Source: a virus | IMG/VR virus record: IMGVR_UViG_3300031772_000170 | Location: 1 to 32,555 of that record | Reading direction: 5' to 3' (one strand) | DNA length: 32,555 bases | In this document: positions 1 through 32,555 of the stretch, one piece after another | Layout of the letters: the number at the start of each line of letters is the position of its first letter | Numbering within the stretch: position 1 is the first letter of the stretch | Translations under genes and position numbers: made by a program | The notes under the pieces: generated by a model | Told to the model about the DNA's origin: nothing | The model's input: only the letters and a program-made list of their open reading frames with translations | Database searches by the model: none

Positions 1-1
1 T

Positions 2-478
2 CCGGACGTAGTATTCATACACAACACAAGTGTTTATGAGATTAAACCTGCTCAAATTGATAGTGGAACTACTTTAGGAGGTTCATCTAACTTTATGTCA
101 GAAGTACCAAGTATGTCTATTAATTTTCCAACTAATTTATTTGCAAGTGTTGTAAATGGTAAACAGGTTGATCTTAGCTCTGACCAATACCAAACATTAA
201 AAAATATTTGGGAAAAAAGAATCAAGATTATAGAGCAAATTCAAGAAAAAAATGGTAAAATTGCATTTCCTGAGTATGGATTTGGTGATCCAGAGACCAT
301 GCCTCAAGAATTATTCGTATATTTAAGTAAAAGATTGTTTGAAGCATTTCAATTTATTAACCCAGGATCTACAATGTATGATCAAATTAAAGATATGGTA
401 AGTGCAAGTCAAGGAATTTCAGATGCTGAAATATTAATACAATTAGAATTAGAAGAAGATCCATTTAAATGTTCATAA
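2..478 (+). CDS. C-terminal part of a virion-module protein (truncated by window edge)
   Basis: The reading frame is open from base 2, with no stop before the ATG at 95. The translated upstream stretch (PDVVFIHNTSVYEIKPAQID) looks like real protein, so I read this as the 3' end of a longer gene that starts outside the window, not a 127-residue gene beginning at 95. An AGGAGG at 76-81 lies upstream of that ATG, but it also encodes Leu-Gly-Gly in the open frame and is probably incidental. The visible part is mostly helical and acidic at the end (ELEEDPFKCS). I do not recognise the family. It is followed after one base by the giant gene, so the two are almost certainly co-transcribed and belong to the late, virion-associated block. 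An independent short gene starting at 95 is the alternative. Confidence 0.6.
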   Translation, partial: PDVVFIHNTSVYEIKPAQIDSGTTLGGSSNFMSEVPSMSINFPTNLFASVVNGKQVDLSSDQYQTLKNIWEKRIKIIEQIQEKNGKIAFPEYGFGDPETMPQELFVYLSKRLFEAFQFINPGSTMYDQIKDMVSASQGISDAEILIQLELEEDPFKCS

Positions 479-479
479 T

Positions 480-3400
480 ATGGTATGCCAAGTACAAGTA
501 AATTCAATAAAATACTTAGAAGATGAGGGAGCAACCAATGATGTAAGAAGAATCATTGATGAAGAATTATTTAATACGTTAAATGAAAAGCTAACAGTTT
601 TAGCTGAAAAAAAATATGGTTTAAAAACTGATGGTACTAAGTTATTTAGTCTAAATACATCTGAACATATTGATCCTCGTACATCTACATATAGGAGAGA
701 TTCAAAGTACAGAGTAATGAGAGCTGAACCTAATACTAAACTATTTGAACGGTTACAGGATTTGTATAATTCTAGACCTGATCAACCTATGATGATGCGA
801 GAAGAAAACACATTTTCTTTTAGTGCAAAACCTCTTCAAATAAAAGGAAGTTTATATGAACTTGAACCTAATATTTCTGATTTAAAAATTAAAAAGATAT
901 ACAATAACTATGTTGATTTAATGAATAAAGTCAGAAAAAATAAAGCTATTTCCTATGATACTTTTTTAAGTTTAACAAATACATTACAAGTATTTAATTA
1001 TGGTGATACATATATTTTTGGAAACTGGGATAGAAATAATGCTGTATTCATAACAAGATTTAATAGTTCTCCTACAAGTAAAGAGTTATTGGCTGAAGCT
1101 ATACCTGCTATAGTGGCTGAAGGTATAGATGTTATATCTTTTGTGCCATTAGATTATGCAGATAAACTTAAAAGAAGTGGTTATATAGTTAGTAAAAACG
1201 GTTATAACTATGATTTTAAAGGAGAAGATATGGTCAAATATGCAGTTGCTTCTAATCCTGATATTTTTCAAAAAGTATTTAAAAATTCACCTGAAAAAGT
1301 ATCATCAGAAGAAATAAAAACTTATAATAATTCTTTAAAATTAAGATATTCAGCAGTTGATGTAAGAAGTGATTTAATTAATAAAGCTGGTAAAGATGCT
1401 TCTAAAATTTTTGAAACATATTTAAATCAGTTTGCAATAAAAGTAAAAGATATTTCTGAAATTCAAGAAAAATTAGGAATAGATACATTAGGTTTTGCTG
1501 ATATGCTTTCTAAAATAGCTTATATAAAATCTAATAAAGATTTACCAAATGTTGCTGGAGAATTTATTGCATATATGATGCAGTATAATCCTTTAATACA
1601 AGATATAGTAGATGAAGCTATACAAAAAAGAATTATACCTTTAAATCCTAATGAATATACAATTGAAAATGGAAAGATAATTTACGAGTATAAAAAAATT
1701 GATAAAACAAGACATTTTAAATTTATTGGTGATTTAATTGCTCAAGATTTACAAAATAAAGTAGAAGGTAAATATGATAAATCTCTTTTAGATAAAATAA
1801 AACAATTAGTTGCAAAGTTTTTAAATCTTTTGAAAAAAGTAGATATAGGATTAATAAATACTAACATTGGAATTATTAGTTATAATATATTACAACAAAA
1901 TAAAAATTTAATTACTAGCTCATTATATAAACCAGGAGCACAAGGTAAAAAAACAGAACAAGTATCTATAGAAAAAGCTTTAGCTAAAGATAAATTTGGT
2001 AAAGATATTATATATGAACTTTCTAATAAAGGTTTTATTCTTACAGGATCAACAGCACTTTCAGAACAAGGAACTATTTTAAGACCAGACGAAAATCCAT
2101 TACATGATATAGATTGGGTTAGTCCATTTAATAGAAAAGAAACTATTGAAAAGTTTAAAAATTCATATCCTAATGCAGTTAAAGTAAGAGATATAATTAA
2201 TGATAATTATGTAACAGATAGTTATTTAATAGTTCCAGATGGTTATAAAATAGATAATTTTCAAACAGAAATTCATAATGAAAAAATAATACTTACTGAA
2301 TATGATGTTTTAGATAATGATGGAAATGTAGTAGGTACATTTAGATTAGAAAAAGATTTTGATTCTGAAGAAATATTAGAAGTAACTAGAGGTATTCCTG
2401 GAAAAGTAATAGATTTCTTTTCATATCCCGATTATTCTAAATCAAATGAAGAAACACCTTTTGAATATAAAACTAAAGATGGTCAAATTATTCTTTTATC
2501 TAATTGGAAAAGCACATTTAGAGCAAAATTAGCATTTGCTAGATATAAAGATCTTTGGGATTATAACCGTTTTATTCCTTTTTCTGAAACAAAAATGGAT
2601 TCTTCATTAGAGGAAATCAATGGTGTACTCTTTATGGATGTCAAGTTAGATGAACTTCAGAATGAAAGATCAAAAGAAATTGCTGAAGTATTAGCTCAAA
2701 GACTTGCACTTGGTACTAAAACACAATTTGAAAAAATCACAGCTGAAGAAGCTGCAAACATTTTAAAGAATAGACCTGTTAAATATAATGGAGAACCTGC
2801 ATTCTATTATGCTGGTACTGTATATGTAGTAGGAGATAATGTAAATGTAAGAACTGTACTTCATGAGTTCTGTCACCCAGTACTTCAAGGACTGAGAAAA
2901 ACTAATAATCTTCTATTTCAGAATCTATACAATCAAGCACTTGCTACAGAAGAAGGTCAAGGTATCTATTACTATGTAAAAGCTAACTATCCAGAACTTG
3001 AAGAAAACTCTGATCTATTTAAAGAAGAGGTTCTAGCATATGCAATGCAGTTAAAAGCATTAAATAGAATCAATAATGAAATAGAAACAGAAGGATATCA
3101 AAATTTCATGAATAAACTTATGGCTGCTATTAAACAGTTATTAAGACAGTTATTTGGAAATAAGGTAGATGTTGCTAAGTTAGATGTAGATACTACATTA
3201 GGGGAGATGGCAGATATGCTTTTGGATAAAGATTTTGAATTCCAAACAGATGATGTAACTGAAGAAGATCTTGTTATGTTCTCACGAAATGTTGTAGAAA
3301 GAGCACTTGAACTAGCTAGTTTTTCAAATGCTGAATCACAACTTAAAGTGGTCAGAGAGATGTATGAAACTAATAAAAGAATTCTTACAGAAGTTGAAAA

Positions 3401-6400
3401 TTTTAAAGGAGATAAAGCATCAAGAAAATTATTAAAAGAAACAATCTTTGAAAAAGGTACTAATAGATATATCCGGGAAGTTGTAAGTACATTAAGAGAT
3501 CATCTTAATACAGACACTGAAGGTTTTACTGAGAATGAGTTAATTCAGAATGCATTAGATGCTGCAAAAGAATCACAGGAAGTAGATCTTCAAAGAGCAA
3601 CTGCACTTGTAAATACTATAGATAATATCAATAGTATGACAAAGAACATGCTTCTTGATGTTTCAAGAATTAGTCAATCTAATATAAACAGTAGAAGTAC
3701 TATTGCTTTATTGATGTTGTATAAACAAAACTCTAAAGCATGGTTAAAAATGGTTCAAGCAATTGATGAATCTCTTTCTCAAGAAGGAAAACTTATTGAA
3801 AGCAATAACCCTTTTTATCAGTCTTTAAATGAAATTGTATTAAATATCACAAGAATCAATACAAATATTGCAAATATTCTTAAAAACAACAATGTACAGT
3901 TCTATGTAGAAATTACAGGATACATGTCTAAATATGTTCAAGAACAACTTAGAAGTAACCTTGGTACTGCATTAAAGAAAACTTTTTCTGCTGATCAATT
4001 AGAAAAAGAAGTGGATGACTTATATAATAAAGTTGTACAACAAACTCTTACTGATGCTGATGTTGATGCTTTAATTCAAAAAGGTATTCCAGGAGATGTA
4101 TTGAAAGGTTTCTTAAAAGAATATAAAAACTTAGTAGTTGACGAAGATAAAATCAAAGCTGCTCTTACTGGAGGAGCTAAAGATGTTAGTTGGTTTAATA
4201 GATGGTTAGAGAGTTATAGTTCTAGTAATGACGTTATAGTAGGACCATTAGCTATGTTTATTCAAAATGAAAAAACTCAAATACAAAATATTGTTTGGGA
4301 AAGTTCATCAAAGTTTAGAAAAAAGTTAGAAGAGCTCTTACCTAAAGTAGGATTTAGTAAATTAAATTCTATTCAATTAAGAGAAAAACTTGGTTTCAAA
4401 GATAAGATAATGTATTTTGATAAAGAGACAGGTAAACCAATTGAAAGAGAGGTTTGGTCTTATTTAGATAAATACAAAGACTACAGATATCATTATGATT
4501 TATTAGAGTGGAACATAGAAGAAGCAAAGAAATCAGAAGATCAAGCAAAAATTGCTGATGCAGTTATGGAATTTGATCAATTCAAACGTGACTACATGTG
4601 GCAAGAATATGTTCCTGAGTACTATGAGAAAGATGATATCTTTAAAAAATCTGAGGTAGGTAAATTAGCATATTTTGTTAGAAAACAAAAACTACTAGCT
4701 TATAATAACTTACTAAATAGTATGGAAAATGAGCTTGAAAGATTTGAAAAATACTCAACTACACAAGCTGCATTCAGAGAGTTCCAACAATTATACTCTC
4801 TTACATATGAAGATGGTACATCAAAGGTAGATGATCCAGAAAATGCAGTTTATGACTTAAGTATTGCTCAGGTTTTATTAGAACATAGAGCAGCTACAAA
4901 AGGATTTAATGAATGGACACCAATTGAGGGATTACTTCAAAGTGCATATAATGAGTTTGTAGATTTATTAGAAACTAAAAAAATATATCCAGGGTCTGCA
5001 GACTTTAAAGCTGAATTAGAGAAGTGGAGAAGACAGAATCTTAGAATGGAATATGATCCTGCTTATTGGGAAAGTAGAAATACATTAGTTACAGAGCTCA
5101 GAGAATTACAAACAAGAATGAATGAAGTTGCTAAGTCTAAATTTGACGTAGCTACAGCATTCCAAACAATTAATGATCTTATCTATAGTTACAGGGATGA
5201 GCAAGGAGAACCTGATAGCTCTGCTATGGGTAAAACAAGACTTGAAAGAATCAGAGATACAGAACAAGCTATTGCAGACTTCAAGTTTAAATATGACATG
5301 TCCACTGGTCTTTCTAAAGAAGACTCCGAAGAGTTAAAAGATCTACAGTACAAAGCAAGTAAAGGACTATTACAAGCAGGAACTCCTGAATCTAAAAGAT
5401 ATATGTATCTATTAGACATGCAAGAGTCTGAAGGTATACTTCCTGAAGATGCAGCTAGAATTGAAGAAATTTTTGGTGAGTTATCAGAGTTGTCTATAAA
5501 CAGCCCTACTACATATTACATGGAGACATTAAACTATAACTTATCTAAGCAAAATATAAAAGAACAAGATGAGGATGAAATTAATGACTTTATAAACTCA
5601 GATGAATTCCAAGATATTCTTGATGGTGATGAAGAGTTTAGAAATTGGTTTGAGTTAAATCATTATGTTATTCAGACATATGATAAACCATCTAGAGGTT
5701 ATGTTTCTAAATACAAAAGAACTAAAGCAAATACTGTTGCTATTCCAAGAGATGAAAGTCATATCAAGTTTACAAAAATTCTTGATAGAGAGGGTAATAG
5801 TGTTTTATTAATGGGTGTACCAAATGCTAGACATTCAAGATACCAAGTTAAAGATCAATATAGAACTATTCCTTTTGGAGCAGATAAAGAAGACTATGTA
5901 GGTAAATATGTAGATAATAAAAATCATCCACTTCCTAGAATGTATGATCCAAGTGCTAAATATAGTGCACGTGATGGTAGATTCATGAATGAGAAATATT
6001 TTCAAATGCAATCTGCAAATAGTAATGAGTTTCAATTACTTGAAGCAATAAAAGAATATCATTTAGAAAATCAAAAAGGACAAAGTAGTTATAGTAAGTT
6101 ATATCATGACATGCCAAGGTATGCTCTTAAAAAAGGAGATATTTATCAAGCAATGCAAAAAGGTGCTTATGGTCAAAGATTTTCTGAATTAGGTAAGAAT
6201 GTAAAAGAGTGGGTTAAACAAGCTGTAGGTAAATCTGTAATGGATGCTGAGAATGATTTAAACTATGATCCTGAGAATAACTTAGTAAATACTGATTTAG
6301 ATGGCAATCAGATATCTTATATCCCTGTTTCAGGTATTTACAACCTTGATATTGATGTACAAGATGCGGATATTTTCCAAGGTCTATTCAGATATGGCTT

Positions 6401-8177
6401 GTCTATTCAAACTCAAGGAAAACTATTAGAAAGTTTACCTCTTGTTCAAAGTATCTTAGATACATTAGAAGATCCTAATAATGCTCCAAAAGAATTAGAA
6501 AAATTTGATAAAAATATTTATAATCTTAAAGGAGCTTTAACAAATGCAAAGAAAAAATTTGCAACTAATAACAGACTTGGTCAAACAAAATCTCTTATTG
6601 AAAGAGAATACTATGGTAAAATGGTAGAAGGTATTGAAGAAACTCATCCTCAATTTGGTAAATGGGTCTCTCAATTACAAGGTTTATCTGCTACAGGTTC
6701 ATTAGCAGTTAGTATGGCTTCTGATTTAAAAAATAAATACGGTGCATATGTACAGTTAATACTTGAAGGTGCAGGTGCTGAGTTTATAAATCTTAAAGAT
6801 ATTGCACTTGCAAGACCATGGGCAGAAAAAGCTATGTTAGAGTGGAGTACAAAAGGAATATACCAAACAGGACCTGGTGCAGTTTCAACACAATTGATTC
6901 AAATATTTGATGCAAACTTTAAATCCAAAGATCAATTTGGTAGAGAAGTAGAAAGATCTATGGTAAAAGATCTTGTAAACATGGAATGGATGTACATGCA
7001 TAGAAAATTTGGTGAGATGCAAGTTGCTGTTTCATTATTTGGTTCTTTTATGTATGGTCAGAAAGTTGATCAAGTTCTTAGTGATGGTACTAAGAAGTCA
7101 ATGAGATATATTGAAGCTTGGGAAAAAGATGATGATGGTATAATTAGACTTAAAAAAGGTGTTCATCCTGGTTGGAACAATCTTCCAGTTTATCATGAAT
7201 ATACTAAAGGAGAATCTCTTGAAGAAATTGCTAAAAAATATTCTATACCTGTTGATGAACTTAAAGCTAAAAATAGGATTAAGTCTGAGGTACAACTTGA
7301 AGATGGTCAAGAAATTATTATAGCTAAGTCAGAGTTATTCATGGGTCTTAAGAATAGAATTCAAGGGACATCAAGAAAACTTTTTGGTACATATGATGAT
7401 ATGGGTCAACCTGAAGGTAACAAACTATTACTTTATAGAATGTTCTTCTTTATGAGAAAATGGTTTACACCAATGTTTATAAATAGATTTGGTGCTGATT
7501 TATCTAAAGAAAATAGATGGGGTGAAAGATATGATTGGGCTACTGGTTCATATGGTAAAGGATTTTATATTACAGCTTTTCAAACAATGATGAAAACAAT
7601 GAAATCTGGTTTCAAAAACTATAGCTATTTGACTGATAAAGAAAAAACTGCAGTTAGAAAAATGAGTACAGAAGGACTATTTACAATTGGTCTTGCATTA
7701 CTAGGATTAATGTTATTTGGATTTGATCCTGATGATGATGACAAATGGAAAAAACTAAGAGCAAAATCAGGAGCTATAAATGAAGATAATTATAATACAT
7801 ATGGTTTCTTAGCTAATCATATGTTATTACTTGCAATGGGTGTTCAAGCTGAAAGTAGTGCATTTATTCCACTTCCTTCTGTAAAAGGAATAAATTTTGG
7901 TGCAGATGACTATGTAAAAATGATTACACAAACAACAAGTGCATGGTATAATACTGTTGTTCTTTATATTGATATATTTGGAGATGTATTAGACTTTGTA
8001 ACATTCTCTGAAATGGATAGATACAAAAGAGATACGGGTCCTTATTCATGGAAAAGTGAAGGAGAATTAAAAATTTGGGGTAAACTAGGAAAAACAGTTG
8101 GTTTAACAGGAGCTACTGGAGATCCAGTAACCCAAATGGAGAATATGTTTAAAAATAGTGCAAAATTAGGAAATTAA
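480..8177 (+). CDS. Giant multidomain virion-associated protein (NTase-like, zincin and LysM-like motifs)
   Basis: A 2565-residue protein. Residues 521-546 read LTGSTAL...HDIDW, a G-S-T-A-L plus DxD pattern (D543, D545) like nucleotidyltransferase-fold proteins. Residues 795-799 are HEFCH, an HExxH zincin site, with a plausible third metal ligand in EEVLAY (E849/E850). Residues 2238-2283 match a LysM-type segment (YTKGESLEEIAKKYSIPVDEL). Residues 2399-2415 are a hydrophobic helix followed by a run of Asp, and further hydrophobic stretches follow. The middle is long and helical. The architecture resembles the giant internal or ejected proteins of crAss-like and other podophages. I found no DxDGD motif, so it is probably not the catalytic virion RNA polymerase subunit. 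The start at 480 lies one base after the previous stop, and there is no Shine-Dalgarno. The segment at about 1250-2520 is much more AT-rich than the rest. The virion role is inferred from size, position and domain mix. Confidence 0.8.
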   Translation: MVCQVQVNSIKYLEDEGATNDVRRIIDEELFNTLNEKLTVLAEKKYGLKTDGTKLFSLNTSEHIDPRTSTYRRDSKYRVMRAEPNTKLFERLQDLYNSRPDQPMMMREENTFSFSAKPLQIKGSLYELEPNISDLKIKKIYNNYVDLMNKVRKNKAISYDTFLSLTNTLQVFNYGDTYIFGNWDRNNAVFITRFNSSPTSKELLAEAIPAIVAEGIDVISFVPLDYADKLKRSGYIVSKNGYNYDFKGEDMVKYAVASNPDIFQKVFKNSPEKVSSEEIKTYNNSLKLRYSAVDVRSDLINKAGKDASKIFETYLNQFAIKVKDISEIQEKLGIDTLGFADMLSKIAYIKSNKDLPNVAGEFIAYMMQYNPLIQDIVDEAIQKRIIPLNPNEYTIENGKIIYEYKKIDKTRHFKFIGDLIAQDLQNKVEGKYDKSLLDKIKQLVAKFLNLLKKVDIGLINTNIGIISYNILQQNKNLITSSLYKPGAQGKKTEQVSIEKALAKDKFGKDIIYELSNKGFILTGSTALSEQGTILRPDENPLHDIDWVSPFNRKETIEKFKNSYPNAVKVRDIINDNYVTDSYLIVPDGYKIDNFQTEIHNEKIILTEYDVLDNDGNVVGTFRLEKDFDSEEILEVTRGIPGKVIDFFSYPDYSKSNEETPFEYKTKDGQIILLSNWKSTFRAKLAFARYKDLWDYNRFIPFSETKMDSSLEEINGVLFMDVKLDELQNERSKEIAEVLAQRLALGTKTQFEKITAEEAANILKNRPVKYNGEPAFYYAGTVYVVGDNVNVRTVLHEFCHPVLQGLRKTNNLLFQNLYNQALATEEGQGIYYYVKANYPELEENSDLFKEEVLAYAMQLKALNRINNEIETEGYQNFMNKLMAAIKQLLRQLFGNKVDVAKLDVDTTLGEMADMLLDKDFEFQTDDVTEEDLVMFSRNVVERALELASFSNAESQLKVVREMYETNKRILTEVENFKGDKASRKLLKETIFEKGTNRYIREVVSTLRDHLNTDTEGFTENELIQNALDAAKESQEVDLQRATALVNTIDNINSMTKNMLLDVSRISQSNINSRSTIALLMLYKQNSKAWLKMVQAIDESLSQEGKLIESNNPFYQSLNEIVLNITRINTNIANILKNNNVQFYVEITGYMSKYVQEQLRSNLGTALKKTFSADQLEKEVDDLYNKVVQQTLTDADVDALIQKGIPGDVLKGFLKEYKNLVVDEDKIKAALTGGAKDVSWFNRWLESYSSSNDVIVGPLAMFIQNEKTQIQNIVWESSSKFRKKLEELLPKVGFSKLNSIQLREKLGFKDKIMYFDKETGKPIEREVWSYLDKYKDYRYHYDLLEWNIEEAKKSEDQAKIADAVMEFDQFKRDYMWQEYVPEYYEKDDIFKKSEVGKLAYFVRKQKLLAYNNLLNSMENELERFEKYSTTQAAFREFQQLYSLTYEDGTSKVDDPENAVYDLSIAQVLLEHRAATKGFNEWTPIEGLLQSAYNEFVDLLETKKIYPGSADFKAELEKWRRQNLRMEYDPAYWESRNTLVTELRELQTRMNEVAKSKFDVATAFQTINDLIYSYRDEQGEPDSSAMGKTRLERIRDTEQAIADFKFKYDMSTGLSKEDSEELKDLQYKASKGLLQAGTPESKRYMYLLDMQESEGILPEDAARIEEIFGELSELSINSPTTYYMETLNYNLSKQNIKEQDEDEINDFINSDEFQDILDGDEEFRNWFELNHYVIQTYDKPSRGYVSKYKRTKANTVAIPRDESHIKFTKILDREGNSVLLMGVPNARHSRYQVKDQYRTIPFGADKEDYVGKYVDNKNHPLPRMYDPSAKYSARDGRFMNEKYFQMQSANSNEFQLLEAIKEYHLENQKGQSSYSKLYHDMPRYALKKGDIYQAMQKGAYGQRFSELGKNVKEWVKQAVGKSVMDAENDLNYDPENNLVNTDLDGNQISYIPVSGIYNLDIDVQDADIFQGLFRYGLSIQTQGKLLESLPLVQSILDTLEDPNNAPKELEKFDKNIYNLKGALTNAKKKFATNNRLGQTKSLIEREYYGKMVEGIEETHPQFGKWVSQLQGLSATGSLAVSMASDLKNKYGAYVQLILEGAGAEFINLKDIALARPWAEKAMLEWSTKGIYQTGPGAVSTQLIQIFDANFKSKDQFGREVERSMVKDLVNMEWMYMHRKFGEMQVAVSLFGSFMYGQKVDQVLSDGTKKSMRYIEAWEKDDDGIIRLKKGVHPGWNNLPVYHEYTKGESLEEIAKKYSIPVDELKAKNRIKSEVQLEDGQEIIIAKSELFMGLKNRIQGTSRKLFGTYDDMGQPEGNKLLLYRMFFFMRKWFTPMFINRFGADLSKENRWGERYDWATGSYGKGFYITAFQTMMKTMKSGFKNYSYLTDKEKTAVRKMSTEGLFTIGLALLGLMLFGFDPDDDDKWKKLRAKSGAINEDNYNTYGFLANHMLLLAMGVQAESSAFIPLPSVKGINFGADDYVKMITQTTSAWYNTVVLYIDIFGDVLDFVTFSEMDRYKRDTGPYSWKSEGELKIWGKLGKTVGLTGATGDPVTQMENMFKNSAKLGN

Positions 8178-8196
8178 AATTTTATACTTGGACAAG

Positions 8197-8229
8197 AAAA
8201 AAAAAGGGGATAGCCTAAGCTACCCCCTT
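8197..8229 (-). terminator. Intrinsic terminator ending the minus-strand block
   Basis: On the minus strand AAGGGGGTAGC, loop TTAG, GCTATCCCCTT forms an 11-bp stem with one G:U pair, followed by a run of T from the A-tract at 8197-8205. It lies 21 bases beyond the stop of the last minus-strand gene. On the plus strand the G:U pair becomes an A:C mismatch and no long U-tract follows, so it mainly serves the minus strand. It also sits in the convergent gap after the giant gene. Confidence 0.85.
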
Positions 8230-8250
8230 AATTGATAAATTATTCACTCA

Positions 8251-9399
8251 CTAAAAGAAGTCAGGAATTGAATCCGGATCTTCATTAGTATTGTCAGTTA
8301 AATCTAAGTCAAAGTTATCTTCTAATGCAAACTCATCTTCAACAATTTTTTCTTCTGGTATTTCTTCTATAATCAAACCTTCAATAACTACTGGAGCTTC
8401 AAATATATTACCTGCAAGATCCTCATAGATAACTCTATCTTCACTAGGTAGTTCTTCAATAATTTCTTCTACAGCAGCATATCTAATATCTTCATCTATT
8501 TGATCAGCTTCAATATCAGCTTTCATTTCATCTCTTTCAATTGCTAATTCAGATAACTTAGCTTCTTCTACCTCCATTTCCATAATCTGATCAAGTATAC
8601 ATACCTGATTAGGATCTACTACATCTTCTATAACTTCATCAACAATATCAACAGTTTGTACTATCTGTGCAGGTGCACTGCACTGTTGGAAATTACCAAT
8701 AGTACCAATGAAATAGTGCAGAACTCTTTGATCTTCCATCCATGTTTTAGGATGTGAATTCTGAAGAGCTATAGTTACATAATTATAAAATGCCCATAAA
8801 CTATTTGCATTAGTAAATACATGATATGGTCTCTTCATTTGATCTCTGATCATACTAGCTTGTTCTGTAGTAAGAATCTCATACTCAGCAAACAAAACAC
8901 CTAATAACTGAGCTTGTTTTCTTTTGTTTAATACAACACTCTCCATAGTAGCTTTATCAGAACACAATTGATTATAATACATATGTGCATTGGTGATATA
9001 ATTATCAATAGTATCTTTTGTTTCTGTATCTGCAGTTCCTGTATGTTTTCTTACCCAACTACCAATATCTCCTGAAATCATAACTGCACCAGTGTTATTA
9101 ATATAAGCACCAACTACACATTTAAACTTTACTTGTTTATTATAACTGTTTGTCCATGCAAACATCATTGATAATTCAGGATCAGCATTAAACTGAAGTT
9201 TATAAATTCCAGTAGCAATCTGTCCATCTGCAGTACATCTGTACTCTTCATCTACAATTGCAAACCCTGCAGTAGCAAGGGCTTGATAAGCATAATCAAT
9301 AATAAATTGGTGACTAATAACAGTATATGTAGCAGCATGATTTGGTAATGCTACACTGATTAAATCACTCTTTGTGGTATTTTGAATTTTTCTTGGCAT
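8251..9399 (-). CDS. DUF932-like protein with long acidic C-terminal tail
   Basis: 382 residues. The N-terminal two thirds carry features I associate with phage and plasmid DUF932-type proteins: NSYNKQV at 84-90, RKHTG at 117-121 and SLWAFYNYVT at 200-209. From about residue 255 to the end the protein is a strongly acidic, low-complexity tail that finishes DPDSIPDFF. That ending resembles the acidic tip of bacterial SSB proteins, which binds replication and repair partners. This is the last gene of the minus-strand block. It lies two bases after the polymerase gene, with the terminator just beyond. DUF932 proteins have no firmly established biochemical role. The assignment is by eye and moderate; the acidic tail is plain. 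Confidence 0.65.
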   Translation of the reverse strand: MPRKIQNTTKSDLISVALPNHAATYTVISHQFIIDYAYQALATAGFAIVDEEYRCTADGQIATGIYKLQFNADPELSMMFAWTNSYNKQVKFKCVVGAYINNTGAVMISGDIGSWVRKHTGTADTETKDTIDNYITNAHMYYNQLCSDKATMESVVLNKRKQAQLLGVLFAEYEILTTEQASMIRDQMKRPYHVFTNANSLWAFYNYVTIALQNSHPKTWMEDQRVLHYFIGTIGNFQQCSAPAQIVQTVDIVDEVIEDVVDPNQVCILDQIMEMEVEEAKLSELAIERDEMKADIEADQIDEDIRYAAVEEIIEELPSEDRVIYEDLAGNIFEAPVVIEGLIIEEIPEEKIVEDEFALEDNFDLDLTDNTNEDPDSIPDFF

Positions 9400-9401
9400 A
9401 A

Positions 9402-11300
9402 TTAAAATAAACTTAATTGGTTTGTACTTGGTTCTAGAGATTCAATTTCTTTTCTAATCTTCTCTAGATAATAATCATAGTTAATATCGTATTCTTCAAA
9501 TGGTTTTTCTACATAATTAATTAGTGTAGTTTGTAACCATCTACCAGCTTCTACCTGTATTTCTCTCTGGTCTGTGTTGTTTCTCTTAATGATCTTAGAT
9601 CCTGTTTTAGAGATGAAATACCTAATAGTATGTTGTAATGGAGTAGTACTATAGTCACCTAATTCTACTTTGTGTTCTATAAATTTCCAATCTCCTTTGA
9701 TTTTTACACCTCCACAAAAATCAAAAATGTTTAGATTTTCACTTATAAACTTTTCAGGTTTAATTCCATCTACAAAATATGCATGTATTGCTTGTGGTAT
9801 AACTAAGAAACTCTTGTTTTTATGAAGAGCTAAATCTTTATACTCAAATCTACCTTTACATTTAGATTTACCGTCTTCATTTACAGCAATATAATTATTT
9901 ACATCACCCAGTATAATCTTAGAATACTTATCATGTTCTAATTCAAGACTAGTTATCTTCTCCCATCTTTTACAAATTTCTAAATATTGAGCTTCATACT
10001 CCCGTGGAATCATAGTTTCTAAACCATCTGTATTTTGCATTAGAGGAATTGCTCCGGGAATCTCTTCACAAATCATCTCATATAACATACTAAGACTTAA
10101 TTGACCATTAATAGTTATACGCATTGTGAATTGAGGATCATACAGGAAACTATTCTCGTCATTACTAAGACCATAGGTTGAATTTAAAATAATCTTGTAT
10201 ACATAATTTCTTGGATCTGACTTTGGAATCTTTTTTCTTTCTTCAAAGAACCATTCATACTGCTCACAAAATTCTTCTTTAGGTAAATGTGCAGGTGCCC
10301 ATCCATTTCTAATAGCTAGATTAGGATAATAACTTACAACATCTGAAGTCATAATGATCATGTCTTCTGTTGAATTATAAACTTTACTAGCTCTAGCACC
10401 ATGAATACCACCTAAACCATAATCAGTTTTGACTCCCTTATACTGTACAGAATATTTAAAACCTCCTTTAGTTTGTCCTGGCCATAAAATTATATCCTGA
10501 AATTTTTTGAGAAGATTTTGAAATGTTGCTGTCTTAAATTCAACATAAGGTAATATTATATCTTTAAAAATAATGTGTTCTCTTTGAGTTCTCATCTGTT
10601 TTAAATCCCATTTCTTGATACCTGTTGATTTATTCAAGAAATGTAAAAACAGTTCTTTTGATATTCTAGGTTCAGAGGCTGAGAATAAATCTATGTCATA
10701 TTCATCTGTTAGTACTTTTCTCAGATTAATTTGATCCTTACTTAGGTGCATTATCTGTTTAGTAGACTTAACATCATTTATACAATAATTTATAATCTCG
10801 GGTATCTGACCTTTTTCTATTTCAGTAGTATGATGTATTGGCATATCTATAATATTATGCCAATCCATAGTATACTGTATCCATTTTAAACTAGATCTTT
10901 TTGCAGGATTATCCCAGTGGTTAAGTTTAAAGACATCAATCTGTCTTATACTTAAATGTCTCGGACTAAATAATGCAAATTCTCCTGAATTACTTCTTTC
11001 TATAGTTTCTTGTGCTTTTCTATAAATGAATCTAGCAATAGTATCACCATCTAGTTCTAATAACTGTTCTTGATTCCGAAGAATATGTTCAGTAATCTGA
11101 CTATCAAAAGCAAGACCATTAAAACTTATGTGCCATTCATTTAAACTTTGATTTCTTTTTAAGAAATGTACTAACTCTTCTATGTCATTTTTAGATTTAT
11201 GACATACAAAGATCTCTTGGTGTTCAGATTTTACATCTTCAAACACTCCTATGAAACAATTTGATAAAGTTTCATAGTCCATCACATAATGTGTCTTCAT
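9402..11300 (-). CDS. Family B DNA polymerase with 3'-5' exonuclease
   Basis: 632 residues; replicates the phage genome. Exonuclease motifs are present: Exo I DYE (D8, E10), Exo II NGLAFD (N61, D66) and Exo III YCIND (Y172, D176), so proofreading should be active. Polymerase motifs follow: a YGLGGIHGA segment at 294-302 like the YxGG linker, motif A DVVSYYP (D320), motif B KIILNSTYG (K369, Y376, G377) and motif C NTDG (T425, D426). The normal second Asp of motif C (DTD) is here Asn-Thr-Asp. The protein is compact compared with cellular family B enzymes (usually above 750 residues). I see no terminal-protein insertions that I can name. The ATG at 11300 is preceded by a 40-base gap and a hairpin terminator, so expression may be set separately from the upstream genes. 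Confidence 0.93.
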   Translation of the reverse strand: MKTHYVMDYETLSNCFIGVFEDVKSEHQEIFVCHKSKNDIEELVHFLKRNQSLNEWHISFNGLAFDSQITEHILRNQEQLLELDGDTIARFIYRKAQETIERSNSGEFALFSPRHLSIRQIDVFKLNHWDNPAKRSSLKWIQYTMDWHNIIDMPIHHTTEIEKGQIPEIINYCINDVKSTKQIMHLSKDQINLRKVLTDEYDIDLFSASEPRISKELFLHFLNKSTGIKKWDLKQMRTQREHIIFKDIILPYVEFKTATFQNLLKKFQDIILWPGQTKGGFKYSVQYKGVKTDYGLGGIHGARASKVYNSTEDMIIMTSDVVSYYPNLAIRNGWAPAHLPKEEFCEQYEWFFEERKKIPKSDPRNYVYKIILNSTYGLSNDENSFLYDPQFTMRITINGQLSLSMLYEMICEEIPGAIPLMQNTDGLETMIPREYEAQYLEICKRWEKITSLELEHDKYSKIILGDVNNYIAVNEDGKSKCKGRFEYKDLALHKNKSFLVIPQAIHAYFVDGIKPEKFISENLNIFDFCGGVKIKGDWKFIEHKVELGDYSTTPLQHTIRYFISKTGSKIIKRNNTDQREIQVEAGRWLQTTLINYVEKPFEEYDINYDYYLEKIRKEIESLEPSTNQLSLF

Positions 11301-11340
11301 ATAATTAGTTCAGTTTAGCTGTCCCCCCTATTAAGTTAAT

Positions 11341-11367
11341 AAAAAAGGGAGCATTGCTACTCCCTTT
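11341..11367 (-). terminator. GGGAG-stem hairpin with U-tract (minus strand)
   Basis: AAAGGGAG (11344-11351) pairs with CTCCCTTT (11360-11367) around an 8-base loop. On the minus strand it is followed by six T (A-tract 11341-11346). It lies 19 bases past the stop of the small gene at 11387-11737 and 40 bases before the polymerase ATG. Confidence 0.75.
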
Positions 11368-11386
11368 CTGGTAGAATTTAGAATAT

Positions 11387-11737
11387 TTATGCTTTATCAG
11401 TCATAAATTCCTTGTAGTTAAAACTATCTGCATTACTTGCAAAAGTATTTACTATATCTTCAACTGCATTATGATCCTCAACATAAAATTCTTGAAACAC
11501 TTCTAACTTATGTCTTTCTTGTTTCAATCCTTTACTTCCTGTTAAAGCTTGACCATATTCATCTAATTTTGGCAACATATGTAATGTTGTTTTTTTAATT
11601 TTAGATATTACTACAAATACTTTAGTACTTGGATCAAAAATACACTCAACATAAGGACACTCTGTACTTGTTGGAATCATTCTAAATGTTTGGCTTTCTT
11701 GCCAAGTTGCTTTTACAAGCATCATTGATTTACTCAT
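11387..11737 (-). CDS. Conserved-looking hypothetical protein (116 aa)
   Basis: 116 residues, start ATG at 11737, overlapping the end of the preceding gene by 8 bases, so probably translationally coupled to it. The first half looks like beta-strand (TWQESQTFRMIPTSTECPYV, then FVVISKIKKTT); the second half is charged and helical. There is no signal peptide, membrane segment or recognisable catalytic motif. A hairpin terminator follows directly. It sits between the nuclease/unknown genes and the polymerase, so a role in replication is possible but only by position. I do not recognise the family. Confidence 0.75.
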   Translation of the reverse strand: MSKSMMLVKATWQESQTFRMIPTSTECPYVECIFDPSTKVFVVISKIKKTTLHMLPKLDEYGQALTGSKGLKQERHKLEVFQEFYVEDHNAVEDIVNTFASNADSFNYKEFMTDKA

Positions 11738-12323
11738 TTTCTATTGATTTTGACAAATTTAACAATTTTTCTTCTATATTTTCCAAATCTGCAATGTCCA
11801 TTACTAACATTTCTTTATCAGAATCTGGTTTACTACACAATTCTCCAACTTTGATTAACATTTCTGGTTCTACATCTAGAAGTTCTGCATAGTTACTAAA
11901 ATACTTTTCAGGTATTAAATAACTATGCATATATGCGTAATTACCACTGTATTTGTCAAAAAAATCAAGGATTTTTTGCTTTAAATTCATACTCATTTTA
12001 CTATATCTCCCATCTCTAAAATGGAACCAATCATCTTCTAAATCAGAAAAGTCAAATGTAAAGACAGCTTGAGAATTTATTTTTACATAATCACTAAGTC
12101 TTGTATGACCTAATAATGTATTTTTTTCAAAAATAATATACTCATCATCTGTTCTTACATCATAGACACATATTAATTTCATATCCTCAGAGTTGTAGTG
12201 CCCTTGCCAACTGATATATGTTTCAATTGGTACAACACTAACACCTCTTTTTATTCCAAGGAGCGGATATAAAAACACCTTGGATTTTTGAAAATACTTC
12301 TTATAAACAGAATTTAAAGCCAT
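11730..12323 (-). CDS. Hypothetical protein (197 aa)
   Basis: 197 residues. The N-terminus contains KVFLYPLLGIKRG, a stretch I associate with uncharacterised Bacteroidota phage proteins. The centre has alternating hydrophobic and aromatic residues suggesting beta structure (LICVYDVRTDDEYIIFEKN). The C-terminus is acidic and helical (residues 155-197). There is no membrane segment or catalytic signature. The ATG at 12323 is preceded by an AT-only leader. The gene lies 5 bases after the PD-(D/E)XK nuclease gene and overlaps the next gene by 8 bases, so all three should be on one transcript. A nuclease accessory role is conceivable but rests only on adjacency. Confidence 0.7.
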   Translation of the reverse strand: MALNSVYKKYFQKSKVFLYPLLGIKRGVSVVPIETYISWQGHYNSEDMKLICVYDVRTDDEYIIFEKNTLLGHTRLSDYVKINSQAVFTFDFSDLEDDWFHFRDGRYSKMSMNLKQKILDFFDKYSGNYAYMHSYLIPEKYFSNYAELLDVEPEMLIKVGELCSKPDSDKEMLVMDIADLENIEEKLLNLSKSIENE

Positions 12324-12328
12324 AATTT

Positions 12329-13315
12329 TTACAATTTTATATTACCAACTGCTAAGTCATAGGGAAGGTCATATCTTTTTTCTGCATAGTGCCATTGTGC
12401 AACTTCTAGTACAGATTTAAACTTCATCCTCCATTCTAACATAGATTCCTGTGATACTTGGAATGGGTAAACTAAATTGTATTTATCAATTACGATAAAA
12501 GTAACTTGTACCTGCCAAGTATCTCTATCCGGTTTGTCTTTTAAAAATTTGTCTGTAGCAAGTATAAGATAAATAACAGCTTGTAGCCAGTACCTATAAT
12601 ATTCTACTGAATCAGGAAAATCTTGTATTGACTTACCAGTAGTTTTGAGGTCATTGATGAATATCATCTTTGCCTCATTATCAACTACGATATTGTCAAG
12701 AACTCCGTGGAAACCAAATTGTAATTTGTCATGATCAACCTTAATGCGCAACTCATTGTAGGTTTCAATATGTGTTTCTTCCTCAGTTTTATCTAATTGC
12801 AATAGGGCTCTAACGTCACTATTACTTTTTAGTATCTCAACCTGTACTTTGCAGCCATTCAAAGTTGGTTCATCTACTATTGTTTTTTCTAGACTTTTTT
12901 TGAGGAATTCAAAATACTCTTTGTTCTCTTCTGTGAGAATCTTTTCAATTCTTTGTTGATCTGTTTTAAGAGATTGATAAAGATTTGCTGTAAGTAACTG
13001 TGTAAGTATATCTTGTGAGTAATCATCCAAAAGTAATGTATTATTTCCAATTGACAAGTGTATTCTAAAAATATTATCAACAATTTTTCTTTGACTGTCT
13101 GTTGGGAGCTTACCTGGCATAGATATAAAGGAATCATCATATTTTTCTGGTTCAAATAAAAGACAGTGCAGAACCCTACCACCTATAAGGTGTGGGTCTG
13201 TACTATCTTCTCTTTGGTTGAGCACATAATGATTATAAAACATAGCAGGTGAATAAAGTAATTTATTCAATCCACTATAACTAAAGTAAAATTTATTCTG
13301 ATAGAATTTTTCCAT
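12329..13315 (-). CDS. PD-(D/E)XK exonuclease (RecE/Cas4-like)
   Basis: 328 residues from the ATG at 13315, which I prefer because it begins MEKFYQNKFYFSYS two bases... after the upstream stop region; an in-frame ATG at 13345 would add ten residues and overlap the upstream gene. Motifs with start at 13315: LHCLLFEP (H50), HGVLD (D207), NDLKTTG (D222 and K224, the D-x-K of the fold) and WLQAVIYL (Q245). This is the layout of PD-(D/E)XK nucleases of the RecE/Cas4/DUF3799 type, which resect double-stranded DNA ends. Together with the Sak4-like ATPase and the SSB-like protein at 21.3-22.7 kb it would complete a recombination set. Target DNA cannot be read from sequence. The 5-base gap to the next gene indicates an operon. 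Confidence 0.85.
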   Translation of the reverse strand: MEKFYQNKFYFSYSGLNKLLYSPAMFYNHYVLNQREDSTDPHLIGGRVLHCLLFEPEKYDDSFISMPGKLPTDSQRKIVDNIFRIHLSIGNNTLLLDDYSQDILTQLLTANLYQSLKTDQQRIEKILTEENKEYFEFLKKSLEKTIVDEPTLNGCKVQVEILKSNSDVRALLQLDKTEEETHIETYNELRIKVDHDKLQFGFHGVLDNIVVDNEAKMIFINDLKTTGKSIQDFPDSVEYYRYWLQAVIYLILATDKFLKDKPDRDTWQVQVTFIVIDKYNLVYPFQVSQESMLEWRMKFKSVLEVAQWHYAEKRYDLPYDLAVGNIKL

Positions 13316-13319
13316 CTCA

Positions 13320-14672
13320 TCAGAACCATTCAAAGTCATCTTCATTTGTTTGTTCTATTTGATTGTTATTTGATTCATTTTCTTCAAGGGTGCTCTCAGT
13401 ACCTTTTTCATTTAACTCAGATTCGGGAGCATGATTCTCTTCTTCTATTGCTATTAACTCTGACTTGAGTTCATTTCTCTCAATCCTAGTAAATGCTTCT
13501 TCTATGTCTTCATCAGATATTTCAATGTCTCCTGTCTCATCAACAGGGTCCTTTAAATCATGCAAGTCTCCGTGTAATTCAAAAACTTCTGCTTCAATTT
13601 CTCCTTCAACAATAAAATCTGGCATTATTTCATGCACATAATTAGTATTAAGAAGTTTTGCAGCTTCTTCATTAAGAGTAAGACTTTTTACTTCAAAATA
13701 TTTTATACCTCCTCTATTTGCAATCTCTTCACCATAATGTTGCATAAGAATCTTTACTTTTTCTAAATCAAAAACATCTTTATCAATAAGAGATTCTACT
13801 ATCTCATCAACATCTGTATGCATATTACCTTTACTTTTATTTAAAAAACTTAGTAAAGATTTAAAATTGACATGATTTTTTGTATTAGAGTCAGCTATTC
13901 TGTGAGTATATTCATTAAAAAGCATCTCAATATAGAGTAAACTATCAATATAATTACAATTAGCCATAATTTCCATTGCAATAATATGATTGTCTTGATC
14001 AGAACTTTTAAACATATCACAAAGTTGAGTAAACATTACTCCATCTATTACAGTAGCATCCTCACCATTAATATATTGTAATAATTTATTTTCATTAAAT
14101 ATATCAAGAGTTAAAATCTTAGGAAATAGATTAGTATAATCTTCATCAATAATATAAAAGATACTTGAATTTCTCATATCGTTTTTAATATTTTTAAGAA
14201 TATCTATTGATGAATTTCTAATTGTTGATGATGAAGAATAACTCATTACTACAATATCTTCAGTATAAAATTCTAAAGCTTGTCTAATATTTTCTCTATA
14301 ATAATCATCTATTACATCTTCTGAGTTTTCATAAATTTCTTGTAAACTACTTACTGGCATACTATGATACCAATTTCCTGTAGTTATTTTATCTTTTGTA
14401 TTGTAACCAGCAAACACATGGGTTGCTTGATCAATATCTCTTACTGTCTTTATTCCATATTGTAGAGTTAAATCTTTCAATTTTACTCTAGGAACATTTA
14501 CACCAGGTAAAAAATAAAGTTTATCTCCTTTAGTAGGAGAATATTCATTATCATTAACTTGTATTATATTATCTGACCTCTCGTCTGTTGACCATACTGT
14601 TTTAGTTTTTATAATAACTTCAGTATTATTAAATTGTTCGATTTCAATATGTAAATAATTTTTCATACACAT
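13320..14672 (-). CDS. Large acidic-tailed protein sharing a helical motif with the gene at 17237
   Basis: About 450 residues. The frame is open to an ATG at 14708, but that start lies inside a terminator hairpin (14679-14703), so I take the ATG at 14672 (MCMKNYLH) or 14666. Residues 220-240 read MFKSSDQDNHIIAMEIMANC, clearly related to MLKSEDADNHIIAFETLKN in the protein at 17237-17635. The last 80 residues are acidic and Asn/Glu-rich and end EDDFEWF, an SSB-tail-like ending. Residues 75-110 and 130-170 look like a mixed alpha/beta segment, with no nucleotide-binding motif that I can see. It follows the MoxR gene and precedes the nuclease gene. The shared motif suggests it works with the VWA/MoxR pair. 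Function unknown. Confidence 0.75.
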   Translation of the reverse strand: MCMKNYLHIEIEQFNNTEVIIKTKTVWSTDERSDNIIQVNDNEYSPTKGDKLYFLPGVNVPRVKLKDLTLQYGIKTVRDIDQATHVFAGYNTKDKITTGNWYHSMPVSSLQEIYENSEDVIDDYYRENIRQALEFYTEDIVVMSYSSSSTIRNSSIDILKNIKNDMRNSSIFYIIDEDYTNLFPKILTLDIFNENKLLQYINGEDATVIDGVMFTQLCDMFKSSDQDNHIIAMEIMANCNYIDSLLYIEMLFNEYTHRIADSNTKNHVNFKSLLSFLNKSKGNMHTDVDEIVESLIDKDVFDLEKVKILMQHYGEEIANRGGIKYFEVKSLTLNEEAAKLLNTNYVHEIMPDFIVEGEIEAEVFELHGDLHDLKDPVDETGDIEISDEDIEEAFTRIERNELKSELIAIEEENHAPESELNEKGTESTLEENESNNNQIEQTNEDDFEWF

Positions 14673-14678
14673 AAATTT

Positions 14679-14703
14679 AAAAAAGGGAGTTTTACCTCCC
14701 TTT
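14679..14703 (-). terminator. GGGAG-stem hairpin with U-tract (minus strand)
   Basis: AAAGGGAG (14682-14689) and CTCCCTTT (14696-14703) form an 8-bp stem with a 6-base loop. On the minus strand six T follow. It is 57 bases after the MoxR stop and only about 6-12 bases before the next start, leaving no room for a promoter. Partial termination or mRNA-end processing seems more likely than a complete stop. Confidence 0.7.
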
Positions 14704-14759
14704 ATCATTGTTATTAATTATAATTGTGGATTTTTAAAGGGGAAACCTTCTATGTTGAC

Positions 14760-15929
14760 TTATTTTATAGCCATCTTCACCACCTCTTGATTCATCATCA
14801 ATGGACTAAACTTAACCTTATTACCGTTGACAATCTCTTTGACCATATAATATCTAAGGTCATCAGTAAATGCATCACAGTCTGTAGTAAGTTTAGCTAT
14901 CCTGTCAATAATTGGTTTACCAACGGATCCTTTGTCAGCCAAAGTAAGAGAATAATTTATTATCCTTGTTGCAATAATACTTGAAATATCAGCACGGAAC
15001 TCATCATCTTTTCCTACTGCATTAGTAAGAGAGTTCATAACATATTGTTCCTCTTTATTCAAGATGTCTTCTGGACTAATAATTCTATCCATTTTATTAT
15101 TAATAAACATGGTAAACATAGAACTAAAATCAGGACCTACTGAACCTTCTCCAATCATCTGAATCAACGGCAAGTTATCTTCAAACTTAGGAATAGAACT
15201 AATACCATTAAAGAATGTAGTTATTGCTCTAGGATTTACTCTTTGAGTTACTAACTCAGGATTCATCAACATAAAGTTAATACATCTACCATCTATTAAT
15301 GCTTTCTCAGCCCACTTAGCCCATACATTAGAATCATATTTTAATTCAACAGATATAAATCTAGTTTTCTGAGCAACATCTAAACTAGTTACATTATAAT
15401 CACCATTATCTGGATTAGTAGTCAAGATAACATGCCAGTTCTTAGGTAATTTCCAAGAGACATATTCTTGTCTATCCAAAATTTCCATTGTTGCTTGCAT
15501 GAATCTTTGATCAGCACGAGTGTAATCATCTAAGATTAAAAATCCACCTTCTCCTTTACCCTGAATCCATTCAGGTGCAGCATGTGACATTCTTTTATCT
15601 ACAACTTTATATCCTTTTGCACTTGCTGCAGGTATCTGAGATTCATTAATCCAAGTAGACTTACCTTCTGCATTTTGTATCTGAAATTCTTTAACAGGAA
15701 ACCCAACCAAGTCACCTAATTCTTCCAATTGAGATAAATTAAGCTTTACAACTTCCATATTCATCTCTTTTCCTAATTGCATTAATGCTGAAGTTTTACC
15801 AAGACCAGCATCACCTTCTATATTTATTGCTACAGGTACTTTACCTTCTTTTTGGATATGTTGGTTATTACCTACCATATGTTTAATAAAACCTTTTAAC
15901 TCTTCAACATTTAATTGTACTTGACTCAT
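14760..15929 (-). CDS. MoxR-type AAA+ ATPase
   Basis: 389 residues. Walker A is GDAGLGKT (39-46), Walker B LILDD (131-135), sensor 1 TTNP (170-173), and an Arg appears in QKTRF near 190. The order and spacing fit the MoxR/RavA branch of AAA+ proteins, which remodel or load cofactors into partner proteins and are typically paired with a VWA-domain protein. That partner is the immediately upstream gene (15940-17244), 10 bases away. Such an AAA/VWA pair is found in crAss-like and other large phages, with no settled substrate. The protein should be cytoplasmic. A hairpin terminator follows. The ATP-binding call is firm; the MoxR subgroup rests on the VWA neighbour. Confidence 0.88.
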   Translation of the reverse strand: MSQVQLNVEELKGFIKHMVGNNQHIQKEGKVPVAINIEGDAGLGKTSALMQLGKEMNMEVVKLNLSQLEELGDLVGFPVKEFQIQNAEGKSTWINESQIPAASAKGYKVVDKRMSHAAPEWIQGKGEGGFLILDDYTRADQRFMQATMEILDRQEYVSWKLPKNWHVILTTNPDNGDYNVTSLDVAQKTRFISVELKYDSNVWAKWAEKALIDGRCINFMLMNPELVTQRVNPRAITTFFNGISSIPKFEDNLPLIQMIGEGSVGPDFSSMFTMFINNKMDRIISPEDILNKEEQYVMNSLTNAVGKDDEFRADISSIIATRIINYSLTLADKGSVGKPIIDRIAKLTTDCDAFTDDLRYYMVKEIVNGNKVKFSPLMMNQEVVKMAIK

Positions 15930-15939
15930 AACTCTTTTT

Positions 15940-17244
15940 TTATAGTTCTAATTTAATAACTTTTCCGGGAAGACTCTCATTCATACATGATTCTTCTGAC
16001 AAAACCCAAAGAACATTTCCTTTAGGCTTTACATCTGCACTACATTCTCCATCAGTAAAATATACTAAACTAGTATATTTATTCAGGTTTGCATTAAAAT
16101 ATTCTAAGACAGGATCAAATTCTGTTCCTCCTCTACCATGTACTTCAAGTTCATTCTTACCTTTGTAAGATTCAATTGATCTGATAGTTGTGTCACATTG
16201 TATAATAGTAATTTCTACTCCACATTTATAAATGTGTTGCATTTCTCCCATGAATTCTCTTAACTCATTGTCACTTACAGAACCTGAAGTATCAATAGCT
16301 AATAACATGTGTTGTCTCATCTTTACTTTTAGACCAGGATTAGCATCAAATCTCTTGTTTTCCTTTCTTCTAATCTTCTTTGTGAATACTTTAGTACTTA
16401 CACCTGTAAATCTTCTAATGTATCCTCTCCAATCAAATTTAGGTGGAACAATTTCATCAATAACAATTACTCCATCAATTTCTCCAGGAACATTACCTCT
16501 TTTCTTAACAGTCTGCTCTTTAGCATCTGAAAGTACTTTCTGTAATTGTCTATCAATTAATTTTTGTTCAGCTTCAGTAAGATCTTCAAAGTCATCCCAT
16601 GAACTATGATCAGGAACATCACCAGATTCTATAGAATCTAATAATTCATCCATTGCATCACATCCACAAGTTCCATTTTTTTGTTTTTCATCTTTTGCTT
16701 CTTTAAGCTTGTCATAATAATATCTACAACCTGCTTTAGTATCAAGATTCATATCATCATAATCTTCAATCATAATGCCTCTAGACGGAAGTTTACTTGC
16801 AATAACTTGCAATTCTTCCTGAGTAGCATTATTTTCCTTAGCACTCTCTAATTCAGATACTATACTTGCTTTAAGAGCATCAAACTCTTCTTTAGTATAA
16901 TCCCCTCCTGGAAGCCAAGACTTGTCAATATACTGATTAATTTCCATATCCATTGCAACATTTGCAAGTTTCCTATCTGTAAACTTAAAAAATGTAGTCA
17001 AGTGACCAAATGCAATGTGTAATAATTCATGTTTTAACAAACCAAGTTTGTTTAATTCAGATAAATTTTCCCAAAATGTAGGATTAATAGTAAGTTGATA
17101 ATTAATACCATTCTTACTTACTCCTGCTGTAGGAACACGTTTACCGTCCCAAACTTTATTTAGCATAAGAAGAAAGAACCCATAATAAGGTTCTTTCAAC
17201 ATAAGCTCTTTACTTGTTTTACTTAGACTGGTTACTTTATCCAT
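15940..17244 (-). CDS. Zinc-peptidase-like / VWA domain protein (DUF2201 type)
   Basis: 434 residues with two halves. Residues 72-81 are HELLHIAFGH, the HExxHxxxGH metal site of the metallopeptidase-like domain found N-terminal to VWA in DUF2201 proteins. The C-terminal VWA domain has a complete MIDAS: DTSGS (D318, S320, S322), T374 in GRGGTEF and D398 in YFTDGE. A Cys pair (GTCGC, 192-195) lies in the linker. The protein is the usual partner of a MoxR ATPase, encoded next. Both the protease site and the metal-binding adhesion site appear intact, so it may hold and process or remodel a client. It starts 8 bases inside the previous gene, indicating coupled translation. The pairing is well known; the phage role is not. 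Confidence 0.88.
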   Translation of the reverse strand: MDKVTSLSKTSKELMLKEPYYGFFLLMLNKVWDGKRVPTAGVSKNGINYQLTINPTFWENLSELNKLGLLKHELLHIAFGHLTTFFKFTDRKLANVAMDMEINQYIDKSWLPGGDYTKEEFDALKASIVSELESAKENNATQEELQVIASKLPSRGIMIEDYDDMNLDTKAGCRYYYDKLKEAKDEKQKNGTCGCDAMDELLDSIESGDVPDHSSWDDFEDLTEAEQKLIDRQLQKVLSDAKEQTVKKRGNVPGEIDGVIVIDEIVPPKFDWRGYIRRFTGVSTKVFTKKIRRKENKRFDANPGLKVKMRQHMLLAIDTSGSVSDNELREFMGEMQHIYKCGVEITIIQCDTTIRSIESYKGKNELEVHGRGGTEFDPVLEYFNANLNKYTSLVYFTDGECSADVKPKGNVLWVLSEESCMNESLPGKVIKLEL

Positions 17245-17635
17245 TGTCTTTTAGTTTAATATTAATTTCAAATTTGTTTATTGGATAACCAATGCTTCCA
17301 AGCATTTTAGTCATATCTCTTACAAAAAATTCCATAAACAATTCAACTGAAGTTGCAGAACCACCATGTTCTGTTATCAAACTCAATGTTTTAGGACTTG
17401 TAAGAGCATATGGATTTTCTCCAATCAAACTAATTAATTTATCACCTATTTTTTTACAATGTTCAATCCAATATTGTCCTTTGTGCCCTCCAAATTTATA
17501 AAGAACAAGTAATTCACCAATGTATTTTTTAATATCTACATTTTTTAATGTCTCAAATGCAATAATATGATTATCAGCATCTTCAGACTTTAACATCATA
17601 ATCAGATTCTTTGTTTCTTCTTTGTTAAATATCAT
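17237..17635 (-). CDS. Helical protein upstream of the VWA/MoxR pair
   Basis: 132 residues, mostly helical. Residues 13-32 carry MLKSEDADNHIIAFETLKN, the same motif found at 220-240 of the large protein at 13320-14672, so the two share a domain. WIEHCKK lies near residues 56-62. There are no catalytic or membrane signatures. It is translationally coupled at both ends: its ATG overlaps the stop of a 31-residue micro-gene (ATGA) and its end overlaps the VWA gene by 8 bases. This fixed order (motif protein, VWA/peptidase, MoxR, motif protein) suggests one functional set, perhaps with these as clients or adaptors. That is inference; I cannot name the family. Confidence 0.75.
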   Translation of the reverse strand: MIFNKEETKNLIMMLKSEDADNHIIAFETLKNVDIKKYIGELLVLYKFGGHKGQYWIEHCKKIGDKLISLIGENPYALTSPKTLSLITEHGGSATSVELFMEFFVRDMTKMLGSIGYPINKFEINIKLKDNG

Positions 17636-17727
17636 AATTTTAATATTACTAAGTAATTAGCATAGGCTTCTTCATATGTCATAGCCCAGATTCTATAGCC
17701 ATCTATTATAAATAATTGCTTTTCCAT
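17632..17727 (-). CDS. 31-residue micro-protein (YRIWA motif)
   Basis: A short gene coding for MEKQLFIIDGYRIWAMTYEE and 11 more residues. I accept it because its TGA overlaps the next ATG (ATGA at 17635-17632), it begins 4 bases after the previous stop, and it has the leader GAGTTATG used elsewhere in this block. The core pattern (hydrophobic strand, DGYRIWA, YEEA, helix) looks like a small beta-alpha fold that I associate with short phage proteins of Bacteroidota. No function can be given. Confidence 0.6.
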   Translation of the reverse strand: MEKQLFIIDGYRIWAMTYEEAYANYLVILKL

Positions 17728-17731
17728 AACT

Positions 17732-17905
17732 CTAGTTTAGTTCTAAAAGTTCAGATTCAATATAATTTAATAACCCTAAAACTTCAGTTTTTTGACATGT
17801 TTCTGGGTTTTCATCATCATATTCCATATTATTAGAAATTAGTACTTCTAATTGATTTAACAAGTTTACTACTTGTGTTTCTACTTCTTTATTCATCTTT
17901 TCCAT
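17732..17905 (-). CDS. 57-residue acidic helical protein
   Basis: Reads MEKMNKEVETQVVNLLNQLE through VLGLLNYIESELLELN and ends in TAG. Two Leu-rich amphipathic helices with heptad-like spacing flank an acidic loop (YDDENPETC), which suggests a helical hairpin or dimer. An internal ATG at 17896 is an alternative start. It lies 13 bases after the preceding micro-gene and 4 before the next, so it fits the tight operon. There is no recognisable family. Confidence 0.55.
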   Translation of the reverse strand: MEKMNKEVETQVVNLLNQLEVLISNNMEYDDENPETCQKTEVLGLLNYIESELLELN

Positions 17906-18060
17906 TAGTCTTCAATTTTTAAGGTTTATAATCAAGTTTTAGTTCTAAACATAACCATGCATAACTAGCATGTATTCCTTTTGATTTTTTTGGAATTAAT
18001 TTCCATTCCAATAAATTAATTTTTAATGTTATTTGTCTCATCAGTCTTCTATTTTAAGTG
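17903..18060 (-). repeat. Imperfect 22-base direct repeat around two start codons
   Basis: The stretch at 17903-17924 (cattagtcttcaatttttaa) and that at 18039-18060 (catcagtcttctattttaag) match at most positions. Each contains the ATG of a small gene and the bases just upstream of it. This looks like a duplicated gene junction, consistent with gain or loss of small genes by recombination here. Confidence 0.45.
17919..18041 (-). CDS. 40-residue basic micro-protein
   Basis: Codes for MRQITLKINLLEWKLIPKKS followed by 20 residues ending LKLDYKP. It starts on the stop of the previous gene (TGATG at 18043-18039), a classic re-initiation overlap, which is the main reason for accepting so short a gene. 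It is basic, beta-rich and Trp-containing, with no membrane segment. It could be a remnant of a longer gene, given the duplicated junction sequence just after it. Function unknown. Confidence 0.5.
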   Translation of the reverse strand: MRQITLKINLLEWKLIPKKSKGIHASYAWLCLELKLDYKP

Positions 18061-18382
18061 TTTTAATCATCCATTCTGTGGGTTTATCTAAATTCTGAAC
18101 CCATTCTTTAGCACTTGGGATATAATTATTACAATCCTCTTTTACATGTTGTTCTCCAACATATCTTGTATATACAGTTTTACCATCTGAGTTGACAAAA
18201 GACATTCCAAATATCTTTTCACATTCAAATATACCTTCACTATGATGTCTAAACATTCTGTGTTTACTATGCCCAATCCATTTTTTAGTTTCATCAAACC
18301 AATTATGAATTGCAATGTAATCACTCCATTCTCCACCCCATTTTCTTACTGAGGACTTACAATGTTCTAAAGGATGACTCAT
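18041..18382 (-). CDS. DUF6915-like protein
   Basis: 113 residues. It has the landmarks of a conserved bacterial and phage family that I know as DUF6915: an early SSVRKWGGEWSDY, IHNWFDETKKWIGH, RMFRHHSEGIFECEKIFG, then VGEQHVKEDC and a C-terminal EWVQNL. Several conserved His (in RHH and EQHVKED) could bind a metal, but no activity is established for the family. It starts at the ATG at 18382 and its stop is fused to the next start (TGATG). It sits in a run of unrelated small genes, typical of accessory phage proteins acting early on the host. The family call is from memory of the motif pattern. Confidence 0.7.
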   Translation of the reverse strand: MSHPLEHCKSSVRKWGGEWSDYIAIHNWFDETKKWIGHSKHRMFRHHSEGIFECEKIFGMSFVNSDGKTVYTRYVGEQHVKEDCNNYIPSAKEWVQNLDKPTEWMIKTLKIED

Positions 18383-18383
18383 T

Positions 18384-18788
18384 TTATTTAATGTATTTTT
18401 TAATAAGTTCTTTTAAACAAGTTTCTTCAGCTATTTTTCTATTAGAATAGGAAAAACTTTTTATTACATTTTCTTCATCAAAAGAAATAGTAAATCCAAA
18501 TTCTGTTTTTCCAACTTGTTGTATTGAAATTAACCAATCTGTTTTTTTATCAAACCAATTAAATACAAAAGGTCTAAGTGCCGCAACACAAGATTCTTCA
18601 GTTGTATTTTCTAACTTGTCAATAATTTCATTTGTTATGTATTTTGAATACCAGCCAACATGAGCATCTTTAATATATAACATAAGGCTCATTCCGTCAT
18701 AGCCTAAATCTTTTAATTTTTTTGAAAACTCATAATTAAGATATCCAGTATCAATTTCCATTTTTTCTATTTCTTGTTTTTTATTCAT
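18384..18788 (-). CDS. Hypothetical protein, likely divergent relative of the gene at 32048
   Basis: 134 residues. The layout (FSKKLKDLGYDG near the start, a central LRPFVFNWFDKKTDW, and a C-terminal ETCLKELIKKYI) parallels the protein at 32048-32518 (ALKELGFDED, LKQQVFRWFRDKY, ACIDKLIEIVKN). This pattern recurs in uncharacterised proteins of Bacteroidota and their phages. There is no catalytic motif, signal or membrane segment. The ATG at 18788 overlaps the stop of the preceding paralogue (TAATG), so translation is coupled. Function unknown. Confidence 0.65.
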   Translation of the reverse strand: MNKKQEIEKMEIDTGYLNYEFSKKLKDLGYDGMSLMLYIKDAHVGWYSKYITNEIIDKLENTTEESCVAALRPFVFNWFDKKTDWLISIQQVGKTEFGFTISFDEENVIKSFSYSNRKIAEETCLKELIKKYIK

Positions 18789-19189
18789 TATTCTAAACTT
18801 TTATCAATTAAATTACCTTTATGATGATAAGCTACAGTTTCAATGATTCTTATATAATTGTTTATATTATAATCTCCTGAAGAAACAAGTATACATAAGT
18901 TACCAAAACCACCTTCATCGTTCCACCAATCTTCTATATCATTAAGAATTTTAGATTGTACAAACTCTTCAATTAATTTATATAATTCTTTATCTTCTAA
19001 AGCATTATTATTATTGTCCCAAGCATCAATATTATTAAATACATCTGCTGTACTTGCACAAGGTTCATTTGTATAACCAATCCATTCTATAGCACCTGAG
19101 TCTCCTCCACCATTATAGTGTACTTTAATACCTGTAATACCAAGATCAGCCAACTTAAATAAGAGGCTTGTCATTTCTAATTCTCCCAT
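18788..19189 (-). CDS. GGGDSGAIE protein, copy 2 (DUF6878-like)
   Basis: 133 residues, clearly paralogous to the next gene upstream (19195-19587). Both carry GGGDSGAIE at 27-35, a LNDIEDWWNxEGGxG block (82-96 here), then YNINNYIR and GNLIDK. The glycine-rich GDSG...E block followed by a D/E-rich WW-EGG block recalls the DUF6878 family of small bacterial and phage proteins; the assignment is from memory. The conserved acidic residues could form a metal or ligand site, but no activity is known. Only 5 bases separate the two copies, a tandem duplication that has since diverged. Its TAA overlaps the next start. Confidence 0.7.
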   Translation of the reverse strand: MGELEMTSLLFKLADLGITGIKVHYNGGGDSGAIEWIGYTNEPCASTADVFNNIDAWDNNNNALEDKELYKLIEEFVQSKILNDIEDWWNDEGGFGNLCILVSSGDYNINNYIRIIETVAYHHKGNLIDKSLE

Positions 19190-19194
19190 AATTA

Positions 19195-19587
19195 TTATTT
19201 CTTATTTTTATCTTTTAAATTACCTTCATGAGTATATTCTTCCCAATCAGCAACTCTGATACTATTATTAATTGTATATGTACCAAGTTCTACATCAATA
19301 TGAACATAACCACGACCACCTTCATTATTCCACCAGTCTTCTATATCATTTAATAACATTTCTTGACAGTAATCTGCAATTAAATTACTCAATACTATAT
19401 CAATATCACCTAATAAATATTCTTGTTCCCAATTTTCTAATTCATCATAATTTATATCTGGATCTTGAGTAGCATTAACATATTCAATTGCTCCACTATC
19501 TCCACCACCTTCATAATATACTACAACTTTTTTAATACCATGACTAACTAAGCCAAACATTATTTTTTCTAAACTATTTTTATCCAT
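19195..19587 (-). CDS. GGGDSGAIE protein, copy 1 (DUF6878-like)
   Basis: 130 residues, the first of two tandem paralogues. GGGDSGAIE is at 27-35, exactly as in copy 2, and LNDIEDWWNNEGGRG at 79-93, followed by YTINNSIR and GNLKDK. The middle (residues 40-75) differs in sequence from copy 2, so the pair has diverged outside the conserved blocks. The ATG at 19587 follows the leader AAAAAGTTATG. No signal or membrane segment. Function unknown; the position in a run of small accessory genes suggests a host-takeover or counter-defence role, which is inference only. Confidence 0.7.
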   Translation of the reverse strand: MDKNSLEKIMFGLVSHGIKKVVVYYEGGGDSGAIEYVNATQDPDINYDELENWEQEYLLGDIDIVLSNLIADYCQEMLLNDIEDWWNNEGGRGYVHIDVELGTYTINNSIRVADWEEYTHEGNLKDKNKK

Positions 19588-19596
19588 AACTTTTTA

Positions 19597-20016
19597 TTAT
19601 TTAAACTTATAAAATTTACCAAGTATATTACCGTTTAAATATTTATCAGACTCAAGTACTCCTAATACAAATTGATGTTTAGTTTCTTGGTATGACAATT
19701 CTAATTTAGTAGTACATATCATTAGTATATCTCTTTTAATTTTTATATTGTCTTTGTGTGCTTTTTTCAGTACTTCATTGCTACTGTAATAATTTTGATA
19801 AGTAGCTTTCTTTACTCTTTTATATGTCTTTAATCTCTTATCAGTTGACATAGCCTTCTTACTCAGTTTTGTTTTAATATCTGCATAAAAATTCTTTTTA
19901 CCAATATAACTAATTGATTTTCCGTCTATTATTGCAGTCATATTATAAATAAAACCTATTGCATTTTCAGGAATCATATCTTCAGTAAATTCTTTACCTT
20001 TATATATCCAACTCAT
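19597..20016 (-). CDS. GIY-YIG family endonuclease
   Basis: 139 residues. The N-terminal GFIY (21-24) and SYIGKK (36-41) correspond to the GIY and YIG strands. YYSS (76-79) matches the usual YxGSS. R95 in IKRDIL and E111 in YQETKHQF are the expected catalytic Arg and metal-binding Glu, followed by LESDKYLNGNILGKF. This pattern is shared with small phage GIY-YIG nucleases of the Seg-like type. I see no separate DNA-recognition domain, so it may be a resident nuclease rather than a true homing enzyme. It lies between the 81-residue gene and the GGGDSGAIE pair, with 9-11 base gaps. The catalytic set looks complete; the target is unknown. Confidence 0.8.
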   Translation of the reverse strand: MSWIYKGKEFTEDMIPENAIGFIYNMTAIIDGKSISYIGKKNFYADIKTKLSKKAMSTDKRLKTYKRVKKATYQNYYSSNEVLKKAHKDNIKIKRDILMICTTKLELSYQETKHQFVLGVLESDKYLNGNILGKFYKFK

Positions 20017-20027
20017 AATTTTAAAAT

Positions 20028-20273
20028 TTAAGCATCACCCTGTGGTATAATACTCTGACGTTCTTGTATAAATTTACCTGAGAATACTTCAGTTAATGTT
20101 TTTTTTACATTGATACCACCTTCTTTCTCAATAGTTTCTATTAATAATACTACTGCATGTATAAGATGTGCAGGAGTAACTCCATGTATTTTTAAACTTG
20201 TAGTAAACTTTTCTGGTGCCTTTTCATCAAATTCATAATTTATTTTAATCTTACCTTTCATATAATGATTCAT
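20028..20273 (-). CDS. Small hypothetical protein (81 aa) downstream of primase
   Basis: 81 residues (77 if the second ATG at 20261 is used). It overlaps the primase gene's end by 23 or 11 bases, so it is probably coupled to it. A beta-like start (KGKIKINYEF) is followed by a long helix (HLIHAVVLLIETIEKE) and a polar tail. No motif is recognised. Overlap with the primase gene suggests a replication-linked protein, but this is positional only. Confidence 0.65.
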   Translation of the reverse strand: MNHYMKGKIKINYEFDEKAPEKFTTSLKIHGVTPAHLIHAVVLLIETIEKEGGINVKKTLTEVFSGKFIQERQSIIPQGDA

Positions 20274-21237
20274 TAAGTAATTTTAATACTTCTTTTTTTA
20301 CTTTTTCAATACCGTGTACTTTAATAGAATCTGATACATCTTTCTCCATATCAAGAATAATAAAATCAAGATTATATCTTTCTTTATATTTCTTCATAGA
20401 ATTAATACCTGCTTCATCATTATCAAATAGTACACATATCTTTTTATATTTCTCTTTAAGTTTATTTATGTTTTGCTCTTTAATCATAGTATTTTCACTA
20501 TCCGGAGCAATACATTCTATATCCTTAAAGCCAAGCTTATTAAAAGCCATTATATCTTTCAATGAAGAAGTAATAACTAAATAATCTACTGTAAGTGATA
20601 GTTGTTGTGACCCTTGTATATGATTACCTAACTTTAAGAATTTCTTATTCATATTCTTAGGCTGATAAATCTTATACAATGTGCCATCTTTTTTGAAATA
20701 ACCATACAGATTTAAACCTGTAATAATAATCTCAGATGTAGTACCATTAAGTTCAAGTCTGGTCATCTTATAATACTCTAATGCAGATACATTATATATT
20801 TCTAGCATCTTAGAACCAATATGATATTGTCCCCAGTATTTCTGATCAAAGTTAGACCAATGTCTAATAGTATAATCAGTTACTTTATAATTTTCATAAG
20901 TTTTAATTTCAGGAGCTTTATAAGGTTTATGATCATCTAGGTATTTAACATAGTCATTAACTATTTTATAAGAAACTTCTCCTCTATCTTTAATACCACA
21001 CATATATTGTACTAATGATATAGAGTCTCCTTGATAACCTGATGAAAAATCTTTAAACTTATATGTCATTGTTGCAGCATCCATATAAATAATCATTGAT
21101 GGAGTCTTTTCAGTTTTAAATACAGATTTAATTTTTATCTGCTGTCCGTCTAATTGTTCAGTAAGATTTAAATAATTCTCAAAGATCCAAATTGTTGGTA
21201 CATCCTGGAATCTAATTACATTTTTAGTTGAAATCAT
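20251..21237 (-). CDS. DnaG-like primase with TOPRIM domain
   Basis: 328 residues. Residues 38-72 follow the DnaG zinc-domain pattern (SVFKTEKTPSM, KFKDFSSGYQGD) but lack the metal-binding Cys/His, so this part is a degenerate zinc finger. The TOPRIM domain spans about 218-310: LVITSSLKDIM, where cellular enzymes have EGxxD (the Glu is replaced by Ser, the Asp D228 kept), then FDNDEAG (D272, D274), the second acidic motif. Similar TSSLKD or TKSLKD forms occur in phage primase-like proteins. It would prime DNA synthesis for the polymerase and helicase encoded nearby. Its start lies 17 bases beyond a hairpin terminator. The primase identity is solid; the variant site leaves activity open. Confidence 0.85.
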   Translation of the reverse strand: MISTKNVIRFQDVPTIWIFENYLNLTEQLDGQQIKIKSVFKTEKTPSMIIYMDAATMTYKFKDFSSGYQGDSISLVQYMCGIKDRGEVSYKIVNDYVKYLDDHKPYKAPEIKTYENYKVTDYTIRHWSNFDQKYWGQYHIGSKMLEIYNVSALEYYKMTRLELNGTTSEIIITGLNLYGYFKKDGTLYKIYQPKNMNKKFLKLGNHIQGSQQLSLTVDYLVITSSLKDIMAFNKLGFKDIECIAPDSENTMIKEQNINKLKEKYKKICVLFDNDEAGINSMKKYKERYNLDFIILDMEKDVSDSIKVHGIEKVKKEVLKLLNESLYER

Positions 21238-21254
21238 ATCTTTTAACTTTAATT

Positions 21255-21285
21255 AAAAAGGGAGCCCATTTCCTGACTCCCCTTT
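21255..21285 (-). terminator. GGGAG-stem hairpin with U-tract (minus strand)
   Basis: AAAGGGAG (21257-21264) pairs with CTCCC plus TTT (21277-21285) with one bulged C and a 12-base loop. Five T follow on the minus strand. It sits 9 bases after the SSB-like gene's stop and 17 bases before the primase ATG. Confidence 0.65.
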
Positions 21286-21294
21286 AAACTATTG

Positions 21295-21975
21295 TTAGTC
21301 TAAATCAAAGTCTGAGCCAACCTTAGTTGATACCTCAAAATCATCCTCACCAAATGCTTCTACCTTCTTAGCTTCTAATTTTTTAAGATGTAGAGCTTCA
21401 GAATATAGTAACTGTTTACCAGATCCAAGTTTAGCATATGCAAAACCATCTCTAGAAGATTTTGGTAAATATAAGTCATAATTTGTATAACCTGTTTTAC
21501 CTTCATATTCTTTTCCTGCAATACAGAAATCTAAATACTTATCTTGATAAGGTGCTGTTTTATCAAATGCAGTGATAAACTCTTCAATTGTATTGTGCTT
21601 ATTATCTTGAGCATCAAACCAATTAACTATGTCTAATGTAGTACATAATGATTTAATAAATACTAATATACTATTATCTCTAGAAATTTGTACACCTGAT
21701 TTAGTTACTCCATCTGCAAATGCATATTGGCCAGATTTTACTCTACCAATTTGACCTTTATAATGACCAGCATCTGGATTTTCTTTATCCAACATAAATC
21801 CTTCAAATCCTTCAAGAGGTTCAGTCTCAAGATTAAGTATTATACTTATACCACCTGGAATAAATTTAAAATCTTCACCTACTAAACTATTAAGTTTTAA
21901 TTTGTGATTACCTGGACTAATTGTTTTTGGTATTCCACTTCCACCTGTTCCGACATCTTTTGTTCCAATTGCCAT
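21295..21975 (-). CDS. Predicted single-stranded DNA-binding protein
   Basis: 226 residues. The N-terminal 160 residues are beta-rich with many Gly, as in OB-fold or phage SSB-like proteins (GNHKLKLNSLVG, ISIILNLETEPL). The protein ends in an acidic tail from about 205 (FGEDDFEV...GSDFDLD), typical of single-strand binding proteins that recruit partners. It is directly downstream of the Sak4-like ATPase gene (18-base gap). Sak4 recombinases are known to work with a cognate SSB, which supports the call. No enzymatic motif. The OB fold is not proven from sequence alone; another structural role in replication is possible. Confidence 0.65.
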   Translation of the reverse strand: MAIGTKDVGTGGSGIPKTISPGNHKLKLNSLVGEDFKFIPGGISIILNLETEPLEGFEGFMLDKENPDAGHYKGQIGRVKSGQYAFADGVTKSGVQISRDNSILVFIKSLCTTLDIVNWFDAQDNKHNTIEEFITAFDKTAPYQDKYLDFCIAGKEYEGKTGYTNYDLYLPKSSRDGFAYAKLGSGKQLLYSEALHLKKLEAKKVEAFGEDDFEVSTKVGSDFDLD

Positions 21976-21993
21976 TTTTCTTATTTTTATTTA

Positions 21994-22722
21994 TTATTTA
22001 TATACTTCATCCCAGTGAGTAATTATCTCACCTTTGTCATTAGCTTCACTAATAACTATTTCTGCATTTCTTAAATGCTCAGGTCTTGCACCACAAGTTG
22101 TCTCTTCATTAGTTTTAAATGATAAGAATACTTGATTACCTTTTCTGAACATATAACCAATTGCATCAGCATTAGCACAGATTAAAGACTTGATTTTACC
22201 AGTTAAATCTATATTAGCAGACATAACCATTTCACCTTTATCATCTACTTGCTTATCTTTGATATGCCCAGATAAAATAATATGGTCAGCTAATGTGTCT
22301 ACATAGTTTAAAACATCAAAAAATGCTTCTCTTACATATAAATAACCAGCTCCATTTGGTAAAGTAATTACATTATCTCCATCAAAGTTTTTACCCATTG
22401 AAGTTTGCTTATACTTTTTTACAGCTAATGGCATTACCATTTCTTCTAATGCAGTTACAGTATCAATAGTAATAAACTTATAAGGTTTACCAGCTTCTAA
22501 TACTTCTTTACCAATTGCTAGCAACTCTTTAAGATTACTTGCTTTAACTTTTAATGCATCTACATAATCAGTTCCATTCTCCAAATCAATAATTAAATTG
22601 TCTTCTAAACCAGCAAATGCAGTAGTTTTACCTGTTTTTGGCTTAGAATAAATAATTAATCTTTTTGGATTGACTCTTGTTGCACCTACTTTCTTAGTGG
22701 GCAATACTAATCCTTCACTCAT
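21994..22722 (-). CDS. Sak4-like RecA-fold ATPase (AAA_24)
   Basis: 242 residues, a single RecA-fold domain. Walker A is SKPKTGKT (26-33), Walker B FITIDTVTALEE (D87), and ILSGHIKDK near 148-156 fits the following strand and sensor region. Size and motif pattern match the AAA_24/Sak4 family, phage single-strand annealing or RecA-like recombination proteins that act with an SSB. The SSB-like gene follows immediately and a PD-(D/E)XK exonuclease is encoded at 12.3 kb. Start ATG at 22722, 4 bases after the previous gene. The ATPase fold is firm; Sak4 function is by family resemblance and context. Confidence 0.82.
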   Translation of the reverse strand: MSEGLVLPTKKVGATRVNPKRLIIYSKPKTGKTTAFAGLEDNLIIDLENGTDYVDALKVKASNLKELLAIGKEVLEAGKPYKFITIDTVTALEEMVMPLAVKKYKQTSMGKNFDGDNVITLPNGAGYLYVREAFFDVLNYVDTLADHIILSGHIKDKQVDDKGEMVMSANIDLTGKIKSLICANADAIGYMFRKGNQVFLSFKTNEETTCGARPEHLRNAEIVISEANDKGEIITHWDEVYK

Positions 22723-22726
22723 ACTT

Positions 22727-23278
22727 TTATTTTATTAAATCATTTAACCATTTTTTATTACTTACTGGTTTCTGTAATAGAATGGCAGCTAGATCTCTTA
22801 CAGTTAAACTGCTTAAAGGAGCATCTAAATCTGAATCCATTAAATCATCAAAATCAGGAAATAACCCTTCCGTTTCAGTACTTTTAATTTCAGTTTTAGT
22901 TTCAGTTTTAATTGCTGTCAGTTCAGATACAGGAATAAGATATCTTACATGCCCATTTGCATTAGGATCTGTAGTTTCATACTCCTCATCATAAAATGAA
23001 TTATAACTCCATTTATATAATGTTCTTGTTGGGTCTTCAGAATCTAATGTAATACTTACGTATTCAGTATAGATATCTTCTCCTTTTGATAATTCACTCT
23101 TAAAGAATCCCATATATAAATCATCTTTACCATAGGGTCTATAAGCACATTTAGGTATATATAGAGGACTAGTTATACCTAATGCATCAAATACTTTTTG
23201 ATGGTACTTTACCATCTCTTCAGTTTTTTCTTTTCTGTTAAAACTAGCACTGCTGCTGTCTTTTGTTGTTAATGCCAT
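22727..23278 (-). CDS. Hypothetical protein in the replication cluster (183 aa)
   Basis: 183 residues. The first 120 look like a globular beta-rich domain (YIPKCAYRPYGKDDLYMGFF). A polar, Thr/Glu/Lys-rich linker follows (TAIKTETKTEIKST), then an acidic stretch (FPDFDDLMDSDLDAPL) and a C-terminal helical motif (TVRDLAAILLQKPVSNKKWL). This modular form, a head domain plus linker plus short conserved helix, suggests an adaptor binding a partner through its end. It is flanked by the DnaB-like helicase (7-base gap) and the Sak4-like gene (4-base gap). No catalytic residues are recognised. Confidence 0.7.
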   Translation of the reverse strand: MALTTKDSSSASFNRKEKTEEMVKYHQKVFDALGITSPLYIPKCAYRPYGKDDLYMGFFKSELSKGEDIYTEYVSITLDSEDPTRTLYKWSYNSFYDEEYETTDPNANGHVRYLIPVSELTAIKTETKTEIKSTETEGLFPDFDDLMDSDLDAPLSSLTVRDLAAILLQKPVSNKKWLNDLIK

Positions 23279-23285
23279 ATATTAA

Positions 23286-24290
23286 TTATTTGGTTCCAAT
23301 TCTTTTTTCTTGTTGTGCTGGAGTATTCATTTCTACTATACTCATTCTTTCAAACTCAGCTTTAAAGAAACTTAATCTAGTATCACCATTTCTACATTTA
23401 AGAAAATGTAATACCATTACCTTATCATTTTCAATTATATATCTATCAGGACCATAGAATCTGATTTTCTGTTTAGCTGGTCTATTAATACCAATTACAG
23501 TATCTGCATGTTGTAATAAAGCATCAGCACCAAATATATCTGATTCTAATACATAATTACTATACTTTCCATCTTCTGATCTCTCAGGATTATCTATATT
23601 CCTGTTTAATTGACTTAATATAATGAATGCTATCGGGTAAACTCTTTTAAGATTTGTTAATGCTTCACCAAGGTTATTTAAAGTTTCATTCTTATCTCTT
23701 TCAGTTTGTGCTTTTTTTACAAGTAGAGAATGGTCAAGAGAAATTAAAGTCTTTTTATATTTCCTTATACCTTCTTCATCTACTTCAGAATGATGTGACA
23801 TATACTCATGTATAGTTCTGATAAATTCATCTACTGTACATGGTTTTTCTACTATATCAATGGGATACTTAATCTTTTGTTTAGCATAGTCATAACATTT
23901 CTGTAGATCTTCAGTTGATAATTGACCATCTGCACTACATAAATACTTATATGACTTACCAATAATACTTGAATACTCTCTAATTGCAGATGACCTAGCT
24001 AACATTTCAAATTGAAACTGTAAAACTCTAAAGTCTTCTGCAGGATTAAGAATAAAAGATTCTCTTACTATTTGCTCAACAATTAAAGTTTTACCACTTG
24101 CAGGTCTTCCTCCAATTACAGTCATAGTATTCCATTCAATACCATCAGTCATTGCATCATTAAACTTAGGCCACGGTGTTCTAAGACTTTTAATCTCACC
24201 TAACATTCTGCCTTTTAAATAATGTAATGATTCCTGGAAACCTTCTTTTTGGCTAACCCACTTAGAATTAACTGTTTGCTTAAGTGCCAT
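23286..24290 (-). CDS. DnaB-like replicative helicase (SF4)
   Basis: About 334 residues from the ATG at 24290; the frame extends two codons further to a TTG, which I reject. Numbering from that TTG, Walker A is GGRPASGKT (62-70), the Walker B strand is TLISLDHSLLV and motif H3 ends ILSQLNRNID, all standard for the RecA-like core of DnaB. The usual N-terminal DnaB domain (about 150 residues) is absent, as in several phage SF4 helicases. It would unwind DNA ahead of the family B polymerase, loading onto single strands with help from a neighbouring protein. A 58-residue membrane protein gene lies 9 bases upstream. The primase is a separate gene at 20.3 kb. Confidence 0.88.
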   Translation of the reverse strand: MALKQTVNSKWVSQKEGFQESLHYLKGRMLGEIKSLRTPWPKFNDAMTDGIEWNTMTVIGGRPASGKTLIVEQIVRESFILNPAEDFRVLQFQFEMLARSSAIREYSSIIGKSYKYLCSADGQLSTEDLQKCYDYAKQKIKYPIDIVEKPCTVDEFIRTIHEYMSHHSEVDEEGIRKYKKTLISLDHSLLVKKAQTERDKNETLNNLGEALTNLKRVYPIAFIILSQLNRNIDNPERSEDGKYSNYVLESDIFGADALLQHADTVIGINRPAKQKIRFYGPDRYIIENDKVMVLHFLKCRNGDTRLSFFKAEFERMSIVEMNTPAQQEKRIGTK

Positions 24291-24299
24291 ATACAATAA

Positions 24300-24476
24300 T
24301 TAAATAATTTTTACTTTAATTCTATTATATGTAGCATGTAATACACTAATCACTACCTCAACTACAATAAACTGAATTACAGTAATAGAAATAACAAATG
24401 TATTAATTACTAAATAACCTAATAGAATCCCTACTATGGCACAACACCCTAGTATTAATTTGGGTAATTTATACAT
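24300..24476 (-). CDS. 58-residue membrane protein between helicase and HTH genes
   Basis: A short gene filling the gap between 24290 and 24476. Residues 7-48 are almost continuously hydrophobic (LILGCCAIVGILLGYLVI, then VISITVIQFIVVEVVISVL), giving two transmembrane helices, with a basic C-terminus (NRIKVKII). Its ATG overlaps the stop of the upstream gene (TAATG at 24478-24474), strong support for real translation. It resembles no family that I know. Its position between a putative helicase loader and the helicase makes membrane tethering of replication one idea, but a holin-like or exclusion role is equally possible. Confidence 0.65.
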   Translation of the reverse strand: MYKLPKLILGCCAIVGILLGYLVINTFVISITVIQFIVVEVVISVLHATYNRIKVKII

Positions 24477-25066
24477 TATACTACTTTTTCTTTAAAATGT
24501 GTTTGTGACGGATCATCTGACCCATTTAATAACATATCACAATAATTTGCTAATTCAGAATCATAAGTTTTATCTGAGCCTTGTTTTCTAATAAAGTATT
24601 GAGATGTTCTCATATACTTATATCCTGTTGCCTCATACTCATCAACATACGTCTTTGTAGCATTAATTACTGTTTCCCAGGTATAAGTATGTGATTCAAA
24701 AAACCATCTGAAGTTATTCTCTAGATTCTTTTTATCTGACCTTGCATATTTACCACTTGGTAGCTTAAATTTAGGAAAAATATCTAAATAAACATCAATA
24801 TTTTCCATAAAATTATCACCCATCAATGTTGTACTTGTTTTTTTCTTACTATTTTTAAAATAAGATTCTAGTTCTTGTAAAAGAATTATTGCCTTACCTG
24901 CTAGTTTCATATCAGCTTCTAACCAGTCTGTTGACTGTAAGCGTTTTACCTCTAATGCATCATTAATAAAATCATTAGTTTTAATTTTATGCTTAATACA
25001 ATAGAGTATATACAATTGATTTGGACTCAACTGTTTCTTTATTAATAAATTAAAAATTTCATCCAT
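24476..25066 (-). CDS. Helical replication-cluster protein, possible helicase loader
   Basis: 196 residues, helical throughout. The first 60 residues look like a winged-helix/HTH head (SPNQLYILYCIKHKI). The C-terminal half has TWETVINATKTYVDEYEATG and YKYMRTSQYFI, then a polar tail. Similar proteins with an HTH start and a YMRTSxYFI end occur beside replicative helicases in phages, where loader or DnaT-like functions are proposed. It is next to UNG (1-base gap) and fused by TAATG to the small membrane protein before the helicase. No ATPase motif, so not a DnaC-type loader. Function is inference from position. Confidence 0.65.
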   Translation of the reverse strand: MDEIFNLLIKKQLSPNQLYILYCIKHKIKTNDFINDALEVKRLQSTDWLEADMKLAGKAIILLQELESYFKNSKKKTSTTLMGDNFMENIDVYLDIFPKFKLPSGKYARSDKKNLENNFRWFFESHTYTWETVINATKTYVDEYEATGYKYMRTSQYFIRKQGSDKTYDSELANYCDMLLNGSDDPSQTHFKEKVV

Positions 25067-25067
25067 A

Positions 25068-25781
25068 TTACCACTTTATATCAAAATTATAATTCTTTTT
25101 TGTAATCTCAGATACTTTTCTAAATACATCATCACATGGCCATTTCTTTTTACCTAAAGATATAGCATTCATAGGATGTGTTAAAATAAATAAAGGATCT
25201 TTTTCAGACAAGTAATCAATTAACTGTTCTGAAGTTCTTCCCATCAAAATATAACATAATCCAGGATTGTAGATTTTAAGGTAATCTAATACATATGCCA
25301 TCATTGGTCTCCATAATTCTATATGTGAATTTGGTTTGCCTATTGTAGTAGTAAGGGCACTATTTAGCATTAGAATACCTTGGTTACTCCATCTCTTTAA
25401 GTCTTTGTCATTAGAAATGCTCTCAGACTCATATACAGTATCATTAACAGCTTGTAATAAATATTCTAATGCTGGTAATGGTTTTTTTTCAAAAGCACAT
25501 GAGAAAGCAAGTCCATCAGCTTGTTCAATTCCATTGTAAGGATCTTGTCCAATTATCACTACTTTGAGTTCATCATATGGACATTCTTCAAATGCTCTAA
25601 ACACATACTTCATAAATGGAGTGAACCGTCTATCTTCCTGTGAATTTTTTATCAATGTCAATAAAATAGTATCAAACTCACTACTAAATATAAACCCTCT
25701 GAGAACTCTTGCCCATCCTGATTCAATTAGTTTTAAATTTAATTTTTCTTTTATTTCATTTATGTTTATATTTGTTGTCAT
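25068..25781 (-). CDS. ung: Uracil-DNA glycosylase, family 1
   Basis: 237 residues, near normal length. Motif A reads GQDPYNGIEQADGLAFS (catalytic Asp D80); the usual GQDPYH His is Asn here. WSNQGILMLNSALTT (131-145) is the conserved central block, and HPMNAIS (202-208) is the leucine-loop motif with its His H202 kept. The enzyme removes uracil from DNA, protecting against deamination or misincorporated dUMP. UNG is a common member of the crAss-like replication set, consistent with its place here next to the helicase block. It begins only 20 bases from the ATG of an oppositely oriented gene, so its promoter, if any, lies within that gene or far upstream. Confidence 0.92.
   Translation of the reverse strand: MTTNININEIKEKLNLKLIESGWARVLRGFIFSSEFDTILLTLIKNSQEDRRFTPFMKYVFRAFEECPYDELKVVIIGQDPYNGIEQADGLAFSCAFEKKPLPALEYLLQAVNDTVYESESISNDKDLKRWSNQGILMLNSALTTTIGKPNSHIELWRPMMAYVLDYLKIYNPGLCYILMGRTSEQLIDYLSEKDPLFILTHPMNAISLGKKKWPCDDVFRKVSEITKKNYNFDIKW
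25767..25774 (+). promoter_or_regulatory. Possible Bacteroidota-type -7 box (TATATTTG)
   Basis: TATATTTG matches the Bacteroidota -7 consensus TAnnTTTG and lies 27 bases before the ATG of the lone plus-strand gene. No clear TTG-type -33 box is present at the right distance, and such 8-mers occur by chance in AT-rich DNA, so support is weak. Confidence 0.25.
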
Positions 25782-25801
25782 ACTAATTAAAATTTTAAGC
25801 C

Positions 25802-26122
25802 ATGGCTATAAAAGTAAAAGAATTAAAAGATGATGCTCAAATCAGTGTCCCAGTAAACAAAGCATATTACTTTATGTTAAAGAATAACTTGTTTTACTTA
25901 TACAATCAAATTCAATCAGCTGGTGCAGAAGCTTGTGAAAAGTCATTTGAAACTATTAAAGCTGCAGATTACTCAAAGATGTCTCAAGTTGAGCAATCTT
26001 TTTACACTGTTACTTTAATGATAGCTGAAATTGAAAGACTTTCTGTAGAGCAAAATCTTTTTGATGAGAAAGAGGTACTTGAACCTACAGATGAAGGTTA
26101 TGTTGAACCTACGCTAAGTTAA
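25802..26122 (+). CDS. Lone plus-strand small protein inside the minus-strand block
   Basis: 106 residues, soluble, helical in the middle (NKAYYFMLKNNLFYLYNQI) with an acidic, Pro/Glu-rich tail. The ATG at 25802 is preceded by an AT leader. No long frame exists on the other strand here, which supports the plus-strand reading. It is divergent from UNG with a 20-base gap and convergent with the gene at 26109, overlapping it by 14 bases. A gene in this orientation could belong to the late transcription programme, like the plus-strand virion block, but I do not recognise the family and see no motif. Oddly placed; coding potential looks good. Confidence 0.75.
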   Translation: MAIKVKELKDDAQISVPVNKAYYFMLKNNLFYLYNQIQSAGAEACEKSFETIKAADYSKMSQVEQSFYTVTLMIAEIERLSVEQNLFDEKEVLEPTDEGYVEPTLS

Positions 26123-26495
26123 TATTATACTCTGCTCCTATTTCTATACATGCTTGAACAGCTTGGGATAACTCATCACTTGAACACTCAGCAAATGATT
26201 TGCACATCTCAAGCTTTTTACCTTCATCATTTACATCAAAGCATAATCCTGCTTGTGTTTTGACAAGTTTTTTCATTTCATCAAATGTATATCCTGATTC
26301 TTTTGCCATTTCTCTGATACATACATGTATTTTAGAGATTTGTGCATAAGATCCAGATTTACCTTGAATGCTAATAAACATTTCTAATTCCTCATCTTCT
26401 TCTACTAATTTTACAAATTCAGTATAAGCTAAACTTTCTTTTTCAGTTTTGTAGGTGAGTTTTCCATTTTTCTTAATAAATTTTGCGCTAAACAT
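26109..26495 (-). CDS. Hypothetical helical protein (128 aa)
   Basis: 128 residues. QISKIHVCIREMAKESGYTF and KSFAECSSDELSQAVQACIE form a pattern seen in small phage recombination or replication accessory proteins (R-E-x-A ... S-x-A-E-C-S-x-x-E-L), loosely like NinB-type proteins; I hold this weakly. There is a Lys-rich start and no membrane segment. The 3' end overlaps the convergent plus-strand gene by 14 bases. It lies upstream of UNG with respect to minus-strand transcription, separated by the opposing gene. Confidence 0.65.
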   Translation of the reverse strand: MFSAKFIKKNGKLTYKTEKESLAYTEFVKLVEEDEELEMFISIQGKSGSYAQISKIHVCIREMAKESGYTFDEMKKLVKTQAGLCFDVNDEGKKLEMCKSFAECSSDELSQAVQACIEIGAEYNINLA

Positions 26496-26514
26496 ATTGG
26501 TTTTGTTTTAAAGG

Positions 26515-26772
26515 TTATAATGGTATTTTACTCCATTTTTTAAATAAGTCAATGATTAATATTACATCTTCAATATCTGTCATAGCAACACCCCAAGAGT
26601 GCTCATATACTTTCCACTGATTATTATTTATTTCATCACTTCCATTTGATACTAATATTACATCAGAGTTTATTTCATATGAGTAATAGTAATAATCATT
26701 TTTGTCACCAGATTCTTCCTTAGTAACAATTACTTTATCAAATCCTGCTTCAATTAATTCTTGCTGCTTCAT
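26515..26772 (-). CDS. Small hypothetical protein (85 aa)
   Basis: 85 residues, acidic, with a DYYYYSYEI stretch and a C-terminal helix (IEDVILIIDLFKKWSK). The beta-then-helix layout suggests a compact alpha/beta fold. It starts at 26772, where the ATG overlaps the upstream stop (ATGA), so it is coupled to the 62-residue gene. No recognised family or motif. Confidence 0.6.
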   Translation of the reverse strand: MKQQELIEAGFDKVIVTKEESGDKNDYYYYSYEINSDVILVSNGSDEINNNQWKVYEHSWGVAMTDIEDVILIIDLFKKWSKIPL

Positions 26773-26957
26773 TTTTTTAATTTTTCTTCAATTATTTTAT
26801 CAATATAGTCTTCAGCCTCCATTGCTGTAGAAAATAGTATAATAAATCCATTTGGATCTTTACTGTATCTCCAAAAGCCAAAAAAGCCTTCTTTAGTTTG
26901 TATAAAATACCCACCATATGAGTACTGTGATTTTAATATTTTATATTTTGTCTTCAT
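26769..26957 (-). CDS. Small basic protein (62 aa)
   Basis: 62 residues from the ATG at 26957; the frame extends to a TTG at 26972, which I reject as start. The sequence MKTKYKILKSQYSYGGYFIQ is beta-rich and is followed by FGFWRYSKD and a C-terminal amphipathic helix (AMEAEDYIDKIIEEKLKK). Its stop overlaps the next ATG (ATGA). Similar short proteins are common in phage accessory regions. Function unknown. Confidence 0.6.
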   Translation of the reverse strand: MKTKYKILKSQYSYGGYFIQTKEGFFGFWRYSKDPNGFIILFSTAMEAEDYIDKIIEEKLKK

Positions 26958-26980
26958 ATTACTACTGACCAAGTTAATAA

Positions 26981-27196
26981 TTAATCTTCAGTTTCTTCAT
27001 TTTTGTAGAATCCTGTGCTTGCTTTTTCTTTTATGTATTCTCTGTGTAATTTTCTATAATTATGTTTTTTAATTATTATAGAATTATTTACAGGTGACTT
27101 CCTAATTATTTTTGCTTTTCTTAGCTTACTTGTTTTATTTGTCACCTTATAATTCATCCATTTATGCATTAACTCAATTCCGTATAAATCTTCCAT
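26981..27196 (-). CDS. Small very basic protein (71 aa)
   Basis: 71 residues from the ATG at 27196; an in-frame GTG at 27205 would overlap the micro-gene upstream and is less likely. It is extremely Lys/Arg-rich in the centre (TSKLRKAKIIRKSPVNNSII, then KKHNYRKLHREYIKEK), so nucleic-acid binding is plausible. There is no zinc ligand set or recognised fold. It lies one base after the stop of a 23-residue membrane peptide. Confidence 0.6.
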   Translation of the reverse strand: MEDLYGIELMHKWMNYKVTNKTSKLRKAKIIRKSPVNNSIIIKKHNYRKLHREYIKEKASTGFYKNEETED

Positions 27197-27197
27197 A

Positions 27198-27269
27198 TCA
27201 ATCACTATTTTTAATTTGATAATAAATAATACAAATTACTATAAGTATAATTACTAATACAGATCCCAT
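27198..27269 (-). CDS. 23-residue transmembrane peptide
   Basis: MGSVLVIILIVICIIYYQIK plus NSD: one transmembrane helix with a polar end. I list it because its stop is one base before the next ATG and it fills an otherwise empty gap. Nothing else is visible between 27270 and 27324. Very short; could be chance in AT-rich DNA. Confidence 0.4.
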   Translation of the reverse strand: MGSVLVIILIVICIIYYQIKNSD

Positions 27270-27324
27270 AATATTTGTTTTAAGTTTAAATTAGTAATAT
27301 CAAAGATACTACTTTATTATACAT

Positions 27325-27519
27325 TTAATGGTTTTTTTTCTGATCTATATAATCAATAATAAATCCTATAGCAACTATTAAATTCATACCACATGATGCA
27401 ATAATTTCTATAATATCTTCATAAACATTTACCATAAGATGTAAATGTCCAATTGTCCAAAATGGAATAGCCAAGTTTTGACTAATCCATACTGTAAGAT
27501 ATTTTAGAAAATGCTTCAT
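27325..27519 (-). CDS. Small membrane protein (64 aa)
   Basis: 64 residues. A hydrophobic N-terminal part (YLTVWISQNLAIPFWTIGHL) is followed by a second helix (IIASCGMNLIVAIGFIIDYI) and a charged end (DQKKNH), giving two likely transmembrane segments with the end in the cytoplasm. The ATG at 27519 overlaps the stop of the zinc-ribbon gene (ATGA). One of four tiny membrane proteins in 27.2-28.5 kb. No family recognised. Confidence 0.6.
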   Translation of the reverse strand: MKHFLKYLTVWISQNLAIPFWTIGHLHLMVNVYEDIIEIIASCGMNLIVAIGFIIDYIDQKKNH

Positions 27520-27686
27520 TTCTTTTCAAGTTTATTAACTGTCATACCAGCAAATACAATTTGTAATGTAACATCATCATTACATTTCTCACATCTATAA
27601 TTTGCTCTTGATCTTATATACCAACCTGCATTACAACATGCAGTTTTTACATCACTGATCTCCAGTTTCTTCTCTTTCTTCTTCAT
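27516..27686 (-). CDS. Small zinc-ribbon-like protein (56 aa)
   Basis: A gene coding for MKKKEKKLEISDVKTACCNA and 36 further residues. A CC pair at 17-18 and CEKC at 32-35 can form a zinc ribbon. The start is strongly basic. It is linked at both ends: it overlaps the upstream gene by 35 bases and its TGA overlaps the next ATG (ATGA). Zinc ribbons of this size bind nucleic acid or protein; the target is unknown. Confidence 0.6.
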   Translation of the reverse strand: MKKKEKKLEISDVKTACCNAGWYIRSRANYRCEKCNDDVTLQIVFAGMTVNKLEKK

Positions 27687-27795
27687 TTTCTCTTTTTTTA
27701 GCTATATAATCTCTAATTTCAACATCTAGTGGAATGTCATCCACATGTCCATACTGATTAATTAAATCAATATATATTTCTTTTATTCTTCCCAT
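27652..27795 (-). CDS. 47-residue acidic helical protein
   Basis: Codes for MGRIKEIYIDLINQYGHVDD followed by 27 residues ending in a charged, Glu-rich helix (KKRENEEEREETGDQ). The start follows the leader TTTAAAGTTATG and overlaps the end of the previous gene by 13 bases. Its 3' end overlaps the zinc-ribbon gene by 35 bases. Short proteins starting GRIKEIYIDL are, in my recollection, common in Bacteroidota phages. Function unknown. Confidence 0.55.
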   Translation of the reverse strand: MGRIKEIYIDLINQYGHVDDIPLDVEIRDYIAKKRENEEEREETGDQ

Positions 27796-28235
27796 AACTT
27801 TAAAGTTGATATGATTAATTTTTTAACTGCATCTTCAGGTTTATCAATATTTTTTGCTTGCATATAATTAGCAAGTATACTAAGATAATGATGTGATAAT
27901 GATACAGATACTACTGATTTTGTGTTATACTCTCTTATTTTTACATCAAAATCATCAAATAAACATGGATATTTAATAAGTAAGCTTTTAATATTTTTAA
28001 GAAAGCTTTTATCTTTTGTTAAAAATAACTCATATCCAGATCTTTTTGCGTGATTAATTGTAGATCTACTATTTAAATTAGTATGCATAACAATTTCTTC
28101 TTCCACCATTGAAAATTTATAATACAGTATAGCAATTAAGTAATTTCTTCTGTCAATTATATGTCTTTCTTTAGTTTTATGTTTAGTACAAAAATCTCTC
28201 AATTCTTGTATTACATCATCTTTAGTGTACTCCAT
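27783..28235 (-). CDS. DNA-binding protein: DnaA-IV-like HTH plus ribbon-helix-helix-like end
   Basis: 150 residues. Residues 26-75 recall DnaA domain IV: RRNYLIAILYYKFS, then NSRSTINHAKRSGYEL, in place of the DnaA signature (DHTTVxHA). Residues 108-146 (VVSVSLSHHYLSILANYM, then KPEDAVKKLI) look like a ribbon-helix-helix unit: a strand with alternating residues, then two helices. Two DNA-binding elements in one small protein suggest a regulator or an origin-binding protein. The gene lies in the accessory part, upstream of the replication cluster. No ATPase domain is present, so it is not DnaA itself. The two-domain reading is by eye. Confidence 0.55.
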   Translation of the reverse strand: MEYTKDDVIQELRDFCTKHKTKERHIIDRRNYLIAILYYKFSMVEEEIVMHTNLNSRSTINHAKRSGYELFLTKDKSFLKNIKSLLIKYPCLFDDFDVKIREYNTKSVVSVSLSHHYLSILANYMQAKNIDKPEDAVKKLIISTLKLWEE

Positions 28236-28240
28236 AATAT

Positions 28241-28414
28241 TTAAATAAAAAATGGAAACAAAAATCCTTTAATCTCAGATATAATTGGACCTACAAATAC
28301 AGTACTTAAGAACCCATGATGTTGAGACCATAAATACCAAAAATGCATGCTAAATAACTGAGTACAGGCTATATATATAAATAAGCTTGTAGCAAATACA
28401 TTTTCTTTTTTCAT
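28241..28414 (-). CDS. Small membrane protein (57 aa)
   Basis: 57 residues from the ATG at 28414; the longer frame to 28441 starts with TTG and overlaps the upstream micro-gene, so I reject it. Residues 8-23 (ATSLFIYIACTQLFSM) form one helix and FLSTVFVGPIISEIKGFLFP a second. Begins one base after the previous stop. No family recognised. Confidence 0.6.
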   Translation of the reverse strand: MKKENVFATSLFIYIACTQLFSMHFWYLWSQHHGFLSTVFVGPIISEIKGFLFPFFI

Positions 28415-28415
28415 A

Positions 28416-28508
28416 CTATTTCTTTTTAAATTGTTTACCAAATCTATATCCTACATAAAACCATAAGACAAAACCTATATGAATTATTAATAATGTTAGT
28501 GTAGTCAT
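28416..28508 (-). CDS. 30-residue membrane peptide
   Basis: MTTLTLLIIHIGFVLWFYVG followed by YRFGKQFKKK: one transmembrane helix with a basic cytoplasmic end, ending in TAG. It is one base from the next start and has an AT leader (AAATAATTATG). The positive-inside tail makes it look like a genuine small membrane protein of the kind found in phage early regions. Confidence 0.5.
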   Translation of the reverse strand: MTTLTLLIIHIGFVLWFYVGYRFGKQFKKK

Positions 28509-28519
28509 AATTATTTAAT

Positions 28520-28786
28520 TTAAACTAATGCAAAATCTTCTTCAAGAACCTCTTCTGCTTTCTCAGTCTTGCTTGTACTTACTACAGCAAATCTATTAGC
28601 ATTATAATATTCATAAGGAAAACATCCATTAAGGTTTATTTCTTCTAACTCATATCCATATGTGTTAGCTTGAATACCCATATTCATTACTCTCACCACT
28701 GTGTAGAATTGCTCTTCTACTGGCCATTGACTTAAAGGAATTTTATTGGGTTTATTTTTTGAGTTAATGCAAATAACCTTGATCAT
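28520..28786 (-). CDS. Small hypothetical protein (88 aa)
   Basis: 88 residues. The pattern MNMGIQANTYGYELEEINL ... FPYEYYNANRFAV recurs, in my recollection, in small uncharacterised proteins of Bacteroidota and their phages; it suggests a beta-barrel-like fold (SH3-type) with an acidic C-terminal tail (EKAEEVLEEDFALV). Two bases separate it from the ClpS-like gene upstream, so the two share a transcript. Function unknown. Confidence 0.65.
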   Translation of the reverse strand: MIKVICINSKNKPNKIPLSQWPVEEQFYTVVRVMNMGIQANTYGYELEEINLNGCFPYEYYNANRFAVVSTSKTEKAEEVLEEDFALV

Positions 28787-28788
28787 AC

Positions 28789-29037
28789 TTAATGAACTTG
28801 ACTTTCACCTATCTCTACATTTAATTCTAGATCAGATAATTGGTTATATATATCAAAAATGTCATTAAATACACCGGACATAATATCATATGAACCTTTA
28901 TTATCTACTATTACAGCACACTGCTCAGCTTGATCAGGTGAGTGCTTACATATTTTAATGAGACAAGCTATGATATATAAAAAATCATGGTTGTCATCAT
29001 TATACAATGTTATTTTATGTGTTTTTTCCAAAACCAT
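28789..29037 (-). CDS. clpS: ClpS-like adaptor protein
   Basis: 82 residues, the length of a minimal ClpS core. HKITLYNDDNHDFLYIIACL matches the ClpS start, with the NDD signature at 13-15, followed by KHSPDQAEQCAVIV and KGSYDI. ClpS binds the N-terminal domain of ClpA/ClpC and delivers proteins carrying destabilising N-terminal residues to the ClpP protease. The form QAEQC is typical of Bacteroidota ClpS. A key position is changed: the conserved His of VHxxG (H66 in E. coli), which contacts the substrate amino group, is Asp (D45 in VDNKG). The phage may use it to redirect or block host proteolysis. The fold assignment is good; activity is open. Confidence 0.85.
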   Translation of the reverse strand: MVLEKTHKITLYNDDNHDFLYIIACLIKICKHSPDQAEQCAVIVDNKGSYDIMSGVFNDIFDIYNQLSDLELNVEIGESQVH

Positions 29038-29053
29038 GTCTTTATATATTAAT

Positions 29054-29566
29054 TTACAAATTATTTTCTTCAGTTCCTACTATTATTGTGTTACCTACTT
29101 TATTCATAGAATCAACAATATCAGTAAAACCTTTACCATAAGGATCTATATAGTCTGTATAAGACTTAAAGTAACCTTTACTAGTTAATATTTCTATATT
29201 CTTAATCAATAAGCTCATTCTTGATTTATTATCAACTTCAAGCTGAATTAAATCCCATCTTGCTGATGCAATTTTAGCTAAAAATAAGTTTAATCTAGTA
29301 TTAAATTCATCTTTTATGTGAATTTTATGACTGTAATCATCAAAAATCTGTATCAGGGTCATTAAAGCATTAGCATCAGTATCACCAAATACACTCATTG
29401 GTTCTTTAATATACTCTTCAGACCATTCATGCCATTCAGATACATCTTTCTTTAATGCATATTTAAACTTCTTACTCTTTTTCATTTCATCAATATCATA
29501 AAGAGCACTAGATATCTTTACCAGTGCTCTTATGAATTTAACATTGTCTTGATCATATTCTGTCAT
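29054..29566 (-). CDS. Hypothetical helical protein (170 aa)
   Basis: 170 residues from the ATG at 29566; the frame extends to a GTG at 29572, less likely. Entirely helical and charged (VKFIRALVKISSALYDIDEM), with the aromatic EWHEWSEEYIK near residue 46 and FDDYSHKIHI in the middle. No membrane segment, catalytic motif or known family. It lies 7 bases after the SF2 helicase gene, suggesting a functional link with it, but this is positional. Confidence 0.65.
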   Translation of the reverse strand: MTEYDQDNVKFIRALVKISSALYDIDEMKKSKKFKYALKKDVSEWHEWSEEYIKEPMSVFGDTDANALMTLIQIFDDYSHKIHIKDEFNTRLNLFLAKIASARWDLIQLEVDNKSRMSLLIKNIEILTSKGYFKSYTDYIDPYGKGFTDIVDSMNKVGNTIIVGTEENNL

Positions 29567-29573
29567 AATCACT

Positions 29574-30674
29574 TCATAAACTAATATTATAATTTTTCCA
29601 TTCTATTTTATCCTGATCAAATCCTGATAATGCTTCAGTAACCCATTTTTGATCAATAGTATCTACATAACATAGTATATGAATAGTAGCTGTCTCATCA
29701 ACTGCAAGACGTAAACATCTTCCAATACGTTGTGAGGCCTTACGCTCATTACCATATGCATGTAGAATAATGCATTGTCTTAGTTCAGGAATATTAATAC
29801 CCTCACTTAACTGCAATACACATGATAGTTTAGTTATTTCACCTGACTTAAACATTTCTAGATTCTCATTAGACTCAAGATTATTACTATGATAGCTATT
29901 TACGCATAACACATCAGCCTGTTCTTGAGTATTAGCAAAAATAATAAATTTAGATTTTATATGATTTGATAATATCTTAGTATATTTTTCTTTACTTGGA
30001 AATTCCATCATTGCTTTCATTCTCATGATTCTAGCTATCTGTTGTTCTTTACCTGGTCTAGACATATCTATTCTATTACACCAGTACTGATAATTAGCTA
30101 CTTCAGTAGTAAAGAATTGATTATTCTTACTACCTGCTTTTACATTTTTATTGACGTTATCTAGTTTAATCTCATGTACAATGATTTTATAATCATTTAA
30201 GATATTATCATTAACAGCATCATCAGTAAGATATTCATAACATATAGGATAGAACTCTTGCATCATCTCACCTTTCTCACTATGTGTATTTTTAGGAGGA
30301 GTACCGGTTAATCCTAAGATTTTACCGGTATACTCATCCAAAAATGTTCTATGTGTAGGTAATAATGAGTGAGCCTCATCAAAGTATATCATATCATACT
30401 CTCTAGGATCAAGCTTATTCAAACTTAAATAAGTTGTGAATTTAACATTATCCATAAGATGTGACTTTTTAAACTTTATTGCTTCAGCTCTCCAAGATGT
30501 AAAGATACTTAACTTAGGTGCTACCACTAATACATTCATTAAAGGAGTTATGTTTTTCTCCATGTGTAATAGGGCTACTAAAGTCTTGCCAATACCTGTT
30601 GCTAATGATAATCCAGATCTTTTTTTCTTATCAGTAGCATCAAGTGCTAACTGTTGTATCTCTTCTCTTTTCAT
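29574..30674 (-). CDS. SF2 DEAD/DEAH-type helicase
   Basis: 366 residues, compact. Motif I is ATGIGKT (25-31), motif Ia VVAPKLSIFTSW, motif II DEAH (99-102), motif III LTGTP (122-126), and the C-terminal half has a motif V-like SEGINIPEL and motif VI QRIGRCLR. This is a complete SF2 helicase core (RAD25/UvsW/ResIII-like type) without extra domains. Phage enzymes of this class remodel branched DNA during replication, recombination or repair. It is preceded by the ParB-like gene (1-base gap). The helicase call is firm; UvsW-like branch migration is an inference. Confidence 0.9.
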   Translation of the reverse strand: MKREEIQQLALDATDKKKRSGLSLATGIGKTLVALLHMEKNITPLMNVLVVAPKLSIFTSWRAEAIKFKKSHLMDNVKFTTYLSLNKLDPREYDMIYFDEAHSLLPTHRTFLDEYTGKILGLTGTPPKNTHSEKGEMMQEFYPICYEYLTDDAVNDNILNDYKIIVHEIKLDNVNKNVKAGSKNNQFFTTEVANYQYWCNRIDMSRPGKEQQIARIMRMKAMMEFPSKEKYTKILSNHIKSKFIIFANTQEQADVLCVNSYHSNNLESNENLEMFKSGEITKLSCVLQLSEGINIPELRQCIILHAYGNERKASQRIGRCLRLAVDETATIHILCYVDTIDQKWVTEALSGFDQDKIEWKNYNISL

Positions 30675-30675
30675 A

Positions 30676-31422
30676 TTAAATTAAATTAAATACATTTTTT
30701 TGTATAAATTCATTAGCATGACCAGGATCTGACATAACTTTAATTGTCTTGATATGCTTATCAATATTCTTTAAAGTTTCTTTATGGTCATATGATCCAT
30801 ATGCTTGAATAAAGACATTTAAAAATTGTTTCTTAACCCATCTGTCAGCAGCACCAATTTTAATAAATAAATCACTAAAAGCTTTACACATTTCTTTAGC
30901 TTTTGGATTGTTAATTTTAAACTCTCCATTTTTAATTTTAGCACTTGAAGTTGCAATAGCATTATATGTGTTTGTATTATTACAAATTGATGCAATCATA
31001 AGAGCTTCTAAATTATATAAAGCCATGTATGATTGCAAAGTAAAATAATCAGGATTACAATATGAAAATGCATGAATATAATCTTTTAACAACCATGCTT
31101 TAGATGAATTATTATAACAAGCCATTGTTGAAACAAGATCTTCTTTGTTAATTATTTCAATATACTCATATCTTACTGGAATACTCTCTCTTCTACAAGC
31201 ATCTAATAAATGATCACCATCTATTACATATGTTAATTTTGATCCAGTAAAGAAATCTACTTTACAACAAATAACTTGTCTAGTGTTACCTTTTTTACGG
31301 ACACTTTCTACTAAATCTTGTGTATGTTTAGACCCTGTTGGTCTTTGCATTGGTAATCTGTTAAACATGTTATAATTTGTTGTAACAGCAATCTTAATAA
31401 AATCATTTTTACTTTGTTTCAT
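30676..31422 (-). CDS. ParB-like nuclease-domain protein
   Basis: 248 residues. Residues 67-85 read IDGDHLLDACRRESIPVRY, the ParB/Srx catalytic-fold signature (xDGxHRxxAxxxxGxxxxP) with His-Leu instead of His-Arg. The N-terminal part (QDLVESVRKKGN) fits the preceding ParB helix. The rest is helical and unlike the classical HTH of chromosomal ParB. Phage ParB-like proteins are variously DNA-binding, nuclease or CTP-linked; which applies cannot be read here. The ATG at 31422 follows a 37-base gap after the HNH gene, which may hold a regulatory site. It is 1 base ahead of the SF2 helicase gene. Confidence 0.72.
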   Translation of the reverse strand: MKQSKNDFIKIAVTTNYNMFNRLPMQRPTGSKHTQDLVESVRKKGNTRQVICCKVDFFTGSKLTYVIDGDHLLDACRRESIPVRYEYIEIINKEDLVSTMACYNNSSKAWLLKDYIHAFSYCNPDYFTLQSYMALYNLEALMIASICNNTNTYNAIATSSAKIKNGEFKINNPKAKEMCKAFSDLFIKIGAADRWVKKQFLNVFIQAYGSYDHKETLKNIDKHIKTIKVMSDPGHANEFIQKNVFNLI

Positions 31423-31459
31423 CTTTTTTAGTTTTAATTTCAGTTAATATTCTTTTCAT

Positions 31460-31852
31460 TTATTTTAACCATCCCATTATCCTAGCATCTGCTGGATTTT
31501 CATGAATATGGTTGTGGCAGTTACGACAAGTTACTAGCCAGGTACTCTGTATTAAATAAAATGCATCTCTATTAGAACCTGCATGTGTATGATGGATATC
31601 TGTACCCATATTAGTACATCCTCCAACTTTAATTTGACATAACGGAAACTTTTCCATATGCTTTGTCCTTAATTTAAGATACTCAACATCAAGTTTTTTT
31701 CTTTTTGCAGAAACTTGTGGTATCATCTTATGATCAGGATCTTTAGACTGGATCTTACCCCAGCAATTTTTACAATACTTATTTCCTTCATGTGCTTTCC
31801 AGATATACTGCTCAGATTCACAACCTGAACAGTATTTCTTTTTCTTTTCCAT
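31460..31852 (-). CDS. HNH endonuclease-like protein with zinc ribbon
   Basis: 130 residues. The N-terminal zinc ribbon is C8xxC11 and C27xxC30. A second metal site and HNH core follow: C72/C79, DIHHTH (H87, H88), then CRNCHNHIHENP (C109, C112, H113 and the downstream His). This is the usual layout of small phage HNH proteins such as the NinG/terminase-associated or repair-linked group. Its ATG overlaps the stop of the lipoprotein gene (TAATG at 31854-31850). It may act in recombination or on host DNA. Nuclease family firm, job unknown. Confidence 0.82.
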   Translation of the reverse strand: MEKKKKYCSGCESEQYIWKAHEGNKYCKNCWGKIQSKDPDHKMIPQVSAKRKKLDVEYLKLRTKHMEKFPLCQIKVGGCTNMGTDIHHTHAGSNRDAFYLIQSTWLVTCRNCHNHIHENPADARIMGWLK

Positions 31853-32100
31853 TACCAGCTTGTGGTATTAGTAATACAATAGTGACTGCCTACATAAGCA
31901 GTCATCCAGTCACCTTGTTGCAAGTAAAATTTCTTATTATTTCCACTACAATCATTCTCAATTACTACACTATAGTCTGTAACATCATCTGACTGTACTA
32001 AACCACAATTACATGGTTTATTAGGTGTAGGATTATCTTTCTTACAACTATAAGTGAAGCCTGCTGTTATTATTGTTATCAGTATTATTATCTTTTTCAT
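31852..32100 (-). CDS. Small predicted lipoprotein
   Basis: 82 residues. A classic signal peptide (MKKIIILITIITAGF) ends in a lipobox TYSC with Cys19, followed by KKD, matching the charged residues after the Cys that direct Bacteroidota lipoproteins to the surface. The mature part is short, with four more Cys (30, 32, 51, 75) that may pair in the periplasm or outside. Phage lipoproteins of this kind typically block superinfection by masking a receptor or a DNA-entry route. Its start lies 53 bases inside the preceding gene and its stop overlaps the HNH start. Lipoprotein nature clear, exclusion role inferred. Confidence 0.78.
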   Translation of the reverse strand: MKKIIILITIITAGFTYSCKKDNPTPNKPCNCGLVQSDDVTDYSVVIENDCSGNNKKFYLQQGDWMTAYVGSHYCITNTTSW

Positions 32101-32518
32101 CTGTTTTATTTTTTACTATTTCTATTAATTTATCAATACAAGCTGATTCTGCTTCTTTATAGGTATTATATTCTTTTAAACTTATATTCAAATTATGCAT
32201 TTTAGATGAAGCATCTTTTTTATACTCTTGAGTAGTTTTATAATAAGCTACACTGTTTTTAGTATATAATCTTTCAATCCAGCTGCATATACCATACTTA
32301 TCTCTAAACCATCTAAACACTTGTTGTTTAAGTGGTGCTAAACATTCTCCAGCACTTTCATATAACACACTATTACCTGATGCTCCACCTATGACCAAAC
32401 CATAAATTGTAGAATGAAAAGCAAAACAATCTTCATCAAATCCTAATTCTTTCAACGCTAAGGCTTGTTCATAAGGACAGAAAAGACTTTCCATTCCTTG
32501 TTTTTTTACTTCTTCCAT
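32048..32518 (-). CDS. Hypothetical protein related to the gene at 18384
   Basis: 156 residues. Contains YEQALALKELGFDED, LKQQVFRWFRDKYGIC, YKEAESACIDKLIEIVKN, a layout common in uncharacterised Bacteroidota proteins and phages, and shared in weaker form with the protein at 18384-18788. The last 17 residues are a low-complexity Asp/Asn run (DEKDNNTDNNNN) that overlaps the start of the lipoprotein gene by 53 bases, unusually long for this tightly packed genome. The ATG at 32518 is within the window; the region beyond (32519-32555) shows no gene. Function unknown. Confidence 0.7.
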   Translation of the reverse strand: MEEVKKQGMESLFCPYEQALALKELGFDEDCFAFHSTIYGLVIGGASGNSVLYESAGECLAPLKQQVFRWFRDKYGICSWIERLYTKNSVAYYKTTQEYKKDASSKMHNLNISLKEYNTYKEAESACIDKLIEIVKNKTDEKDNNTDNNNNSRLHL

Positions 32519-32555
32519 CTTATTCTGATTTAAAGGTTTTATTATAGTAGTTTTC

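Follow-up and report, generated by a model that had tools for sequence, protein, structure and literature searches.

Pairs of a MoxR ATPase and a peptidase/VWA protein are already known, both as gp24/gp25 of phage N4 and in jumbo phages. In N4-like phages (Schitoviridae), these are core, middle-expressed genes (PMC4193335, PMC7650795). In group 2.2 jumbo phages, a MoxR-vWA (metallopeptidase) chaperone pair has been proposed to serve virion assembly, a proposal that rests on the ATV p618-p892 system (Viruses 2021, PMC7824862). Interaction between a MoxR ATPase and its VWA partner was shown for RavA-ViaA and ATV p618-p892 (PMC4124505 and the RavA-ViaA papers). For the phage pairs, no established target or adaptor was found, nor any literature report of a BRCT-hairpin partner of MoxR-VWA pairs. 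The locus described here combines such a pair with a candidate partner of this kind.

Locus organization and enzyme sites

The window, which is the whole stretch of 32,555 nt analysed (IMG/VR record IMGVR_UViG_3300031772_000170, whose coordinates are used throughout), carries four ORFs on the minus strand, namely A, VWA/zincin, MoxR, and D. ORF calling reproduced the coordinates given for them in the preliminary description. The features of the locus are as follows.

17237..17635, minus strand: A, 132 aa, all-helical, stand-alone hairpin-type domain (ORF, family of 56, AlphaFold model)
17501..17623, minus strand: hairpin motif in A, residues 5-45, helix-SxDxxN-helix (pattern search, family alignment, profile comparison, AlphaFold model)
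15940..17244, minus strand: predicted VWA/zincin cochaperone-peptidase, DUF2201_N + DUF2201 (Pfam, alignment)
17002..17031, minus strand: HExxHx4H zincin site (H72, E73, H76, H81) in VWA/zincin (family conservation)
16279..16293, minus strand: MIDAS DTSGS (D318, S320, S322) in VWA/zincin (family conservation)
16123-16125 and 16051-16053, minus strand: MIDAS T374 and D398, respectively, in VWA/zincin (family conservation)
14760..15929, minus strand: MoxR-type AAA+ ATPase (phrog_1297, E 6e-33; midasin AAA matches)
15789-15815 and 15525-15542, minus strand: MoxR Walker A (residues 39-47) and Walker B (D134-D135), respectively (family conservation)
13320..14708, minus strand: D, 462 aa, BRCT-like + hairpin/helical + acidic tail (family of 65, AlphaFold, bacterial homology)
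14355..14543, minus strand: BRCT-like core of D, residues 56-118 (hhalign against the bacterial BRCT region; alignment)
13920..14042, minus strand: hairpin motif in D, residues 223-263, opening a six-helix domain (pattern search, family alignment, AlphaFold)
13323..13583, minus strand: acidic disordered tail of D, ending FEWF-COOH (family composition, low pLDDT)
12329..13345, minus strand: PD-(D/E)XK exonuclease downstream of D (PF12705, E 4e-8; phrog_412)
9402..11300, minus strand: DNA polymerase of the same gene run, given as context (phrog_1252, E 7e-141)

The A and VWA/zincin ORFs overlap by 8 nt, and the exonuclease ORF, which is conserved as a neighbor of D, overlaps D by 26 nt. The order A-VWA-MoxR-D-exonuclease-U197-U116-polymerase recurs across IMG/VR loci, and the module lies within a primase-helicase-exonuclease-polymerase run, away from structural genes.

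VWA/zincin matched PF13203 (DUF2201_N, E 3e-14) and PF09967 (DUF2201, E 9e-19), both above the cut-off, and shows the N-terminal HExxH metallopeptidase and C-terminal VWA-like domain of the DUF2201 zincin-VWA family (COG3864). The PHROG label of the VWA family, 'HNH endonuclease', is contradicted by these two Pfam domains. The zincin site H72-E-L-L-H76-x4-H81 was invariant in 12 diverse family members and at least 97% conserved in 119, the MIDAS residues D318/S320/S322/T374/D398 (including D318-T-S-G-S322) were invariant in the family alignment, and the VWA catalytic residues were kept down to 48% VWA identity. All residues of the peptidase and MIDAS sites are thus present and conserved, in agreement with the earlier impression that both sites are intact. 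The Walker A and Walker B residues of MoxR are likewise present and conserved in its family; its match to Pfam AAA_5 was below the cut-off.

The hairpin domain and the N-terminus of D

The hairpin block of A reads LIMMLKSEDADNHIIAFETLKN and that of D LCDMFKSSDQDNHIIAMEIMAN; in a six-frame search of the window, the motif pattern matched only these two proteins. Comparison of the single sequences by BLASTP gave E 9e-6 across 35 residues, and comparison of the A profile (56 sequences) with the D profile (65 sequences) gave a probability of 96.4% and E 1.3e-9. The rebuilt comparison scored 69.5; none of 60 column-shuffled controls exceeded 22.7, and reversing the profile gave 16.1. The helical block that A and D had been said to share is therefore confirmed, as the similarity survives the profile search far above the shuffled controls. 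Within the family of 65 D proteins, no other region is as strongly conserved as this block, and the invariant residues M14 and N22 of A (family of 56) fall inside it. The AlphaFold model of A (pLDDT 88.6) has seven helices, and the helix order of the hairpin domain is alike in the models of A and D, both of which are helical repeats with weak HEAT-like matches. A PDB fold search with A gave no significant match.

Bacterial hairpin proteins contain a BRCT region to which the N-terminus of D is homologous; this part of D is probably a BRCT-type domain, which the preliminary description could not see. Alignment of the N-terminal region of D with the bacterial BRCT region alone by hhalign gave E 9.5e-7 and a score of 43.1 (shuffled maximum, 21.6). 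The bacterial region matched Pfam BRCT (PF00533) in 17 of 26 members, with a best E of 1.8e-11, and the cut-off was exceeded in four full-length bacterial hairpin proteins. No single D sequence exceeded the Pfam BRCT cut-off; weak matches were obtained in 2 of 65, and none for the window protein. The AlphaFold model of D showed a strand/helix order compatible with the BRCT fold, with weak Foldseek BRCT matches (best probability 0.69, 50 columns), and the final BRCT strand/helix seems to resume at 14067-14102 (residues 203-214) past an insertion.

At the other end of the protein, the last 80 residues of the D family (n = 100) contain a median of 24.5 acidic versus 4 basic residues, and 78 of 100 members end in WF. 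The tail has low pLDDT in the AlphaFold model. In relatives, an SSB-like tail is also found on another protein, distinct from D, which makes it less likely that D is the phage SSB itself.

Distribution in phages and bacteria

Both VWA and MoxR were found at all testable D loci (214/214). A usually accompanies them but was absent from several clades that retain VWA-MoxR-D. D is not dispensable to the module; A is dispensable. Of the four-protein machine suggested earlier for A, VWA, MoxR, and D, the strict linkage of the last three stands, but a fixed unit of four does not. Further hairpin proteins occur in the same phages, namely a protein of ~135 aa encoded 8–9 kb upstream, with no homologue found in the window, and two (E2/E3) beside the terminase, near terminase and portal genes. 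In two of the small phage carriers, which are otherwise unrelated proteins, the hairpin forms the C-terminal segment. This goes part of the way towards refuting the four-protein machine by the standard of the preliminary description itself, since in these phages the motif also turns up in proteins encoded apart from the pair.

No sequence relatives of D were found in INPHARED phages, and a D search of genome contigs gave no confirmed match; D-like genes were reached via VWA instead (L374-L376). The hairpin motif had no credible match beside VWA-MoxR in seven other phage regions (N4-like and jumbo). The TerL of a relative with the same gene block matches Crassvirales at about 21-26% identity, the window itself being a fragment without terminase. 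VWA, D, and the motif were not found in six reference Crassvirales, except for a very weak D match in cr112_1 (E 0.007), and the motif search ran without a positive control, which makes its negative result weak. The crAss-like lineage proposed earlier is reasonable, although the six reference genomes lack the module. The phage group carrying it is large, aquatic, and apparently related to crAss-like phages.

Bacteroidota carry the hairpin in large leucine-rich-repeat proteins with a BRCT-type domain directly before it, and D is homologous to this BRCT-plus-hairpin region. Using a hairpin model built solely from copies away from the VWA-MoxR pair, 10 of 60 bacterial copies (16 genomes) were observed at VWA loci versus 0.12 expected, an enrichment of ~80-fold. 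Of 24 related, full-length VWA loci from bacteria, 8 had an adjacent MoxR and 16 did not; a hairpin protein was present at 6 of the former and 1 of the latter. BRCT-plus-hairpin proteins thus also accompany bacterial VWA-MoxR pairs, a further point absent from the preliminary description. In Flammeovirga, LRR-BRCT-hairpin proteins flank the pair on both sides, providing a bacterial system for testing. The number of hairpin matches per bacterial genome was 0-18; the hairpin was also found in proteins without a link to VWA-MoxR, and a Bacteroidales VWA-MoxR clade at greater distance (L402-L411) showed no hairpin partner. Assignment of the bacterial proteins to XopAC/XopL was rejected, as the NCBIfam matches were far below the cut-off and due to the leucine-rich repeats only.

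A proposed remodelling machine and its relation to known systems

We give an even chance to the reading that VWA/zincin, MoxR, and D are the central parts of a remodelling machine driven by ATP that belongs to the phage replication-recombination module, with D as adaptor and A as accessory; this function of VWA-MoxR-D-A is inferred from sequence. A MoxR ring, with its conserved AAA+ sites, would work with the VWA/zincin cochaperone and its intact MIDAS and HExxH sites, physical contact being expected by analogy with RavA-ViaA and ATV p618-p892. The helical domain of D opened by the SxDxxN hairpin may dock on VWA or MoxR, its BRCT-type domain may recognize a protein or DNA-end target, and its acidic tail with the conserved EWF tip may recruit a replication/recombination protein as SSB tails do; the targets would be remodelled or clipped. 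Since A carries only the hairpin domain, it may occupy the docking site of D and so modulate or replace it. The association extends to Bacteroidota, where the adaptor would be the large leucine-rich-repeat protein. The occurrence of BRCT-hairpin proteins beside both bacterial and phage MoxR-VWA pairs suggests that they could be the adaptor of a widespread, unstudied machine. Counting against an adaptor are the hairpin in unlinked phage and bacterial proteins, which may make it a generic fold element; the N4-like, jumbo, and Bacteroidales pairs that have no hairpin partner, together with the phages without A; and the weakness of the BRCT matches of D in Foldseek and Pfam.

A and D might instead be clients, the machine remodelling or clipping SxDxxN-hairpin proteins with the hairpin as recognition tag, so that D, A, the upstream protein, and the terminase-side pair would all be substrates. 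The several unrelated small phage carriers, the intact peptidase site, and the number of matches in some bacterial genomes are consistent with this; however, it accounts neither for the strict linkage of D to the pair, which the other carriers lack, nor for the conserved BRCT-type domain and tail tip of D, and we regard it as unlikely. To the same degree we doubt that the hairpin lacks a specific role here, as a generic type of helical-repeat element, A and D being neighbors through a conserved replication operon in which only VWA and MoxR cooperate. The long co-conserved gene run to the polymerase, the hairpins elsewhere in phages and bacteria, and the helical-repeat models would fit, but in bacteria, which have no phage replication operon, BRCT-hairpin proteins are enriched at VWA-MoxR pairs. 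The pair might also serve virion assembly, as proposed for jumbo phages, and A and D would then be factors for scaffolding or for assembling the tail. That proposal and the position of E2/E3 speak for this reading. It appears very improbable, as the window genes are not among structural genes, gp24/gp25 of N4 belong to the middle class (PMC4193335), and in some N4-like phages the pair adjoins helicase and polymerase genes.

For the remodelling machine with D as adaptor, the recurrent BRCT-hairpin partner, found in phages and bacteria and placed in the replication module in phages, offers a concrete handle, namely a testable binding partner and a candidate docking motif. BRCT domains are mostly considered in connection with ligases and the response to DNA damage; if true, the adaptor reading would place one in a phage chaperone system. 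More tentatively, an undescribed adaptor class (BRCT + SxDxxN hairpin) may mark a MoxR-VWA/zincin branch of aquatic crAss-related phages and Bacteroidota, with the phage version targeting replication-recombination complexes through an SSB-like acidic tip.

Among known proteins, the Bacteroidota leucine-rich-repeat proteins (such as L378, L379, L383, and L391) resemble D in their BRCT-type domain followed by the same hairpin and often adjoin VWA-MoxR in the same order, but are far larger and also occur away from the pair. The MoxR-vWA-centric ternary conflict systems of bacteria (eLife 2020, PMC7159879) are alike in combining a MoxR + vWA core with a third protein, whereas the window VWA has a zincin fused in front and ends with its VWA domain at residue 432 of 434, leaving no C-terminal effector. 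No Pfam, NCBIfam, or PADLOC match linked D or A to the VMAP, iSTAND, or FtsH third components, and with PHROG also giving none, neither was accepted as a third component or defence-system protein; the membership in conflict systems raised earlier is accordingly not supported. RavA-ViaA and ATV p618-p892 have no peptidase domain and no described BRCT-hairpin partner. The N4-like gp24 AAA+ ATPase and gp25 vWFA protein resemble the window pair of MoxR-type ATPase and metallopeptidase-VWA, but MoxR usually precedes VWA there, the genomes sampled showed no A, D, or hairpin protein up to 6 kb away, and their VWA occupies a separate part of the VWA tree (long branches). The jumbo-phage pair comprises the same two enzyme classes, with the VWA fused to an N-terminal metallopeptidase; it has been proposed for virion assembly, whereas the window pair belongs to a replication module and is accompanied by a BRCT-hairpin protein.

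Gene run of the window and the hairpin shared by A and D

The window, a 32.6-kb piece of a viral record, carries a replication-recombination gene run on its minus strand. In leftward order it encodes a ParB-like protein, a helicase, a DnaB-like helicase, a Sak4-like protein, a primase, protein A, a VWA/zincin protein, a MoxR AAA+ ATPase and protein D, and 3' of D a PD-(D/E)XK exonuclease, two unknown proteins and a DNA polymerase. The proteins studied were as follows:

A, minus strand, 132 aa, all-helical protein
VWA/zincin, minus strand, 434 aa, domains DUF2201_N (zincin) and DUF2201 (VWA-like)
MoxR, minus strand, 389 aa, AAA+ ATPase
D, minus strand, 462 aa

The ORFs of A and VWA overlap by 8 nt and those of D and the exonuclease by 26 nt, so that translation is probably coupled at both junctions. 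The opposite strand (480-8177, plus strand) encodes an uncharacterised protein of 2565 aa, for which a LysM-like match was weak (E 0.001).

Family alignments showed that the HELLHx4H and MIDAS residues of VWA and the Walker sites of MoxR are conserved. The peptidase and MIDAS sites are intact, as the preliminary description had suggested. The name 'HNH endonuclease', which phrog_1314 and many GenBank records give to the zincin-VWA family (15940-17244 in the window), is contradicted by the Pfam assignment to DUF2201_N/DUF2201.

Translation of the window in six frames gave two occurrences of the hairpin, a helix-SxDxxN-helix element, one each in A and D. Profiles were built from IMG/VR relatives (56 A and 65 D proteins aligned), and their comparison gave a probability of 96.4% and an E value of 1.3e-9. 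A rebuilt run scored 69.5, compared with at most 22.7 in 60 column-shuffled controls and 16.1 for a reversed profile, which confirms the motif proposed to be common to the two proteins. The A model, run against every ORF from the window and from the first 193 loci, matched A, D and four diverged ORFs that directly precede VWA, and no others below E 1; of these four, three scored well and one, in L157, more weakly (E 3e-7). In the AlphaFold models the hairpin consists of two helices with the SxDxxN turn between them and opens a helical domain, whose helix order is identical in A (pLDDT 88.6) and D. A looks like a stand-alone copy of this domain of D; outside the hairpin, the likeness is seen in the order of the helices and in a weak tail of the profile match.

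Linkage and further hairpin carriers in phages

MoxR and VWA were both present in 214/214 D loci with enough upstream sequence, and MoxR and D in 197 of the 198 VWA loci that extended far enough downstream; the loci of the different searches overlap and thus are not independent genomes. VWA-MoxR-D is the fixed part of the block. A lay upstream of VWA at 220 of 243 loci by a strict count, and at eight more when a slightly longer overlap was allowed; at the remaining loci a primase-like or other gene takes its place (L073, L075, L114, L116, L130-L134, L140, L141, L148-L150 and L152). As a fixed set, the suggested four-protein unit is not supported, A being dispensable.

Nor is the motif restricted to the proteins around the pair: besides A and D, further carriers lie elsewhere in the same phage genomes. 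These were detected by an A-profile search of 28 whole viral records, in which some matches were weak (E 1e-3 to 1e-7). In many relatives, another hairpin protein, the third, is encoded 8-9 kb upstream of A and has about 135 aa; a homologue of it was not found in the window. In relatives of the window phage, two small tandem proteins (about 88 and 112 aa), each ending in an SxDxxN hairpin, adjoin an exonuclease, terminase and portal. Examples are:

L271 13651-14064, L283 8849-9250 and L290 5334-5738, hairpin protein of about 135 aa
L276 4747-5335 and L278 17065-17635, tandem proteins with C-terminal hairpin

A distant phage genome, G013, carries two tandem D paralogues (L284 14548-16744). A single phage, Podoviridae sp. 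ctz6O13, likewise contributes two D-like structures to BFVD.

In related phages, a pattern count in which not every case was checked put the number of loci with MoxR interrupted near Walker B at 15, and near Walker A at up to nine. Where examined, the inserts by our reading contained GIY-YIG-like endonuclease ORFs (also in L004, L021 and others), and group I introns were confirmed at two loci:

L012 2613-2905 and 3998-4227, two group I introns in MoxR
L053 4477-4712, one group I intron in MoxR

The MoxR copy of the window is uninterrupted and gave no Rfam match. The VWA gene of L160 (6821-8518) has two inserts: one splits the HExxH codons and contains a LAGLIDADG-like ORF, and the other lies further downstream. 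Homing elements usually occupy conserved codons of important genes, and the insert positions would fit essential ATPase and peptidase sites.

Hairpin proteins at bacterial VWA loci

The relatives recovered by a VWA-profile scan of bacterial genomes came chiefly from Saprospiraceae, Aureispira, Flammeovirga and other Bacteroidota, and also from a few further lineages. In the VWA tree the viral sequences formed one supported clade together with two MAG contigs, L374 and L376, which may themselves be of phage origin. The related bacterial group was separate, and distant Bacteroidales and N4/jumbo-type phages branched elsewhere; deep placement is unsure because several branches are long. In six reference Crassvirales genomes VWA was absent, the motif was not detected, and D gave no more than a single, very weak match.

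At several bacterial loci a large leucine-rich-repeat (LRR) protein with the same hairpin adjoins VWA-MoxR, on both flanks in two Flammeovirga genomes and also in L378, L391, L397 and L399; in L394 a weak hairpin match lies beside VWA alone. Pfam BRCT was above cut-off directly before the hairpin in four proteins (L378, L399, L417 and L421), the copies of L417 and L421 lying elsewhere in their genomes, and BRCT was matched by 17 of 26 aligned bacterial BRCT-hairpin regions (best E 1.8e-11). Bacteroidota and Photobacterium genomes (L412-L431) encode LRR proteins in which the hairpin comes after a BRCT-type domain; they had 0-18 hairpin matches each, mostly away from VWA-MoxR.

The D profile was collinear with the bacterial BRCT and hairpin, and its N-terminal part alone matched the BRCT portion of the bacterial proteins (E 9.5e-7; score 43.1, against a maximum of 21.6 for shuffled controls). 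D thus has the same architecture, and the alignment and the AlphaFold model suggest that its BRCT domain contains an insertion. Pfam and Foldseek gave D itself weak direct matches to BRCT, and its domain is therefore named 'BRCT-type'.

Because the first bacterial hairpin model came from copies at VWA loci, a second (A8) was built only from copies away from them. Across 16 genomes, 101.6 Mb in all, it found 60 copies, of which 10 lay at the VWA loci of seven genomes against 0.12 expected (Poisson P 2e-16, or about 1.6e-9 when one match was counted for each genome and the two Flammeovirga were pooled). The genomes had been picked for having VWA; earlier motif matches were part of the reason for including the first ten, but all 16 together cover most related full-length VWA loci. 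By our reading of 24 such loci, a hairpin protein was adjacent in 6/8 with adjacent MoxR and in 1/16 without (Fisher P 0.0013). No hairpin protein was found in the distant Bacteroidales group with the order MoxR-VWA (L402-L411).

Working model and known MoxR-VWA systems

Taking the conserved sites, the linkage, the A/D and BRCT-hairpin homologies and the bacterial enrichment as established, we favour a remodelling machine of VWA/zincin, MoxR and D with A as accessory, for which we infer the contacts, the target and a role in replication. MoxR would hydrolyse ATP, and VWA/zincin would link MoxR to the targets, which it may also cleave. D could bring in the target by means of either its BRCT-type domain or the tip of its acidic, disordered C-terminal tail, which ends in WF in 78 of 100 members, typically as DDFEWF or DIDWF. 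The acidic tails of SSB proteins, with their hydrophobic tip, offer an analogy to the tail of D. The hairpin domain would be the docking part, and A a stand-alone docking module.

Alternatively, the hairpin proteins may be clients of the pair, or the hairpin, with its carriers away from VWA in phages and bacteria, may be a generic fold element; the enrichment at bacterial VWA loci speaks against the latter. The pair may also serve virion assembly, the role proposed for the MoxR-VWA pairs reported in jumbo phages (PMC7824862).

In a full-text search of the open literature, with incomplete coverage, no paper was found that joins BRCT, leucine-rich repeats and MoxR; the eLife paper on conflict systems does not mention BRCT (PMC7159879). 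The MoxR-VWA pair itself is already known: apart from jumbo phages, it belongs to the core genes of N4-like phages (PMC4193335, PMC7650795), has been characterised in ATV (PMC4124505) and forms the centre of bacterial conflict systems (PMC7159879).
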